Below the pieces are notes generated by a model. The model was given only the letters and a program-made list of their open reading frames with translations. It did not search any database and was not told where the DNA came from. A DNA stretch of 64,000 bases from Sphingomonas flavalba (GTDB taxonomy: Bacteria; Pseudomonadota; Alphaproteobacteria; Sphingomonadales; Sphingomonadaceae). Shown one piece after another: positions 1 to 64,000 of this stretch. The stretch is taken from assembly GCF_004796535.1 (NCBI RefSeq), contig NZ_SPHY01000003.1, positions 277,022 to 341,021 of the forward strand, written 5' to 3'. A program made the translations under genes and the position numbers. How positions within the stretch are numbered: the stretch's first letter is position 1; every line of letters starts with the position of its first letter.

Positions 1-1
1 C

Positions 2-1102
<1,101 letters not shown>

Positions 1103-1105
1103 CGC

Positions 1106-1187
1106 GAACGGGCCGATGCACCGGCCGTTCCCGGAGCGGCCGGCGAATGCTACAGCGCCCATGCGGGAACCGGCGGCGCCGGTTCCC
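1106..1187 (+). terminator. Two hairpins after ilvC
   Basis: Two inverted repeats lie between ilvC and the YceI gene. One spans 1106-1130. The stronger one has perfect 10-base arms at 1165-1174 and 1178-1187 and is followed by GTTTCG. The T tract is weak, so termination is inferred from position and structure. Confidence 0.45.
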
Positions 1188-1224
1188 GTTTCGATTCCGC
1201 CCTGCCGCCGTGGAGTGACACCCG

Positions 1225-1836
1225 ATGCGCCTTGTTCCCTTCGCCCTGCCGCTGCTGCTCGCCACCGTCACCGCGACCGCGCAGGCGCCGATGCCGGTTT
1301 CCGGCACCGCCGACCCGAGCCGCGTCGCCGCCGGCACCTATCAGGCCGACAGCGCCCACACCCAGATCGCCTGGTCGGTCAACCATCTGGGCTTCAACGC
1401 CTTTCACGGCCTGATCGGCGGCGCGACCGGCACGCTGACCATCGATCCGGCGCGACTGGCCGACGCCACCGTGTCGATCACCATTCCGATCGCCGGCGTG
1501 GTGACGACCAGCGCCGCGCTCGACAAGCATCTGCTGTCGCCGGATTTTTTCGACGCCGCCAATTTCCCAACCGCGACATTCAAGTCGACGAGCGTGGCGG
1601 TGGACGGCACCCGCGCGACGATCACCGGCTCGCTGACCCTGCGCGGGGTGACCCGCCCGGTGACGCTCGACGCGCGCTTCGTCGGCGCCGGGCCGAACCC
1701 GATGTCGAAGGCGGCGACCGTCGGCTTCGAGGCGACGACGACGATCAGGCGCAGCGATTTCGGCATAAGTTTCGGTGTGCCGGCGGTGTCCGACGCCGTG
1801 CCGCTGGCGATCACCGTTGCGTTCGAGAAGGCGTAG
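1225..1836 (+). CDS. YceI-family periplasmic lipocalin-like protein
   Basis: A 203-residue protein with an N-terminal signal peptide of about 20 residues ending near AQA. A YceI beta-barrel domain follows from about residue 35: an opening motif resembling YQADSAHTQIAWSVNHLG, then the LSPDFFDAANFPTATFKS segment typical of the family. YceI proteins bind isoprenoid-like lipids in the periplasm, but their physiological role is often unclear. A GGAG ribosome site precedes the ATG. The gene lies alone between ilvC and the leuA leader. Family assignment is firm; ligand and role are unknown. Confidence 0.9.
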   Translation: MRLVPFALPLLLATVTATAQAPMPVSGTADPSRVAAGTYQADSAHTQIAWSVNHLGFNAFHGLIGGATGTLTIDPARLADATVSITIPIAGVVTTSAALDKHLLSPDFFDAANFPTATFKSTSVAVDGTRATITGSLTLRGVTRPVTLDARFVGAGPNPMSKAATVGFEATTTIRRSDFGISFGVPAVSDAVPLAITVAFEKA

Positions 1837-1899
1837 CGGCCAGCCCGGCCGCCAAGAAAGGGATGGACTTTGCGGCGGCAGCCGGGCTATCGCGCAGCC

Positions 1900-1947
1900 A
1901 TGCAGTCGCTCGGCGGCCTTTTCCTGCTTCGACTTACACGCCCTTAG
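1900..1947 (+). CDS. Putative leuA leader peptide
   Basis: A 15-codon reading frame 108 bases upstream of leuA encodes MQSLGGLFLLRLTRP and ends in TAG. Five of its 15 residues are leucine, including a Leu-Phe-Leu-Leu-Arg-Leu cluster. This is the expected composition for a leucine-sensing attenuation peptide. Its stop codon lies inside a hairpin that can refold into an alternative structure. No strong ribosome site is seen before the ATG, which is the main weakness. Attenuation by Leu-codon stalling is established for leu operons elsewhere; here it is inferred from sequence alone. Confidence 0.65.
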   Translation: MQSLGGLFLLRLTRP

Positions 1948-1997
1948 GCGTGTTCCCCGTCGCGCGCCCGGTCCGGGCTGCGCACCGCGCCTAAGGG
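1936..1997 (+). promoter_or_regulatory. leuA attenuator: mutually exclusive hairpins
   Basis: Hairpin A has 7-base perfect arms at 1936-1942 (ACACGCC) and 1947-1953 (GGCGTGT) around a CTTA loop, and spans the leader stop codon. Hairpin B has 10-base perfect arms at 1941-1950 (CCCTTAGGCG) and 1988-1997 (CGCCTAAGGG). The arms share 1941-1950, so only one can form. A GC-rich hairpin (1962-1983) sits inside the loop of B. No T tract follows either structure, so whether control acts on transcription (perhaps Rho) or on translation is not decided by the sequence. Confidence 0.6.
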
Positions 1998-2054
1998 TTC
2001 AGCATCTTCAAGCCAGACGGGCATAGCCCCGCCGCTGATTCCGAAAGCCGCATC

Positions 2055-3722
2055 ATGATTGCCGATCCTTCGACCAAATACCGAGCGTTCCCGCAGGTGC
2101 CGATCGCCGACCGCCAATGGCCGTCGCGCACCATCACCCGCGCGCCGCGCTGGCTGTCCACCGACATGCGCGACGGCAACCAGGCGCTGATCGACCCGAT
2201 GGACAGCGAGAAGAAGCAGCGCTTCTTCGACCTGCTCGTCCGCGTCGGCGTGAAGGAGATCGAGGTCGGCTTCCCGTCCGCCGGGGCGACCGAGTTCGAC
2301 TATATCAGCGGCCTCGTCCGGTCCGGCCGCATCCCCGACGACGTGACCGTCCAGGTGCTGACCCAGTCGCGCCGCGACCTGATCGAGAAAAGCTTCGAGA
2401 GCCTGGAGGGCGCGCGGCGCGCGATCGTCCACCTCTACAACGCGGTGTCGCCGGCGTGGCGGCGGATCGTGTTCCAGATGGACCGCGCCGAGGTACGCCA
2501 GATCGCGGTCGACGGCGCCAAGATTCTGCGCGACGAGGCGGCGAAGCGGCCGGACACCGACTGGCATTTCGAATATAGCCCGGAAACCTTCTCCACCGCC
2601 GAGCTGGATTTCTCGGTCGAGGTCTGCGCGGCGGTGATGGACGTGCTGCGCCCGACGCCGGACCACCCGCTGATCCTGAACCTGCCGGCCACCGTCGAGG
2701 CGGCAACGCCCAACATCTATGCCGACCAGATCGAATGGTTCGGCCGCAACATCCCCAACCGCGACAGCGTCGTCATCAGCCTGCACCCGCACAACGACCG
2801 CGGCACCGGCGTCGCCGCCGCCGAGCTGGGCCTGATGGCCGGCGCCGACCGGGTCGAGGGCTGCCTGTTCGGCAATGGCGAGCGCACCGGCAACGTCGAC
2901 CTGGTGACGCTGGGCCTGAACCTCTACACTCAGGGCGTCGACCCGAAGCTGGACTTTTCCGACATCGATTCGGTGATCCAGACGGTCGAATATTGCAACG
3001 CCCTGCCCGTCCACCCGCGCCACCCCTATGCCGGCGAACTGGTGTTCACCGCCTTTTCCGGCAGCCATCAGGACGCGATCAAGAAGGGCTTCGCCGCGCA
3101 GGAGCAGCGCAACGACGATTATTGGGAAGTGCCCTACCTGCCGATCGACCCGGCCGATCTCGGCCGCAGCTACGAGGCGGTGATCCGCGTCAATTCGCAA
3201 TCCGGCAAGGGCGGCGTCGCCTGGGTGCTGGAACAGGACAAGGGGTTGAAGCTGCCCAAGCGGCTGCAGGCCGATTTCAGCCGCCACGTCCAGCAACTGG
3301 CCGACGACAACGGCCGCGAGCTGGACGCCGGCGACATCTGGTCGCTGTTCGAGCAGACCTACCGCCTGTCCGGCGAGCAGCGTTTCACCCTCGACGCCTA
3401 TGACGAAAGCCGGGCGCCCAACGGCGACCGCATCTTCGCCGGGCATATCGGCGTCGACGGCGCGCTGCGCTCGGTCGGCGGACGCGGCAACGGCCTGATC
3501 TCCAGCGTGCTCGCCGCGCTGAACAGCGGCTGCGGTGTCGACCTCGACGTCGCCGACTATAGCGAGCACGCGATCGGCAAGGGCGCCGGGGTGCACGCCG
3601 CCGCCTATGTCGAATGCCGAACGCCCGACGGCCGCAGCGTCTGGGGCGTCGGCATCGACCTCGACGTCGCCACCGCCTCCGTCCGCGCCGTGCTGAGCGC
3701 GGTCAACCGGTTGAACAGCTGA
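2055..3722 (+). CDS. leuA: 2-isopropylmalate synthase
   Basis: Condenses acetyl-CoA with 2-oxoisovalerate, the first committed step of leucine synthesis. The 555-residue length fits the longer LeuA type, with a catalytic TIM barrel and a C-terminal regulatory LeuA dimer domain (roughly residues 430-550). The N-terminal motif [12 protein letters not shown] (residues 37-48) supplies the metal-binding Asp, and HPHNDRGTG near residue 244 carries the metal-binding histidines. The ATG at 2055 gives the usual family N terminus (KYRxFP...WPSRTI). A Leu-rich leader peptide and competing hairpins lie upstream, suggesting leucine feedback. The 3' end overlaps the opposing kinase gene by 20 bases. Confidence 0.97.
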
Positions 3723-4518
3723 GCGACACTGCCTCGACCACCCGCCGGTTGGCGTCGAGGCGGATGAGGCAGTCGGCGCGGGCGGGCATTTCGGTCAGGA
3801 TGTGGCGGGTCAGTCGCTCGTAATGGGCGATGAAGCGGGTGAGGGCGGCGGTGTCCATCGCTGAGTGGGGGAGCGCCGCCTCCTGTTCCGCGCGCCAGCG
3901 GTGGACGACGGAGAAGGCGGGGGCGGCGAGCAGGATCTGCACCGCGATCCGGGCGAACAGCGGCTGGTAGAGGGTGGCGAGAAGCTGGTTGGCGCGGCGG
4001 CGCCAGCGACCGTCGGCGTCCTCGTCCCGCTCCAGCGCGTTGACCGGCGCCGCCAGCGCCACCGCATCCTGAGGCCGGGCGCCGACCAGCCAGCCTTCGA
4101 ACAGGATCAGGTCGACCGGCGCCGCGACTACCGGCCAGGCGGAGTCCGGCAGCCGGTCGTCCACCGCCTTGTCAAAGCGCGGCAGGCGGACCGGGCCGGT
4201 GCCGGCCAGCGCGTCGAACAGCCGGTGGCCGAGGGCGATGTCGTGGGTGCCGGGCGGGCCGCGGGTGATCCACAGCGGATGCTCGGCGGCGGCAAGCGCC
4301 AGGCGGTCGGCGCGCGGCAGATAGAGGTCGTCGATCGACAGACAGGCGACGCGCAATCCGCCGGCGCCGAACGTCTGCGCCAGCCGGGCGGCGAGGGTCG
4401 ATTTGCCGCTGCCCTGCGCGCCGGCGATGCCGACGATCAGCGGGCCGCCGCGATGCCGGGACAAGGCCCGGGCGATGGCGGCGTGGGCCGGGGTGTGCGC
4501 ATCGTGCAACGGGTCCAT
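3703..4518 (-). CDS. P-loop kinase, D-glycerate 3-kinase-like
   Basis: A 271-residue cytoplasmic kinase with a Walker A motif, GAQGSGKST, at about residues 33-41. A DDLYLPR segment follows, then the [11 protein letters not shown] motif seen in the glycerate-kinase/uridine-kinase-like group (plant GLYK, yeast Tda10). The predicted reaction is ATP-dependent phosphorylation of D-glycerate to 3-phosphoglycerate. Substrate is inferred from family only, and a pantothenate- or uridine-kinase-like role cannot be excluded. It is convergent with leuA (20-base overlap) and divergent from the Rrf2 gene. Confidence 0.75.
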
Positions 4519-4582
4519 CCCGTTCAGCTATAGGCGCGGCGCAAAAGCTTGCAAAACCGGCTCGTCGCGGCCATGGGACGGC

Positions 4583-5008
4583 ATGCTTTCTCAACGGACA
4601 CGGTATGCAATTCGGGCGCTGCTCCATCTCGCCGACCGTTACGGCGAGGGGCCGATCCAGCTGACCGCGATCGCCGAGACGCAGAATATTCCCGCCAAGT
4701 TCCTGACCGTCATCCTGTCCGAGATGAGCCGGGCCGGGCTGGTCGATACCCAGCGCGGCAAGGACGGCGGCTATTGGCTGGCGCGGCCCCCGCACGAGAT
4801 CAGCTACGGCCATATCGTCCGGCTGACCCGCGGCTCGCTGGCGCTGGTGCCGTGCGCCAGCCGCCGTGCATACGCGCCATGCGAAAACTGCGTCAGCCAG
4901 GAGGAATGCCGGATCCATTTCGTCATGCTGCGCGTGCGTGACGAGGTGGCGAACGTGCTGGACGGCATCACCCTGTCCGACCCGATCAGCGAGCTGATCG
5001 CCGCCTGA
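4583..5008 (+). CDS. Rrf2-family transcriptional regulator, likely Fe-S sensing
   Basis: The 141-residue protein opens with the Rrf2 winged-helix signature (MLSQRTRYAIRALLHLA) and has the recognition region NIPAKFLTVILSEM near residues 35-48. Four cysteines at 91, 100, 103 and 109 lie where IscR, RirA and NsrR hold a cluster. The C103-x5-C109 spacing matches theirs, but the set is not identical to any of them. A 2Fe-2S or 4Fe-4S redox, iron or NO sensor is therefore likely; the signal is unknown. The ATG at 4583 gives the family N terminus. The downstream nitronate monooxygenase, 73 bases away, is a candidate target. Confidence 0.88.
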   Translation: MLSQRTRYAIRALLHLADRYGEGPIQLTAIAETQNIPAKFLTVILSEMSRAGLVDTQRGKDGGYWLARPPHEISYGHIVRLTRGSLALVPCASRRAYAPCENCVSQEECRIHFVMLRVRDEVANVLDGITLSDPISELIAA

Positions 5009-5081
5009 GCCGCTTTCGGGGCGGGGCCCCGGGGGTTTCCGCGCAACTGGACAGCGGCGTAGCGCGCGCTAGGAATGGGGC

Positions 5082-6065
5082 ATGAGCCTTCCCCCGCTGT
5101 TCGACCGGCTGCGCCTGCCGATCATCGCTTCCCCGATGTTCATCGTGTCCGGCCCGGAACTGGTCATCGCCCAGTGCAAGGCGGGGATCGTCGGGTCGTT
5201 CCCGGCGCTGAACGCCCGGCCGCAGACCCTGCTCGACGAATGGCTGCACCGGATCACCGAAGAGCTGGCGGCGTGGAACCGCGACCACCCGGACAGGCCA
5301 GCGGCGCCGTTCGCGGTCAACCAGATCGTCCACAAGTCGAACGACCGGCTGGAGGCGGACCTGGCGACCTGCGCCAAATGGCAGGTGCCGATCGTCATCA
5401 CCTCGCTCGGCGCGCGCGAGGACCTGAACCACGCGGTCCACGGCTGGGGCGGCATCACCCTGCACGACGTGATCAACGACCGCTTCGCCCGCAAGGCGAT
5501 CGAGAAGGGCGCCGACGGGCTGATCCCGGTCGCGGCCGGCGCCGGTGGCCATGCCGGCGTCATCTCCCCCTTCGCGCTGGTGTCGGAGATCCGGCGCTGG
5601 TTCGACGGGCCGGTCGTGCTGTCCGGCGCGATCGGCAACGGCCGGTCGGTGCTGGCGGCGCAGGCGACCGGCGCCGACCTCGCCTATATCGGATCCGCGT
5701 TCATCGCGACGACGGAGGCCAATGCGAGCGCCGGCTACAAGGACGGCATCGTCGCCGGCCACGCCGCCGACATCGTCTATTCCGACCTGTTCACCGGCGT
5801 GCACGGCAACTATCTGCGCGGGTCGATCGAGGCGGCCGGGCTGGATCCGGACAATCTGCCGAAGGGCGATTACAAGACGATGGACTTCGGCTCCGGCGGC
5901 AACAGCGCCAAGAAGGCGTGGCGCGACATCTGGGGCTCCGGCCAGGGCATCGGCTCCGTCGACCAGGTCGAAAGCGTCGCCGACCGGGTCGACCGGCTGG
6001 AGCGCGAATACCACGCCGCCCGCGCCGAGCTGATCGCCCGGTCCGATTACCGGCCGCGCGGTTAG
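5082..6065 (+). CDS. Nitronate monooxygenase / NAD(P)H-dependent flavin oxidoreductase
   Basis: A 327-residue FMN-dependent TIM-barrel enzyme. It starts with the family pattern (LRLPIIASPMFIVSGPELV), and the AGAGGHAG motif near residue 150 contributes to FMN phosphate binding and carries the usual active-site His. GAIGNGRSVLAAQATGADLAYIGSAF forms the second phosphate-binding region. Family members oxidise alkyl nitronates or act as enoyl reductases; the substrate here is not determinable. It follows an Rrf2 regulator on the same strand. A degenerate hairpin repeat begins within its stop codon. Confidence 0.85.
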   Translation: MSLPPLFDRLRLPIIASPMFIVSGPELVIAQCKAGIVGSFPALNARPQTLLDEWLHRITEELAAWNRDHPDRPAAPFAVNQIVHKSNDRLEADLATCAKWQVPIVITSLGAREDLNHAVHGWGGITLHDVINDRFARKAIEKGADGLIPVAAGAGGHAGVISPFALVSEIRRWFDGPVVLSGAIGNGRSVLAAQATGADLAYIGSAFIATTEANASAGYKDGIVAGHAADIVYSDLFTGVHGNYLRGSIEAAGLDPDNLPKGDYKTMDFGSGGNSAKKAWRDIWGSGQGIGSVDQVESVADRVDRLEREYHAARAELIARSDYRPRG

Positions 6066-6114
6066 GGTTCGTCCCGTTCAAGCGGCACCGGCCAGCCTAA
6101 AGCAGACAAACTCC
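6064..6114. repeat. Stop-codon-linked hairpin repeat, degenerate copy
   Basis: One of three related intergenic elements in the window (others at 24199 and 63915). The first two bases are the AG of the TAG stop of the nitronate monooxygenase. The arms 6064-6078 and 6100-6114 are imperfect complements around a loop containing AAGCGGCACCGGCCAGCC. It may act as a terminator or mRNA stabiliser; this is inference. Confidence 0.55.
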
Positions 6115-6120
6115 AGTACG

Positions 6121-6155
6121 GGATTGCCGCGCCGCTGCGCGGCTCGCAATGACGG
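6121..6155. repeat. REP-like palindrome (ATTGC...GCAAT type)
   Basis: A short intergenic palindrome opening GGATTGCCGCGCC and closing with GGCTCGCAATGAC around a CGCTGCGC core. A relative occurs at 12818-12848. It lies in the intergenic region between two converging genes. Such elements are typical dispersed extragenic repeats. Confidence 0.5.
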
Positions 6156-6168
6156 TTCGGCGCCGCAG

Positions 6169-6232
6169 TGCTCCTGCGCAGGCAGGAGCCCAGAGTCATA
6201 CACCCTAGGCTCCTGCTTTCGCAGGAGCACGA
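6169..6232. repeat. Pair of GCTCCTGC...GCAGGAGC palindromic units
   Basis: Two palindromic units, 6169-6194 and 6208-6232, each built on GCTCCTGC/GCAGGAGC arms, lie between convergent genes. The first is identical over 26 bases to the reverse complement of 12716-12741. They are likely dispersed extragenic palindromes and possible bidirectional terminators. Confidence 0.6.
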
Positions 6233-6245
6233 TCGGCCTTCCGGT

Positions 6246-7244
6246 TCAGCCCAGGCGGGCGGCGACGAGGGCTTTCAGGTCCGCTTCCGGCCGCGCGCCG
6301 TAATGGGAGATGATCTCCGCCGCCGCGACGGCGCCCATCGTCAGGCTGTCCGCCAGCGACAGGCCCCGCGCCTGCCCGGCGAGGAAGCCGGCGGCGAACA
6401 GGTCGCCGGCACCGGTGGTGTCGATAACCTCGGCGACCGGCTCGGCCGGGACGGCAACGCGCTCACCGCCGGCGACGGCAAGCGCGCCCTGCTCGCTGCG
6501 GGTGACGACGAGCAGCGGCACCTGCGCCGCCGTCGCGGCGACCGCCGCCTCGAAATCCTCGGTTTCGTTGAGGGCGGTGATCTCCGCCTCGTTGGCGAAC
6601 AGGATATCGATGTCGCCATTGGCGATCAGCGCGAGGAAGTCGGCGCGGTGGCGCGAGATGCAGAAAGTGTCGGACAGGGTGAACGCCACCTTGCGCCCGG
6701 CCTTGCGGGCGATGTCGATCGCCGCGCGCATCGCCTGGCGCGGTTCCTCCGGGTCCCACAGATAGCCTTCGAGGTAGAGGATCGCGGCATCGGCGATCAG
6801 CGTCGGGTCGAGCGCGGCGGCCGGCAGGAACTGCGACGCGCCGAGATAGGTATTCATCGTCCGGTGGCCGTCGGGCGTGACCAGGATCAGGCAGCGCGCC
6901 GTCGACGGATCGCCGCTGCGCATCGGCGTGTCGAAGGTAACGCCGAGGGTGCGGATGTCGTGCGCGAACACGCCGCCGAGCTGGTCGTCGGCGACCTGGC
7001 CGATGAAGCCGCAGCGGTGGCCGAGCGCGGCGAGGCCGGCGACGGTGTTGGCCGCCGAGCCGCCGCTCGCTTCGATCCCCGGCCCCATCTTCGCATAGAG
7101 CGCCTCGGCCGCCTCCATCGAGAACAGCAGCTGCATCGTGTTCTTCTTCAGATTCTCGGCGACGATGAACGCGTCATCCGCCTTGGCGATGACGTCGACG
7201 ATCGCGTTGCCGATGGCGACGACATCATATTGGGGTGCAGCCAC
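6246..7244 (-). CDS. PfkB-family carbohydrate/adenosine kinase
   Basis: A 332-residue ribokinase-fold kinase. Both PfkB signatures are visible: the glycine-rich GGSAANTVAGLAALG near residue 60, and the C-terminal DTTGAGDLFAAGFLAG near residue 275, which carries the catalytic Asp and anion hole. Members phosphorylate sugars or nucleosides. The opening (VVAIGNAIVDVIA) resembles the adenosine-kinase-like group common in alphaproteobacteria, but substrate is not proved. I chose the GTG at 7244 because AAGAAGGACAGGCA precedes it at good spacing. The gene is divergent from the EI24-like gene. Confidence 0.85.
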   Translation of the reverse strand: MAAPQYDVVAIGNAIVDVIAKADDAFIVAENLKKNTMQLLFSMEAAEALYAKMGPGIEASGGSAANTVAGLAALGHRCGFIGQVADDQLGGVFAHDIRTLGVTFDTPMRSGDPSTARCLILVTPDGHRTMNTYLGASQFLPAAALDPTLIADAAILYLEGYLWDPEEPRQAMRAAIDIARKAGRKVAFTLSDTFCISRHRADFLALIANGDIDILFANEAEITALNETEDFEAAVAATAAQVPLLVVTRSEQGALAVAGGERVAVPAEPVAEVIDTTGAGDLFAAGFLAGQARGLSLADSLTMGAVAAAEIISHYGARPEADLKALVAARLG

Positions 7245-7342
7245 TGCCTGTCCTTCTTGTTCTGCTGGATGAGCGCCGGAATAGCGGTCGCTTCGCATTC
7301 GTCAACTTGACCGCGCGCGGCGGCGGCGCGCAGGGTGCGGCG

Positions 7343-8026
7343 ATGGTCCGGGCGCTGATCCTGACGCTGCGCCAGCTCGGCGACCCGGCGATCGTCGGCG
7401 TCATCCTGCGCTCGCTGGCGCTGACCCTGCTGATCTTCGCCACGAGTGGCGTCGCGCTCGGTCTTGGCGGGCGGATGCTGCTGGCCCATGCCGGCATCGG
7501 CCATGCCGGGGCGATCGCCGCGACGGCGGCGACGCTGCTGACCATCCTGACCGGCTGGCTGCTGTTCCGCGCCGTGGCGGTGGCGGTGATCGGCCTGTTC
7601 GCCGACACGATCGTCGCCGCGGTCGAGCAGCGCCATTATCCGGCGGAGGCGGCGCGGGCGCGGCCGGTGCGGCTGCATCGCGCGCTGGCGATGGGCGGGC
7701 GGTCGGCGGCGCGGGCGATCCTCGCCAATCTGGTCGCGGCGCCCTTCTATCTGCTGCTGCTGGTCAGCGCGGTCGGCGCGCCGCTGGCGCCGCTGCTGTT
7801 CGCCGCGGTCAACGCGCCGCTGCTCGGCCGCGACCTGGGCGAGATGGTCGCGGCGCGCCATGTGCCGGCGGCGGCGATGAAGGGCTGGCTTGCGGCGACG
7901 CGAGGCCCGCGCGCGCTGATCGGGCTTGTCGCGACGCTGCTGTTCGTGATTCCTGTGGTCAACCTGCTGGCGCCGGCGATCGGCGCCGCGCTGGCCACGC
8001 ACCGCTTTCACGGGGGTAGGCAATGA
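7343..8026 (+). CDS. EI24-domain integral membrane protein
   Basis: About 227 residues with several hydrophobic helices: one near residues 25-48, another near 65-90, two in the middle (ILANLVAAPFYLLLLVSAVGAPLAPLLFAAV) and one at the C terminus. The pattern fits the EI24/CysZ-like superfamily, whose bacterial members include a sulfate permease. Transport of sulfate cannot be claimed here. The ATG at 7343 places the first residues directly before the first domain; in-frame sequence upstream is not membrane-like. The stop overlaps the next gene's start as ATGA, indicating translational coupling. Confidence 0.7.
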   Translation: MVRALILTLRQLGDPAIVGVILRSLALTLLIFATSGVALGLGGRMLLAHAGIGHAGAIAATAATLLTILTGWLLFRAVAVAVIGLFADTIVAAVEQRHYPAEAARARPVRLHRALAMGGRSAARAILANLVAAPFYLLLLVSAVGAPLAPLLFAAVNAPLLGRDLGEMVAARHVPAAAMKGWLAATRGPRALIGLVATLLFVIPVVNLLAPAIGAALATHRFHGGRQ

Positions 8027-8406
8027 CGAAGGGCTGGGTGAGCGGGGCGATCGCGGCGGCGCTGCTGACCGGCGGCTGTGCCACGGCGCCGCTGGTGCCG
8101 CGCCCACAAGCCGCGCCGGTGGTCCGGCCGCCTGCCTTCGGCCTGGTCGGGCTGGAGCGGGTGATGGGCAAGCCGGCATCCGCACTGGTCGCGCTGTTCG
8201 GCCAGCCGGACCTGGACGTGCGCGAGGCGAGCGCCCGCAAGCTGCAGTTCGCCAGCGCGATCTGCGTGCTCGACGCCTATCTCTATCCGCCCGCCGCGCA
8301 GGCCGAGCCGGTCGTCCGCTATATCGACGCGCGCCAGCCCGACGGGCAGGACATCGACCGCGCCAGCTGCGTCGCCGCGCTCGTCCGCCGGACCGGGGGC
8401 AAATGA
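8023..8406 (+). CDS. Small lipoprotein of unknown function
   Basis: A 127-residue protein with a lipoprotein signal: hydrophobic AAALLTGG followed by Cys19 (LTGGCA). The mature region holds a short conserved-looking stretch (GLERVMGKPASALVALFGQPDLDVREASARKLQF) resembling outer-membrane assembly-type small domains, then two further cysteines that could form a disulfide. It is translationally coupled (ATGA) to the EI24-like gene, so both probably work at the envelope. I do not recognise a named family. Confidence 0.65.
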   Translation: MTKGWVSGAIAAALLTGGCATAPLVPRPQAAPVVRPPAFGLVGLERVMGKPASALVALFGQPDLDVREASARKLQFASAICVLDAYLYPPAAQAEPVVRYIDARQPDGQDIDRASCVAALVRRTGGK

Positions 8407-8476
8407 CGGCGGGCAACGCGATGTTAAGCCGGGCCTGCCACGCTCCGCCGATGCCGGAGACGAAAGGCGCGCAGCG

Positions 8477-9382
8477 GTGAACGATGCTCTGGCGGTGTGC
8501 GCGACCGGGCTGGTCAAGCGCTTCGGCGGGCATGTGGCCGTCGACCATGTCGACCTGGCGATTCCCGCCGGCACGATCTACGGCGTGCTCGGCCCCAATG
8601 GCGCCGGCAAGACCACGGCGCTGCGCATGCTGATGGGGATCATCGACCCGGACGAAGGCCATTGCCGCGTGCTCGACCACGACCGGCCGCGCGCGGCAGG
8701 CGACCATATCGGCTATCTGCCGGAAGAGCGCGGCCTCTACCCCGGCATGAAGGCGCGCGAGGCGATCGCCTTCATGGGCGCGCTGCGCGGCCTCGACTGG
8801 AAGACCGGGCGGGGGCGGGCGGCCGAGCTGCTGGACGCGGCGGGGCTGGGCCATGCCGCCGACCAGAAGATCCGCAAGCTGTCGAAGGGCATGGCGCAGC
8901 TCGTCCAGCTTCTCGGTGCGCTGGTCCACCGGCCGGCGCTGCTGGTTCTGGACGAGCCGTTTTCCGGCCTAGACCCGGTCAACCAGGAACGGCTGGAGGC
9001 GCTGATCCGCGGCGAGCAGGCGCGCGGCGCGACGATTCTGCTGTGTACCCATGTGATGGCCCACGCCCAGCGGCTGTGTGACCGGATCGCGATCATCGCC
9101 GGCGGACAGCGCCGGTTCGAGGGCACGGTGGCGGAGGCGCGGGCGCTGTTGCCGCTGCGCGCGCATTTCGTGCCGAAAGCGGGCGACGACACGGTGCGGG
9201 CGCTGCTCCCCGCCGATGCCGAGCGCAGCGGCGACGGCTATGCCTTCACCGTGCCGGACGAAGGAATGGAGGCGCTGCTCGCCCGGCTGATCGAGAAGGG
9301 ACACGGCGTCGCCGGCCTGTCTATCGAACGGCCCGGGCTGCACGACGTGTTCGTCGCCATCGTCGGCGGGAACGGGCGATGA
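8477..9382 (+). CDS. ABC transporter ATP-binding protein (NatA-like, DUF4162)
   Basis: A 301-residue ATPase. Walker A is GPNGAGKTT near residues 38-46, the signature is LSKGMAQ near 138, and Walker B is LLVLDEPFSGLDP near 155. The C-terminal 80 residues form a DUF4162-type extension typical of NatA/ABC-2 exporters. It starts at GTG with a GAAAGG site upstream. The stop overlaps the permease start as ATGA, so the pair forms one exporter unit. The cargo is unknown; Na+ extrusion or small-molecule export are known roles for relatives. Confidence 0.9.
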   Translation: MNDALAVCATGLVKRFGGHVAVDHVDLAIPAGTIYGVLGPNGAGKTTALRMLMGIIDPDEGHCRVLDHDRPRAAGDHIGYLPEERGLYPGMKAREAIAFMGALRGLDWKTGRGRAAELLDAAGLGHAADQKIRKLSKGMAQLVQLLGALVHRPALLVLDEPFSGLDPVNQERLEALIRGEQARGATILLCTHVMAHAQRLCDRIAIIAGGQRRFEGTVAEARALLPLRAHFVPKAGDDTVRALLPADAERSGDGYAFTVPDEGMEALLARLIEKGHGVAGLSIERPGLHDVFVAIVGGNGR

Positions 9383-10569
9383 CCGGCCGGTTCCTGCGTC
9401 AGACGCTGGTCATCGCGCGGCGCGATTTCACCGCGATCGTTTTCACGCCGACCTTCCTGGTATTCCTGCTCGCGCCGCTGCTGATGGTCGGCTTCGCCGC
9501 GATCGGCGGGGTCGGGGCGGCACAACTGGCCGACGGCGGGGCGGAGCGGGCGCGGATTGTCGCCGTGCTGCCGGCCGACGAGGGCCGACGCTTCGCCGCC
9601 GCCGACGCAGCGCTGCGCGGGGTGTTCCGCCCCGGCGAGGCGCCGCCAGAGCTGATCGTCGAGACGGCGGGCGCCGACCCGGCCAAGCAGGCGCGCTCGA
9701 TGCTGGACGCACCCGCCCGCCACGTCGTGGCGGTGCTTTCCGGCCCGCTCGCCGCGCCGACGATCCTCTACCGCCCGCATGGCGAGCGCGCCGCGACCTG
9801 GCTCGGTGAGGTCGCCGAACGCGCGCTGGCCGGGGCGGAACGGCGCAGCGCGCCACGGCGGGTTGCCCTCGCCGCCGCCCCCTCTGCCGACGACGGCCGC
9901 CAGTCGACCGGCTTCGGCGCGGTGTTCCTGATCTTTTTCCTGACCCTGCTGCTCGCCGGCCAGTCGGTCGGCATGCTGGCAGAGGAGCGCACCAACAAGG
10001 TGATCGAGATCCTCGCCGCCGCCGTGCCGCTGGAATCGGTGTTCCTCGGCAAGCTGATCGGCATGTTCGGCGTCGCACTGCTGTTCATCGCCTTCTGGGC
10101 AACGTTGCTCGGCCAGGGGCTGATGCTGCTGCCGGACCACGCGGCGCTGATCGAGCGGATCGCGCCGGCCGTCGGCATGCCGCTGTTCGTCGCCCTGTTC
10201 CTCATCTATTTCACCCTCGCCTTCCTGCTGCTCGGTGCGGTGTTCCTGGGGGTCGGCGCGCAGGCCGGGTCGATGCGCGAGATTCAGATGCTGTCGCTGC
10301 CGATCACCCTGTTCCAGGTCGGCATGTTCGGCTTGTCCTCCGCCGCCGCGGCGCGGCCGGACAGCGCCGTCGGCCTGTTCGCCGCCATATTCCCGTTCAG
10401 CTCGCCCTTCGCGATGGCGGCGCGGGCGGCGACCAGCCCGGCGATCCTGCCGCATCTTGCCGCGATCGCCTGGCAAATGGCGTGGGTGGCGGCAACGGTG
10501 ATGCTCGCCGCGCGGCTGTTCCGGCGCGGTGTGCTGAAATCGGGCGGGGCGGCACCGGCGCGCCATTGA
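9379..10569 (+). CDS. ABC-2 type permease (NatB-like)
   Basis: A 396-residue membrane subunit. One transmembrane helix near residues 25-47 is followed by a large extracytoplasmic domain. A bundle of about five helices then runs from residue 175 to the end, the ABC2_membrane_3 arrangement. The EERTNKVIEILAA motif after the second helix is characteristic of NatB-like permeases. It partners with the ATPase whose gene it overlaps by four bases. A TTGACA sequence overlaps its stop codon and may belong to the downstream P450 promoter, though no good -10 was seen. Confidence 0.88.
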   Translation: MTGRFLRQTLVIARRDFTAIVFTPTFLVFLLAPLLMVGFAAIGGVGAAQLADGGAERARIVAVLPADEGRRFAAADAALRGVFRPGEAPPELIVETAGADPAKQARSMLDAPARHVVAVLSGPLAAPTILYRPHGERAATWLGEVAERALAGAERRSAPRRVALAAAPSADDGRQSTGFGAVFLIFFLTLLLAGQSVGMLAEERTNKVIEILAAAVPLESVFLGKLIGMFGVALLFIAFWATLLGQGLMLLPDHAALIERIAPAVGMPLFVALFLIYFTLAFLLLGAVFLGVGAQAGSMREIQMLSLPITLFQVGMFGLSSAAAARPDSAVGLFAAIFPFSSPFAMAARAATSPAILPHLAAIAWQMAWVAATVMLAARLFRRGVLKSGGAAPARH

Positions 10570-10642
10570 CATTCATGTAAGCAATGGCACTCTACCCCGG
10601 TCCGGGCCGCGATGACGCGGCCGGCGGGAGAGGGCCTGAACC

Positions 10643-11875
10643 ATGGCGACGCTTGCCGAGGATGCAGCGGCGGCGGCGGTCGATCCGCTCGACGTCAGCC
10701 GCGCCGAAATCTACCGCGACCACCAATGGCATGAGCCGTTCCGCCGGCTGCGCGCCGAGGCGCCGGTCTATTACTGCGAACATTCCGCCTTCGGCCCCTA
10801 TTGGTCGGTGTCGACCTACAAGCCGATCGTCCATGTCGAATCGCTGCCGGAGCTATTCTCGTCCGAACTGGGCGGCATCACCCTCGCCGACCGGCTGGAC
10901 GACGACTACGCGATGCCGATGTTCATCGCCCGCGACCGGCCGGTGCACACCGCCCAGCGGCGGACGATCGCCCCCGCCTTCGCACCCAGCGCGCTCGCCG
11001 GCATGGCCGACGACATCCGCCGCCGGACGCAGGAGATTCTGGACACGCTGCCGGTCGGCGTGCGGTTCGACTGGGTCGACCGGGTGTCGATAGAACTGAC
11101 CACCCAGATGCTGGCAATCCTGTTCGCCTTCCCGTGGGAGGACCGGCGCAAGCTGACCTTCTGGTCCGACTGGGCGGGCGACATCGAGCTGGTCCACAAT
11201 GCCGAGAGCCGGCAGGAACGGCTGGGCCACATGTTCGAGTGCGCCAGCTATTTCAAGCGGTTGTGGGAGGAGCGGATCAACCAGCCGCCGGCGGCCGACC
11301 TGATCTCGATGATGATCCATTCCGAGGCGATGAGCCACATGGACGACGGCGAGTTCATCGGCAACCTGATCCTGCTGATCGTCGGCGGCAACGACACCAC
11401 CCGCAATTCGATGACCGGGGCGATGTATGCGCTCGACACATTCCCCGACCAGCGCGCGAAACTGGAGGCGGACCCCGGCCTGATCCCCAACACGGTCAGC
11501 GAGATCATCCGCTGGCAGACGCCGCTGGCCCATATGCGCCGCACCGCCACCGCCGACACCGAGCTGGACGGGCAGGCAATCCGCGCCGGCGACAAACTGG
11601 CGCTGTGGTACATTTCCGCCAACCGTGACGAGAGCGTGTTCGAGGACCCGGACAGGCTGATCGTCGACCGGCCGAACGCGCGGCGGCACCTGGCCTTCGG
11701 CTACGGCATCCATCGCTGCGTCGGCGCGCGCCTGGCCGAGATGCAGATCCAGATCCTGCTGGAGGAGATGGCCAGGCGCCGGCTGCGGGTCAACGTGCTG
11801 GACCAGCCGGTGCGCGTCGCCGCCTGCTTCGTCAACGGCTATCGCAAGCTGCCGGTGGAGCTGAGCCGGTATTAG
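10643..11875 (+). CDS. Cytochrome P450, CYP153-type alkane hydroxylase
   Basis: A 410-residue soluble class I P450. The haem loop FGYGIHRCVG has its Cys ligand near residue 359. The I-helix motif GGNDTTRNS and the ExxR motif (EIIRWQTPLAHMRR) are clear. Long stretches such as VDRVSIELTTQMLA and NLILLIVGGNDTTRNS match what I recall of CYP153, the terminal n-alkane and fatty-acid hydroxylases. It needs a ferredoxin and a reductase, and neither is adjacent. An FprA-like reductase occurs at 22.9 kb. A GGGAG-type ribosome site precedes the ATG. Confidence 0.9.
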   Translation: MATLAEDAAAAAVDPLDVSRAEIYRDHQWHEPFRRLRAEAPVYYCEHSAFGPYWSVSTYKPIVHVESLPELFSSELGGITLADRLDDDYAMPMFIARDRPVHTAQRRTIAPAFAPSALAGMADDIRRRTQEILDTLPVGVRFDWVDRVSIELTTQMLAILFAFPWEDRRKLTFWSDWAGDIELVHNAESRQERLGHMFECASYFKRLWEERINQPPAADLISMMIHSEAMSHMDDGEFIGNLILLIVGGNDTTRNSMTGAMYALDTFPDQRAKLEADPGLIPNTVSEIIRWQTPLAHMRRTATADTELDGQAIRAGDKLALWYISANRDESVFEDPDRLIVDRPNARRHLAFGYGIHRCVGARLAEMQIQILLEEMARRRLRVNVLDQPVRVAACFVNGYRKLPVELSRY

Positions 11876-11905
11876 CGGCTGATCGGCGTTGCCGACTCCC
11901 ACATC

Positions 11906-12664
11906 CTAGTCACCGAGGGCGCTGCGGGCGGCGGTGGTGACGGCCTGAATCGCCAGGCGGTAGGGGCCGGGGCCGTGGCTGACGCGGGCGACGCCCAGCT
12001 CGGCGAGGCGGCGGGCGTCCGGCACGCCGGGCGCCATCATGATGTTGACCGGTAGCGGCGACGCCGCGCACAGCCGGGCGATCAGCCGTTCGTCCTTCAA
12101 CCCCGGCGCGAAGAAGCCGCTGGCCCCGGCGTCGCCATAGGCGCGGGCGCGCTCAAGCGCGGCGTCGAGGGCGGCGGCATCGTGCGCCTCGGCCGGCGCC
12201 TTCAGGAAGATGTCGGTGCGGGCGTTGATGAAGGCGTCGCCGTCGACCGCGCGCATCGCCGCGATCCGGGCGGCGTGCGGGCCGATCGGGTGGATGCCGC
12301 TGCCGCCGATCACCTGATCCTCGTAGTTGATGCCGACCATGCCGGTCGCCATTGCCCGGCCGAAATTATCGGCGAGCGCGGCCGAATCGGTCGCGTAGCC
12401 GCCCTCGAAATCAAGCGTCACCGGCAGCGGCGTCGCCGCGCAGATTCGCGCGGCATTGGCGAGCGCGTCAGCGATCGGCACCGCCTCGGCCGCCGTCGCG
12501 CCATAGGCGGCGCCGACCGACCAGCTGCCGGTCGCCAACGCCTTCGCCCCGGCTTCCGCCACGGCGAGCGCGCTGCCGACGTCCCAGATGTTGAACAGGA
12601 TCACCGGCCGGCCGGGGACGTGAAGGGCGGCGAACGCCCGTGCCCGATCGATCCTGTCCGTCAT
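11906..12664 (-). CDS. Isocitrate lyase/PEP-mutase superfamily enzyme
   Basis: A 252-residue TIM-barrel protein of the PEP mutase/isocitrate lyase superfamily. The opening FNIWDVGSALAVAEAGAKALATGSW binds the substrate carboxylate in relatives, and DFEGGY, NYEDQ and NARTD supply metal-binding acidic residues. The isocitrate lyase KKCGH motif is absent. Carboxyphosphonoenolpyruvate-mutase-like or oxaloacetate/2-methylisocitrate-type lyase activity is possible, but the substrate is unknown. The ATG at 12664 has a strong AAAGGAGA site; in-frame sequence upstream encodes repeat DNA. Confidence 0.82.
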   Translation of the reverse strand: MTDRIDRARAFAALHVPGRPVILFNIWDVGSALAVAEAGAKALATGSWSVGAAYGATAAEAVPIADALANAARICAATPLPVTLDFEGGYATDSAALADNFGRAMATGMVGINYEDQVIGGSGIHPIGPHAARIAAMRAVDGDAFINARTDIFLKAPAEAHDAAALDAALERARAYGDAGASGFFAPGLKDERLIARLCAASPLPVNIMMAPGVPDARRLAELGVARVSHGPGPYRLAIQAVTTAARSALGD

Positions 12665-12715
12665 GCCCTGTCTCCTTTCGCCTGGAGCGGTCCGCGCCCG
12701 CGACGGTACGCCCGT

Positions 12716-12848
12716 TCTGGGCTCCTGCCTGCGCAGGAGCACGACGGGGTGGAACCCTCCGCCCCCTTTGCTGGACCCTGATGGCGGGAGTCGCAAGGGG
12801 GCGGGGCGTCAGCCGATGGATTGCGCGCCCCGTCGGAGCTCGCAATGC
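12716..12848. repeat. REP-like palindromes upstream of the PEP-mutase-like gene
   Basis: The 204-base gap between two minus-strand genes holds a GCTCCTGCCTGCGCAGGAGC palindrome at 12716-12744, identical over 26 bases to the reverse complement of the unit at 6169. A looser ATTGC...GCAAT element lies at 12818-12848, related to 6121-6155. The same two unit types therefore recur together at two loci about 6.5 kb apart. Confidence 0.6.
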
Positions 12849-12868
12849 CGCTCGTATTGCGGGCGGGG

Positions 12869-13669
12869 TTAGTGGACGAAGCGGGCGACGACGTCGCGGT
12901 AGCTGCGGCTGACCTTCACCTGCGCGCCGGAATCGAGGACCAGGAAGCACTCGCCGTTGGTGTGCGGCTTCACCTGCTTGACCAGGTCGAGATTGACGAT
13001 GGTCGAGCGGTGAACCCGCTGGAAACGGCGCGGGTCGAGCCGCTTTTCCAAGTCCTTCATCGTTTCGCGCAGGATCAGCGTGTTGTCGCCGGTGTAGATG
13101 CACATGTAATCGCCGGCGGCGTCGATCCGTTCGATCGTGTCGACGTCGACGCGGAAAATCTGGCCGCGGTCCTTGATGTTGATCAGCTTCTCGAAGCGGT
13201 TGGCGGCGGGGGCGTCGTCCGCCTCGGCCATCTCGGCCGCCGCCTCCGGCGCGACCTCGGCCAGCACCTCCTTCAACCGGCCGATTTCCTCGACGCCGCG
13301 CTTCTCGGCCATGCGCTGGCGGATGCGGTCGAGCGTGTCGGCCAGCCGTTCCTCCTCCACCGGCTTCATCAGGTAATCGGCGGCCTGCGCTTCGAACGCG
13401 CGGATCGCGTGGTCCTGATAGGCGGTGACGAACACGAACAGCGGCGGTTCCACCTCCATCAGCCCCTGGACGACGGAAAAGCCGTCGAAGCCGGGCATCT
13501 GGACGTCGAGAAAGACGAGATCCGGCTTGTGGGTCTTGATCGCCCGGATCGCCTCGCGGCCGTTCGAGCAGGTTTCGACGATCTCGACATCGTCATGGGC
13601 TTCCAGGCGCAACGCGAGGCCCTGGATCGCCAGGGATTCGTCGTCGACCAGGATGGTTCTGATGGTCAT
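12869..13669 (-). CDS. LytTR-family response regulator
   Basis: A 266-residue response regulator. The receiver domain (residues 1-125) has acidic residues DD at 9-10, the phospho-acceptor Asp55 in FLDVQMPG, and the conserved Lys in the KPVEEE loop. A linker leads to a LytTR DNA-binding domain from about residue 165, with the typical INIKDRGQIFRVDVDTIERIDAAGDYMCIY and RFQRVHRSTIVNL pieces. It is translationally coupled (ATGA) behind its LytS-like kinase. Target genes are unknown. Confidence 0.93.
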   Translation of the reverse strand: MTIRTILVDDESLAIQGLALRLEAHDDVEIVETCSNGREAIRAIKTHKPDLVFLDVQMPGFDGFSVVQGLMEVEPPLFVFVTAYQDHAIRAFEAQAADYLMKPVEEERLADTLDRIRQRMAEKRGVEEIGRLKEVLAEVAPEAAAEMAEADDAPAANRFEKLINIKDRGQIFRVDVDTIERIDAAGDYMCIYTGDNTLILRETMKDLEKRLDPRRFQRVHRSTIVNLDLVKQVKPHTNGECFLVLDSGAQVKVSRSYRDVVARFVH

Positions 13670-14808
13670 GCAGCTACCTTAGGTTGTTCTCCGGTCTGGA
13701 ACGGGATCTCGATCGTCACCGCGAAACCGCCACCTGGACGAGCTTTCGCCTCGAATCGATGGTCCGCGCCATAGGCCTGCGCCAAACGGTCGCGGATATT
13801 CGCCAAACCGACTCCTGTGGAATAGCTGGGTCTTTTACGCCGGTCATTCAACCCCGGCCCGGTATCGGCCACGGTGATGTGGACGCGATCGATGACCAGC
13901 CGTGCCGTCACCGCGATATCCGCCCCTTCCTCCTTCGGCGTCACCGCGTATTTGATCGCGTTCTCGACCAGCGGCTGGAGCAGCAACGAGGGCAGCAGCG
14001 CCTTGGCCGCCGCCGGGTCGCAATCGAAACCGGTGCGCAGCCGGTCCTCGAAGCGCATCTTCTCTATCTCCAGATAGAGCTTCAGCGTCTCGATCTCCTG
14101 CTCCAGCGTCACCGCCGCCGCCGGCTCGTTGACCAGCGTGTAGCGCAGGAAGGAGGACAGCCGCGACAGCATCGCGTTGGCGCGCTCCGTCTGTTTCAGC
14201 AGCACCAGCGTCGAGATCGAATTGAGGGTGTTGAACAGGAAATGCGGGTTGAGCTGGTAGCGCAGCATCGCCAACTGGGCGGTCGATGCCTGGGTTTCCA
14301 GCCGGGTCAGCTGGTCGGCCTGGTCCTCGACCACCAGATAGAAGTTGATCGCGTAATAGAGCGCCGACCAGCCGATGATGACCATCGCGTCGAGGAACAC
14401 CGTACCGAGCAGCAGCCGCACCTCGAAGATCGCGCCGGGGCGCTGGATGGTGTTGAAGATCCATGCGTCGATCAGCGAATAGGTCGCCGCGGCGACGACC
14501 AGCGCCGCGATCGAGGCGCTCCACGTCACGATCGGCGCGCGGTTGAGCAGCGCGCGGAACACCGCCGCCAGCACCAGCGTCAGCGAATAACCGGTCGCCG
14601 TCGACACCGCGACCGGGATCAGGAACGAAATCGTCAGCCCGTTGGCGAAGCCGGACAACGTCCGCAGCAGGAAATAGGCAGCCCAGCCGGCGGTCTGGAG
14701 GTTCCAGAAAGCCCGGTTCTTGTCGTCGAAAAAGGGCTTCGCACTAAGGCCAATCGTCGCCATCGGCGGTTGGTCTAGTCGATTCGGCGACCGGTTTGAA
14801 GCGGACAT
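13666..14808 (-). CDS. LytS-type sensor histidine kinase
   Basis: About 380 residues. Four hydrophobic helices occupy roughly residues 35-160. A His_kinase domain follows with the phospho-acceptor in NPHFLFNTLNS (His near residue 189), and a C-terminal HATPase domain carries LVENAIKYAV, DTGPGL and GVGLANIRDRL. No extracytoplasmic sensor domain is seen, so sensing may occur within the membrane. The start is uncertain: ATG 14808 is given, ATG 14763 is an alternative, and neither has a strong ribosome site. It forms an operon with the LytTR regulator. Confidence 0.88.
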   Translation of the reverse strand: MSASNRSPNRLDQPPMATIGLSAKPFFDDKNRAFWNLQTAGWAAYFLLRTLSGFANGLTISFLIPVAVSTATGYSLTLVLAAVFRALLNRAPIVTWSASIAALVVAAATYSLIDAWIFNTIQRPGAIFEVRLLLGTVFLDAMVIIGWSALYYAINFYLVVEDQADQLTRLETQASTAQLAMLRYQLNPHFLFNTLNSISTLVLLKQTERANAMLSRLSSFLRYTLVNEPAAAVTLEQEIETLKLYLEIEKMRFEDRLRTGFDCDPAAAKALLPSLLLQPLVENAIKYAVTPKEEGADIAVTARLVIDRVHITVADTGPGLNDRRKRPSYSTGVGLANIRDRLAQAYGADHRFEAKARPGGGFAVTIEIPFQTGEQPKVAA

Positions 14809-14895
14809 GCCGCCCCGGCCGCGGGCCGCACCGCTCGCTTCGGCGACCGCGCCGGGCGGCCTGGCGCGAAACACCGCCCGGCAAGCGATGAGTCA

Positions 14896-14923
14896 TTGTT
14901 TGTCTTCATTGAGCAAATATAGA
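14896..14923 (+). promoter_or_regulatory. Candidate promoter of the haem peroxidase gene
   Basis: TTGTTT (14896-14901) and TATAGA (14918-14923) are separated by 16 bases in a locally AT-rich stretch that stands out from the surrounding GC-rich DNA. The peroxidase ATG lies about 80 bases further on. Assigned by consensus match only. Confidence 0.45.
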
Positions 14924-15002
14924 TACCAGTCAGGTCGCGCTGATCATAAGTACATCGGCAAGATGTCTCTCGAAACATTATTAAGTTCACGGGAGATTAA
15001 CT

Positions 15003-16490
15003 ATGGCGCGTCACGGCATTTATCCGCACGACATTATTCCACCCCGCTCTCAATATTATGACTCGGGCCGCTTTGGCCGGATGTTCGGCAAGCTGCCGCC
15101 GTTCGCCGCCGATACGCCCGATATCCGCGCGGCCCTGCTCGACATCGGCAAGGCCGGCGGCATCATGGACGCGAAGGACAAGCTGAACGAGGGGCCGCAG
15201 AAGCTGATCACCGACCCGACTTTGTCGGCGAAGAACAGCGACAACCCGACGCTCTCGGCCGGCTTCACTTTCCTCGGCCAGTTCCTCGACCACGACATCA
15301 CCGCCGACCCGACGTCGAGCCTGGAGCGGCAGTCCGACCCGGAACAGATCGCCAATTTCCGTACCCCCAGCCTGGGCCTCGACAATGTCTACGGCGCCGG
15401 GCCGGGCGGCAGCCCGCACCTTTACGATCAGGGCGCCGGTCAGGGCATCAAGTTCCTGCTCGAGCCGACCGGAACCCCCGGCAAGAACGACGTGCCGCGC
15501 AACAGCCAGCGTGTCGCGCTGATCGGCGACCCGCGCGACGACGAGAATCTGATCATCTCGCAGTTGCAGGTCGCCTTCCTGCAATTCCACAACGCGGCGG
15601 TCGATTATGTCCGCACCAAGATCAAGCTGACCGTTCCAGGCGAGGTGTTCGCCGAGGCGCAGCGCATCGTGCGCTGGCACTATCAATGGATGGTCGTCCA
15701 CGAATTCCTGAAGAAAAGCTGCGGCGCTGCGGTAGTCGACACCATCCTGCAGAACGGCCGCAAATTCTACAAATGGCACAACGAGCCGTTCATTCCGGTC
15801 GAATTCTCGGTCGCGGCCTATCGCTTCGGCCACAGCCAGATCCGGCCGTCCTACCGCGCCAATTTCACCGGCAACCCCGGCGACACGCCGTTCTTCGCGA
15901 TGATCTTCACGCCGACGCCGTCCGACCCGCTCGACCCGGACGACCTGTCGGGCGGCTGCCGCGCACCGCGCCGCTTCGTCGACTGGCCGACCTTCTTCGA
16001 TTTCCACGACGGCAACGTGAAGCCGAACAAGAAGATCGACACCACCCTGTCGACCGCGCTGTTCAAGCTGCCAGGATCGGTGGTGCCGCACCCGGATCCG
16101 AAGGCGAACCCGTCCTCGCTCGCCCAGCGCAACCTGCTGCGCCACCTGACCTTTTCATTGCCGTCCGGCCAGCGGGTGGCGAGCGCTATGCAGCTACCAG
16201 TGCTGTCGAAGGGCGACCTCGCCGACCTGAAGCCGCACGGGCTGGACGACCGCACCCCGCTCTGGTTCTACATCCTGCGCGAGGCGGCGACGGTCGAGAA
16301 TGGCGAGCGGCTCGGCCCGGTCGGCGCGCGGATCGTCGCGGAGGTGTTCCTGGGCCTGATCCAGGGCGACCGCGCCTCCTACCTGTCGCAGGACCCGGAA
16401 TGGCAGCCCTTCCTGCCGACCGTCGACCCGTCGAAGAAGGGCGACGATTTCGGCATGATCGACCTGCTGCGCTTCGCCCAGGTGGCTTAG
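15003..16490 (+). CDS. Animal-type haem peroxidase
   Basis: A 495-residue protein of the animal haem peroxidase (peroxidase-cyclooxygenase) superfamily. TFLGQFLDHDIT (distal His near residue 97) and GDPRDDENLIISQLQVAFLQFHN match conserved blocks. AYRFGHSQIRPSYR (His near 277) fits the proximal haem ligand. No signal peptide or membrane segment is visible, so export, if any, would need another route. Bacterial members are poorly characterised; halide oxidation or fatty-acid oxygenation are known for relatives. An HD-domain gene follows on the same strand. A CGGGAG ribosome site supports the ATG. Confidence 0.88.
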   Translation: MARHGIYPHDIIPPRSQYYDSGRFGRMFGKLPPFAADTPDIRAALLDIGKAGGIMDAKDKLNEGPQKLITDPTLSAKNSDNPTLSAGFTFLGQFLDHDITADPTSSLERQSDPEQIANFRTPSLGLDNVYGAGPGGSPHLYDQGAGQGIKFLLEPTGTPGKNDVPRNSQRVALIGDPRDDENLIISQLQVAFLQFHNAAVDYVRTKIKLTVPGEVFAEAQRIVRWHYQWMVVHEFLKKSCGAAVVDTILQNGRKFYKWHNEPFIPVEFSVAAYRFGHSQIRPSYRANFTGNPGDTPFFAMIFTPTPSDPLDPDDLSGGCRAPRRFVDWPTFFDFHDGNVKPNKKIDTTLSTALFKLPGSVVPHPDPKANPSSLAQRNLLRHLTFSLPSGQRVASAMQLPVLSKGDLADLKPHGLDDRTPLWFYILREAATVENGERLGPVGARIVAEVFLGLIQGDRASYLSQDPEWQPFLPTVDPSKKGDDFGMIDLLRFAQVA

Positions 16491-16503
16491 CGGCCAGGGA
16501 AGC

Positions 16504-16529
16504 GGCGGGCGGCCGTATCGCCGCCCGCC
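16504..16529 (+). terminator. Hairpin after the peroxidase gene
   Basis: Perfect 10-base arms GGCGGGCGGC and GCCGCCCGCC enclose a 6-base loop 14 bases after the peroxidase stop. The following sequence has few Ts, so efficiency as an intrinsic terminator is doubtful. Confidence 0.5.
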
Positions 16530-16612
16530 TGCTCCTCCTGTGCGCCGGGCTGTACGTCGGGCACCTTCGCGCTAGACTGGCGCCCGACATGCAGGTCGAG
16601 AGGAGGCGGATC

Positions 16613-17209
16613 ATGGCCGGGGATACCCACCCCGATCGCGCGCGCTTTGCCGCGATGACCGAGGGAACGCGCGAGGACTGGGCGATCATCGCGGCGCATT
16701 TCATGCCGTTCGCCGGTCGGCTGGCCGACCGGGTGATCGCCCACCTGACCCTGCTCGACGGCGACTATGGCGGCTTCCCCGTCGACCGGCTGCAGCATTC
16801 GCTGCAGACCGCGACCCGCGCCCACCGCGACGGCCGCGACGAGGATTATGTGGTGATGGCGCTGCTCCACGACATCGGCGACACGCTGTGCAGCTACAAC
16901 CACCCGGACATGGCGGCGGCGATCCTGAAGCCATTCGTGTCGGAGGAGCTGCACTGGATCTGCGCCCAGCACGGCGTGTTCCAGGGCTATTATTTCTTCC
17001 ACCACCTCGGCCTCGACCGCGACATGCGCGAGCATTTCCGCGGCCATCCGCATTTCGAGGCGTGCGCCGAGTTCTGCGAGAGATACGATCAGGCGGCGTT
17101 CGATCCGGCCTACGACACCGCGCCGCTCAGCTTTTTCGAGCCGATGCTGCGGCGGGTGACGGCGGCGCCGAAGAACAGCATGTACGTGAAGCGGACGGAA
17201 GCGGCCTGA
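16613..17209 (+). CDS. HD-domain protein, possibly PhnZ/MIOX-like oxygenase
   Basis: A 198-residue all-helical HD-domain protein. LQHSLQTATRA (His62) and LLHDIGD (His86-Asp87) are metal-ligand motifs, with further histidines in NHPDM, CAQHG and HHLG. The order and the FQGYY segment resemble the compact HD proteins that include the diiron oxygenase PhnZ, rather than nucleotide phosphohydrolases. Oxygenase activity is only inferred. A strong GAGAGGAGG site before 16613 fixes the start. It follows the peroxidase gene and shares a bidirectional terminator with the converging TonB receptor gene. Confidence 0.75.
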   Translation: MAGDTHPDRARFAAMTEGTREDWAIIAAHFMPFAGRLADRVIAHLTLLDGDYGGFPVDRLQHSLQTATRAHRDGRDEDYVVMALLHDIGDTLCSYNHPDMAAAILKPFVSEELHWICAQHGVFQGYYFFHHLGLDRDMREHFRGHPHFEACAEFCERYDQAAFDPAYDTAPLSFFEPMLRRVTAAPKNSMYVKRTEAA

Positions 17210-17215
17210 TCCGAT

Positions 17216-17259
17216 ACGGAAAAGGCCGCCCCCCCCCAGGGGAGCGACGGCCTTTCCGT
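17216..17259. terminator. Bidirectional terminator between HD protein and TonB receptor
   Basis: Arms 17216-17228 (ACGGAAAAGGCCG) and 17248-17259 (CGGCCTTTCCGT) form a strong stem around a loop with a run of nine Cs. It lies between two convergent genes and can serve both strands. Confidence 0.7.
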
Positions 17260-17273
17260 GGTAGACCAGCCGA

Positions 17274-19808
17274 TCAGAAGCCGACGACGAGCGTACCGAT
17301 GAAGGTGCGCGGCGCGCCGATCTGGGCGTTGGTGATCTTGCCGTTGTCCATCGTGCCGTCGAAGCCGCCGACATAGAGCTTGTCGAACAGGTTGGTCACG
17401 TTGAACTGCAGGTAGGTGGTGTCGTTCAGCCCGAGGAAGCCGAGCGGCAGCCGGGCGTCGATGTCGACCAGCGTATAGGCCGGGGCGGTCGCGCCGTAGA
17501 CCTCAGTACGGACGCCGCCGATCGTCTGGTAGACCGGGGTGTTCTGGTCGTTCACCCAGCGCCGGCCGGTGCGCTTCGCCTGCACGCCCAGCTCCAGCGG
17601 GCCGAGCGACCCCTGGATCCGCCCGCCGAACGTGTATTCGGGCGCGCCGCTCTCGCGCTTGCCGCCGGTCGGCAGGTAAGTCTTTACCCCGCCGACCTCG
17701 CCGACCAGCACGTCGTCCTTGATCTTCGACTTCAGGTAGGAGCCGAAGACATAGACGGTCAGGTCGCGCACCGGGCTGTAGGCGATGCTGCCGTCGACGC
17801 CGTATTTGTCGACGGTGCCGAGGTTGCGGTACAGTGTGCGGTCGGTTTCGGGGTCGTAGGCGGCGGCCAGCCGGTTCTGGTACTTGGTGTACCAGCCGCT
17901 CAGTTGCGCCTGAACCCGGCCGGAACGGTAGCGGACGCCAAGGTCGAAATTGTCCGTCGATTCCGGCACCGGCCGGGCCGACGGCGTGTTCGCCGGGAAG
18001 AAGAACGCGTTGTACAGGTTATCGGTGCCCGGAACCTGCAGGCCTTTCGAGTAATTGCCGAACAGCGAAACCTGGCTGCTGATGTTGTAGGTCAGCCCGA
18101 CGTTCGGCAGCGGCTTGTCATATTTCAGCACCCGCTGCTGCGGCCCCTGGAAATTGGGGTTGGCCGCTGCATAGGCGGCCGCGTCGGCGGCGTTGTCGCC
18201 GAAGCAGTCGACGAAACCGGTATCGCTGGTCGTCGAGCAGAAATTGTTCAGGTCCCGCTTGAAGAACGGCATGCGCAGGCCGGCCGTGACGATCAGCCCG
18301 CCATCGAAGAAGCGGCCGCGATATTCGCCCGACACCTGGTTCAGGATCGCGTAGGATAGCCGGTCGCGCTTCTGCAGGACATGGCCGTTCAGGTCGGCGA
18401 TCGGATCGTCGACCGGGAATACGCTGACCGGTTTGCCGTCCCGCTGGAGATAGCCGACCTGGCCGGTCTGGCGATGGCGGGCGCGGTCATAGGAATAGGC
18501 AAGCCGGACGCTGTGTGCGTCGCTGATATCGTAGCGCAGCGAGGCGATCACGCCATAGCGCTTGGTCCGCGTCTGGCTGGGGGCGAGCAGCGATACCTGG
18601 TCGAGCAGGTCGCCGTCGCCGTTCAGGTCGATGCCGGCATAGGGCTTGCCGCCGATATAGCCGAACAGCCCGTTCGGGCCGGTGACCGGGTTGCGGCTGT
18701 TGAAGGTCGGCGAGCCCGGCTCGTTGATATAGGCATATTCGAATCCGGTGACGGTGCCGCCGCCGTTCGCCTTGACCGACTGGTAGCTTGGGTCGACGGT
18801 CAGCACCAGGCCGTCGGCCAGGGTGAAGCGCGACGAGATGCGGATGTTGCCGGTGTCCGACGGGTTGAAGCGGTTGTCGAACACGGTGCCGCAGCTGTTC
18901 GGCGTGTCGGCGACGCCGGGTTGCGCGACGTCGACCTGGCACGGCGTGATCTCATAGAAGCGCTCGTCCTTGGTGACGGGGAAGCGGTTGCTGCTGTTCG
19001 GGCCGACGACGCGGTCGGCGTCGAGCCGCAGCGGCACCGAGCCGAAGAAATTGTTGCGGTTGACGTTCCAGTGGCCGGCGATCGACACGAAGTCGCCGTT
19101 GGAGCCGATCGGCTGGTACAGGCGGCCGTTGAACTGCTTCTTGTTGATCCGGCCGCTGCCGTACACGGTATCGTTGGTCGCGCTGCTCGCCGAGAAGAAG
19201 GCGCGGGTACCCCACGGCGTGAACGTGCCGGTGTCGACCATGCCGAAGATACGGAAGAAGCTGAAATCGCCGGCGGAGCCGACGAGCTTCACGCCGAAAT
19301 CCTCCGACGGCAGCCGGGTGCGGTAGTTGACCGTCGAGCCGGAAGCGGCGGCGGTCGGGCTGTCGACGTCGGTCGAGCCGAGGTTGACGTTGACCTGCTC
19401 GATCAGCTCCGGATCGAGCTGCTGGTTCGAATAGAGCGCGTAGTTGCCCGAGTCGTTCAGCGGGATGCCGTCGAAGGTCTGGCTGATGCGGCTGTTGTCG
19501 AAGCCGCGGATGAACATCTTGCCACCGGCCGAGCCGAACGGATCGTTGTTCTGGAAGCTGACGCCGGGCAGCTGGTTGATGATGTCGTTGACCGTCTGGC
19601 CAGGCACCTGCCGCTGGATGAATTCCTGGGTCAGGACCGCCTTGGCCTTGGAGGTGTCCGGCACGACGACGCCGCCGACATCCCGGCTGGTGATCGCGGT
19701 AACGACGATCTCGTTGTCGAAATCGACCGATCCGGTCGACTGGGCGCCGGCGGCAGCCGGCATCGTCAGGGCGGCCAACGCCACCCCGCAAAGGTAGTAC
19801 ATCTTCAT
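17274..19808 (-). CDS. TonB-dependent outer-membrane receptor
   Basis: An 844-residue receptor. A signal peptide covers about residues 1-22 (ending AGAQS). The plug domain follows (EIVVTAI, TVNDIINQLPGVSFQNNDPF, MFIRGFDNSRISQTFDGIPLNDSG), then a 22-strand-type barrel ending in an aromatic C terminus (TFIGTLVVGF). No STN or carboxypeptidase-like extension is present. The substrate is unknown: siderophore, metal complex or organic molecule are all possible. The ATG at 19808 is chosen for its AAGGGGAT ribosome site and signal peptide. The gene stands alone downstream of lepA with no energising or inner-membrane partner nearby. Confidence 0.93.
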   Translation of the reverse strand: MKMYYLCGVALAALTMPAAAGAQSTGSVDFDNEIVVTAITSRDVGGVVVPDTSKAKAVLTQEFIQRQVPGQTVNDIINQLPGVSFQNNDPFGSAGGKMFIRGFDNSRISQTFDGIPLNDSGNYALYSNQQLDPELIEQVNVNLGSTDVDSPTAAASGSTVNYRTRLPSEDFGVKLVGSAGDFSFFRIFGMVDTGTFTPWGTRAFFSASSATNDTVYGSGRINKKQFNGRLYQPIGSNGDFVSIAGHWNVNRNNFFGSVPLRLDADRVVGPNSSNRFPVTKDERFYEITPCQVDVAQPGVADTPNSCGTVFDNRFNPSDTGNIRISSRFTLADGLVLTVDPSYQSVKANGGGTVTGFEYAYINEPGSPTFNSRNPVTGPNGLFGYIGGKPYAGIDLNGDGDLLDQVSLLAPSQTRTKRYGVIASLRYDISDAHSVRLAYSYDRARHRQTGQVGYLQRDGKPVSVFPVDDPIADLNGHVLQKRDRLSYAILNQVSGEYRGRFFDGGLIVTAGLRMPFFKRDLNNFCSTTSDTGFVDCFGDNAADAAAYAAANPNFQGPQQRVLKYDKPLPNVGLTYNISSQVSLFGNYSKGLQVPGTDNLYNAFFFPANTPSARPVPESTDNFDLGVRYRSGRVQAQLSGWYTKYQNRLAAAYDPETDRTLYRNLGTVDKYGVDGSIAYSPVRDLTVYVFGSYLKSKIKDDVLVGEVGGVKTYLPTGGKRESGAPEYTFGGRIQGSLGPLELGVQAKRTGRRWVNDQNTPVYQTIGGVRTEVYGATAPAYTLVDIDARLPLGFLGLNDTTYLQFNVTNLFDKLYVGGFDGTMDNGKITNAQIGAPRTFIGTLVVGF

Positions 19809-19926
19809 CTTGCTATCCCCTTGGGCTCGTACGGCCCGTCTACGCTGCGGATCGCTGCGGCGGGCCTTCATTGGTCGCGGTATATTGCCGCAGTGTGACA
19901 GAGTTTAGGGGATATTTATACCGCTG

Positions 19927-19947
19927 AAAAAACGCCGTTTATGCGTT
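19927..19947 (-). terminator. Weak hairpin with T run after lepA
   Basis: Read on the minus strand, AACGC and GCGTT arms enclose a 7-base loop and are followed by TTTT, about 30 bases after the lepA stop. The short stem makes it a weak candidate. Confidence 0.4.
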
Positions 19948-19975
19948 GCAGAAATGCATCACATGCTGCACCTGC

Positions 19976-21799
19976 TCAGCCCTCGTCACCCATGCGAAGG
20001 GCCGCAATGAACGCTTCCTGGGGGATCGAAACGGATCCGTACTCGCGCATCCGCTTCTTGCCTTCCTTCTGCTTGTCCAACAATTTCCGCTTGCGGCTGG
20101 CGTCGCCGCCATAGCATTTCGCGGTGACGTCCTTGCGCAGCGCGGCGATCGTTTCGCGGGCGATCACCTTGCCGCCGATCGCCGCCTGAATCGGGATCTT
20201 GAACAGATGGCGGGGGATCAGGTCCTTCAGCCGCTCGCACATATGGCGGCCCCGCGCCTCGGCGGCGGCGCGGTGGACGATCATGCTGAGCGCATCGACC
20301 GGCTCGCCGTTGACCAGGATGCTCATCTTGACCAGATCGCCGGCGCGGTGCCCGATCTGGTGATAGTCGAAGCTGGCATAGCCGCGGCTGATCGATTTCA
20401 GCCGGTCGTAGAAATCGAACACCACCTCGTTCAGCGGCAATTCGTAGGTCATCTGGGCGCGACCGCCGACATAGGTCAGGTTCTTCTGGATGCCGCGCCG
20501 GTCCTGGCACAGCTTCAGTATCCCGCCCAGATATTCGTCGGGCACGTAGATCGTCGCCTCGATCCATGGCTCCTCGATCAGCTCGATCCGGTTGGGATCG
20601 GGCATGTCGGCGGGGTTGTGCAGCTCGATCTCGCCGCCGCCGTGGGTCAGGCCGATCTTGTAGACCACCGACGGCGCGGTGGTGATCAGGTCGAGGTCGT
20701 ATTCGCGGGTCAGCCGTTCCTGGATGATCTCCAGGTGGAGCAGCCCCAGGAAGCCGCAGCGGAAGCCGAAGCCGAGCGCCGCCGAGGTTTCCATCTCGAA
20801 CGAGAAGCTGGCGTCGTTCAGCCTGAGCTTGGAGATCGATTCGCGCAGCTTGTCGAAATCATTGGCGTCGACCGGGAACAGCCCGCAGAACACCACCGGC
20901 TGCACTTCCTTGAACCCCGGCAGCGGCTGGGCGGCGGGGCGCTTGACGTCGGTGATCGTGTCGCCGACCGCAGTCTGGCTGACTTCCTTGATCTGGGCGG
21001 TGATGAAGCCGATCTCGCCCGGCCCCAACTCGGTCAGCTGCTCGATCTTCGGGCGGAAGCAGCCGACCCGGTCGACCAGATGCTGGGTGCCGGCGTTCAT
21101 GAACCTGATCGCCTGGCCCTTGCGGATCGTGCCGTCGACGACGCGGACGAGGATGACGACGCCCAGATAGGGGTCGTACCAGCTGTCGACCAGCATCGCC
21201 TTCAGCGGCGCGTCGGCGTCGCCCTTGGGCGGCGGGATGCGGGCGACGATCGCGTCGAGAATCTCGTCGATGCCGATGCCGGTCTTGGCGCTGGCCAGCA
21301 CCGCGTCCGACGCGTCGAGGCCGATCACCTCCTCAATCTCCGCGCGGACCTTTTCCGGCTCGGCGGCCGGCAGGTCGATCTTGTTGATCACCGGCACGAT
21401 TTCATGGTCGTGCTCGATCGACTGGTAGACATTGGCCAGCGTCTGCGCTTCCACCCCCTGCGCTGCGTCGACGACGAGCAACGCGCCTTCGCAGGCGGCC
21501 AGGCTGCGCGACACTTCATAGGCGAAGTCGACATGGCCCGGCGTGTCCATCAGGTTCAGGACATAGGTTTCGCCGTCCTTGCCCTTCCAGTCGAGGCGCA
21601 CGGTCTGCGCCTTGATGGTGATGCCGCGTTCCTTCTCGATGTCCATGTTGTCGAGCACCTGGGCGCTCATCTCGCGCTCCGTCAGACCGCCGGTGCGCTG
21701 GATCAGCCGGTCGGCAAGCGTCGACTTGCCGTGATCGATATGGGCGATGATGCTGAAATTGCGGATTTTGTCGAGCGGAGCGGCCACGGTTCGCGTCAT
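19976..21799 (-). CDS. lepA: Translation elongation factor 4 (back-translocating GTPase)
   Basis: A 607-residue translational GTPase that acts on the ribosome. Domain order is G domain (P loop AHIDHGKST at residues 19-27, DTPGH, NKIDL), domain II, two EF-G-like domains, and the LepA-specific C-terminal domain ending in [23 protein letters not shown], which distinguishes it from EF-G and BipA. The ATG at 21799 has GGAAG just upstream and gives the expected N terminus. The frame stays open much further upstream, but that sequence is not LepA-like. Confidence 0.98.
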
Positions 21800-21889
21800 T
21801 CTTCCAGAGAAAGGAGCGCCGCCGATAGCACCGGCGCCGGCGCTTGCCAAAAGGAGAGGTGAATCGTCGGGGCGCCCGCCAGCAAATAC

Positions 21890-21918
21890 TTGATCGGCCC
21901 CCGCGGTTAACCGATAAT
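21890..21918 (+). promoter_or_regulatory. Candidate promoter of the CsgG-like gene
   Basis: TTGATC (21890-21895) and GATAAT (21913-21918) are separated by exactly 17 bases. They match the sigma-70 consensus at four and five of six positions. A start site near 21925 would give an 85-base leader. Confidence 0.55.
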
Positions 21919-22010
21919 ATAGTTCGGATCGCATAAGGCCGCGTGCCGCGCCACGGAAAAAAGACGGGCGTGTTTCATTTTTACTGCCACCGCCTTTTGG
22001 GGGAAAAATC

Positions 22011-22778
22011 GTGCGCAAGATTATCACCGCCGTCGCCGCTGCCTCGCTCGTCGCCACCGCGGCGCCGGCATTGGCGCAGAACAAGGGTTCGTCCGGCCGC
22101 CAGGCACAGACCAAGGGCACCCAGGAAATCCCGGTCTGCACCAAGCGGCTGGGCACCATCGCGATCGTCGAGCCCGACAACCAATGGTGGCGCGAGCTGA
22201 GCCTCGGCAGCCCGGAAGCGATCATCAAGGTCTTCGTCCAGAAGTCCGGGTGCTTCGGCCTGGTCAATCGCGGCCGCAGCATGGCCAGCCGCAACATGGA
22301 ACGCGCCATGGCCGATTCGGGTGAGCTGCAGGCCGGCTCCAACCTCGGCAAGGGCCAGGTGAAGGCGGCGGATTACTTCCTCCAGCCCGACATCGTCAGT
22401 TCGAACAACAATTCCGGTGGCAACGCGCTGGGCGGCGTGCTCGGCGGCTTCCTCGGCCGGTCGACGATCGGCGCAATCGCCGGCGGTATCTCGATCAAGA
22501 AGAAGGAAGCCAACGTCACCCTGTCGGTGGTCAACGCCCGCACGACGGAGGAAGAGGCGCTGGTCGAGGGCTATGCCCGCAAGTCTGACCTGAGCTTCGG
22601 CGCCGGCGGCGGTGCCGGCTGGATGAGCGGCCTCGCCGCGGCCGGCGGCGGCGGCTACCAGAACACCGAGATCGGCCAGGTCATCGTCCTCGCCTACCTC
22701 GACGCCTACACCAAGCTGGTCACCCAGCTCGGCGGCCTGCCGGAGAACGCGGCGGACGCGGCACCGCTCGCGCGCTGA
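22011..22778 (+). CDS. CsgG/HfaB-family exported protein
   Basis: A 255-residue protein with a signal peptide ([23 protein letters not shown], cleavage near residue 23). The mature region resembles the CsgG/HfaB family: [18 protein letters not shown], a lipid-facing [21 protein letters not shown], a glycine-rich [10 protein letters not shown] and a late [15 protein letters not shown] stretch. Family members form oligomeric outer-membrane pores for curli or holdfast export. Unlike CsgG there is no lipobox Cys at the cleavage site, and no curli or holdfast genes lie nearby. The start is GTG behind a GGGGGA site. Confidence 0.75.
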
Positions 22779-22898
22779 CCGTACGAACAATCAGGCGCGG
22801 CGCCTTCGCTTGCCGGCGAGGGCGCCGCGCTTTTGCTTGCGCTTGCCCCGTCCCACGCTAGCATCCCGCACGACAACATGGCGGGAGGACGGTCTGAC

Positions 22899-24200
22899 AT
22901 GCGGCATGTCGCGGTGATCGGTTCTGGGCCGGCGGGCTATTACACCGCCGAGGCGTGCCTCAAGACCTTCGGCGACGCGGTCCGCGTCGATGTCATCGAC
23001 CGGCTGCCGGTGCCCTACGGGCTGATCCGGTTCGGCGTCGCCCCCGACCACCAGTCGATCAAGGCGGTCGCCAAGCGCTACGAACAGGTCGCGCTGACCG
23101 ACAATGTCCGCTTCGTCGGCAACATCACCATCGGCGAGGACGTGACCGTCGCCGAACTGCAGCAGCTTTACGACGCGGTGGTGCTGGCGACCGGCGCGCC
23201 GCACGACCGGCCGCTCGAGATACCGGGCGCCGACATGCCCGGGGTGATCGGCTCCGCCGCCTTCGTCGGCTGGTATAACGGCCACCCCGATTTCGCCGAC
23301 CTTGCCCCGCCGCTCGCCGGCCCCGGCGTCGCCGTCATCGGCAACGGCAACGTCGCGCTCGACGTCGCCCGCATCCTGGCCAAGACCCCGGCGGAATTCG
23401 CCGGTTCCGACATCGTCGCCCACGCGCTGGCGGCACTGGAGCAGGCGCGCGTGCGCGACATCCACATCCTCGGCCGGCGCGGCCCCCACCAGATCGCGAT
23501 GACGCCGAAGGAACTGGGCGAGCTGGGCAAGCTGGAGCGCGCGCAGCCGGTGGTCGACCCGGCCGATTTCCCGCCCGAGGGCGACGACGCGCTGCTCGAG
23601 CCGGGGATGCGCAAGGCGGTCACCCACCTGCGCGATTTCGCCGCCACCCCGCACAGGGGCAAGCCGATCGCGATCGATTTCGATTTCTTCGCGATGCCGG
23701 TGGCGATCGAGGGCGACGGCCGGGCCGAGCGGGTGATCGTCGAACGGACGCGGCTGACCGAGGACCTGCGCTCGGTCGGCACCGGCGAGACCTATATGGT
23801 GGAGGCATCGCTGGTCGTCACCTGCATCGGCTACCGCACCCCGCCGATCGCCGGCGTGCCCTACGAGCATGGCCGCGGCCGCTTCGCCAACACCGACGGG
23901 CGGATCCTGCCCGGCCTTTATTGCGTCGGCTGGGCACGGCGCGGCCCGACCGGCACGATCGGCACCAACCGGCCGGACGGCTACGCGGTGGTCGAGCTGA
24001 TCGCCGCCGACACCGGCGCGGCCAGCGGCAAGACCGGGCGCCCCGGCCTCGATACCCTGCTCGCCGAGCGGGCGGCCGACGTCGTGACCTTCCGCGACTG
24101 GCAGAAGATCGAGGCGGCGGAAGTCGCGCGCGCGCGCGCCGGCGCCCCGCGCGAGAAATTCACCGGCATTGCCGAAATGATCGCGGCGCGGAGCGATTAG
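22899..24200 (+). CDS. Ferredoxin-NADP+ reductase, adrenodoxin-reductase type
   Basis: A 433-residue flavoprotein of the FprA/adrenodoxin reductase family, which moves electrons between NADPH and ferredoxins. The FAD motif GSGPAGYYTAE lies at residues 8-18, the NADP-binding GNGNVALDVARIL near 147, and the C-terminal FAD-contact signature GWARRGPTGTIGTNRPDGYA near 345. The ATG at 22899 follows GGGAGG. It could serve the CYP153 at 10.6 kb, but distance makes this speculative. A hairpin repeat begins inside its stop codon. Confidence 0.9.
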   Translation: MRHVAVIGSGPAGYYTAEACLKTFGDAVRVDVIDRLPVPYGLIRFGVAPDHQSIKAVAKRYEQVALTDNVRFVGNITIGEDVTVAELQQLYDAVVLATGAPHDRPLEIPGADMPGVIGSAAFVGWYNGHPDFADLAPPLAGPGVAVIGNGNVALDVARILAKTPAEFAGSDIVAHALAALEQARVRDIHILGRRGPHQIAMTPKELGELGKLERAQPVVDPADFPPEGDDALLEPGMRKAVTHLRDFAATPHRGKPIAIDFDFFAMPVAIEGDGRAERVIVERTRLTEDLRSVGTGETYMVEASLVVTCIGYRTPPIAGVPYEHGRGRFANTDGRILPGLYCVGWARRGPTGTIGTNRPDGYAVVELIAADTGAASGKTGRPGLDTLLAERAADVVTFRDWQKIEAAEVARARAGAPREKFTGIAEMIAARSD

Positions 24201-24254
24201 AGTTTGTCCGCTTGAAGCGGAATCGGCACCAGCCGCCTAAAGCGGACAGGCTCT
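24199..24254. repeat. Stop-codon-linked hairpin repeat, best copy
   Basis: Arms 24199-24213 and 24240-24254 pair at 13 of 15 positions around the core GTCCGCTT/AAGCGGAC. The first AG completes the TAG stop of the reductase gene. Related elements occur at 6064-6114 and from 63915. Confidence 0.65.
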
Positions 24255-24289
24255 AAGGCGCGGGCGATTCCGCCATCGCATTCCACCGC

Positions 24290-24318
24290 TTGTCACCACG
24301 GCCCGCCGCCCCTATAGG
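24290..24318 (+). promoter_or_regulatory. Promoter of tRNA-Pro
   Basis: TTGTCA (24290-24295) and TATAGG (24313-24318) with a 17-base spacer lie about 42 bases before the tRNA. They match the sigma-70 consensus at five and four of six positions. Confidence 0.65.
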
Positions 24319-24359
24319 CACCCTCCTTGCCTCCGCGCGCCACCGGCGCCCGGTCCGGT

Positions 24360-24436
24360 CGGGGAGTAGCTCAGCCTGGTAGAGCACTGTCTTCGGGAGG
24401 CAGGGGCCGGAGGTTCGAATCCTCTCTCCCCGACCA
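24360..24436 (+). tRNA. tRNA-Pro (anticodon CGG)
   Basis: A complete 77-base cloverleaf. The acceptor arms are CGGGGAG and CTCCCCG, and the D stem is GCTC/GAGC. The anticodon stem CTGTC/GGCAG closes the loop TTCGGGA with anticodon CGG, and the T arm contains TTCGAAT. CCA is encoded at 24434-24436. It reads proline CCG codons, heavily used in GC-rich genomes. Confidence 0.95.
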
Positions 24437-24473
24437 ATTTACGGCCACCGCCGAAACGGAATCGGCCCCCCGA

Positions 24474-26792
24474 TCAGAACGCGGTTGAGAAGCGCAGGGC
24501 GCCGCCGCGGTCGTCGGGCATCGCGGCGATGTTACCCGGATCCTGACGCCAGAACAGGTTGGCATCGACGCGGCCGCCGAGCAGTGGCAGGCCGTAGCTC
24601 GCCTCCGTCGTGATCTCACGTCCCTTGGGCGCCAGGTTCAGCCGGGCGGGGGCGAAAGCGGTGACGCCGCTCGCATAGCTGTAGCCGACCGGCAGGCTGA
24701 GCGCGAAGCCGCCGGAGCGGACGCGCAGCGGCTGCGCAACGCGCAGGGCGAAACGGTCGCCCGGCGCGAACAGGCCGGGGCCGCTGACGTCGACGGCATA
24801 GGCATCGGTGCGAATCAGGGTCGCGCCGGGGGCGGCGCCGCCGGCGCCGACGCGGGTCCAGCCCTGCCGGGTGGCGGCGGCGATGGTCCAGCCGCCGCCG
24901 AGCGCATAGCGCAGAGTCAGGTCGGCGAACCAGCTACGGCCCTGCCCGTTGCCGAACGCCGGGCCGAAGCTGGCGCCGAGCACGGTGCGGCTCTCGACCA
25001 TGTGCGCCAGCGCCGCGGTTACGCCCAGCGGCCCGAACGCGCGGTCGGCGCCAAGCGTCACCGTCGCGAACGGATAAGCCTGATACTGGCCGCGCCCCGG
25101 CGCCACCGCCCGTTCCCGCCAGACCAGCGCGTCGCCTTGCTCCGCCGTCATCCACAGCGTCGTCGCCCCGAGCAATCGGCGCAGCGCGAAGGCGCCGCCG
25201 GCCGCACGTTGGAAACCGGCCTGGTCGCGGGTCGCCGACGCGACGAGGAAGGCCGGCTCGCTGCGCCCGGCAAGGCGGGCGGCCAGCGCCCCGCCGCTCT
25301 GCGCGATGCCGACGGCAACATCGAGCGAGCGGCCGAGCCGCCCGGCTGCCCAGCCGGCGGTGGCGCGGGCGCGATCGGCATCCTCGACGGACAGGCGCAG
25401 CGGCGCGACCGCCGGCATGCCAGCCCGGCCGGGCAGAACGGACAGGGCGATCACGGTGCCGCCGTTACTGGTCGCGGCCAGGCTGCGCTGATGGCCGGCC
25501 AGCGCCGCACCGAAGCCCATGCTGGGCGGCGCGCTACGGATCGCCCCGCCGATATCGGCGGCATAGGCGCGGGCATAACCGTCGAGAACCACCGCCTCCA
25601 TCGCTCCGCTGGCCGTGGTGGCGGCATCGCCCATCGCCGGCGACAGCGTGCTGACCGCGGTCAGCGACACCGGCGCCAGCGAGCCGGCGAGGCGCATCCC
25701 CCCCTGAGGCGCGAACGCGTTGCCGATGTTGAGCAGGCCGCGCCCATAGATCGGGTCGGTCCCCGGCGCACCGGCATCGGTTGCCGACTGGAGCAGCAAT
25801 TCGACCAGTTGCGCACCGGTCAGATTGGGAAAGGCCTGGGCAAGCAGGGCGACAGCGCCGGCGACGTGCGGCGCCGCCAGCGAGGTGCCGTCCCACAGAT
25901 AGGCGGTGCCGCTGTTGTCGATCGCCCGCACGCCGACGCCAAGCGCGGCGATGTAATGATCGGCGTCGACACCGGCGCGGTTGCTGAAACCGGCGATCGT
26001 CCCGCCCGAATCGGTGGCGCCGACGACGATGACCATGCCGCGCGCGACCGGGTCGGAGGCTATGCGGGCGAGCACGTCGGGATCGGCGGCCGAATCGTTG
26101 CCGGCCGAAATGACGATGACGACGCCGGCTGCGGTCGCCCGGTCGACGGCTGCGCGCAGCGTGCTGTCCGGCCCGCCGCCGCCCAGCGATATGTTGACCA
26201 CCCGCGCCTTCTGCGCGACCGCCAGGTCCAGCCCGCGCGCGATCGCCCGATCGGGGAAGGTGCAGCCGGATTCGCCGTCGGCGCCGGGGGTGGCGCAGCT
26301 TCCCGGCGAATCGGCCCGCAACACCAGCAGCGTCGCGTCGAAGGCGACGCCGTGGGTGCCCTGGCCGTTGCGCGCGCCGAGCAGCACGCTGGCGACGGCG
26401 GTGCCGTGGCCGTCCTCGTCCTCCAGCCCGCGCGACGCGGCGACATCGGCTGAGGCGGCGCTGATCCGCCCGGCGAATTCGGCGTTGCCGGTCGCGACGC
26501 CGCTGTCGATCACCCCCGCGAGCACGCCGAGCCCGGTCGCCCCCGCCGCATAAGCGGGCAGGGCGTTGGCGAGGGCGACGCCCGACGAACGGCGATATTC
26601 GGCGGTGTCGAAGCTGCTCGGCGGCGTCGGAGTCGGGGAAGGCGTGGGTGTGGGTGCCGGGGCGGGCGTCGGGCTGGGTGTGGGCGCAACCGGCGGCGCA
26701 GGGGTTGGCGACGGGCCGCCGCCGCCACCGCAGGCGCCCAGCGCGAACAGCGGCAGCAGCAGGACGGTGCGGTACGAAACGGTGCGCGGCAT
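24474..26792 (-). CDS. Subtilisin-like (S8) autotransporter with lipobox
   Basis: A 772-residue secreted protease. The N-terminal signal ends in a lipobox-like LGAC at residues 18-21, followed by poly-Gly and a Pro/Thr-rich tether (about residues 27-58). The S8 domain has the full triad: Asp96 (GVIDSG), His129 (DGHGTAV) and Ser in DGTSLAAPHVAG near residue 305. The last 280 or so residues form an autotransporter barrel ending in Phe. A lipobox together with an autotransporter barrel suggests surface tethering, which is inference. The ATG at 26792 has AAGGGAAG upstream. It is convergent with tRNA-Pro. Confidence 0.9.
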   Translation of the reverse strand: MPRTVSYRTVLLLPLFALGACGGGGGPSPTPAPPVAPTPSPTPAPAPTPTPSPTPTPPSSFDTAEYRRSSGVALANALPAYAAGATGLGVLAGVIDSGVATGNAEFAGRISAASADVAASRGLEDEDGHGTAVASVLLGARNGQGTHGVAFDATLLVLRADSPGSCATPGADGESGCTFPDRAIARGLDLAVAQKARVVNISLGGGGPDSTLRAAVDRATAAGVVIVISAGNDSAADPDVLARIASDPVARGMVIVVGATDSGGTIAGFSNRAGVDADHYIAALGVGVRAIDNSGTAYLWDGTSLAAPHVAGAVALLAQAFPNLTGAQLVELLLQSATDAGAPGTDPIYGRGLLNIGNAFAPQGGMRLAGSLAPVSLTAVSTLSPAMGDAATTASGAMEAVVLDGYARAYAADIGGAIRSAPPSMGFGAALAGHQRSLAATSNGGTVIALSVLPGRAGMPAVAPLRLSVEDADRARATAGWAAGRLGRSLDVAVGIAQSGGALAARLAGRSEPAFLVASATRDQAGFQRAAGGAFALRRLLGATTLWMTAEQGDALVWRERAVAPGRGQYQAYPFATVTLGADRAFGPLGVTAALAHMVESRTVLGASFGPAFGNGQGRSWFADLTLRYALGGGWTIAAATRQGWTRVGAGGAAPGATLIRTDAYAVDVSGPGLFAPGDRFALRVAQPLRVRSGGFALSLPVGYSYASGVTAFAPARLNLAPKGREITTEASYGLPLLGGRVDANLFWRQDPGNIAAMPDDRGGALRFSTAF

Positions 26793-26933
26793 GATCTTCC
26801 CTTGTCGGTCGCGAATCATCTAGCAGCCGACGCCTGCTTTTTCCTTTAAACCGCGTTCGTTATCGATCCGCCCGTGTCCGGCCGGAACCGCCGTGTTGCC
26901 GGGCGCCCCCGCCCCGGCTAAGCCCGCGCGGCC

Positions 26934-27608
26934 ATGCTTCGCCGCCTCGCCCATGTCCGCAACTGGGTCTTCGACCTGGACAACACGCTCTACCCGGCGG
27001 CGAGCGACCTGTTCGGGCGGATCGACGTCAGGATGGGCGCCTATATCCAGCGCCTGCTCGACGTCGACGCCGGCGAGGCGCGGCGCATCCAGAAACGCTA
27101 TTTCGTCGATCACGGCACCACGCTCAGCGGGCTGATGGCGACGCATGGCATCGACCCGCATGATTTCCTCGATTTCGTCCACGATATCGACATGGACGCG
27201 CTGGCGGAGGACCGGCGGCTGGCGCGGCTGCTCGCGCGGCTGCCGGGGCGCAAGCTGGTGTTCACCAACGGCGACACCGCCTATGCGCGGCGGGTGCTGG
27301 ACCGGCTCGGCCTGGGCGACAGTTTCGAGGCGATCCACGACATCCACGCCGCCGCCTATGTGCCGAAACCCGATCCGCGCGCCTATGCCGGCATGGTCGC
27401 GGCGTTCGGTATCGACCCGGCCGAATCGCTGTTCGCCGAGGACATGGCCCGCAACCTGCGGCCGGCCAAGGCGCTGGGCATGGCGACGCTGTGGATCAAC
27501 AACGGATCGGAGATGGGCGCACGCGATGCCGCCCCCGACTATATCGATTTCGAGACCGACGACGTCGGTTCCTGGCTGGAACGGCTTTTGGAGAATGAGC
27601 ATGACTGA
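26934..27608 (+). CDS. HAD-family pyrimidine 5'-nucleotidase-like phosphatase
   Basis: A 224-residue HAD hydrolase. Motif [12 protein letters not shown] supplies the nucleophile and acid Asp residues, motif II is VFTNGD, the conserved Lys lies in [10 protein letters not shown], and motif IV is FAEDMARNL. The sequence matches the SDT1-like pyrimidine nucleotidase subgroup, which dephosphorylates UMP/CMP-type nucleotides; the substrate is assigned by family. Its last 8 bases overlap the start of dapD, so the two are probably co-translated. Confidence 0.85.
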
Positions 27609-28440
27609 CGCATTGCGCGCCGCCATCGAGGAGGCGTGGGACCATCGCGACACGATCGACGCCGGCACCACGGGGCCGGTGCGCCAGGCGGTGGAGCAGG
27701 CGCTCGGGCTGCTCGATGCCGGCGCCGTCCGCGTCGCCGAGCCGTCCGCCGATGGCTGGCAGGTCAACCAGTGGCTGAAGATGGCGGTGCTGCTGTCGTT
27801 CCGACTGAACGCGATGACCGAGATCGTCGGTGGCCCCGGCGGCGCGCATTGGTGGGACAAGGTGCCGTCGAAATTTGCCGACTGGGGCGCCGACAGCTTC
27901 GCCGCCGCCGGTTTCCGCGCGGTGCCGGGCAGCATCGTCCGCCACGGCGCGTTCATCGGCAAGGGCGCGGTGCTGATGCCGAGCTTCGTCAACATCGGCG
28001 CCCATGTCGGCGAAGGGACGATGGTCGACACCTGGGCGACGGTCGGCAGCTGCGCGCAGATCGGCCGCAATGTCCATTTGTCCGGCGGCGCCGGCATCGG
28101 CGGCGTGCTGGAACCGTTGCAGGCCGGCCCGGTGATCATCGAGGATGGCGCCTTCATCGGCGCCCGCGCCGAGGTGGCGGAAGGGGTGCGCGTCGGCACC
28201 GGCGCGGTGCTGGCGATGGGCGTCTATCTGGGCGCGTCGACTAAGATCATCGACCGGGCGACCGGCGAGGTGTTCGTCGGCCACGTCCCGCCCTATGCGG
28301 TCGTCGTCCCCGGCAGCCTGCCGGGCAAGCCGCTGCCCGACAGCACGCCGGGGCCGTCGCTCTACTGCGCGGTGATCGTCAAGCGCGTCGACGCCCAGAC
28401 CCGCGCCAAGACCGGGATCAACGAGCTGCTGCGCGACTGA
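27601..28440 (+). CDS. dapD: Tetrahydrodipicolinate N-succinyltransferase
   Basis: Fourth enzyme of the succinylase branch of lysine/DAP synthesis. It transfers succinate from succinyl-CoA to tetrahydrodipicolinate. The 279 residues comprise a helical N-terminal domain and a left-handed beta-helix with hexapeptide repeats ([26 protein letters not shown] and following). The ATG at 27601 is chosen because TTTTGGAG lies 7 bases before it; an in-frame ATG at 27595 is too close to that site. lysA of the same pathway is 2.2 kb downstream. Confidence 0.97.
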
Positions 28441-28460
28441 ACCCGGCGTCGGCTTGCCGG

Positions 28461-29033
28461 TTAACCGGCAAGCTGAGCGAGCAGTTCCTTCGCCTGTTCT
28501 CCGGCCCAGTCGAGGCCGCCGGTCACCCGCCACACCTCCTTGCCGTCGGCATCGAACAGCACCGTCGTCGGCAGCTGGCCGCCGGACAGGGCGAAGCCGA
28601 TCGCGTTTTCCGGGTCGATATAGGGTTTCAGCGCCTTGAACCCGCCCTTGGCGAAGAACGGGTCGACCTTGTCCCGCCCCTGCAAATCCTGGCTGATGAC
28701 CAGCACCTGCAGCTTGCCCGCCTCGCGCGCCGCCAGCGCGTCGAGTGTCGGCATTTCGGTGACGCAGGGTACGCACCAGGTGGCCCACAGGTTGACCAGC
28801 AGCGGCTTGCCTTTGAACGCGGCGAGGGTGACGCTGCTGCCGTCCGGCGCGGTAAACGCCTCGGTCGGCGCGGGCTTGCCCTTGTGGCTGGCGTCGATCA
28901 GCGGCTTTTCCGCCTGCGGGGCGGCGGGCGCCGGCTGTTCCGCCGTCGGCGCGGGTTGCGGGGTGTCGCCGCTTTGCCTATCGCAGCCGGCGATCAGGCC
29001 AAAGGCAAGGAAAAGCGCGATGGATGAGCGCAA
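28461..29033 (-). CDS. TlpA-like thiol-disulfide oxidoreductase lipoprotein
   Basis: About 190 residues. A lipoprotein signal ([10 protein letters not shown]) is followed by a Pro/Ala-rich tether and a thioredoxin-like domain with active site WATWCVPC and the cis-Pro segment LPTTVLF. It probably reduces disulfides in the periplasm, for example during cytochrome c maturation. The start is TTG at 29033, supported by GGAG 6 bases upstream. No better ATG exists before the signal sequence. The 5' end overlaps the divergent argH start by 14 bases. Confidence 0.87.
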
Positions 29034-30432
29034 GACAAGCTCCAATGCAATGTGGGGCGGGCGCTTCGCCGAAGGGCCCGCCGCGGTGATGCGCGAGATT
29101 AACGCCTCTATCCCGTTCGACAAGCGGCTGTGGCGCCAGGACATCGCCGGATCGCGCGCGCATGTCGCGATGCTGGCCGATCGCGGCATCGTCAGCGCCG
29201 ACGACGCGGCACTGATCGCCGACGGCCTTGCCCGCGTCGCCGCCGAATATGAGGCGGACGGCGTGCCGGAAGACATGGCGCTGGAAGACATCCACATGCA
29301 TGTCGAACACCGGCTGGCGGAGCTGATCGGCCCGGTCGCCGGCCGGCTGCACACCGCCCGGTCGCGCAACGACCAGGTGGCGACCGATTTCCGCCTGTGG
29401 GTGCGCGACGCGATCGACGCGGTCGACGAGGGGCTGGCCGGGCTGCAGCGCGCGCTCGTCACCCGCGCCGGGGAGCATGCCGAAAGCGTAATGCCCGGCT
29501 TCACCCACCTGCAATCGGCCCAGCCGGTGACGCTCGGCCACCATCTGATGGCCTATTTCGAGATGGTCCACCGCGACCGCAGCCGGTTTGAGGATGCGCG
29601 GGCGCGGATGAACGAATGCCCGCTGGGCAGCGCCGCTCTCGCCGGCACCGGCTTTCCGATCGACCGCGAGGCGACGGCGGAGGCGCTGGGCTTCGACCGG
29701 CCGACCGACAATTCGCTCGATGCCGTGTCCGACCGCGATTTCGCCCTCGACTATCTGATGGCGGCGGCGACGACGGCGATCCACCTGTCGCGGCTGGCGG
29801 AGGAATTCGTGCTGTGGGCGTCCCAGCCCTTCGGCTTCGTCAAGCTGCCGGACGCCTATTCGACCGGCAGCTCGATCATGCCGCAGAAGCGCAATCCCGA
29901 TGCGGCCGAACTGGTGCGCGGCCATGCCGGGCGGATCGTCGGCGCGATGACCGCGCTGACCATCACGATGAAGGGCCTGCCGCTCGCCTATTCGAAGGAC
30001 ATGCAGGACGACAAGCCGCCGGTGTTCGAGGCGCATGACCTGCTGGCGCTGTCGATCGCGGCGATGACCGGCATGGTCGAAACCGTCACCTTTCGCACCG
30101 ACCGGATGCGCGCGGCGGCGGAAGCGGGGTTCGCCACCGCCACCGACCTCGCCGACTGGCTAGTCCGCGAAGCCAACATTCCGTTTCGCGAGGCGCACCA
30201 CATCACCGGCGCCGTGGTCCGCCAGGCGGAGGCGGACGGCGTCGCGCTCGACGCGCTGCCGCTGGCCACGCTCCAGGCGATCGATTCGCGGATCGACGAA
30301 CGGGTGTTCGGCGTGCTCGGCGTCGATGCATCGGTCGCCGCGCGCACCAGCCATGGCGGAACCGCGCCCGATCAGGTACGACGGCGCATCGCCGAGGCGA
30401 AGGCGGCGATCGGCATGGAGGACGAGGCGTGA
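29020..30432 (+). CDS. argH: Argininosuccinate lyase
   Basis: Last step of arginine synthesis: splits argininosuccinate into arginine and fumarate. The 470 residues carry [25 protein letters not shown], the [14 protein letters not shown] catalytic-His block, and the superfamily signature [12 protein letters not shown]. The ATG at 29020 has AAGGAA upstream; a later ATG (29050, MWGGRF) lacks a ribosome site. The gene begins inside the divergent TlpA-like gene. Its stop overlaps the small lipoprotein start as GTGA, so argH, the lipoprotein gene and lysA probably form an operon. Confidence 0.97.
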
Positions 30433-30668
30433 GGACCGCGATGGCCATCGCATTGCTGGCGCTGACCGCCGCCTGCGGTTCGCGCGGGGAGCTGAAGCCG
30501 GCGGAAGGCCATGCGCCGCCGCCCAAACCCGCCTTCGCCACCGCCGCGCCGACGCCCAGCGAGATGATGGCGCCGTCGTCGCAGGCGATGCCGACCCGCA
30601 ACGACGAACTGCTGACCCGATCGCAGGAACGCAGCAACGATCGTTTCAGCCAGCCGCCCCGCAACTGA
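30429..30668 (+). CDS. LptM-like small lipoprotein
   Basis: A 79-residue protein with a lipoprotein signal ending at Cys16 ([13 protein letters not shown]). The residues after the Cys (CGxxGxLxP, then APPPKP) resemble LptM/YifL, which assists folding of the LPS translocon LptD in Escherichia coli. LptM-type genes commonly sit just before lysA or dapF, and lysA follows here after 19 bases. The start is GTG, overlapping the argH stop. The family match is short, so function is inferred from motif and position. The C-terminal half looks disordered. Confidence 0.7.
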
Positions 30669-30687
30669 GCCACAGACACACCGGATC

Positions 30688-31962
30688 ATGGACCATTTCA
30701 CCCTGAAGGACGGCGCGCTTCACGCCGAGGATGTCGCGCTGGACGCGATCGCCGACGCGGTCGGGACGCCGGTCTATGTCTATTCGAGCGCGACGCTGCG
30801 CCACCATGTCCGGGTGATGCGCGACGCGGTCGCCGGGCTGGGCGCCGGGCCGGACGGACCGCTGATCGCCTTCGCGGTCAAGGCCAACCCCAATGGCGCG
30901 GTGCTGGCGACGCTGGCGCGCGAGGGGCTGGGCGCCGATGTCGTTTCGGGCGGCGAGATCGCCCGCGCCGTCGCCGCCGGCATCCCGCCCGCCAAGATGG
31001 TGTTTTCCGGCGTCGGCAAGACCGCCGACGAAATGCGCCAGGCGCTGGCCGTCGGCGTCGGCCAGTTCAACCTGGAGTCGGAGGCGGAGGCCGAGATGCT
31101 GTCGGCGGTGGCGGCGGCGGAAGGCCGGACCGCCCATGTCGCCTACCGCATCAACCCCGATGTCGACGCCGGCACCCATGCCAAGATTTCCACCGGCCGG
31201 TCCGACAACAAGTTCGGCATCCCCTATGCCGCCGCGCCCGCCGCCTATGCCCGCGCCGCCGCCCTGCCCGGCCTCTCCGTTCAGGGCGTCGCCGTCCATA
31301 TCGGCAGCCAGTTGACCGACCTGGCGCCGCTGGAAGCCGCCTTTATGCGGGTCGGCGCGCTGATCGACACGCTGCGCGCCGCCGGCCATGCGATCACCAC
31401 CGCCGATCTCGGCGGCGGGCTGGGCGTGCCTTACGACCGCAGCCTGCCGGCGCCGCCCAGCCCGGCCGATTATGGCGTCATGGTGGCGCGGGTGACCAGC
31501 GGCTGGGATACCCGGCTGATCTTCGAGCCGGGACGGGTTATCGTCGGCAATGCCGGCGCGCTGGTCGCGACGGTGATCCGGCTGAAGGACGGCGCCGACA
31601 GCCCGTTCGTCATCGTCGACGCGGCGATGAACGACCTGCTGCGCCCCAGCCTGTACGACGCCTGGCACGACATCCGCGCCACCCGCCCGACCGGCGCGGC
31701 GGCGACGGTCAACGTCGTTGGCCCGGTGTGCGAAAGCGGCGACACCTTCGCCACCGCGCGGACGATGGATGCGGTGGCGGCCGGCGACCGCGTCGCCTTC
31801 ATGACCGCCGGCGCCTATGCCGCGGCGATGGCCAGCACCTATAATTCGCGCCTGCTGACCCCGGAGGTACTGGTCGACGGCGATCGCTGGACAGTGGTGC
31901 GGCCCCGCGAGCCGATCGAGGCGATGATCGCGCGCGAACGGATACCGGACTGGCTGGCCTAG
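30688..31962 (+). CDS. lysA: Diaminopimelate decarboxylase
   Basis: Final step of lysine synthesis: PLP-dependent decarboxylation of meso-diaminopimelate. The 424-residue length fits the family. The PLP lysine is in FAVKANPN near residue 56. The phosphate-binding DLGGGLGVPY, the FEPGR motif and the catalytic CESGD segment are all present. It is the third gene of the argH-lipoprotein-lysA unit, with dapD nearby, so lysine genes are partly clustered. Confidence 0.97.
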   Translation: MDHFTLKDGALHAEDVALDAIADAVGTPVYVYSSATLRHHVRVMRDAVAGLGAGPDGPLIAFAVKANPNGAVLATLAREGLGADVVSGGEIARAVAAGIPPAKMVFSGVGKTADEMRQALAVGVGQFNLESEAEAEMLSAVAAAEGRTAHVAYRINPDVDAGTHAKISTGRSDNKFGIPYAAAPAAYARAAALPGLSVQGVAVHIGSQLTDLAPLEAAFMRVGALIDTLRAAGHAITTADLGGGLGVPYDRSLPAPPSPADYGVMVARVTSGWDTRLIFEPGRVIVGNAGALVATVIRLKDGADSPFVIVDAAMNDLLRPSLYDAWHDIRATRPTGAAATVNVVGPVCESGDTFATARTMDAVAAGDRVAFMTAGAYAAAMASTYNSRLLTPEVLVDGDRWTVVRPREPIEAMIARERIPDWLA

Positions 31963-32012
31963 GGCCGGGTTTGCTCAGGGGGCGTGGGTCGGCGCCGCTT
32001 CAACCAATTAGG

Positions 32013-32627
32013 TTAGCCGGCGGGGACCAGCTCGATCACGTCGACGATACTTTCGAAGCGGGGATAGGGGAGGACGAGGCGCCAGCGCCGTTCGCCGATC
32101 CGCTGAACCGAACCGATCATGTCGCGGTCCGGGTCGGCGCCATAGTCGACGGCGCGGCGTTCGTCGCCCAGCGTCATCGTGCCGAGGAACACCATCCGGC
32201 TGTCGGGGTCGGCGAACAACAGGCCGGTGGGGCGCTGGGCGCCGTCGGCCTTGCGCAGGCTGGCGACCTCACCTTCCGCGCGGACGACGCAATCCGCCGG
32301 CGGATAGGCGATGAAGCCGTTCGCCCGTGGCGCCTTCACCCCAAGCTTGACGATCCGGCAGCGGTAGACCCCGGCCGGCAGCGCCGCGTCGGGCAAGGCG
32401 GCGTCGGGCAGGAGCAACGCGCCCTCCCGGGCGACGCTGTCGGCATGGCCAGCAGCGGTCGCGGCGGCGACGCCCTTGACCAGCGCCTCGCGCCAGCCGC
32501 GCAGCCGGGCGCGGTCGCCGGCAGTGGCGACGCCGTGCCAGTCTGGCGGCGGCTGGACCACCACGGCGGTGGCGGCGGTGGAAGACGATGCGGCCAACAG
32601 CAGGCCGGACACGATACCCAAGAACAT
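32013..32627 (-). CDS. DUF4893-type exported protein
   Basis: A 204-residue protein with a signal peptide (MFLGIVSGLLLAASSSTAATA). The mature region matches the DUF4893 type as I recall it: DRARLRGWREALVKGV, then YRCRIVKLG, FIAYPPADCVV, FLGTMTLGDERRAVDYGADPDRDMIGSVQRIGERRWRLVLPYP. Two conserved cysteines may form a disulfide. A five-residue segment, PDAAL, is directly duplicated. Function is unknown. It lies 54 bases downstream of bdhA on the same strand and may be a distal member of that transcript. Confidence 0.75.
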   Translation of the reverse strand: MFLGIVSGLLLAASSSTAATAVVVQPPPDWHGVATAGDRARLRGWREALVKGVAAATAAGHADSVAREGALLLPDAALPDAALPAGVYRCRIVKLGVKAPRANGFIAYPPADCVVRAEGEVASLRKADGAQRPTGLLFADPDSRMVFLGTMTLGDERRAVDYGADPDRDMIGSVQRIGERRWRLVLPYPRFESIVDVIELVPAG

Positions 32628-32681
32628 GGCGACCCTGATTTCCCGCGCCGATTCTATCGCGACGCGGCCCGGCGGCAACCG

Positions 32682-33467
32682 CTATTCGGCTGTCCACCCC
32701 CCGTCGACCGAAAGATTGGCCCCGGTGATCGCTTTCGCTTCGTCCCGGCACAGGAACAGCGCCAGCGCCGCGACCTGGTCGACGGTGACGAATTCCTTGG
32801 TCGGCTGCGCTTCCAGCAGCACGTCGTGCATCACCTGCTCGCGGGTCAGGCCGCGCGCCTTCATCGTGTCGGGGATCTGCTTTTCGACCAGCGGCGTCCA
32901 GACATAGCCGGGCGAGATGCAGTTGACGGTGATGCCGTGGGTCGCGGTTTCCAGCGCAACCGTCTTGGTCAGCCCGGCAATGCCGTGCTTGGCCGCGACA
33001 TAGGCCGACTTGTTGGGGCTGGCGACCAGCGAATGGGCGGAGGCGGTGGAGATGATCCGCCCCCATTTCTTCGCCTTCATCAGCGGCACCGCCGCGCGCA
33101 TCAGGTGGAAGCTGGAGGTCAGGTTGATCGCGATGATCGCATCCCATTTCTCGATCGGAAAATCCTCAACCGGCGCGACATGCTGGATGCCGGCGTTGGA
33201 AATGACGATATCCGGCCCGCCGAACCGGTCGGCGGCAAGCTGGACCAGCCCGGCGATCTCATCCGGCCGGGTCATGTCGGCGGGCGAATAGAGCGCCTCG
33301 GCGCCGCTTGCCTCGGCCAGCGCGGCGCGCTCCTTCTCGATCTCGCCGGCATCGCCGAAGCCGTTGATGACGACGGCGGCACCCTCGGCGGCCAGCGCCT
33401 TCGCATAGGCGAGGCCGATGCCGGACGTCGACCCGGTGATGATGGCGCTCTTGCCTTTCAGAAACAT
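32682..33467 (-). CDS. bdhA: 3-hydroxybutyrate dehydrogenase
   Basis: A 261-residue short-chain dehydrogenase that interconverts 3-hydroxybutyrate and acetoacetate with NAD+, in PHB breakdown. The Rossmann motif is TGSTSGIGLAYAKALAAEGA. NNAG appears as SNAG, and the catalytic Ser and YVAAK are present. The substrate loop ISPGYVWTPLVEKQIP with the late LLEAQPTKEFVTVDQVA stretch is characteristic of BdhA. It lies 29 bases downstream of the patatin gene, an arrangement consistent with PHB mobilisation. Confidence 0.92.
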   Translation of the reverse strand: MFLKGKSAIITGSTSGIGLAYAKALAAEGAAVVINGFGDAGEIEKERAALAEASGAEALYSPADMTRPDEIAGLVQLAADRFGGPDIVISNAGIQHVAPVEDFPIEKWDAIIAINLTSSFHLMRAAVPLMKAKKWGRIISTASAHSLVASPNKSAYVAAKHGIAGLTKTVALETATHGITVNCISPGYVWTPLVEKQIPDTMKARGLTREQVMHDVLLEAQPTKEFVTVDQVAALALFLCRDEAKAITGANLSVDGGWTAE

Positions 33468-33496
33468 GGATCATGCCTTTCTGTGATGAAGGGTAA

Positions 33497-34648
33497 TCAG
33501 GCGGCCTGTTCCTTGGTCAGGTCGAAGGTGGCGGTCTTGCCGTCGAGGATGTTCTTCGCCAGCAGCCCGGCCTTGCCCATCGTCTTGGCGACGGCGGCGC
33601 GGCCGGCCTCCCAATGCTCATGCATCGCGCGGGCGGAAAATTCGAAGTCGCGGGAGCCGCCTTCCCACGCATTGGCGCGGTAGATCAGCTGGACGAGGCT
33701 GACCGGATAGTCGGTGGCGGCCGCGCACAGCGCCTTGACGTCCGGGTCGTCGCGCAAGGCGTCCGGCAGCTTTTCGAGTACCCGCTGCGCCGCCTCGCGG
33801 GTGCGGCGCAGCTTCAGCAGTTCGTCGCTGATCTGACGGGTCCGGCTGGAAAAGCGGATTTCCTTCTCGCGCGCCACGACGTCCATGATCGTGCGCGGCC
33901 GGACGGAGGCAGCCGGGAACAGATCGACCTGGAACACCAGCAGGTCGCTGCTCTGCGTCTCCAGCACGTCGGTCAGCGGGGTGTTGGAGACGATGCCGCC
34001 GTCCCACCACAGCCGCCCGTCGATCTCCACCGGCGGCAGGCCCGGCGGCAGTGCGCCGGACGCCATGACATGGCGCGCGTCGAGCCGCTGCTTGCGATTG
34101 TCGAAATAGAAGAAATTGCCGCGTTCGACATCGACGGCGCCAACCGACAGGTGGATCGGCCCGTCGTTCAGCAGATCCCAGTCGACCAGCCGATTGAGCG
34201 TGTCGGCGAGCGCGCTCGAATCGTAGAAGCTCAGCGCTTCCGGCGTGCCGGGCGCGGCGAAGAACGGCGCGAGCGGGCGCGGCGAAAAGAAGCCGGGCAC
34301 CCCGGCGGTGGCGACGAAGCCGGCCGACCATTCGTGCAGCCATTCGCGAATGCGCTCGTCATGCCAGATCGGAAAGCTGGGCAGCGCGCTGGTCGCCATG
34401 TCCCAGAAGGCGCGCAGCCGCTCGACCCGGCGTTCCGGCGGGTTGCCGGCAATGATCGCGGCGTTGACCGCGCCGATCGAAATGCCGGCGATGCGGTCGA
34501 TGGCGATGCCGCGGTCGACCAGCGCCTCGAACACTCCGGCCTGATAGGAACCGAGCGCGCCGCCGCCCTGGAACACCAGCGCGACCTCACTCGGCAGCGG
34601 CAGGGGGGCGGCAACGCGGCGTGGAGAGGGCTTTTTCGAGTCGGTCAT
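33497..34648 (-). CDS. Patatin-like phospholipase (DUF3734), PHB-linked
   Basis: A 383-residue protein with the patatin catalytic core: oxyanion motif FQGGGALGSYQAGV, nucleophile GISIG (Ser near residue 55), and DGG carrying the dyad Asp (WWDGGIVSNTP). The C-terminal 130 residues resemble DUF3734. Relatives accompany bdhA and may act on granule lipids or PHB; this is inferred. The ATG has no evident ribosome site and its first bases lie inside a perfect TTGCA palindrome (34647-34663) also found at the phasin gene. It is the first gene of an operon with bdhA. Confidence 0.87.
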   Translation of the reverse strand: MTDSKKPSPRRVAAPLPLPSEVALVFQGGGALGSYQAGVFEALVDRGIAIDRIAGISIGAVNAAIIAGNPPERRVERLRAFWDMATSALPSFPIWHDERIREWLHEWSAGFVATAGVPGFFSPRPLAPFFAAPGTPEALSFYDSSALADTLNRLVDWDLLNDGPIHLSVGAVDVERGNFFYFDNRKQRLDARHVMASGALPPGLPPVEIDGRLWWDGGIVSNTPLTDVLETQSSDLLVFQVDLFPAASVRPRTIMDVVAREKEIRFSSRTRQISDELLKLRRTREAAQRVLEKLPDALRDDPDVKALCAAATDYPVSLVQLIYRANAWEGGSRDFEFSARAMHEHWEAGRAAVAKTMGKAGLLAKNILDGKTATFDLTKEQAA

Positions 34649-34663
34649 ATTGCAGTGCAATAT
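34647..34663. promoter_or_regulatory. Palindromic operator at the patatin start, PhaR-like
   Basis: The 17-base palindrome ATATTGCA-n-TGCAATAT is perfect and overlaps the first bases of the patatin gene. Its near copy lies at the phasin gene (51442-51458). TTGC...GCAA sites are known targets of PhaR-type repressors of PHB genes, so a shared repressor is a reasonable inference. Confidence 0.6.
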
Positions 34664-34750
34664 CGCAAATGCGCGGCGTCTGTAATGGTTCCTTTTGCAA
34701 CCGGCGCGAAGCCAGTGCATTCTCCGCCAGCCTGACATGGGGAGGTGCGT

Positions 34751-35659
34751 ATGCGGCTCGACGATTATCGGACCAGCGACAATGTCGAGGACCAGCGCGG
34801 TACCGGCGGTGGCGGCGGGCTCGGCTTCGGCGGCGGGGGCGGCGGCGGACTCGGCCTGATCATGAGCCTGATCGGCAGCAAGTTCGGCATCGTCGGCATC
34901 ATCGTCGTCATCGGCGGCGCGATGCTGCTCGGCATAAACCCGTTCGCCGGGGGCGGCGGCACCGGCACGATCGGCCCGCAACGCCAGGCGGCGACCAACG
35001 GCAACACCGCCGAGCAGAGCTGCGCGGTCGACGCCGCCAGCCGCTTCACCTGCCAGGTGCTGGCCAGCAACGAGGATACGTGGAAAGCGATCTTCCAGGC
35101 ATCCGGCCAGCGCTTCACCCCGGCGCGGCTGGTATTCTACAGCAACCAGGGCCAATCCGGCTGCGGCGCGGCGCAATCGGCGATGGGGCCGTTCTATTGC
35201 CCGAGCGACAACCGCATCTACCTCGACACCGAATTCTTCAGCGAGCTGCAGAACCGCTTCCAGGCCGCTGGCGACTTCGCCCAGGCCTATGTCATCGCCC
35301 ACGAGATGGGTCACCATATCCAGACGATCACCGGCGGCGCCGACAAGATCCGCGCCGCCCAGCAGCGCGCCAGCGAGGCGGAGGGCAATGCCCTGCAGGT
35401 CAGGATGGAGCTGCAAGCCGATTGCTATGCCGGCGTGTGGGCGGCGCACAACCGCGACCGGCTGGAGCCGGGCGACGTCGAGGAAGGGATGACCGCCGCC
35501 AACGCGATCGGCGACGACACGCTGCAGAAGGCGGCCGGCCGGCGGCCCGTGCCGGAAAGCTTCACCCACGGCACCTCCGCCCAGCGGATGCAGTGGCTGA
35601 AGCGCGGCATCGAAACGGGCGACCCGGCCCAGTGCGATACCTTCGCCGGGGTGCTCTGA
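34751..35659 (+). CDS. YpfJ-family neutral zinc metallopeptidase
   Basis: A 302-residue membrane-anchored zinc metallopeptidase. A glycine-rich N terminus (two runs of G near residues 19-34) leads into one transmembrane helix (IVGIIVVIGGAMLLGINPF, about 48-66). The catalytic domain has HEMGHH near residue 184 and the downstream ELQADCYAGVWA glutamate ligand. The ATG at 34751 has GGGGAGG upstream. The biological substrate is unknown. It is divergent from the patatin gene, with a 102-base shared upstream region that contains the TTGCA palindrome. Confidence 0.9.
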   Translation: MRLDDYRTSDNVEDQRGTGGGGGLGFGGGGGGGLGLIMSLIGSKFGIVGIIVVIGGAMLLGINPFAGGGGTGTIGPQRQAATNGNTAEQSCAVDAASRFTCQVLASNEDTWKAIFQASGQRFTPARLVFYSNQGQSGCGAAQSAMGPFYCPSDNRIYLDTEFFSELQNRFQAAGDFAQAYVIAHEMGHHIQTITGGADKIRAAQQRASEAEGNALQVRMELQADCYAGVWAAHNRDRLEPGDVEEGMTAANAIGDDTLQKAAGRRPVPESFTHGTSAQRMQWLKRGIETGDPAQCDTFAGVL

Positions 35660-35682
35660 TCCATCGCGCGGGGGGTTGAGGG

Positions 35683-36915
35683 ATGACGTCCGCGACGCGG
35701 ATCATCGCCGGCCTGGGCGCCGGGCTGGCGGCCGGTGCCGTGCTCGCCGCCTGGGCGCCGTCGCTCGCCGGGCCGGTCGCCGCCGTTGCCGCGCCGATCG
35801 GCGGGCTGTGGCTGAACGGCCTGCAGATGACGATCGTGCCGCTGGTGCTGGCGCTACTCGTGCGCGGCATCGGCACCGCCAGCGACGCGGCCGAGGCCGG
35901 TGGCGTCGCGGCGCGGGCGGTGGCCCTGTTCGCGGCGATCCTGCTCGCTTCGGCGGTGATCGGCGCCCTGCTGTTCCCGGCGATGCTGGCGCTGTGGCCG
36001 CAGCCGGAACGGGCGGCGGCGGCGTTGCGCGGGGGGCTGGCGGCGGCGGCGGCCGTGCCGGCGATCCCGCCGCTCGGTGACTGGCTGCGCGGCATCGTAC
36101 CGCCCAACCCGGTGCAGGCGGCGGCGGAGGCGGCGATGCTGCCGCTGGTCGTGTTCGGCATCGTCTTCGGTTTCGCAGTCGCCCGGCTCGCGCCGGACCA
36201 CCGCGCCGCGCTGACCCTGCTGTTCGACGCAATTGCCGAGGCGATGCTGGTCATCGTCGGCTGGGTGCTGGCGCTGGCCCCGGCCGGGGTGTTCGCGCTG
36301 GCGCTGGCCACCGCTGCCCATACCGGCCTCGCCGCGATCGGCGGGCTGGCCCATTACGTCGCGCTCTATGTCCTGCTGCTGCTTATCTTCACCGCCGGCG
36401 CCTATCCGCTGGCGGTGATCGGCGGGCGCCAGCCGCTCGGCCGTTTCGCGCGCGCCGCGCTGCCGGCGCAGTCAATCGGCTTCAGCACCCAGTCGTCGCT
36501 TGCCGCGCTGCCGGCGATGCTGACCGCCGCGCGCGACGAGCTGAAGCTGGGCGAGCGCGGCCCGGCGATCGTGCTGCCGATGGCGGTGACGCTGATGCGC
36601 GCGACCAGCCCGGCGGCCAACCTCGCGATCGTCCTCTACGTCGCGGCGCTGGTCGGCATGCCGGTCGGGCCGGGCGCGCTGGCCGCCGGCGTGCTGGTCG
36701 CCGCCGTCATCAGCCTCGCCTCGGTCGGGGTGCCGAGCCAGGTCACCTTCTTCATCACCACCGTGCCGATCGCGCTGGCGATGGGGGTGCCGGTGGCGCC
36801 GCTGGCGCTGCTGATCGCGGTCGAGGTGATCCCCGACCTGGTCAGGACCACCGGCAACGTCGCCTACGACCTGGCCGCGACCACCGTCGCCGCGCGGGCC
36901 CCGCCCGAGGCCTGA
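35683..36915 (+). CDS. Dicarboxylate/amino acid:cation symporter (SDF family)
   Basis: A 410-residue inner-membrane transporter with about eight helices plus re-entrant loops. The SDF family markers are AFSTQSSLAALPAML (hairpin 1, serine-rich motif), MRATSPAANL in place of the usual NMDGT-type region, and the late GVPSQVTFF substrate-binding stretch. The absence of the canonical NMDGT sequence suggests a divergent member. Glutamate, aspartate or C4-dicarboxylate uptake is likely but unproved. It follows the zinc peptidase gene by 23 bases. Confidence 0.82.
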   Translation: MTSATRIIAGLGAGLAAGAVLAAWAPSLAGPVAAVAAPIGGLWLNGLQMTIVPLVLALLVRGIGTASDAAEAGGVAARAVALFAAILLASAVIGALLFPAMLALWPQPERAAAALRGGLAAAAAVPAIPPLGDWLRGIVPPNPVQAAAEAAMLPLVVFGIVFGFAVARLAPDHRAALTLLFDAIAEAMLVIVGWVLALAPAGVFALALATAAHTGLAAIGGLAHYVALYVLLLLIFTAGAYPLAVIGGRQPLGRFARAALPAQSIGFSTQSSLAALPAMLTAARDELKLGERGPAIVLPMAVTLMRATSPAANLAIVLYVAALVGMPVGPGALAAGVLVAAVISLASVGVPSQVTFFITTVPIALAMGVPVAPLALLIAVEVIPDLVRTTGNVAYDLAATTVAARAPPEA

Positions 36916-37134
36916 TTCCCCTACGGCAGCCGTCGTTCGTCGACCCGCATCGGCGGTTGGTCGGCGCCGCCGGCGGTTCGCCGAACCGGCTCGCCCCCGG
37001 TCGAAGCGCGCGTGTGTCGCGCGCCCGGCTTTCCTATCCAGACAGTGCGCGGCGGAGATCTTCCGATGCTCCCCGGCCCCGGGATCCCGCCGCGCCACGC
37101 AATTGACGCCCCCCACGTCAGGAAGGAAGTCCCG

Positions 37135-37497
37135 ATGCTCACGTTCACCCTCACCAAGGCATTCACCGCCTCCGCCATCGCCGCCGCCGCGACCGTCTCG
37201 CTGCTGCCGGCCGCCGCCCATGCCGAGGACGCGCCGCGCGCCGCCAGGGTCAGCCACACCGACCTCAACCTCGCCAGCACCACGGGGCGCGCCGCGCTCG
37301 ACAACCGCATCGGCATGGCTGCCCGCGCGGTGTGCGGCCGCACCGGCATCGTCTCGCTGGCCGAACGGCAGGAGATCGCCGACTGCGTCAGCACCGCCCG
37401 CACCCGCGCCCGGCACGCCGCCGTCGAGGTGATCGCCCGCCGCACCGGCGACACGCGCCTCGCCGGTGTCGACACCGCCGGCCTCGCCGGCCGCTGA
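37135..37497 (+). CDS. UrcA-family secreted small protein
   Basis: A 120-residue protein with a signal peptide (cleavage near residue 30, AAHAED). The mature part matches the UrcA family: VSHTDLNLASTTGRAALDNRIGMAARAVCG, then a second Cys in ADCVSTAR, probably disulfide-linked. UrcA proteins are abundant in Sphingomonadales and Caulobacterales and have no known function. The ATG at 37135 has a GGAAGGAAG site. A strong terminator follows. The 219 bases upstream hold no other recognised feature. Confidence 0.85.
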   Translation: MLTFTLTKAFTASAIAAAATVSLLPAAAHAEDAPRAARVSHTDLNLASTTGRAALDNRIGMAARAVCGRTGIVSLAERQEIADCVSTARTRARHAAVEVIARRTGDTRLAGVDTAGLAGR

Positions 37498-37540
37498 ACC
37501 CGACAGCCGGGCCGGAACCGCGATCCGGCCCATTTGCTGG

Positions 37541-37577
37541 CACCCCCGGCCAAGTCCCAGGCCGGGGGTGTTTTATT
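37541..37577 (+). terminator. Intrinsic terminator after the UrcA gene
   Basis: Perfect 11-base arms CACCCCCGGCC and GGCCGGGGGTG with an 8-base loop are followed directly by TTTTATT. This is the most canonical terminator in the window. Confidence 0.88.
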
Positions 37578-37628
37578 ATGGACAGGTCAGCGCTGCAGCT
37601 TTGGCGCTGCGCGCCGGTGGATCAAACT

Positions 37629-38378
37629 CTACCGACCGGCCAACGCCTTGGCGGTGGCGAGGTAGGTGCGGCCGATTCGCACCGCCGTGCCGTCGGCCAG
37701 GTCGGCATACCAGACGCCGCTGCCGTCGTGGCGCAGCTTCACGATCCGGTCGCGGCGGATGATCGTCGAGCGGTGCAGGCGGATGAAGCGTTCCGGGTCG
37801 AGCCGCGCCTCCAGCGCGCTGATCGTCTGGTGGAGCAGGAAGCTGCGCTGGCCGACGTGCAGGCGCATATAGTCGCGCTCGGCATCGATCCGCTCGATAT
37901 CCTCGGCGGCGATGCGGACCAGCTCGGCCCGGTGCGGCACCCAGAATTCGTTGACGTAAGCCGACCCGCCGTCCTCGGCGGCCCCGGCGGGCGCCTCGGC
38001 CCGGGCAGCGACGGCGCGGGCGACGGCGCGGCTCAGCCGGTCGGCCGCGACCGGCTTCAGCAGATAGTCGACGGCGGCGAGGTCGAACGCCTCGACCGCG
38101 AAGCCGTCGAAGGCGGTGACGAAGATGATCGCCGGCCGCCGCGCCGCCTGGCCGAGCGCGCGGGCCACCGACATGCCGTCGCGTTCCGGCATCGCGATGT
38201 CGAGCAGCAGCAGATCCGGCTCCAGCGCCTCGACCATGCGCAGCGCGCCGTCACCGTCGGTCGCCGTGCCGACCAGCGCGATCGCCGGCTCGCGCGCGCA
38301 CAGAAGCTGCAGCCGCTCGACCGCCAGCGGCTCGTCGTCGACGATCAGGGTCCGCAGCGGCGCGGGATCAGCAGCCAT
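37629..38378 (-). CDS. LytTR-family response regulator (second pair)
   Basis: A 249-residue regulator. The receiver domain has DDE at 14-16, phospho-acceptor Asp60 (LLLDIAMPERDG) and a KPV loop. A LytTR domain runs from about residue 140, with DIERIDAERDYMRLHV and RFIRLHRSTIIRRDRIV. The GGAGG site before 38378 fixes the start. Its gene overlaps the upstream kinase by 11 bases. It is distinct from the regulator at 12.9 kb, so the window has two independent LytS/LytTR systems. Confidence 0.92.
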   Translation of the reverse strand: MAADPAPLRTLIVDDEPLAVERLQLLCAREPAIALVGTATDGDGALRMVEALEPDLLLLDIAMPERDGMSVARALGQAARRPAIIFVTAFDGFAVEAFDLAAVDYLLKPVAADRLSRAVARAVAARAEAPAGAAEDGGSAYVNEFWVPHRAELVRIAAEDIERIDAERDYMRLHVGQRSFLLHQTISALEARLDPERFIRLHRSTIIRRDRIVKLRHDGSGVWYADLADGTAVRIGRTYLATAKALAGR

Positions 38379-39477
38379 CGCGAACCTCCGGAATGGTGAG
38401 CACGGCGCAAAACCCGCCGCTCGGTGGCGACTGGGTGGCCAGGCCGGCGGCGCTGCCGAACCGCGCGGCCAGCCGGTCGCGGACATTGGCCAGGCCGATG
38501 CCGCCGCCGGTGTCGCCGACCGGGGGGCCGTTGCCGTCGTCGGCGATGCCGATCGTCACCACGCCGTCGTCGGCGCTCGCCGCGATGGTGATCGTCACCG
38601 GCCGGCGCGCCGGCGATACGCCGTATTTGATCGCATTCTCGACCAGCGGCTGCAGGATCAGGCCGGGCACGCAGATGTCGAGCAGCGCGTCGGGGATCGA
38701 GATGACGGTGCGCAGCCGGTCGGGGAAGCGGACCGCCTCGATGTCGAGGTAAAGCTGCTGCAGCTTGACCTCGTCGGCCAGCGTCACGTCCTCCAGCGGG
38801 TCGCCGGACAGGCTGGTGCGGAAGAAGGTCGACAGGTTCATGATCATCCGCTCCGCCTCCTCCGGCCGGCCGGTCATCACTAGCGAACTGAGCGAGTTGA
38901 GCGTGTTGAACAGGAAGTGCGGGTTGACCTGATAGCGCAGCGCGCGGATCTCCGCCTCCTGCGCGGCGCGGGCGAAGGCGGCGGCGCGGCGTTCGGCCTC
39001 GCGCGTTTCGGCGGCATAGGACAGCGCCAGATACAGCGTCGCCCAGGCGGCGAGGAAGAAATAGCGCGAGATCGCCAGGTCGGCGATGTCCTGGACCAGA
39101 TGCCCCGGCTTCTGCATCTCGTGCACCGCATCCGGGTCCTGCATCAGCCAGATCGGGTCGTAGATGTTGAACACGTAATAATTGAGCAGCGCGATCGCGA
39201 TCGCGACCGGCACCGCGCCGACGAACGCGGCGATGACCCGCTGGCCGAACGGACGGTGATCGAACAGCCTGAGGAACAGGTAGAGCACGTAGGTGAGGAC
39301 GATGCCGACGGCGGTCACCACCAGCCGGCGCGGCGCCATCTCGCCCTGGGCCGGGAAATCCATGATCACCGCGCGCAACGTGGTGATCACGATGTAGAAC
39401 AGCCAGAATCCGAGGATGGTGTAGAGCGCCACCTCCTGGCCGATGCGAGGGCGGCGCGCGCCGGGATAGGCGGTCAT
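38368..39477 (-). CDS. LytS-type sensor histidine kinase (second pair)
   Basis: About 369 residues. Four transmembrane helices lie in roughly residues 18-150. A His_kinase block follows with VNPHFLFNTLNSLSSLV, and then a HATPase domain (LVENAIKYGV, DDGNGPP, GGIGLANVRDRLAA). There is no recognisable sensor domain. Two adjacent ATGs (39480 and 39477) compete; the second has the better distance to GAAGG. It is co-transcribed and overlapping with the LytTR regulator. Confidence 0.88.
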   Translation of the reverse strand: MTAYPGARRPRIGQEVALYTILGFWLFYIVITTLRAVIMDFPAQGEMAPRRLVVTAVGIVLTYVLYLFLRLFDHRPFGQRVIAAFVGAVPVAIAIALLNYYVFNIYDPIWLMQDPDAVHEMQKPGHLVQDIADLAISRYFFLAAWATLYLALSYAAETREAERRAAAFARAAQEAEIRALRYQVNPHFLFNTLNSLSSLVMTGRPEEAERMIMNLSTFFRTSLSGDPLEDVTLADEVKLQQLYLDIEAVRFPDRLRTVISIPDALLDICVPGLILQPLVENAIKYGVSPARRPVTITIAASADDGVVTIGIADDGNGPPVGDTGGGIGLANVRDRLAARFGSAAGLATQSPPSGGFCAVLTIPEVRDGC

Positions 39478-39602
39478 CATGCCCCCTTCTACCGCCTTGT
39501 GCGGCGAAGCGACACTGGCGACCGTCGAACCGCCTGGGTGCTTCGTCGAACGGAACCGCGCCCGCCAGCCGGCGGTTGTCGTCGCTGGACAGGAGAGATG
39601 TA

Positions 39603-39830
39603 ATGAAAAAGCGAGCGCAACCGAAGGATGCCGGTCAGGACCGACGAATCGGCGATCGGCTGAAACGCCACCCGGACGACCCGGATGCGAAGCTGGATAT
39701 CGGCCTCGACGAATCGATGGACGCATCCGATCCGCCGGCGGTGACCGCGCCCGGCCGCCCCGACCGCCCGGCCCCGTCCTCCGGCTATGACCCGAAAGCC
39801 GAAGCGAAAAGGCGCCAGACCGGACGCTAG
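39603..39830 (+). CDS. Small acidic protein with DES...ASDPP motif
   Basis: A 75-residue hydrophilic protein, rich in Asp, Lys, Arg and Pro, with no signal or membrane segment. It contains LDESMDASDPPAVT, close to the DxSFPASDPP motif I recall from many short bacterial proteins of unknown function. A clear AGGAGAG site lies before the ATG. It is divergent from the LytS gene and could be linked to stress, but no function is claimed. Confidence 0.65.
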   Translation: MKKRAQPKDAGQDRRIGDRLKRHPDDPDAKLDIGLDESMDASDPPAVTAPGRPDRPAPSSGYDPKAEAKRRQTGR

Positions 39831-39907
39831 GCGGCTCCCGGTCTTTCGCGCCCGGCCGCGCTTCGGCGGGCGAAACCCCCGGCGCATCGCCCTTTGCTGG
39901 CCTGGGG

Positions 39908-41254
39908 CTAGCGGAGCAGCACCAGTTCCTCGGCCATCGTCGGGTGGAGGGCGACGGTTTCGTCGAACGCCGCCTTGGTCAGCCCGGCCTTGACCGCGAC
40001 GGCAGCGACCTGGAGCAGTTCCGGCGCATCCGGGCCGATCATGTGCAGGCCGATGATCCGCCCGGTCTCGGGCACGCAGATCATCTTGTACAGTGCCCGC
40101 TCGTTGCGGCCGGCGAGGACGTTCTTCATCGGCCGGAAATCGGACGTGTAGACCTTGACCGCGCCGTATTTCTCCTTCGCCTGCCCCTCGGTCAGGCCGA
40201 CGCCGGCGATCGGCGGATGGCTGAACACCGCCGACGGGATGAAGGCGTAATCGACCTGCGTCGGCTTGCCGCCGAACTGGCTGTCGGCGAAGGCCTGCCC
40301 TTCGCGGATCGCCACCGGGGTCAATTGCACCCGGTCGGTCACGTCGCCGACCGCGAAGATCGACGGGCAGGTCGATCGGTTGTCGGCATCGACCTTGATC
40401 GCGCCCTTGTCGTCCGTCTCGACCCCGGCGCTGTCCAGCCCCAGCCCGTGGGTGTTCGGCCGCCGGCCGGTCGCGAACAGCACGGCGTCGACGTCGATCG
40501 GATCGTGGTTGGTCATTTTGACGCGCAGCGATCCGTCCGCCTGCTTCTCGATCCCGGTGAAGCTGGCGTTGAAGCGGTAGGCGATGCCCTTGGCGGTCGA
40601 GATCTGCAGCAGCCGGTCGCGGATCTGCTCGTCATAGCCGCGCAGGATCACGTCGCTGCGGTTGGCGAGCGTCACCTTGCAACTGAACTCGTGGAAGATG
40701 CCGGCGAACTCGTTGGCGATATAGCCGCCACCGGCGATCAGGATCCGTTCCGGCATCGCGTCGAGATGGAACACCTCGTTGGAGGTGATACCATACTCCG
40801 CCCCCGGCAGCTCCGGCACCACCGGCCAGGCGCCGGTCGCGATCAGGATCGTCGCCGCCGTCACCGTCCGCCCGCCGGCCAGCCGCACCTGATGCGGGCC
40901 GGCGACCGTCGCCCGCTCCAGAATGATCTCGACCTTATGGCTCTCCAGCGTGTTGGTGTAGGCGCCGTTGATCCGGTCGACCTCGGCCAGCACATTGTCG
41001 CGCAGCGTCGGCCAGTCGAAGGTGCAGGCGCCGACATCCCAGCCGAACTTGCGCGCGTCCATCAGGTCCTCGGCGAAATGCGCGCCATAGACCAGCAGCT
41101 TCTTCGGCACGCAGCCGCGGATCACGCAGGTGCCGCCGACGCGGTATTCCTCCGCCACCGCCACCCTGGCACCGTGCGCCGCCGACACGCGCGCCGCGCG
41201 CACCCCGCCCGATCCGGCGCCGATGACAAACAGGTCATAATCATAGGATGCCAT
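39908..41254 (-). CDS. gor: Glutathione-disulfide reductase
   Basis: A 448-residue FAD-dependent NADPH:GSSG reductase. The FAD motif GAGSGGVRAARV lies at residues 11-22, the redox disulfide is GGTCVIRGCVPKKL (Cys43/Cys48 region), and the NADP motif is GGGYIANEFA near 175. The C-terminal catalytic His is in VALHPTMAEELV. The NADPH-binding arginines (NRSDVILRGYDE) favour NADPH, in line with gor rather than dihydrolipoamide dehydrogenase. It sits 3 bases downstream of pgi, which suggests co-transcription. Confidence 0.95.
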   Translation of the reverse strand: MASYDYDLFVIGAGSGGVRAARVSAAHGARVAVAEEYRVGGTCVIRGCVPKKLLVYGAHFAEDLMDARKFGWDVGACTFDWPTLRDNVLAEVDRINGAYTNTLESHKVEIILERATVAGPHQVRLAGGRTVTAATILIATGAWPVVPELPGAEYGITSNEVFHLDAMPERILIAGGGYIANEFAGIFHEFSCKVTLANRSDVILRGYDEQIRDRLLQISTAKGIAYRFNASFTGIEKQADGSLRVKMTNHDPIDVDAVLFATGRRPNTHGLGLDSAGVETDDKGAIKVDADNRSTCPSIFAVGDVTDRVQLTPVAIREGQAFADSQFGGKPTQVDYAFIPSAVFSHPPIAGVGLTEGQAKEKYGAVKVYTSDFRPMKNVLAGRNERALYKMICVPETGRIIGLHMIGPDAPELLQVAAVAVKAGLTKAAFDETVALHPTMAEELVLLR

Positions 41255-41257
41255 GGC

Positions 41258-42763
41258 TCAGCTCCGCCCGAATGCCCGGGCGATCAGCCCCTGGGTCGAC
41301 GCATCGAACCCGCCGGTGCCCTCGCTGGCGATCGAGCGGGCGATGTCCTTGCCCAGCTCCACCCCGAACTGGTCGAACGGGTTGATGCCGAGAAGCACCG
41401 CGTTGACGAAGGTGCGGTGCTCGTAAAAGGCGATCAGCGCGCCCAGCGTCGCCGGGTCGACCCGGTCCATCAGGATCGTCGAGGACGGCCGGTCGCCGGG
41501 ATAGTTGCGCGCCGCATCGTCGCTGTGCCGCCCGGTCATCAGCGCCGCGCCCTGCGCGAAGCAGTTGGTCAGCAGCGTGCGGTGATGCGCCTCGTCGAGC
41601 GGATGGTCCGGCTCGATCGCGGCGACGAATTCGACCGGCACGACATGGGTGCCCTGGTGGAGCAGCTGGAACACCGCGTGCTGCGCGTCGGTGCCGACCC
41701 CGCCCCAGGTGATCGGCGCCGACGGGCGGTCGAGCGGCCGGCCGTCGGCTGTCGCCGACTTGCCGTTCGATTCCATCTCAAGCTGCTGCAGGTAGGACGG
41801 CAGTAGGCGCAGCCGCTCGTCATAGGCGAACACCGCCCGCGTCTCGCAACCGACCACCTGCGCATAATACTGGTCGGCGAAGGCGGCGAGCATCGGCGCG
41901 TTGCGGTCGGCCGGGGCGAGGCGGAAATGCCGGTCCATCGCCGCCGCCCCTTCCAGCAGGCTCTCGAACGCGTCCCAGCCGAGCGCCAGCGCCGCCGGAA
42001 AGCCGATCGACGACCACAGCGAATAGCGCCCGCCGACGCTTTCGGCGAACGGCAGCACCCGCGTCTCGTCGATGCCCCACGCCACCGCCTTGTCGGGCGC
42101 GGCGGTCAGCGCGATCACCCGGCCATAAGGGTCGGCGCTGCCGCCCTCCGCCATCCACTGCACCGCGCTCGCCGCGTTCAGCATCGTCTCGGTCGTCGTG
42201 AAAGTCTTGGAGGCGACGGCGAGCAGCGTCGCCGACGGGTCGAAACGGGCGAACACCTCCTCCAGCGCGGCACCGTCGACGTTGGAGACGACCGCCACGT
42301 CATAGCGCCCCGCGTCGCGGCCCAGCGCGTCGACCAGCAGGTCGGGGCCAAGCGCAGAACCGCCGATGCCGATGTGCAGCACGTGGCGGATCGGCCCGAA
42401 TGCCTCCGCCTCGATCGCGTCGATCAGCGCGCGCATGCGGGCGTGGAGCTGACGGGCGCGGGCGACGCTCTCCGGCGCGCCCTCGCCGCGCTCGGCCGGA
42501 TGCTCGGCGGCGCGGCCCTCGCTCGGGTTGACGATGCGCCCGGCGAACAGCGCGTCGCGCGCCGCCGCCAGCCCGGCCGCCTCGGCCAGCTTCGCGAAAT
42601 CGCCGACCAGCGCGGCGTCGAGATGGGTCTTGGACCAGTCGAAGAACAACCCGCCCGTCTCCAGCGTCAGCCGCGCCAGCCGGTCGGCGTCGGCGAGCAG
42701 GTCCGCGACCTTCCCGCGCTCATGCCCGGCGATCGCCGCGCGAAACATCTCGAGGTCGGCCAT
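41258..42763 (-). CDS. pgi: Glucose-6-phosphate isomerase
   Basis: Interconverts glucose-6-phosphate and fructose-6-phosphate. The 501-residue protein has the SIS fold with IGIGGSALGPDL, SKTFTTTETMLNA (phosphate-binding Ser/Thr), GGRYSLWSSIG and the late QFGVELGK signature. The ATG at 42763 is chosen since AAGGACTGGGCG precedes it. A TTG 18 bases upstream is in frame but lacks support. Pairing with gor links NADPH-generating sugar metabolism with glutathione reduction; this is inferred from position. Confidence 0.96.
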   Translation of the reverse strand: MADLEMFRAAIAGHERGKVADLLADADRLARLTLETGGLFFDWSKTHLDAALVGDFAKLAEAAGLAAARDALFAGRIVNPSEGRAAEHPAERGEGAPESVARARQLHARMRALIDAIEAEAFGPIRHVLHIGIGGSALGPDLLVDALGRDAGRYDVAVVSNVDGAALEEVFARFDPSATLLAVASKTFTTTETMLNAASAVQWMAEGGSADPYGRVIALTAAPDKAVAWGIDETRVLPFAESVGGRYSLWSSIGFPAALALGWDAFESLLEGAAAMDRHFRLAPADRNAPMLAAFADQYYAQVVGCETRAVFAYDERLRLLPSYLQQLEMESNGKSATADGRPLDRPSAPITWGGVGTDAQHAVFQLLHQGTHVVPVEFVAAIEPDHPLDEAHHRTLLTNCFAQGAALMTGRHSDDAARNYPGDRPSSTILMDRVDPATLGALIAFYEHRTFVNAVLLGINPFDQFGVELGKDIARSIASEGTGGFDASTQGLIARAFGRS

Positions 42764-42809
42764 CGCCCAGTCCTTCTTCAAACGTCAGATATGCCGGCTG
42801 GCCGCCCGA

Positions 42810-43187
42810 TCAGTGCCGGTGCTCGCGGCGCAGGCGGTAGCGCCCGTCGCGATAATCCTCGAACAGCCCGGCGATCGCCGGGTGGTCGACCGGGTCGCCA
42901 TCGGGATCGCCGATCAGGTTCTGCTGGCTGACATAGGCCAGGTAGCTGCTGTCGGCATTCTCGGCGAGCAAGTGGTAGAAGGGCTGGTCCTTGCGCGGGC
43001 GGACGTCCTCCGGAATCGCCTCGTACCACTCGTCGGAATTGGCGAAGACCGGGTCGATATCGAACACGACGCCGCGGAAATCGAACAACCGGTGGCGCAC
43101 GACGTCGCCAATGGCGAACCGTGCATGCACGATCGGCGGGGCGAGCGGATTGGGCGTCGACGGATTGCTGTTCAGCGCATGGTTCAT
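42810..43187 (-). CDS. hspQ: Heat shock protein HspQ
   Basis: A 125-residue protein with the YccV/HspQ domain: ARFAIGDVVRHRLFDFRGVVFDIDPVF, DQPFYHLLAEN, and YLAYVSQQNL. In Escherichia coli HspQ stimulates Lon and promotes degradation of mutant DnaA. The C-terminal tail, with FEDYRDGRYRLRREHRH, is basic. The ribosome site is weak (GGGG). It lies 47 bases upstream of pgi on the same strand and is divergent from tRNA-Ser. Confidence 0.9.
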   Translation of the reverse strand: MNHALNSNPSTPNPLAPPIVHARFAIGDVVRHRLFDFRGVVFDIDPVFANSDEWYEAIPEDVRPRKDQPFYHLLAENADSSYLAYVSQQNLIGDPDGDPVDHPAIAGLFEDYRDGRYRLRREHRH

Positions 43188-43231
43188 GCGCCCCAATTTA
43201 GGGCGCCGGCCCCGCCACGCAAGCAGATAGC

Positions 43232-43260
43232 TTGTCTGCGCCGCCGGCTTTCGCTAACAG
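43232..43260 (+). promoter_or_regulatory. Candidate promoter of tRNA-Ser
   Basis: TTGTCT (43232-43237) and TAACAG (43255-43260) are 17 bases apart, about 50 bases before tRNA-Ser. The arrangement is like that of the tRNA-Pro promoter, but the -10 is a poor match. Confidence 0.4.
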
Positions 43261-43310
43261 CGCGCCTTCGATCGCCCCGGCGCCGGCCCGACACAGCCGG
43301 TGTTCCTCGC

Positions 43311-43400
<90 letters not shown>

Positions 43401-43508
43401 CACAGCCCCCACCCGCCGATCATGCCTCCAGCACCGCCCCGGTGGATTCGCGCGGCAAAGGCTTTTAGAGACGGTCGTCCGTTTGACCATCCAGTGTGAA
43501 AGCCCCCT

Positions 43509-44252
43509 ATGGCAGGCCATTCCAAGTTCAAGAACATCATGCACCGCAAGGGTGCGCAGGACAAAAAGCGGTCGGCGCTGTTCTCGAAGCTCAGCCGAGA
43601 GATCACCGTCGCCGCGAAGAACGGCCTGCCGGACCCGGACATGAACGCGCGGCTGCGCTCGGCGATCATCGCCGCCCGCGCCCAGTCGATGCCCAACGAC
43701 AATATCCAGCGCGCGATCAAGAAGGCGGAGGGCAGCGACGGCGACAATTACGAGGAAATCCGCTACGAGGGCTTCGGCCCCGGTGGCGTGTCGCTGATCA
43801 TCGAGACGCTGACCGACAACCGCAACCGCACCGCCACCAATGTCCGCACGATCGTGTCGAAGAACGGCGGCAATCTGGGCGCCAGCGGCTCGGTCAGCCA
43901 CGGCTTCGACCGGATGGGGCTGATCAGCTATCCCGCCGCCGCCGGCGACGCCGACGCGGTGTTCGAGGCGGCGCTGGAGGCCGGCGCCGAGGATGTCGCG
44001 TCGAGCGAGGACGGCCATGAGATCTGGACCGCGACCGAGACGCTGCACGAAGTCGCGCGCGCGCTCGAACCGGCGCTGGGCGAGGCGGAAAGCGCCAAGC
44101 TGGCCTGGCGGCCGAGTACCGTCGTCACCGTGGGCGAGGCGGAGGCAGGCCAGTTGCTGAAGCTGATCGACGCGCTCGACGACGACGACGACGTCCAGAC
44201 CGTCTGGGGCAATTACGAGGTGCCGGACGAGGTGATGGAGCGGCTGGCCTGA
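43509..44252 (+). CDS. yebC: YebC/PmpR-family protein
   Basis: A 247-residue protein starting [21 protein letters not shown], the diagnostic YebC opening. [17 protein letters not shown] and GYGPGGV-like [14 protein letters not shown] follow. Members were first described as DNA-binding regulators (PmpR), and some now appear to help ribosomes through proline stretches. It heads the yebC-ruvC-ruvA cluster; its TGA overlaps the likely CTG start of ruvC. Confidence 0.95.
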
Positions 44253-44740
44253 TCATCTTCGGCCTCGATCCCGGCCTCGGCACCACCGGCTGGGGGGTGA
44301 TCCGCGCCGAAGGCAACCGGCTGGCCCATGTCGCCAACGGCCGGATCCGCACCGATGCCGCCGCGGCGCTCGGTGCCCGGCTGGTCGCGCTGGACGCCGC
44401 ATTGACGACGCTGATCGACCGCCACCGGCCGGAAACGTCGGCGGTCGAGGAAGTGTTCGTCAACAGCAACCCGCAGTCGACGCTGAAGCTGGGGCAGGCG
44501 CGCGGCGTCTGCCTGCTGGCGGCGGCGCGGCACGGCATGCTCGTCGGCGAATATGCGGCGCGGCTGGTCAAGAAGGCGCTGGTCGGCACCGGCGGCGCGT
44601 CGAAGGACCAGGTCCACGCCATGGTCGCGCGGCTGCTGCCCGGCGTCGCCATCGACGGCGCGGACGCCGCCGACGCGCTTGCCGTTGCGATCACCCACGC
44701 CCATCATCTCGCCAGCAACAGGGCGGTGGGGGGCAGATGA
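44249..44740 (+). CDS. ruvC: Holliday junction resolvase RuvC, CTG start
   Basis: The 163-residue resolvase cuts Holliday junctions with RuvAB. The N-terminal strand [17 protein letters not shown] contains the first catalytic Asp (Asp7 in E. coli RuvC), and later acidic residues lie in VEEVFV and [10 protein letters not shown]. The first in-frame ATG (44297) would delete this Asp and the first strand. The frame instead supports CTG at 44249, overlapping the yebC stop (CTGA) and preceded by GGAG 8 bases upstream. I therefore start at CTG; the codon is rare and unproved. The stop overlaps ruvA as ATGA. Confidence 0.85.
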
Positions 44741-45333
44741 TCGCGCGACTGACCGGAACGCTGGTCGAAATCGGCGCCGACCATGCGGTGATCGACGTCG
44801 GCGGCGTCGGCTATCTCGTCCAGGCATCGGCGCGCTGCCTGCAGGCGCTGGGCGCGGTCGGCGCGCAGGTCACGCTGTTCACCGAATTGCAGGTGCGCGA
44901 GGACGCGATGACCCTGTTCGCCTTCGCCTCCGCCAGCGAGCGCGACTGGTTCCGCCTGCTGACCGGGGTGCAGGGCGTCGGCGGCCGCGTCGCCCTCGCT
45001 ATCCTGTCGGTGCTGGCGCCGGACGATCTGGTCCGCGCGATCTCCACCGGCGACAAGGCGATGGTCGCGCGCGCCAATGGCGTCGGGCCGAAGCTGGCGC
45101 TGCGCATCGTCACCGAATTGCGCGACAAGGTCGGCGCCGCGGCGATCGGCGGGGCCGGCCCCGCCGCCGCGCCGGCCGGCGGCCTCACCGCCGACGCGGT
45201 CTCGGCGCTCGCCAATCTCGGCTTCCGCCCGGCCGAGGCGGGCAGCGCCGTCGCGGCGGCGGAGGCGGAGCTTGGCCCCGGCGCCAGCCTCGACGCCCTC
45301 GTCCGCCTCGCCCTGCGCAAGGCGGCGCGGTAG
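44737..45333 (+). CDS. ruvA: Holliday junction branch migration protein RuvA
   Basis: A 198-residue RuvA that binds four-way junctions and recruits the RuvB motor. Domain I ([28 protein letters not shown]), the two helix-hairpin-helix motifs ([17 protein letters not shown] and [16 protein letters not shown]) and a C-terminal domain III after an Ala/Gly/Pro linker are in order. It is translationally coupled to ruvC. ruvB is not in the following genes, so it must lie elsewhere. Confidence 0.96.
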
Positions 45334-45447
45334 CGCGCGTCCCATCGCATGGCGCCCCACCGGCGCACATCGTTCATCAAGGCGTTTCATTTCGCCGCCG
45401 TCACCGGATAAGGCAGCGGGCGGGCTGAGGCAGGAGCGGGGACGGAC

Positions 45448-46317
45448 ATGGGCGGCTGGACGATCGGGGTGCTTGGCGGGTCGGGCCTTTATGCGATCGA
45501 CGCGCTGGAGGGGGCGGAATGGATCGCACTCGACAGTCCGTGGGGCGCGCCGTCGGACCAGTTGCTGACCGGGACGATCGGCGCCGTCCGCTTCATCTTC
45601 CTGCCCCGCCACGGCCGCGGCCACCGCATCCCGCCGACCGAGCTGAATTTCCGCGCCAATATCGACGTGCTGAAGCGGGCCGGCTGCACCGACCTGCTGG
45701 CGCTGTCGGCGGTCGGGTCGCTGCGCGAGCATCTGGCGCCCGGCGGCTTCGTTGTCGTCGATCAGTTCGTCGACCGCACCGTCGCCCGGCCGAACAGCTT
45801 CTTCGGCACCGGCATGGTCGCCCATGTCTCGATGGCCGATCCGGTCTGCCCGCGCCTGTCGGTGCTGGCGGCGGAGGCGGGGCGGCGGGCCGGCGCCACC
45901 GTCTATGAAGGCGGCACCTACGTGGCGATCGAGGGGCCGCAATTCTCGACCGGTGCGGAAAGCCACCTCTACCGCCAGTGGAACTGCGACGTGATCGGCA
46001 TGACCGCGATGCCGGAGGCGCGGCTGGCGCGCGAGGCGGAACTGCCTTACGCCCTGGTCGGGATGTTGACCGATTACGATTGCTGGCGCGAGGGCAGCGC
46101 CCATGTCGACGTGCCATCGGTGCTGAAGGTGATGCACGCCAATGCCGACCACGCGCGGGCGCTGATCGTCGAACTGGCCGGGCTGCTGCCGGCGGAGCGG
46201 ACGGCGTCGCCGATCGATACCGTGCTCGACACCGCGCTGATCACCGCGCCGGACCGGCGCGACCCGGCGCTGCTGGCGAAGCTGGACGCGGTGGCCGGGC
46301 GGGTGCTGAACCGATGA
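45448..46317 (+). CDS. mtnP: S-methyl-5'-thioadenosine phosphorylase
   Basis: A 289-residue trimeric purine-phosphorylase-fold enzyme. It splits methylthioadenosine, a polyamine by-product, into adenine and methylthioribose-1-phosphate. The phosphate-binding GGSGLY, LPRHGRGH, IEGPQFSTGAES and the MTAP-type VIGMTAMPEARLAREAE block are all visible. It has a GGAG ribosome site. The stop overlaps the maiA-like start (ATGA), and a TonB receptor gene follows with an 8-base overlap, making a tight three-gene unit. Confidence 0.93.
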   Translation: MGGWTIGVLGGSGLYAIDALEGAEWIALDSPWGAPSDQLLTGTIGAVRFIFLPRHGRGHRIPPTELNFRANIDVLKRAGCTDLLALSAVGSLREHLAPGGFVVVDQFVDRTVARPNSFFGTGMVAHVSMADPVCPRLSVLAAEAGRRAGATVYEGGTYVAIEGPQFSTGAESHLYRQWNCDVIGMTAMPEARLAREAELPYALVGMLTDYDCWREGSAHVDVPSVLKVMHANADHARALIVELAGLLPAERTASPIDTVLDTALITAPDRRDPALLAKLDAVAGRVLNR

Positions 46318-46958
46318 GCGCGACGCTGTTCGACTATTGGCGTTCCTCGGCAAGTTATCGGGTCAGGATCGCCCTCAACCTGAAGGGCATTTCCTACAGC
46401 AGGATTCCGGTGTCGCTGCTCGACGGCGCGCAACTTTCCCCCGATAACTTAGTACGCAACCCGCAGGGCATGGTGCCGACGCTGGCGATCGACGGGCTGG
46501 AGTTGACCCAGTCGCTGGCGATCATCGCCTATCTCGACCGGCGTGATCCGGCCCCGCCGCTGCTGCCCGCCGACCCGGCGCGCCACGCCCGCGCGCTAGC
46601 GATGGCGCTGGTCGTCGCCTGCGACATCCACCCGCTCGATAACCTCAGGGTGCTGCGCTACCTTGGCAGCGAATTGGGGGTGGAGCAGTCGGCGCGCGAC
46701 GCCTGGTACCGTCACTGGATCAGCGAAGGTTTCGCCGCGCTGGAGGCGATGGCCGGGGAGGCCGGCGCCGGCCCGTTCCTCGGCGGCGCGGCGCCCGACA
46801 TCGCCGACATCTGCCTGGTGCCGCAGATGTACAATGCCCGCCGCCTGGCGGTGGACCTGGCGCCCTATCCTATGCTGGTCGCCGCCGACGCCGCCGCGCA
46901 GGCGCTGCCCGCCTTCGCCGACGCCCACCCCGACCGAGTGAAGCCCGCCGATGCGTAA
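46314..46958 (+). CDS. maiA: Maleylacetoacetate isomerase (zeta-class GST)
   Basis: A 214-residue zeta-class glutathione transferase. The active-site motif YWRSSASYRVRIALNLKG (SSCxWRVRIAL in the family, here SSASYRVRIAL) lacks the usual Cys. VPTL with the following G-site Ser (LTQSLAIIAYLD) is intact. Loss of the active-site Cys is compatible with isomerase activity in some members. Tyrosine degradation is the expected pathway, but no hmgA or fahA neighbour is present, so the physiological substrate is uncertain. Confidence 0.83.
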   Translation: MSATLFDYWRSSASYRVRIALNLKGISYSRIPVSLLDGAQLSPDNLVRNPQGMVPTLAIDGLELTQSLAIIAYLDRRDPAPPLLPADPARHARALAMALVVACDIHPLDNLRVLRYLGSELGVEQSARDAWYRHWISEGFAALEAMAGEAGAGPFLGGAAPDIADICLVPQMYNARRLAVDLAPYPMLVAADAAAQALPAFADAHPDRVKPADA

Positions 46959-48984
46959 GCCGTTTGCCGTATTGCCGCTGCTGCTGGCCACCCCCGCGCT
47001 GGCCGAGGCGCCGGACATCGTCGTCACCGGCGGCGGCCTCGCCCCGTCGATCGGCGAGACGGCCTATGACCTGATCGTCATCGACCGCGAGCGGATCGAC
47101 GGCACCGCCAGCGGCCGGGTCGAGGATGTGCTGCGCGATGTCGCCGGGCTCCAGCAGTTCCGCCGCTCCGACGCGCGCTCCGCCCATCCGACCAGCCAGG
47201 GGCTGACGCTGCGCGGGCTGGGCGGCAATGCGTCGAGCCGGGCGCTGCTCGTCCTCGACGGGGTGCCGCAAAGCGACCCGTTCGGCGGATCGGTGACGCT
47301 GTCCGCCTATACGCCGGAACGGCTGGGGACGATCCGCGTGACGCGCGGTGGCGGAGCGGGCGCGCTGGGCCCGGGCGCGCTCGCCGGGACGATCGAATTG
47401 GAGAGCGCGGATGCCGGCACCCTGCCCGGCCTCGCCGCCGGCCTCGCCTATGGCAGCCGCGACGCCGTCGACGCGAACGCCGGGGTGGCGGGACGGCTGG
47501 GCGCCGGCCATGCCAGCGTATCCGCCGCCTATGCGCGCGGCGACGGCTTCGTACCGATCCTTGCCGGCCAGCGCGGCAGCGTTGACCGGCCTGCGCCCTA
47601 TGAGCAGGCCAGCCTCGCCGCACGCGCAGTGGTGCCGGTCGGCGCGGCGACCGAGCTTCAGGCGTCTATGCTCGGCTTCGTCGACCGGCGCGAGCGCGGC
47701 ACCGCCTATACCGACAACAGCAGCCGCGGCGCCGACGCCAGTATCCGGCTGGTCGGGCGGGGGGCCTGGGGCTGGTCGGCGCTGGCCTATCTGCAGGCGC
47801 GCAGCTTCGCCGGCGAGTTCGCCTCGATCGCCGCCGACCGCAACAGCATCAGCCAGAGCCTCGACCAGTACAACACCCCGGCGACCGGGCTGGGCGCCCG
47901 GGTCGAGCTGCGCCCGCCGGTCGGGCAGGATATCGAACTGCGGCTAGGCGCCGACTGGCGGCGGACCAGCGGACGGACGCAGGAGCTGGCGACCTTCGTC
48001 GCCGGGGCGCCGACGCGCGGACGCGTCGCTGGCGGGCGGACCGACACGCTGGGCGCTTTTGCCGAGGCATCGGCGAAGCTGGGCACGCTGACTCTGACCG
48101 GCGGCGGCCGGATCGACCATTGGGCGATCGCCAACGGCCGGCTGCGCGAATGGCCGCTGGCCGGCGGGCCGATGCTGACCGACAGCCGCTTTGCCGACCG
48201 CAGCGGCTGGCGACCAACAGCGCGGGCCGGTGTCGCCTGGGCGGCGGCCCCGGCGCTGACCCTGCGCGCCGCCGCCTATACCGGCTGGCGGCTGCCGACG
48301 CTGAACGAGCTGTACCGGCCGTTCCGTGCCGGGGCCGACGCGACCGCCGCCAACGCCGCGCTGAAGCCGGAGCGGATGCGCGGGGCGGAGCTGGGAGCGG
48401 ACTGGCGGCCGACGGACGGCGTCAGCGTCGGCGCGACGCTGTTCACCAGCCGGCTGGACGACGCGATCGCCAACATCACCCTCGCCAGCGGGCCCGGCAC
48501 TTTTCCCGGCGTCGGCTTTGTGTCCGCGGCCGGTGTCTACCGTCAGCGCGGCAACCTCGATCGTATCACAGCGCGCGGGATCGAATTCGACGCATCGGCG
48601 CGACTCGGCGATTTCGCGCTTGCCGCCTCCTATGCCCATACGCGATCGACCGTGCATGCGAGCGGCGCCGCCGCGCCCCTCGACGGGCTGCGGCCCGCGC
48701 AGACGCCGCGCCACATGGCGTCGGCGACGCTTGGCTGGCGCTGGCTGTCGACGACGCTGCGCTACGTCTCCGCCCAGTATGAGGACGACCAGAATGCGCG
48801 GGCGCTGACCGATGCGCTGACCGTCGACGCGCGGATCGCGGTGCCGCTGACCGGTGGTCTGACGGTGGAGCTGCGCGGCGAGAATATCGGCAATACGCGG
48901 GTCGACGCCACGATTTCCGGTGCCGGGATCATCGAACGCACGGCGCCTAGGACGGTGTGGTTCGGGCTTAACTGGCGGGGGTAG
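46951..48984 (+). CDS. TonB-dependent receptor, compact
   Basis: A 677-residue outer-membrane receptor with a short signal peptide (AVLPLLLATPALAEAP). The plug carries RVEDVLRDVAGLQQFRRSD, LTLRGLGGNASSRALLVLDGVPQSDPFGG and TLSAYTPERLGTIRVTRGGGAGALGPGALAG; a barrel follows, ending in a terminal aromatic segment (VWFGLNWRG). The plug resembles cobalamin/metal-type receptors, but the ligand is unknown. The gene overlaps maiA by 8 bases, an unusual operon context. Confidence 0.9.
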   Translation: MRKPFAVLPLLLATPALAEAPDIVVTGGGLAPSIGETAYDLIVIDRERIDGTASGRVEDVLRDVAGLQQFRRSDARSAHPTSQGLTLRGLGGNASSRALLVLDGVPQSDPFGGSVTLSAYTPERLGTIRVTRGGGAGALGPGALAGTIELESADAGTLPGLAAGLAYGSRDAVDANAGVAGRLGAGHASVSAAYARGDGFVPILAGQRGSVDRPAPYEQASLAARAVVPVGAATELQASMLGFVDRRERGTAYTDNSSRGADASIRLVGRGAWGWSALAYLQARSFAGEFASIAADRNSISQSLDQYNTPATGLGARVELRPPVGQDIELRLGADWRRTSGRTQELATFVAGAPTRGRVAGGRTDTLGAFAEASAKLGTLTLTGGGRIDHWAIANGRLREWPLAGGPMLTDSRFADRSGWRPTARAGVAWAAAPALTLRAAAYTGWRLPTLNELYRPFRAGADATAANAALKPERMRGAELGADWRPTDGVSVGATLFTSRLDDAIANITLASGPGTFPGVGFVSAAGVYRQRGNLDRITARGIEFDASARLGDFALAASYAHTRSTVHASGAAAPLDGLRPAQTPRHMASATLGWRWLSTTLRYVSAQYEDDQNARALTDALTVDARIAVPLTGGLTVELRGENIGNTRVDATISGAGIIERTAPRTVWFGLNWRG

Positions 48985-49021
48985 GAAGCGGAACGCGGTC
49001 GGATCGTGCGCCCCTCGCCTT

Positions 49022-49098
49022 CGCTCGGGATGGACGGGTTTGAGTGCGGGACCGCGGCTCGCCTTTCCCCTAGTTTTTTTCTCCATCCATCCCGAGCG
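49022..49098. repeat. 13-base inverted repeat in an intergenic region
   Basis: CGCTCGGGATGGA (49022-49034) is the exact reverse complement of 49086-49098, separated by 51 bases, between two convergent genes. The CCCGAGCGTAGTCGAGG wording resembles a dispersed repeat seen in sphingomonads. A run of seven Ts lies between the arms. Confidence 0.5.
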
Positions 49099-49119
49099 TA
49101 GTCGAGGGACACAAAGCTC

Positions 49120-49455
49120 TTATCCCTTGTTCTTCTTTGCCTTTTTCGGCTTAGTGATGAAGGTTTCCAGCAGGGTCTCGATGCGGGCGAGGCGGGCGTC
49201 GACGGTGTCGAGACGTTCGGTCAGCCGGGCGATGTCGGCGCGACTCGGCATGGCGGCGGCGGCGAGCGCCTGGCCGACTAGCTCGCTGCCCAGCGTCCGC
49301 GCCTTGGCCGGGGCGGCGGTTGCATTGTTGACGGCGCGGGCGAACTCCCCGGTTTTCAGCAGGCTGCTGCCGAATTCCTGGGCGATGCTCTCCCACTGGC
49401 CGAGCATGTCGCGAACGAAGGCGGCCCTGTCCGGGTTGGCTGGATCGCTAGTCAT
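49120..49455 (-). CDS. Short PhaE-like coiled-coil protein
   Basis: A 111-residue cytoplasmic protein. The first half (DPANPDRAAFVRDMLGQWESIAQEFGSSLLKTGEF) is helical. The second half (MPSRADIARLTERLDTVDARLARIETLLETF) has regular heptads and recalls the C terminus of PhaE, the PHA synthase partner. The last dozen residues are strongly basic (KPKKAKKNKG). Length is far shorter than PhaE, so a granule-associated or phasin-like role is only inferred. The ATG at 49455 is the first giving a plausible N terminus. Confidence 0.6.
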   Translation of the reverse strand: MTSDPANPDRAAFVRDMLGQWESIAQEFGSSLLKTGEFARAVNNATAAPAKARTLGSELVGQALAAAAMPSRADIARLTERLDTVDARLARIETLLETFITKPKKAKKNKG

Positions 49456-49578
49456 CGCGGCATCATTCGTCCGTCCGGGCCGTCCGTCAAGCGGCACGGA
49501 ATTCAGGGATGCGGCAAGGCTGGCGACAGGATAGGGGGCTATTGAAGCGGCGGGATATTCTCGGGCGGAAAGGCGAGC

Positions 49579-50706
49579 ATGATGGACAGTGCCGATTTTC
49601 TGATCGTCGGCGGCGGCGTTGCCGGCCTGTCGCTGGCGGCACGGCTCGGCAGCCACGGCCGCGTCGTGGTGCTGGAGGGCGAACAGGCGCTGGGCTATCA
49701 CAGCTCCGGGCGCAGCGTCACCTTCTCCCACTACGGGATCGGCAACGCCACGGTACGCGCACTGACGCGGTGGAGCCGCGCCTTCTTCCTCGATCCGCCC
49801 GACGGCTTTTCGCCGCTATGCCACCGGATGCCGGCGCTGTTCGTCGCGACCGCCGAGATGCTGGACACGCTGGCCACGCTGGAGGCGACGACGCGCGGCC
49901 TGTCACCGGGGGTCGAGCGGCTCGACGCGGAGGGGATGCGCGCGCTGTGCCCGGTGCTGCGGCTAGGCGACGACGCGATCGTCGCCGGCTTCGCCGACCA
50001 TGACGGGCTGAAGCTCGACGCCGACGCGCTGCTCCAGGGCTACGCGCGGGCCGCCCGCGCCGGCGGCGGCCGGGTCGAGACCGACGCGGCGATCGAGGCG
50101 ATCGCCCATGACGGCGGCGCCTGGGTGGTGACGGCGCGCAACGGCCGGCGCTGGGCCGCGCCGGTGCTGGTCGACGCCGCCGGCGCCTGGGCCGACGGGG
50201 TCGCCGCGCTGGCCGGGGTGGTGCCGCTGGGCGTCACGCCGCTGCGGCGGACGATCATCGTCGTCGACGCGCCGGACGGCGCCGACACGCGGGGCTGGCC
50301 GTTCGTCAAAAGCGCGGTCGACGATTTCTACCTGATGCCCGAATCTGGCCGGCTGCTCGCCTCGCCGGTCGACGAGACTCCGAGCGCGCCGTGCGACGCC
50401 CAGCCGGAAGAGTACGACATCGCCGTCGCTGCCGACCGGCTGGCGCATTTCACCACCATCGTCCCGCGGCGGATCGGCCATAGTTGGGCGGGGCTGCGCA
50501 GCTTCACCCGCGACCGGGTGCCCGCCGCCGGCTTCGCCCCGGATGCGCCGGGGTTCTTCTGGCTGGCCGGGCAAGGCGGCTACGGCCTGCAAACAGCACC
50601 GGCGATGGCAGAGATCGCGGCGGCGCTGATCACCGGCACGCCACTGCCGGCGATGCCCGGCGTCGACCCGGCTGCCGTCACCGTCGAACGACTCTATGGC
50701 CGGTAA
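49579..50706 (+). CDS. FAD-dependent amine/D-amino-acid oxidoreductase (DauA-like)
   Basis: A 375-residue DAO-family flavoprotein. The FAD motif VGGGVAGLSLAARL lies near residues 10-23, and GYHSSGRSVTFSHYG follows, close to the D-arginine dehydrogenase DauA pattern. Later, VDAAGAWAD and GLRSFTRDRVPAAGFAP with GQGGYGLQTAPAMAE complete the fold. Oxidative deamination of a D-amino acid is likely; the substrate is not certain. A hairpin terminator follows. Confidence 0.83.
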   Translation: MMDSADFLIVGGGVAGLSLAARLGSHGRVVVLEGEQALGYHSSGRSVTFSHYGIGNATVRALTRWSRAFFLDPPDGFSPLCHRMPALFVATAEMLDTLATLEATTRGLSPGVERLDAEGMRALCPVLRLGDDAIVAGFADHDGLKLDADALLQGYARAARAGGGRVETDAAIEAIAHDGGAWVVTARNGRRWAAPVLVDAAGAWADGVAALAGVVPLGVTPLRRTIIVVDAPDGADTRGWPFVKSAVDDFYLMPESGRLLASPVDETPSAPCDAQPEEYDIAVAADRLAHFTTIVPRRIGHSWAGLRSFTRDRVPAAGFAPDAPGFFWLAGQGGYGLQTAPAMAEIAAALITGTPLPAMPGVDPAAVTVERLYGR

Positions 50707-50710
50707 AGGA

Positions 50711-50744
50711 GAAGGGGCGCCCCGGTTGCCCGGAACGCCCCTTC
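50711..50744. terminator. Hairpin between FAD oxidase and phasin genes
   Basis: Arms GAAGGGGCG (50711-50719) and CGCCCCTTC (50736-50744) form a 9-base perfect stem between convergent genes and may serve both directions. No strong T run follows. Confidence 0.5.
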
Positions 50745-50789
50745 GGTACGCCTTACTGAAAACGCTTTACTGAAGACGCGGCGCCTGGC

Positions 50790-51410
50790 TCAGGCGGCGA
50801 TCTTGATCTTCTCCGCCGCGACCGCGATGCGGTTCGACAGCGGCTGGAACACGTCGCCGGCCAGCTTCAGCAGGGCCTCGGTGTTCTTCGACGCGTCGGC
50901 GACGAAAGCGTCGAACGATTCGCGGGCATATTCACTCTGCAGCTGGAACAGCTCGGTCGGCGACTTGACCGACGCGAAGCCCTTCAGCGTCGCGGTGGCC
51001 TTCTCGTAGTTCTTGCGGGCGGTGTCGGCAGCCTGCTGGCCGAACGCCTCGGCGCCCTTCGCGGCGACCTTGGCCGATTCGACGACGGCTTCGATGTTGC
51101 CCTTGTTGAAGGCGTGCAGTTCCTCGACGAGCTTGGTGCCCTTCTCGAACGCGTCCTTCGAACGGGTGTTGAAATCGCCGAACAGCGCCTGGGCGCGGTC
51201 GGTGGCTTCGCTGGTCAGCTTGGTGATGGTCTCGGTCACGATCTCTGATCCTTTCTCGGTGGTGGAGGCGGCGGCCGGCTCCACGATGTCCTGAACGATG
51301 GCGCTGGCCTTGACGGCTTGCGCCGCCTTGGCCGTCACGGCGGGCTTGGCCGACGCCTTGCCGGCGGCCCTGGTCGCGCGCTTGCCGTTCGTGGTGCTGT
51401 TGCTGGTCAT
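50790..51410 (-). CDS. Phasin-family protein
   Basis: A PHB granule coat protein of about 206 residues. A disordered Ala/Lys-rich N terminus (TTNGKRATRAAGKASAKP...) is followed by a Phasin_2-type helical domain: ALFGDFNTRSKDAFEKGTKLVEELHAFNKGNIEAVVESAKVAAKGAE, then KSPTELFQLQSEYARESFDAFV. ATG 51410 has CGGAG 8 bases upstream; ATG 51443 is an alternative without one. TTGCA palindromes at 51442-51458 and 51488-51503 lie upstream, matching the operator at the patatin/bdhA operon. Confidence 0.9.
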   Translation of the reverse strand: MTSNSTTNGKRATRAAGKASAKPAVTAKAAQAVKASAIVQDIVEPAAASTTEKGSEIVTETITKLTSEATDRAQALFGDFNTRSKDAFEKGTKLVEELHAFNKGNIEAVVESAKVAAKGAEAFGQQAADTARKNYEKATATLKGFASVKSPTELFQLQSEYARESFDAFVADASKNTEALLKLAGDVFQPLSNRIAVAAEKIKIAA

Positions 51411-51441
51411 AACGGCGCTCCGAACGTCACTTTCCTTGCTC

Positions 51442-51503
51442 ATGTTGCGCTGCAATATAATCTTCTCGAGCGGATTGCAAGCGATTTTTGTGCATTGCAA
51501 CAA
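51442..51503. promoter_or_regulatory. TTGCA operator cluster upstream of the phasin gene
   Basis: The 51442-51458 site matches 15 of 17 bases of the perfect palindrome at the patatin gene. A second element, TTGTGCATTGCAACAA (51488-51503), and a lone ATTGCAA (near 51474) lie upstream. TTGC...GCAA spacing is that of known PhaR repressor sites. Regulation by PhaR is inferred. Confidence 0.6.
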
Positions 51504-51604
51504 AATTGTCAGAATCGCCCGCTCCAGGGTGGCCGCGCGACTTTGCCGTGCTATTCTCGGCATATGCGGGGACGGGCGGCAGATCAGCGCCGGCGGTACG
51601 GCCG

Positions 51605-52198
51605 ATGACCCGATTGCTGCCGGCGGCGGCGCGGGAAACGACGCCGTGGAAGAACGGCGGCGGCGTTACCGCGACCGTGGCCAGCGCCCCCGACGGCGTC
51701 GGGCTCGACGGTTTCCGCTGGCGGGTCAGCCTTGCCGAGGTCGCCAGCGCCGGGCCGTTTTCCGCCTTTCCCGGCATCGACCGGCACCTGAGCGTGCTCG
51801 ACGGCGTCTTGCGGCTGGATGTCGCCGGGCGGACGGTGACGCTAGCAGCGGGGGACGAGGGCCTTGCCTTTCCCGGCGACGCGGCGGTGTTCGGCACCCC
51901 GCTGGGCGGCGTGGTCACCGACTGTAACGTGATGACCCGGCGCGGGCGGGCACGGGCGGCGGTGACGCCGGTCGACGACGGCCGCGTCGCCCGGCCGGAG
52001 GGCGCGACCCTGCTGCTGCTGGCGCTGGCGCCGGCGGTGCTGACCGCCGGGGGCGCCGCATATCGGCTGACTCCGCGCGACGCGCTGCTGGTCGACGATC
52101 AACCCGAGGTCGCGGTCGCCGGGCGGTGCCTGGCGATCACCCTGATCGACACGGACGCGATCAGAAATGCGCCAGATAGCCGCCGTCGACGGCGATGA
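51605..52198 (+). CDS. HutD/Ves-family cupin protein
   Basis: A 197-residue double-stranded beta-helix protein of the HutD/Ves family. The diagnostic TPWKNGGGVTATVAS opening and GFRWRVSLAEVASAGPFSAFPGIDRHLSVLDG are clear. HutD is linked to histidine utilisation in other bacteria and Ves is cold-induced, but biochemical function is unclear. No hut genes are nearby. Its 3' end overlaps the convergent SDR gene by 38 bases. The ribosome site is weak. Confidence 0.83.
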   Translation: MTRLLPAAARETTPWKNGGGVTATVASAPDGVGLDGFRWRVSLAEVASAGPFSAFPGIDRHLSVLDGVLRLDVAGRTVTLAAGDEGLAFPGDAAVFGTPLGGVVTDCNVMTRRGRARAAVTPVDDGRVARPEGATLLLLALAPAVLTAGGAAYRLTPRDALLVDDQPEVAVAGRCLAITLIDTDAIRNAPDSRRRRR

Positions 52199-52922
52199 CC
52201 TGCCCGGTCACATAGGCGGCCGCCGGCGAGGCGAGGAAGGTCACCGCCCCTTCGATCTCCCCCGGAGCGCCCCAGCGGCCGAGCGCGGTGCGGCGGGCGA
52301 GATGGGCGGCGACGGCGGGATCGTCGACCATGGCTCGGTTGGCCTCGCTGGCGAAATAGCCGGGTGCGACGGCGTTGACCGTGATCCCCGCCGGGCCCAG
52401 TTCCGCCGCGAGCGCGCGGGTCAGCGCCGCCAGCCCGCCCTTCGACGCGGTATAGGCGGCATCGCCGGCGCGGGCGATCGGCCCGGCGATCGAGGTGATG
52501 TTGATGATCCGCCCGCCAGCCGGCATGTGCGGCACGACCAGCCGCGCCAGATCGAGCGGGGCGACCAGATTGACTTCGAGCAGCCGGCGCACCGCCGCCC
52601 GATCCAGAGCGGCGAGCGGTCGCCGGTCCCGCGCGCCGGCGTTGTTGACGAGGATGTCGACCCGCCGGTGGGCGGCGACCAATTGGTCGACCGCCGCCGC
52701 CGTCGCGGCTTCGTCGGCCAGATCGGCGACGACGGTGTCGGCGCGGCGGCCGCCCGCCGCCAGCGTTGCCGCCGCCGTGTCGAGTCGCGCCTGATCGCGG
52801 CCGTGGAGAACCACCGTCGCGCCTGCCGCCGCCAGCCCGCGCGCCGCCGCGAAGCCAAGTCCGCCGGCGGCGCCGGTGATCAGCGCGACCCGGCCGGAAA
52901 GAGGGTTATAAACGTCTGACAT
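52161..52922 (-). CDS. Short-chain dehydrogenase/reductase
   Basis: A 253-residue SDR. The nucleotide motif [20 protein letters not shown], the catalytic Ser in ITSIAG, and YTASKGG form a complete active site. The C-terminal [15 protein letters not shown] and [19 protein letters not shown] are classical. A gluconate 5-dehydrogenase or 3-oxoacyl-ACP reductase role is typical of similar sequences, but the substrate is not identified. It is divergent from acnA and overlaps the HutD gene tail. Confidence 0.85.
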
Positions 52923-53020
52923 CGGCAGCTCCCGCCGCCCCTATGCCCGGCCCCGCCCCGCCAGGCCAGCCCGCCGGGATGCGCGCGCCACCCTTCCCCA
53001 AGCCCTACCCCCTCGCTATA

Positions 53021-53043
53021 GCGCCAGCGAATCTCGCTAGCGC
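53021..53043 (+). promoter_or_regulatory. Hairpin in the acnA leader
   Basis: GCGCCAGCGA (53021-53030) pairs with TCGCTAGCGC (53034-53043), with one internal mismatch, around a 3-base loop. It ends 5 bases before the acnA ribosome site (AAAGGAAA) and could modulate translation. No matching known riboregulator was recognised. Confidence 0.4.
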
Positions 53044-53062
53044 AGCACAAAGGAAACGCCCC

Positions 53063-55720
<2,658 letters not shown>

Positions 55721-55728
55721 GCCGGTCG

Positions 55729-55760
55729 TTTCGCCCCCGGATAGCGGTCCGGGGGCGAAA
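55729..55760. terminator. Strong hairpin after acnA
   Basis: Perfect 13-base arms TTTCGCCCCCGGA and TCCGGGGGCGAAA enclose a 6-base loop 8 bases after acnA. It is followed by A rather than T on the plus strand, so it is not a canonical intrinsic terminator for acnA, but its position and stability suggest a 3' end. Confidence 0.55.
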
Positions 55761-55770
55761 AAATGCGTGA

Positions 55771-55799
55771 TTGACGATAGTTAACGCCTGATCAAGATT
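55771..55799 (+). promoter_or_regulatory. Candidate promoter of the PEP-CTERM protease
   Basis: TTGACG (55771-55776) matches five of six -35 bases; AAGATT (55794-55799) after 17 bases is a partial -10. A perfect hairpin (55811-55829) follows in the leader before the ATG at 55854. Confidence 0.4.
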
Positions 55800-55853
55800 T
55801 CCCCTCATGTCGTCCCGCGCCGCGGGACGATCAAACAGGGAAAGGCGTTTTGT

Positions 55854-57182
55854 ATGAAAAAGGGTCAATTCGCTCTGATCGCGGCCACGGCGCTGGCGGG
55901 GTTCGCGACACCGGCTTCTGCTTTGAACATCATCCTGCGCAGTACCGACGGCAGCTTCACCAGCGCGCCGAACGGGGGGGCGGCGCTCTATGCGTTCCAG
56001 AAAGCAGCCAATTACTGGAACCAGACGCTTACCAACAACACCACGCTGATCTTCGATATCCACTTCGCGGCGCTGCGGCCGGGGGTGCTGGGGTCGACCG
56101 GCAGCAATTCCATCGATACCCGGATCAGCGACGTTTACACGCAACTGAACGCGACCAAGACCTCCGCCCTCGACCAGATCGCGGTCGCCGGGCTGACGCC
56201 GCTCAGCGCCAACGGCGGCCTTGCGATGCGGGTCAACGCGCCGGCGACTCCGGCGGGCGGGGGTATCGACACCGCCGCGGCGACCTATCTCGACAATGAC
56301 GACAGCTACAACAACCTATATCTGAACCAGAATACGGCCAACAACCGGGCGCTGGGCATCGGTTTCGACAATGCCGACACCGCCTTCGCCTACTACCACG
56401 ATGTCTTTGGCGAGGACTACAATGCCGACGCCGATGCCGACATCACCTTCAGTTCCAACTTCGCGTTCGATTTCGACCCGAGCGACGGCATCTCGGTCGG
56501 CACCTATGACTTCGTCGCGGTGGCGATCCACGAGATGGGCCATGCGCTGGGCTTCGTAAGCGGCGTCGATCTCTACGATTATTACGGCGGGCCGGATGGG
56601 CCCGGCGCCGCCGACCTGCTCGACTTCGATTTCAACGACACTTCGATCGGCTCGACGCTCGACATGTTCCGCTATGGCAACGGCTTCAACGCCGACGGCA
56701 GCCGCCAGCTGCAGTGGGCAGCCGGTGGCCGACCCGCCTTCTTCTCGATCGACGGCGAGACTCCGTTCAACTTCGACCATCAGAGCGAGGCGGAAATGGC
56801 GTCCTTCTCGACCGGCCGCTACAACGGCGACGGCGAGCAGGCGTCGCACTGGAAGGACAACGACGCCTTCGTCACTGCGAACGGCTGTTTCATCGAATCG
56901 CGGGCGATCGGCATCATGGACCCCACGGCCGCGGCCTGCAGCATGGGCGTGCTGACCAGCAACGATCTCGCAGCGTTCGATGCGATCGGCTACAACCTTG
57001 GCTTCGATATCCTCGGCGACCGTGGCTACACCTTTGACAGCAGGCAGGTATTCGCGCTGGGCGGCCTCGCCATCGCCCAGGTGCCGGAACCGGCGACATG
57101 GGCGATGCTGATCCTCGGTTTCGGCCTGATCGGCGCCGGGATGCGGCGGGCGCGCACGCGCGCGCGCATTGTCTTCGCCTGA
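55854..57182 (+). CDS. PEPxxWA-CTERM metalloprotease (NF038122-like)
   Basis: A 442-residue secreted zinc protease. The signal peptide ends near residue 23 (ASALN). The zinc motif HEMGHALGF lies near residue 226. Asp/Asn-rich segments (ADADADITFSSNFAFDFDPSDG) may bind calcium. The C terminus has the sorting signal VPEPATWAMLILGFGLIGAGM followed by Arg-rich RRARTR: PEPxxWA, one helix and a basic tail, as handled by exosortase and rhombosortase-like systems in sphingomonads. No exosortase gene is nearby. A terminator follows. Confidence 0.88.
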   Translation: MKKGQFALIAATALAGFATPASALNIILRSTDGSFTSAPNGGAALYAFQKAANYWNQTLTNNTTLIFDIHFAALRPGVLGSTGSNSIDTRISDVYTQLNATKTSALDQIAVAGLTPLSANGGLAMRVNAPATPAGGGIDTAAATYLDNDDSYNNLYLNQNTANNRALGIGFDNADTAFAYYHDVFGEDYNADADADITFSSNFAFDFDPSDGISVGTYDFVAVAIHEMGHALGFVSGVDLYDYYGGPDGPGAADLLDFDFNDTSIGSTLDMFRYGNGFNADGSRQLQWAAGGRPAFFSIDGETPFNFDHQSEAEMASFSTGRYNGDGEQASHWKDNDAFVTANGCFIESRAIGIMDPTAAACSMGVLTSNDLAAFDAIGYNLGFDILGDRGYTFDSRQVFALGGLAIAQVPEPATWAMLILGFGLIGAGMRRARTRARIVFA

Positions 57183-57202
57183 CCTCGCTGGATTGCAAAT
57201 GG

Positions 57203-57236
57203 CCCCGCCCGCTTCAACGGGCGGGGTCTTCTTATT
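57203..57236 (+). terminator. Intrinsic terminator after the PEP-CTERM protease
   Basis: CCCCGCCCG (57203-57211) and CGGGCGGGG (57218-57226) with a 6-base loop are followed by TCTTCTTATT. Canonical for the plus strand; it may also act on the converging cyclotransferase gene. Confidence 0.8.
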
Positions 57237-57979
57237 CAGCGCGGCGGATCGAGCCGGATCTGGTAGAGGGTCGGCCAGGTCTTGCCGGTGACGAACAGCC
57301 GGTCGCCCGCGCTGTCATAGGCTATGCCGTTCAGCACCGCGTCGCTCCCACGCCGGCCGGAGGCGCGGGCAAGCGCCGACAGGTCGATCCACGCCTTGAC
57401 CCGGCCTGTCGCGGGATTGATCCGTGCGATCCGGTCGGTCATCCAGACATTGGCGAGGATTTCACCCTTCACCCATTCCAGTTCGTTGAGCATCGGCACC
57501 GGCCGCCCGGCGGCGGTGACGGTCAGCCGCCGCTTCACCGCCAGCGTCTTCGGATCGAGGAAGCGCAACACCGCCGTGCCGTCGCTCATGATCAGCGCCT
57601 TGCCGTCATGGGTCAGGCCCCAGCCCTCGCCCTCGTAGCGGAAGGTGCCGACCTGGCGGAAGCTGTCGCGGTCCCAAACGAAGCCGATGCCGTGCTGCCA
57701 GGTCAGGCTGATCAGCCGATCGCCCCAGGCGGCCAGCCCTTCGCCGAAATAGGGCGGCGGCACCGGCGCGGAGCGCAGCACCATGCCGTCGTCGAGCGCG
57801 ACCTCGCGGATCGTCGAGCGGCCGACCAGCCCGGTGCTTTCGAACAGCCGGCCGCCATCGAAGACCAGTCCCTGGGTAAAGGCGCCGCTATCGTGCGGGA
57901 AACGGGCGACGACCGTCGCGGTCTGCACCGGCACGGTCGCCGGGGCCGCCGCGAGCAGCAGCGCCGCGACCACCGTCAC
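57236..57979 (-). CDS. Glutaminyl-peptide cyclotransferase (plant-type QC)
   Basis: A 247-residue protein with a short signal peptide (VVAALLLAAAPATV). The five-bladed propeller sequence of bacterial/plant glutamine cyclotransferases follows: RFPHDSGAFTQGLVFDGGRLFESTGLVGRSTIREV, EGWGLTHDGKALIMSDGT, and LNELEWVKGEILANVWMTDRIARI. It converts N-terminal glutamine to pyroglutamate in the periplasm. The start is GTG 57979, overlapping the ygfZ stop (GTGA) on the same strand, so the two are coupled. Confidence 0.88.
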   Translation of the reverse strand: MTVVAALLLAAAPATVPVQTATVVARFPHDSGAFTQGLVFDGGRLFESTGLVGRSTIREVALDDGMVLRSAPVPPPYFGEGLAAWGDRLISLTWQHGIGFVWDRDSFRQVGTFRYEGEGWGLTHDGKALIMSDGTAVLRFLDPKTLAVKRRLTVTAAGRPVPMLNELEWVKGEILANVWMTDRIARINPATGRVKAWIDLSALARASGRRGSDAVLNGIAYDSAGDRLFVTGKTWPTLYQIRLDPPR

Positions 57980-58710
57980 GCGATTGCCGCCTTCAGCCAG
58001 CCGGGGAGCATCGGCGTGCCGAACGGCAGCGGCGCGGAAAGCGCCTCCACCCGCACCCGCGCCACCGCCAGCCCGAGTTCGGGGTACCAGGCCTGCGCCG
58101 CATCGCCGGGATCGGCCGTGGTTTCGACCACCACCAGCCGGCGGTTGACCTTCTGCCGCCAGTTCATCCGCGCGGTATTTTCCTGCCCGACATAGCAGCC
58201 CTTGACGAAGCTGACGCCGTTCAGCTCGGCGGCGTTGCATTCCAGCCAGAGCGTGCGGTCGCGGCCCAGCTCCGCCACGCCCTCCGTCACGCCCAGCGCG
58301 AGCCGGTGGGCCAGCCAGCCTTCCGCCGCCTCGCCCGCCGGGGCGAGCCAGCGCCGGCCGAGCGCGGCAAGGCGCGGGTCGGGCACGCCGGCGGCGCCCG
58401 CCGGCGCCCAATGCACGGCCAGCCCCGGCTCCGGCGCAATGGCGATCGCGCGGCGCAGCCGGTAGAGAGCGAGCCGCCGTGCCAGCGTCTCCGCCTCCGC
58501 CGCCTCGCAATCGACCAGCAGGTCGTCGCCGTCGGCCCAGAGCAGGAAATCGAACAGCGCCTTGCCCTGCGGCGACAGCAGGCCGCTCCACTGCGGCCGT
58601 CCTTCCGCGACGGCGTTGACGTCCTGGGTCACCAGCCCTTGCAGAAAAATTCTTACATCCGCGCCGGAAAGGCGTAGCAGCGATCGGTCGACAAGGGTGG
58701 TTCCGGGCAT
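57976..58710 (-). CDS. ygfZ: Folate-binding protein YgfZ (Fe-S/tRNA maintenance)
   Basis: A 244-residue GcvT-like protein. The invariant KGCYVGQE motif lies near residue 165, with the N-terminal LSGADVRIFLQGLVTQDV and GLLSPQGKALFDFLL typical of YgfZ. It uses tetrahydrofolate and helps maintain certain Fe-S enzymes such as MiaB. The gene is divergent from the dihydroorotase-like gene (52 bases apart), a pairing common in alphaproteobacteria, and is followed by the cyclotransferase. Confidence 0.92.
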   Translation of the reverse strand: MPGTTLVDRSLLRLSGADVRIFLQGLVTQDVNAVAEGRPQWSGLLSPQGKALFDFLLWADGDDLLVDCEAAEAETLARRLALYRLRRAIAIAPEPGLAVHWAPAGAAGVPDPRLAALGRRWLAPAGEAAEGWLAHRLALGVTEGVAELGRDRTLWLECNAAELNGVSFVKGCYVGQENTARMNWRQKVNRRLVVVETTADPGDAAQAWYPELGLAVARVRVEALSAPLPFGTPMLPGWLKAAIA

Positions 58711-58762
58711 GAGCGGAAACTAGGCACCCACCGGCCGGATTGAAAGTGGAAGGACTTGAGGC

Positions 58763-60088
58763 ATGGCGCATTTCGATCTGTTGTTGAAAGGCGGCACCGT
58801 CCACACCCCCGGCGGCCCGGTCGCGACCAGCATCGGCGTGACCGGCGGGCGCATCGCCGAACTGGGCGTCGACGGCGACGCCGACATGGCGATCGACTGC
58901 ACCGGCCTCGACATCATGCCCGGCGTGATCGACAGTCAGGTCCATTTCCGCGAGCCCGGGCTGGAGCATAAGGAGGACCTGGAATCGGGCAGCCGTTCAG
59001 CGGTGCTCGGCGGCGTCACCGCCGTGTTCGAGATGCCGAACACCAAGCCCAACACCGACACGGCGGAGGCGCTGGCCGACAAGCTGAAGCGCGCCCGCCA
59101 CCGCATGTGGTGCGACCATGCCTTCTATGTCGGGGCGACCGCCGCCAATGCCGAGGGGCTGGCGGAGCTGGAGCGGATTCCGGGCGCCGCCGGGGTCAAG
59201 ATCTTCATGGGCGCATCGACCGGCGACCTGCTGGTCTCCGATGACGGCAACCTCGCGCGGGTGCTGGCCAGCGGCCACCGCCGCGTAGCCATCCATGCCG
59301 AGGACGAGCCGCGAATGAATGCGCGGGAGGGAGAGCGCATTCCCGGCGACCCGGCGTCCCACCCGATCTGGCGCGACGACGAGAGCGCGCTGCTCGCCAC
59401 CCGGCGCATCCTGCGGCTGGCGCGCGAAGCCGGGCGGCGCATCCACATCCTCCACATCAGCACGCCTGCGGAATTCGCGCTGATCGCGCAAAACAAGGAT
59501 ATCGCGAGCTGCGAGGTGACGCCCCAGCACCTGACCATGGCCGCCGAGGACGTCTATCCGCGCCTTGGCACCTTCGCCCAGATGAACCCGCCGATCCGCA
59601 GCGCCGCCCACCGCGACGGTCTGTGGTACTGGCTGAACCAGGGCGTGCCAGACGTGCTTGGCTCCGACCACGCGCCGCACACCCGCGAGGAGAAGGCGAA
59701 GCCCTATCCGCAAAGCCCGAGCGGCATGCCCGGCGTTCAGACGCTGCTGCCGCTGCTGTTAGATCATGTCGCCGCCGGGCGGCTGAGCTTCCAGCGGCTG
59801 ATCGAGCTGACCAGCGCCGGACCGCAGCGGGTGTTCGGGCTGGTCGGCAAGGGGCGGATCGCCGCCGGCTATGACGCCGACTTCACCATCGTCGACCGCA
59901 AGGCGCGCTGGACGGTGGAGGAGGACTGGCTTGCCTCGCGCTGCGGCTGGTCGCCGTTCACCGGGATGACGCTGACCGGCCGCCCGGTCGGCACGATCGT
60001 GCGCGGCAACCGGGTGATGTGGGAAGGGACGCTGGCCGACGGCGCGGTCGGCGAGCCGATCCGCTTCGAGTCGACCACCTTCCAATAA
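58763..60088 (+). CDS. Dihydroorotase-like amidohydrolase with altered HxH motif
   Basis: A 441-residue class I dihydroorotase/cyclic amidase-type protein with two-metal TIM barrel features. VKIFMGAST carries the carbamylated Lys, and CEVTPQHL, LHISTPAEF and GSDHAPHTREEK supply the remaining ligands. The first motif reads DSQVHFREPG, so the first His of HxH is Gln. I recall this Gln from a subgroup of alphaproteobacterial proteins annotated as PyrC. Pyrimidine-pathway activity is possible, but another cyclic-amide substrate cannot be excluded. It is divergent from ygfZ. Confidence 0.82.
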   Translation: MAHFDLLLKGGTVHTPGGPVATSIGVTGGRIAELGVDGDADMAIDCTGLDIMPGVIDSQVHFREPGLEHKEDLESGSRSAVLGGVTAVFEMPNTKPNTDTAEALADKLKRARHRMWCDHAFYVGATAANAEGLAELERIPGAAGVKIFMGASTGDLLVSDDGNLARVLASGHRRVAIHAEDEPRMNAREGERIPGDPASHPIWRDDESALLATRRILRLAREAGRRIHILHISTPAEFALIAQNKDIASCEVTPQHLTMAAEDVYPRLGTFAQMNPPIRSAAHRDGLWYWLNQGVPDVLGSDHAPHTREEKAKPYPQSPSGMPGVQTLLPLLLDHVAAGRLSFQRLIELTSAGPQRVFGLVGKGRIAAGYDADFTIVDRKARWTVEEDWLASRCGWSPFTGMTLTGRPVGTIVRGNRVMWEGTLADGAVGEPIRFESTTFQ

Positions 60089-60128
60089 GCGCCCAGCCCT
60101 TGATCGCGACCCTCGCCTGCCCCATCTG

Positions 60129-60206
60129 GCGGGGGAGGCCACGTCCTCGCCCGCGCGCGGGTTTCAGGTCCGGGACGGCCCGGCAGCTTTTCGGAAGGAG
60201 GCTGTC
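60129..60206 (+). promoter_or_regulatory. Guanidine-II (mini-ykkC)-like riboswitch before gdx
   Basis: The second hairpin is a textbook mini-ykkC unit: CCGGG-ACGG-CCCGG (60170-60183), ending 9 bases before the GGAAGGAGG ribosome site. The first, GCGGGGGAGG/CCTCGCCCGC (60129-60138, 60145-60154), has 9 of 10 pairs but a degenerate CCACGT loop in place of ACGR. Mini-ykkC aptamers use two ACGR hairpins and control gdx/sugE genes. The position fits that role, with the first hairpin uncertain. Confidence 0.6.
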
Positions 60207-60527
60207 GTGGCTTGGGTCTATCTTGTCGCCGCCGGTATTCTTGAAGTGGTCTGGGCCTATGCGATGAAGCAGGCCCACGGTTTCACCCGGCTTACCCCCT
60301 CGGTTATCACGGTAATCACGATGGTCGCCAGCTTCGCGCTGCTGTCGCTGGCGATGAAGGCGTTGCCGCTGGGCACCGCCTACACGATCTGGACCGGGAT
60401 CGGCGCGGTCGGCGCCTTCATCATCGGCGTCGCGGTGCTCGGCGAGCAGGCGAGTGGGCTGCGGATCGCCGCCGCGCTTCTGATCGTCAGCGGGCTGGTG
60501 CTGATGAAGCTGTCGTCTCAGGAATAA
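60207..60527 (+). CDS. gdx: Small multidrug resistance family exporter, Gdx/SugE type
   Basis: A 106-residue four-helix SMR protein acting as an antiparallel dimer in the inner membrane. The proton/substrate Glu lies in the first helix (AGILEVVWAYAMK), and AYTIWTGIGAVGAFIIGV forms helix three. This is the Gdx subtype (guanidinium/H+ exchange) rather than the EmrE drug-export subtype. The start is GTG with a strong GGAAGGAGG site. The guanidine-II-like leader upstream supports the substrate assignment. Confidence 0.88.
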   Translation: MAWVYLVAAGILEVVWAYAMKQAHGFTRLTPSVITVITMVASFALLSLAMKALPLGTAYTIWTGIGAVGAFIIGVAVLGEQASGLRIAAALLIVSGLVLMKLSSQE

Positions 60528-60528
60528 C

Positions 60529-61275
60529 TCAGCAGGTGGGGATCGCCGCCGGCTTACCGACGACCGTGTAGGACGCGCCGTCCGCCGCCTTCTCATAGCG
60601 GGTGGCGCCGGTGACGCCGCCGGAATAGCGAATGGCGAAATCATGGTCGCGGGTGCCGGCGACGATCTTGCCCTCCACCTCTTCCGCCTTGCCGTCCGTC
60701 ACGGCGCCGGCATCGGAATAGCCGATCGGCAGATCGTCGGCGATCGTCACCGGGCCGGTGGCGGTCAGCGCGACCAGTTGGGCACGGCTGCAGGTGAAGC
60801 CCTGGAAGGTGCCGCCGCGCCTCGCCTCGATCACCGACACGGAAGCGATGTCGTCGCGCACCTCCCAGTCCGGCGCGGCGCCGAAGCTGGTCCCGGCGGC
60901 GGCGGCCGGAAACGCCCGCTCGACGGTGAAGGCGTCGCCCGCGACCTTCAGATAGTGGACGGCGAGGGTGCCGGCGCAGGCGTGGCAATCATCGCCCTGC
61001 CCGCCGGATACGAGGATCGGCCGGTCGCCGCTCCACACCAGCCGCGCCGGGGTCAGCACATAGCTCTGATCGCCGACGCGGACGCTGCGACTGCGCTCGT
61101 CAGGGAAGACGACGGTGCCGGCGCGGGCGAGCTGGACGCCCGGATCGAGCGCTTTCATCGCCGCGACGGGATCGACGACCGGCTCCGGCGCTTCCGTCTG
61201 CTGCTGCGGCTGGCGATTGCACGCCGACAGCGCCAGCGCTGCGATCAGCGCGCCCATTCCGATCGATCCGCGCAT
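60529..61275 (-). CDS. Exported lipoprotein of unknown function
   Basis: A 248-residue protein with a lipoprotein signal (LIAALALSACNRQP, Cys near residue 19). A Gln/Pro-rich tether leads to a domain with paired cysteines in GGQGDDCHACAGTLAVHYL, a C-x2-C that could bind metal or form a disulfide. Further Cys occur in GFTCSRAQ and at the C terminus. The ATG at 61275 has GGGAG upstream. I do not recognise a named family. Its stop lies 1 base after the convergent gdx gene. Confidence 0.65.
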   Translation of the reverse strand: MRGSIGMGALIAALALSACNRQPQQQTEAPEPVVDPVAAMKALDPGVQLARAGTVVFPDERSRSVRVGDQSYVLTPARLVWSGDRPILVSGGQGDDCHACAGTLAVHYLKVAGDAFTVERAFPAAAAGTSFGAAPDWEVRDDIASVSVIEARRGGTFQGFTCSRAQLVALTATGPVTIADDLPIGYSDAGAVTDGKAEEVEGKIVAGTRDHDFAIRYSGGVTGATRYEKAADGASYTVVGKPAAIPTC

Positions 61276-61465
61276 CACACTCTCCCACATCCGGTCCGCC
61301 GGTTTCGCCGCGCCTGACCCCGGCGGTCAAGCCGCCCGGCGGGCTTTCGCCCCGGCCCTGCCCCGGCCGGTCCGGACCCCCTTCATTTTCCAGCGCAAAA
61401 GGTGGAGACAGTGTCGCCAGATGCCCCGGCGCCAGGCGCCCAGGCGACACAGGGGGACCCGTTTC

Positions 61466-63916
61466 ATGTCGCATCCGCCGTTTATCGCACTCGTCCTCGC
61501 GCTGGCGCTGGCCGGCCCCGCTCCAGCGGCCGCCGCCCCGGCGCCGGCCAGCGCCGTCACCCGCCTGGACGGGTTGCTGCCGGTCACCGTCGACCGCAAG
61601 GACGGGCGCATCCTGATCAGCCTGCCGGCACCGGACAAGGACGGCATCGCCGGGCGCTTCATCTATGCCAACGCGCTGCGTACCGGGCTTGGCTCCGCGA
61701 CGATCATGCTCGATCGCGGCGCCAATAGCGGGTCGCGGCTGCTCGTCTTCCGCCGGATCGGCAACCGGGTCGCCGCCGAGTTCGAGAATCCGCGCTTCCG
61801 CGCCGCCGGCGCCCCGGCAGCGGAGCGGGACGCGGCGCGCGCCAGCTTCGCCTATTCGACCGTCTGGATCGGCAAGGTCGACAGCGAGACGGCCGGCGGC
61901 GGCTTCACCGTCGACATCGCGCCAATGCTGGCGACCGACACGATGGGCATCGCCGATGCGCTGAACGGCGCCGAGAAGGGCTATGCGCTGAACCCGGCAC
62001 TGTCGGCGGTCGACCCCGCGTCGGTGAAGGTGTTCCCCGACAATATCGAGATCGAGGCGCGCCAGACCTACACCTCCGCCACACCGGGGGCGGAGACGCG
62101 GGCGATCGCGCCGGTCGAGGGCAATGTCAGCTTCGTCGTCCGCCACAGCTTCGTGCGGCTGCCGCCGGCCGGCTACACCCCGCTGCGCTTCGACCCGCGC
62201 GGCGGCAGCTTCGCCACCCAGATCGTCGACTACGGCACTCCGCTCGGCGCGCCGGTGGTCTATGAGCTGGCCAACCGCTTCCGCCTGGAAAAGATCGATC
62301 CCGCCGCCGCCCGATCGCCGGTCCGGAAGCCGATCATCTTCTACATCGACCGCGCCGCGCCGGAGCCGATCCGCACCGCGCTGGCCGAGGGGACGCGCTG
62401 GTGGGCCGATGCGTTCGACAAGGCCGGCTTTGTCGATGCGTTCAAGGTCGAGATTCTGCCCGAAGGGGTCGATCCGCTCGACCTGCGCTACAACATCGTC
62501 AACTGGGTCAACCGGGCGACGCGCGGCTGGTCCTACGGCCAGGCGGTGACCGATCCGCGCACCGGCGAGATCATCAAGGGCAACGTGATGCTCGGCTCGC
62601 TGCGCGTGCGGCAGGATATGCTGATCTTCGAGGGGCTGGTCGGCGCCGACAAGGTCGGCAGCGGCGGGCCGAACGATCCGGTGCAGGTCGCGCTCGCCCG
62701 CATCCGCCAGCTTGCCGCGCACGAGGTCGGCCATGCGCTGGGCCTTGCCCATAATTTCGCGGCGAGCACCCAGGGCCGTTATTCGGTGATGGATTATCCG
62801 GCGCCGCGCATCGCGCTGAACGACGGCGCACCGGACCTGTCGGACGCCTACGGCGCCGGTGCCGGGCGCTGGGACGATTATGCGATCGACTGGCTCTACG
62901 CGTCGGCCAGCGACGAGGCGGCGCGGGCGACCGCGCTCGCCGGGGTCAGGGAAGGGCTGCGCTACGCGACCGACGGCGACGCCCGCGCGCCGGAGACCGG
63001 CCAGCCCTGGGGCAGCCTGTGGGACGACGGCGCCGACCCAGCGGCGGAACTGGATCGGATGGCCGGTGTCCGCCGCGCGGCGCTGGCGCATTTCGGCGTT
63101 GGCGCGCTGGCGGCCAACGAGCCGGTCGCCAATCTCCGCCGCAAATTCGTGCCGATCTGGCTGCTCGACCGCTACCAGATCGAGGCGGCGGGCAAGCTGC
63201 TCGGCGGCGTCGATTTCGCCTATGCGGTGGCCGGGGACGGGCGCGAGCAGGCTGAACCGGTGGCGGCGGCGCTGCAGCGCCACGCGCTCGATTCGCTGCT
63301 GGCGACGCTGGCGGCGTCGGCGCTGGACGTGCCCGAGGGCCTGGTGCCGATGCTGTCGGCCGGCTGGTCCGGCGAGAACGACCGCCAGTTCGACATCGAG
63401 ATCTTCCGTACCGCCGGCGGCCCGGTGTTCGACCCGCTGGCGGCGGCGGAGGCGAAGGCGGCGCAGACATTGATGGTGCTGCTCGCGCCGGAGCGGCTGG
63501 CGCGGCTGGCCGTGCAGCAGCGGCGCAATCCGGCATTGCCCGGCGCCGACACGCTGGTCGACCGGCTGATCGCCGCGACCTTCGACGCGCGCAACGGCGG
63601 CCGGCTGGCGGCGGTCAGGCGGCGCACGGCGACGACGGCCGCGCTGGCGCTGGCGCGTGTGGCGCGTGACCCCAAGCTGGCGCCGGACCTGGCCGTCGCC
63701 ATCGACGACCGGCTGCAGAGGCTGGCCGAGGCGCTGGCCAAGCGACCGGGCGACGCGGCGGAGCAGGGCTGGGCGCGCGGCCTGTCCCGCCTGCTCGCCG
63801 ATCGCGAGGCGCTGGACAAGGCGGTCGCCGACAAGGCCCGAGCGCCGAACGTGCCGCCGGGCATGCCGATCGGCGCGGAGAGCGACTGGATGGCGTTCGA
63901 CGGCGGCGACGACTAG
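61466..63916 (+). CDS. Large secreted zinc-dependent metalloprotease (DUF5117/DUF5118)
   Basis: An 816-residue protein with a signal peptide (IALVLALALAGPAPAAAAPA). A DUF5118/DUF5117-type N-terminal region precedes a metzincin-type catalytic domain with HEVGHALGLAHN near residue 419 and the Met-turn region VMDYP. The long C-terminal domain is helical. Family members are common in Sphingomonadales and Bacteroidetes, with unknown targets. The ATG at 61466 has a GGGGGA site. Its stop codon is part of the third copy of the AGAGTxTGTCCGCTT repeat. Confidence 0.87.
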   Translation: MSHPPFIALVLALALAGPAPAAAAPAPASAVTRLDGLLPVTVDRKDGRILISLPAPDKDGIAGRFIYANALRTGLGSATIMLDRGANSGSRLLVFRRIGNRVAAEFENPRFRAAGAPAAERDAARASFAYSTVWIGKVDSETAGGGFTVDIAPMLATDTMGIADALNGAEKGYALNPALSAVDPASVKVFPDNIEIEARQTYTSATPGAETRAIAPVEGNVSFVVRHSFVRLPPAGYTPLRFDPRGGSFATQIVDYGTPLGAPVVYELANRFRLEKIDPAAARSPVRKPIIFYIDRAAPEPIRTALAEGTRWWADAFDKAGFVDAFKVEILPEGVDPLDLRYNIVNWVNRATRGWSYGQAVTDPRTGEIIKGNVMLGSLRVRQDMLIFEGLVGADKVGSGGPNDPVQVALARIRQLAAHEVGHALGLAHNFAASTQGRYSVMDYPAPRIALNDGAPDLSDAYGAGAGRWDDYAIDWLYASASDEAARATALAGVREGLRYATDGDARAPETGQPWGSLWDDGADPAAELDRMAGVRRAALAHFGVGALAANEPVANLRRKFVPIWLLDRYQIEAAGKLLGGVDFAYAVAGDGREQAEPVAAALQRHALDSLLATLAASALDVPEGLVPMLSAGWSGENDRQFDIEIFRTAGGPVFDPLAAAEAKAAQTLMVLLAPERLARLAVQQRRNPALPGADTLVDRLIAATFDARNGGRLAAVRRRTATTAALALARVARDPKLAPDLAVAIDDRLQRLAEALAKRPGDAAEQGWARGLSRLLADREALDKAVADKARAPNVPPGMPIGAESDWMAFDGGDD

Positions 63917-63940
63917 AGTCTGTCCGCTTTAGGCGGCACC
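63915..63940. repeat. Stop-codon-linked repeat, left arm only
   Basis: AGAGTCTGTCCGCTT (63915-63929) matches the left arm of the 24199 copy at 14 of 15 positions, again overlapping a TAG stop. The right arm is absent here; a different palindrome follows. Confidence 0.55.
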
Positions 63941-63946
63941 GGCCCG

Positions 63947-64000
63947 CTCCCCCACCCGGCCTCCCATATGATACTGCCGTTGGGAGGCCGGGTGGGGGAG
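63947..64000. terminator. Perfect 20-base inverted repeat at the window edge
   Basis: Arms 63947-63966 and 63981-64000 are exact complements over 20 bases with a 14-base loop. It follows the metalloprotease and would form a very stable hairpin, as a terminator or dispersed palindrome. It is cut by the end of the window, so its full extent is unknown. Confidence 0.7.

What the first reader, a model, noticed from the sequence alone, without database searches (positions are those of the whole stretch)
1900..1997. Leu-rich leader peptide with competing hairpins before leuA
Seen directly: a 15-codon frame with five Leu codons, whose stop lies inside a perfect 7-bp hairpin (1936-1953) that is incompatible with a perfect 10-bp hairpin (1941-1950 with 1988-1997). 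This is classical attenuator layout. Established: leu operons of enterics use Leu-codon stalling. Unusual here is the lack of a T-tract terminator, so the mechanism may be Rho-dependent or translational.
Basis: partly seen in the sequence, partly recalled or inferred. Interest (0 to 1): 0.7.

Follow-up and report, generated by a model that had tools for sequence, protein, structure and literature searches.

The report
Leucine leader switch ahead of leuA
Ahead of the leucine-making gene leuA, this bacterium and most of the relatives checked carry a tiny leucine-rich reading frame whose RNA is predicted to fold back onto leuA's start region, so ribosomes held up for lack of leucine would likely open leuA for translation.

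Summary
In detail: MQSLGGLFLLRLTRP* (1900-1947) and both stems are there, and conserved well beyond Sphingomonadales. The leader precedes 94 of 98 LeuA genes of the window's type and 79 of 129 of a distant LeuA type across Alphaproteobacteria, against 8.0 in shuffles. The constant core is Leu-CGA-CTT-A, 5 nt, then a stem holding the leader's stop codon in its 5' arm; this stem covaries. No T-tract or downstream partner was found, so a classical terminator is not supported. Predicted folds open that region modestly when a ribosome sits on the Leu codons. I read it as a translational leucine attenuator whose sensor codons double as anti-RBS, the layout published as the LEU element of Actinobacteria; four actinobacterial leuA leaders show the Leu codon-5 nt-stem spacing (partly by eye). 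No expression data exist; the regulatory step is inferred.

The parts
1864..1893 (+). Predicted promoter: -35 TGGACT 1864-1869, -10 TATCGC 1888-1893, putting the start at or next to the leader ATG
   Evidence: read by eye; TGGAC lies at -45..-35 of the leader ATG in 47 of 88 loci and elsewhere in the 75 nt twice; prediction only
1900..1947 (+). Leader frame MQSLGGLFLLRLTRP*, five Leu codons
1930..1936 (+). Conserved CGA-CTT-A; CTT 1933-1935 is the gate codon, 5 nt before stem 2
1936..1953 (+). Stem 1, 1936-1942 with 1947-1953, excludes stem 2
1941..1950 (+). Stem 2, 5' arm, holding the leader stop codon
1988..1997 (+). Stem 2, 3' arm
1902..1917 (+). Predicted base stem, leader strand (1910-1917 with 2031-2038 the longest run)
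   Evidence: class-wide signal
2031..2051 (+). Predicted base stem, leuA strand: leuA -24..-4
2055..3722 (+). leuA, 2-isopropylmalate synthase, TIGR00970 type

Best explanation
The leader is most likely a translational leucine attenuator: its Leu-codon end is complementary to leuA's ribosome-binding region and is predicted to hold it partly shut, and a ribosome stalled there for lack of charged Leu-tRNA would free it. Stem 2, with the stop codon in its 5' arm, lies between the two strands and would bring them together (about 110 nt apart in the window). With enough leucine the ribosome runs to the stop codon, the Leu codons behind it are free again, and the leader re-pairs with the leuA start region (off). 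With too little leucine it sits on the Leu codons, pairing is broken and the start region is more open (on); CTT 1933 is the last codon before stem 2 must be melted. Shown: the frame, the codons, stem 2 and its covariation, the locus-specific complementarity across loci. Predicted by folding: closed and open states. Inferred: the stall, its effect on leuA, and transcription starting at the leader ATG.
For: Leader before 94 of 98 and 79 of 129 leuA genes of two types. Leu is 0.38 and 0.42 of codons in frame and 0.01-0.08 in the other frames. Leader-RBS duplex energy -14.51 against -11.91 (sd 0.42) and -13.55 against -11.22 (sd 0.35) for swapped partners (65 and 81 loci); the strongest cell by z of a 12 x 10 position scan is the same in both sets; that cell repeated in 23 further loci, 0 of 200 permutations. 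SD-like hexamer paired with the leader 0.47 and 0.50 native, 0.26 and 0.29 in chimeras; unpaired 0.27 and 0.32 free, 0.42 and 0.50 with a stalled ribosome. Window: leuA start region paired with the leader 0.44, falling to 0.00-0.02 with a ribosome at CTT1918, CTG1924 or CTT1927; unpaired 0.37 rising to 0.50-0.53, and 0.22 with a ribosome at the stop.
Against: The predicted opening is modest: over leuA -24..-4 it goes from 0.40 to 0.48 and 0.42 to 0.51, and exceeds 0.2 in 12 of 65 and 16 of 81 loci only. The window's leuA has no recognisable SD (dG -0.4 with the 16S tail I used), and by the hexamer measure its opening does not change (0.59 to 0.61). With a ribosome at the gate codon itself the window's start region opens little (0.43). 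In the 23 further loci the wider leader-RBS test was not significant (27 of 200) and a leader-against-leuA-codons control came near (11 of 200); a stretch upstream of the leader also shows a smaller excess. A prediction that loci with Leu instead of CGA carry AAGGAG before leuA failed (0 of 21, against 3 of 39), although CGAAG was found in 10 of 39 CGA loci and 0 of 21 others. PMC1262725 reports that changing Leu codons had no effect in the actinobacterial case. The model does not explain why A follows CTT.
Confidence: 0.5

Rival explanations
1. Rho-dependent transcription attenuation: a ribosome at the stop codon opens stem 2 and bares about 100 nt of RNA for Rho; a ribosome stalled on Leu codons leaves stem 2 closed and shields it, so leuA is transcribed.
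For: Stop codon inside the 5' arm in most loci; 3' arm freed with the ribosome at the stop (window 0.40 paired against 1.00); no intrinsic terminator; spacer C-rich and G-poor in the window's LeuA type (0.35 against 0.23).
Against: The other LeuA type has no such bias (C 0.26, G 0.25), and no comparison with ordinary 5' regions was made. It does not explain the leader-RBS complementarity.
Confidence: 0.22
2. A protein or other factor binds the conserved CGACTTA-stem RNA and controls leuA; the frame matters little. This was the authors' proposal for the actinobacterial LEU element (PMC1262725).
For: Conservation at nucleotide level: CGA 88 of 88, CTT 87 of 88, A after it 88 of 88; second base of the next codon never A.
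Against: Leu codons are enriched in one frame only, CTA can replace CTT and Leu codons can replace CGA, and the stem sequence can change wholly (Shinella, by eye).
Confidence: 0.12
3. Stem 2 itself is the off state (a pause or stop for RNA polymerase without U-tract) and a ribosome parked on the gate CTT keeps it from closing.
For: Fixed distance of gate and stem; masking the gate footprint loosened the 3' arm from 0.06 to 0.28 and 0.04 to 0.36 unpaired when RNA upstream was left out.
Against: With upstream RNA kept and a slightly shorter footprint the window's 3' arm stays 0.98 paired. Stalls at earlier Leu codons would leave the stem closed, the wrong direction for starvation.
Confidence: 0.08
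4. Classical transcription attenuator with an intrinsic terminator.
For: Leu codons, exclusive stems and stop-codon position follow the classical plan.
Against: Four or more T within 15 nt of stem 2 in 6 of 85 and 8 of 73 loci; no partner for the 3' arm beyond shuffles (4.62 against 4.46, 5.96 against 5.90).
Confidence: 0.04

Closest known systems
LEU element upstream of leuA in Actinobacteria (PMC1262725; abstract, Leucine section and Conclusion read)
   Same: Leader with a run of Leu codons before leuA; base stem of that run with the leuA SD region; helix inside; no terminator. In four actinobacterial loci fetched here a Leu codon, 5 nt and a long stem follow each other (L327 by script; L328 by script from 3 nt with its CCGCGACG core at 5; L329 and L330 by eye).
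   Different: Here CGA-CTT-A, a CCCCTGA/CCCTTAG stem with the stop codon in its 5' arm, and no pseudoknot examined. In two of the four actinobacterial loci the codon before the spacer is CTC followed by G, and my folds show the base stem in one of four.
Leu_leader of enterics (E. coli leuL, Rfam RF00512; recalled)
   Same: Leu-codon leader before a leu operon, rare Leu codons.
   Different: Terminator with U-tract there; Rfam finds no match here at gathering and only an unrelated sub-threshold hit up to E 10.
ilvIH and trp leaders of Alphaproteobacteria (PMC4117421 and PMC10117765, passages)
   Same: Leader frames before amino-acid genes in the same class; trpL is leaderless.
   Different: Other operons; in the passages shown for these two papers leuA had 0 occurrences.
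Macrolide/chloramphenicol-type translational attenuators (recalled)
   Same: A ribosome stalled on a leader frame frees the next gene's RBS.
   Different: Signal would be uncharged Leu-tRNA, not a drug, and the sensor codons lie in the RBS-pairing strand.

Membership tests
LEU element (Actinobacteria) | Leader frame with a Leu run before leuA | tested here: met
LEU element (Actinobacteria) | Base stem of the Leu run with the leuA SD region | tested here: inconclusive
   Strong across two sets, one of two tests in a third; in the window the pairing uses codons 2-6 and leuA has no clear SD
LEU element (Actinobacteria) | Pseudoknot or alternative helix inside the base stem | tested here: inconclusive
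   An inside stem is present; no pseudoknot search was made
LEU element (Actinobacteria) | Common origin with the actinobacterial sequences | tested here: inconclusive
   Model R1 hits 3 of 4 actinobacterial loci weakly (E 0.012, 0.014, 0.62)
Classical transcription attenuator | Control codons in a leader frame ending in or before the alternative stem | tested here: met
Classical transcription attenuator | Terminator hairpin with T-tract | tested here: not met
Classical transcription attenuator | Leucine-dependent stall and read-through | not testable with these tools
   needs expression data
Leu_leader, RF00512 | Match to the Rfam model | tested here: not met
Rho-dependent leader | C-rich, G-poor bare RNA after the leader stop | tested here: inconclusive
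   C 0.35, G 0.23 in the window's LeuA type; C 0.26, G 0.25 in the other; no control against other 5' regions

The most novel reading that the evidence does not exclude
One RNA device, Leu codon - 5 nt - stem with the Leu run as anti-RBS, controls leuA in both Alphaproteobacteria and Actinobacteria and stayed in place while the LeuA enzyme behind it was exchanged for a distant LeuA. Its codons are at once leucine sensor and translation lock, and the nearly invariant CGA-CTT-A is a dedicated slow-decoding gate abutting the stem.
Probability: 0.35. Interest if true: 0.78.

Novelty: new variant of a known kind. Interest (0 to 1): 0.6.

Why it matters
It is a candidate leucine-control element for much of a large bacterial class. 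In the class, all hits whose surroundings I compared lie before leuA (29 of 29; 30 of 30), and no Rfam family matches it. It resembles the actinobacterial LEU element, whose working was called unknown in 2005 (PMC1262725), and would make that question testable in easily handled Alphaproteobacteria. It may also be a case where codon choice is set by three demands at once: sensing, RNA pairing and ribosome position.

Tried and rejected
Intrinsic terminator and a fourth pairing segment: not found. A +1 frameshift at CTT-A fusing the leader to leuA: in the open frames printed one locus (L119) is open into leuA in that frame and others are not; rejected by eye, not by a test. CGACTTA as partner of the spacer: little excess overall (5.00 against 4.67, 4.00 against 3.99), although single loci such as L146, L148 and L167 show it. 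A first accessibility test showed almost no effect on the leuA start region; its ribosome states left out the RNA upstream, so I rest instead and report both. Other operons: the pattern CGACTTANNCGCCC in 142 Alphaproteobacteria gave 23 matches in 21 genomes, 14 before leuA by my reading (the window's own included) and 9 elsewhere, taken as chance; the reversed control pattern matched more often. Outside the class: one of the 94 genomes with a model hit among 397 of the phylum; the hit lies inside another gene. A betaproteobacterial (L332) and a Paenibacillus (L333) leuA upstream region were read by eye: no clear element. For the alignments I thinned 81 and 72 distinct rows to 62 and 66 and dropped L086 from the first and L145, L168, L186, L198 and L257 from the second as likely wrong sites; the model later matched L145, L186 and L257. 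L145, L168, L186, L198 and L257 stayed in the 65-locus set. No published leuA leader of Alphaproteobacteria turned up in ten paper searches (listings); the likeliest place, Vitreschak et al. 2004, is not held, so priority cannot be claimed.

Full report
WHAT IS THERE. The stretch 1895-2060 folds at -67.8 kcal/mol, z -2.57, 3 of 200 shuffles as good. Alone this would be suggestive only: 11 of 500 shuffles of the intergenic region hold a helix of 10 bp or more, but none of 2000 holds so Leu-rich a short ATG frame.

CONSERVATION, WINDOW'S LeuA TYPE. I took the 80 loci kept of 591 and the 18 loci with LeuA at 60% identity or more, the window's own among them. 94 of 98 carry Arg-Leu-x-Arg-Pro codons before leuA; the four without are L014, L052, L063 and L086, of which L014 has a similar frame ending in RLTCP. 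In 88 unique ones the Arg codon is CGA in 88, the Leu codon CTT in 87 and CTA in 1, the next base A in 88, the second Arg codon CGC in 88. The search imposed the amino acids, not these bases. The loci are the closest relatives by LeuA, so they are not independent.

CONSERVATION, OTHER LeuA TYPE. TIGR00973 LeuA was sought in 289 genomes of the class. Upstream regions of 130 of the listed matches were fetched; one was cut short, leaving 129. A scan that left the Leu codon's third base, its neighbours and the following base open (CTN-N6-CCN-NNN and a stem of at least 8 bp) found 79 of 129, against 8.0 in shuffles (highest 15) and 10 on the reverse strand; for the window's type 92 of 98 against 4.0 (highest 7) and 3. 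The Leu codon is CTT in 72 and 89, the next base A in 71 and 90, the codon before CGA in 47 and 89; otherwise it is mostly a Leu codon in the first set. A covariance model, R1, built from 61 of the 129 matches 90 of them, its own 61 sources among the sequences searched (67 of 99, 23 of 30; some matches are weak). So roughly a third of these leuA genes show no such leader.

SPECIFICITY. R1 finds one place per genome in 29 of 59 relatives, 52 of which have a LeuA match; comparing coordinates, all 29 lie within 200 nt upstream of LeuA on its strand. In the phylum it matches 94 of 397 genomes, 93 of the window's class; the 30 best all lie before a LeuA core motif on the same strand. The one hit outside the class lies in an unrelated gene. 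The other 63 were not examined in that call. R1 was built from the other LeuA type, yet its only match in the window up to E 10 is 1927-1999, E 4.5e-6. In the window's family seven genomes with R1 hits (G003, G011, G012, G027, G030, G031, G034) have the other LeuA type by identity and core motif, with the same leader.

FRAME AND CODONS. In the 27 nt before the gate codon Leu makes up 0.38 and 0.42 of codons in frame 0 and 0.01-0.08 in the other frames (76 and 86 unique loci), against 0.078-0.079 in LeuA genes. CTT makes up 98 of 235 and 132 of 303 of the Leu codons in the eight codons before the gate, against 156 of 1200 and 155 of 4229 in LeuA genes of the two types (30 and 98 loci). The codon two before the gate is Leu in 0.86 and 0.93. 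An ATG opens the frame in 66 of 77 and 88 of 90; the stop is exactly four codons after the gate's start in 68 of 77 and 67 of 90, and six in 22 more of the latter. The base after CTT is A in 70 of 76 and 86 of 86, while the second base of that codon is never A. I cannot explain this; it points to a constraint on nucleotides as well as on codons.

STEMS. Stem 2: 91.8% of cells paired, 8 of 12 pairs with two-sided changes, 37 such cells against 9.4 shuffled (61 loci); in the other LeuA type 95.8%, 6 of 10 pairs, 30 against 7.3 (61 loci). Sliding the partner by 1-3 columns drops pairing to 28-59%. These rows had been picked for a stem. Without that pick, 88 unique loci average 11.3 bp against 6.0 shuffled, and in loci picked by CGACTTA alone the best stem starts 3-6 nt after CTT in 45 of 54 and 80 of 85. 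Stem 1: 24 two-sided cells against 7.3, but in only 2 of 7 pairs, a number that 231 of 500 shuffles reach; real but weaker. A Shinella locus keeps CGACTTA and the spacing with a wholly different stem sequence (by eye).

NO TERMINATOR. Runs of four or more T within 15 nt of the stem occur in 6 of 85 and 8 of 73 loci; the 3' arm has no downstream partner beyond chance; the arm plus spacer is not unusually structured (mean z 0.50 and -0.03).

THE MISSED PART. Comparing the leader with leuA's start region locus by locus gave the main new result. Duplex energy of the Leu-codon end with leuA -25..-1 is -14.51 against -11.91 (sd 0.42) for partners swapped between loci (65 loci), and -13.55 against -11.22 (sd 0.35) (81 loci); a control stretch upstream of the leader gives smaller differences, -12.52 against -11.58 and -11.76 against -11.03. 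In a scan of 12 x 10 window positions with 25 permutations each, the strongest cell by z is the same in both sets: leader -12..+2 of the gate with leuA -24..-10, z -7.6 and -5.6; by energy a neighbouring cell equals it in the second set. Examples such as L137, L146 and L142 pair 8-10 bp into or next to the SD. In 23 further loci (7 of 30 skipped) that cell held, 0 of 200 permutations, z -3.1, while the wide comparison did not (27 of 200) and a control against leuA codons gave 11 of 200. Loci with CGA carry CGAAG before leuA in 10 of 39 and loci with Leu there in 0 of 21, but the matching expectation for the latter, AAGGAG, failed (0 of 21). None of these tests corrects for relatedness.

FOLDS WITH RIBOSOMES. 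With upstream RNA kept, the SD-like hexamer is paired with the leader with probability 0.47 and 0.50 in native RNAs and 0.26 and 0.29 in chimeras (p 1.1e-4 and 9.6e-7). It is unpaired 0.27 and 0.32 without a ribosome, 0.42 and 0.50 with one stalled before the gate, 0.38 and 0.36 with one at the stop; the gain exceeds 0.2 in 29 of 65 and 33 of 81. For the window this hexamer measure shows nothing (0.59 to 0.61; no clear SD, dG -0.4). Over 2031-2051 the window does respond: paired with the leader 0.44, falling to 0.00-0.02 with a ribosome at CTT1918, CTG1924 or CTT1927, 0.16 at CTC1909, 0.18 at the gate CTT1933 and 0.40 at the stop; unpaired 0.37 free, 0.50-0.53 at the three Leu codons, 0.43 at CTC1909 and at the gate, 0.22 at the stop. 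These are equilibrium folds of short RNAs and prove nothing about the cell.

START OF THE LEADER. TGGAC stands at -45..-35 of the leader ATG in 47 of 88 loci and elsewhere in those 75 nt only twice; the best -10-like hexamer at a spacing of 16-19 ends 5-11 nt before the ATG in 43 of these 47; 10 leaders have an SD-like 4-mer. This predicts transcription starting at or next to the ATG. Leaderless messages are common in the class (375 in Caulobacter, PMC4117421, passages; leaderless trpL, PMC10117765, passages).

RELATION TO KNOWN SYSTEMS. PMC1262725 (abstract, Leucine section, Conclusion) describes in Actinobacteria a LEU element: a leader with a Leu run, a base stem of that run with the leuA SD, a pseudoknot or alternative helix, mode of action unknown, with a report that Leu-codon changes had no effect. 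That is close to the layout found here. Four actinobacterial leuA regions from plasmid records show a Leu codon, 5 nt, then a long stem: L327 by script, L328 by script from 3 nt with its core at 5, L329 and L330 by eye with CTC as the codon. R1 reaches E 0.012 and 0.014 on two, 0.62 on a third and nothing on the fourth, against 4e-6 on a named Sphingomonas record. My folds show the base stem in one of the four. Common origin is open.

HOW IT LIKELY WORKS. I commit to translational attenuation (0.5): leucine plenty, ribosome passes, leader re-pairs with the leuA start; leucine short, ribosome sits on the Leu run, pairing is broken, leuA is translated. Stem 2 would act as a strut, and the 5-nt spacer would let it stay folded against a ribosome with CTT in its A site (the comparison with frameshift signals is recalled). 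That CGA in the P site slows the next codon is recalled, not shown. Rho-dependent attenuation is the main rival (0.22).

Noticed in passing
window 24360-24433 and 43311-43397: Two tRNA matches on the + strand (Rfam).
   Followed up: no
window 83-1102 and 1225-1836: ilvC, then a YceI-family gene, precede leuA on the same strand; ilvC's own leader, if any, lies beyond the window edge.
   Followed up: no
L081-L098 and L001-L080, leuA start regions: leuA of the window's type mostly lacks an SD-like 4-mer: present in 6 of 98.
   Followed up: partly
L326 (G292): In this genome the leader (R1 hit) lies some 400 nt before leuA with another open stretch between, cupin-like by eye, so the leader may head a small operon.
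   Followed up: no
L022: A record titled Arthrobacter sp. TPD3018 carries a LeuA 79% identical to the window's and a Sphingomonas-like leader; it may be mislabelled.
   Followed up: no
window 1936 and equivalents: The base after the gate CTT is A, and the second base of that codon is never A in 76 and 86 unique loci; no explanation.
   Followed up: partly
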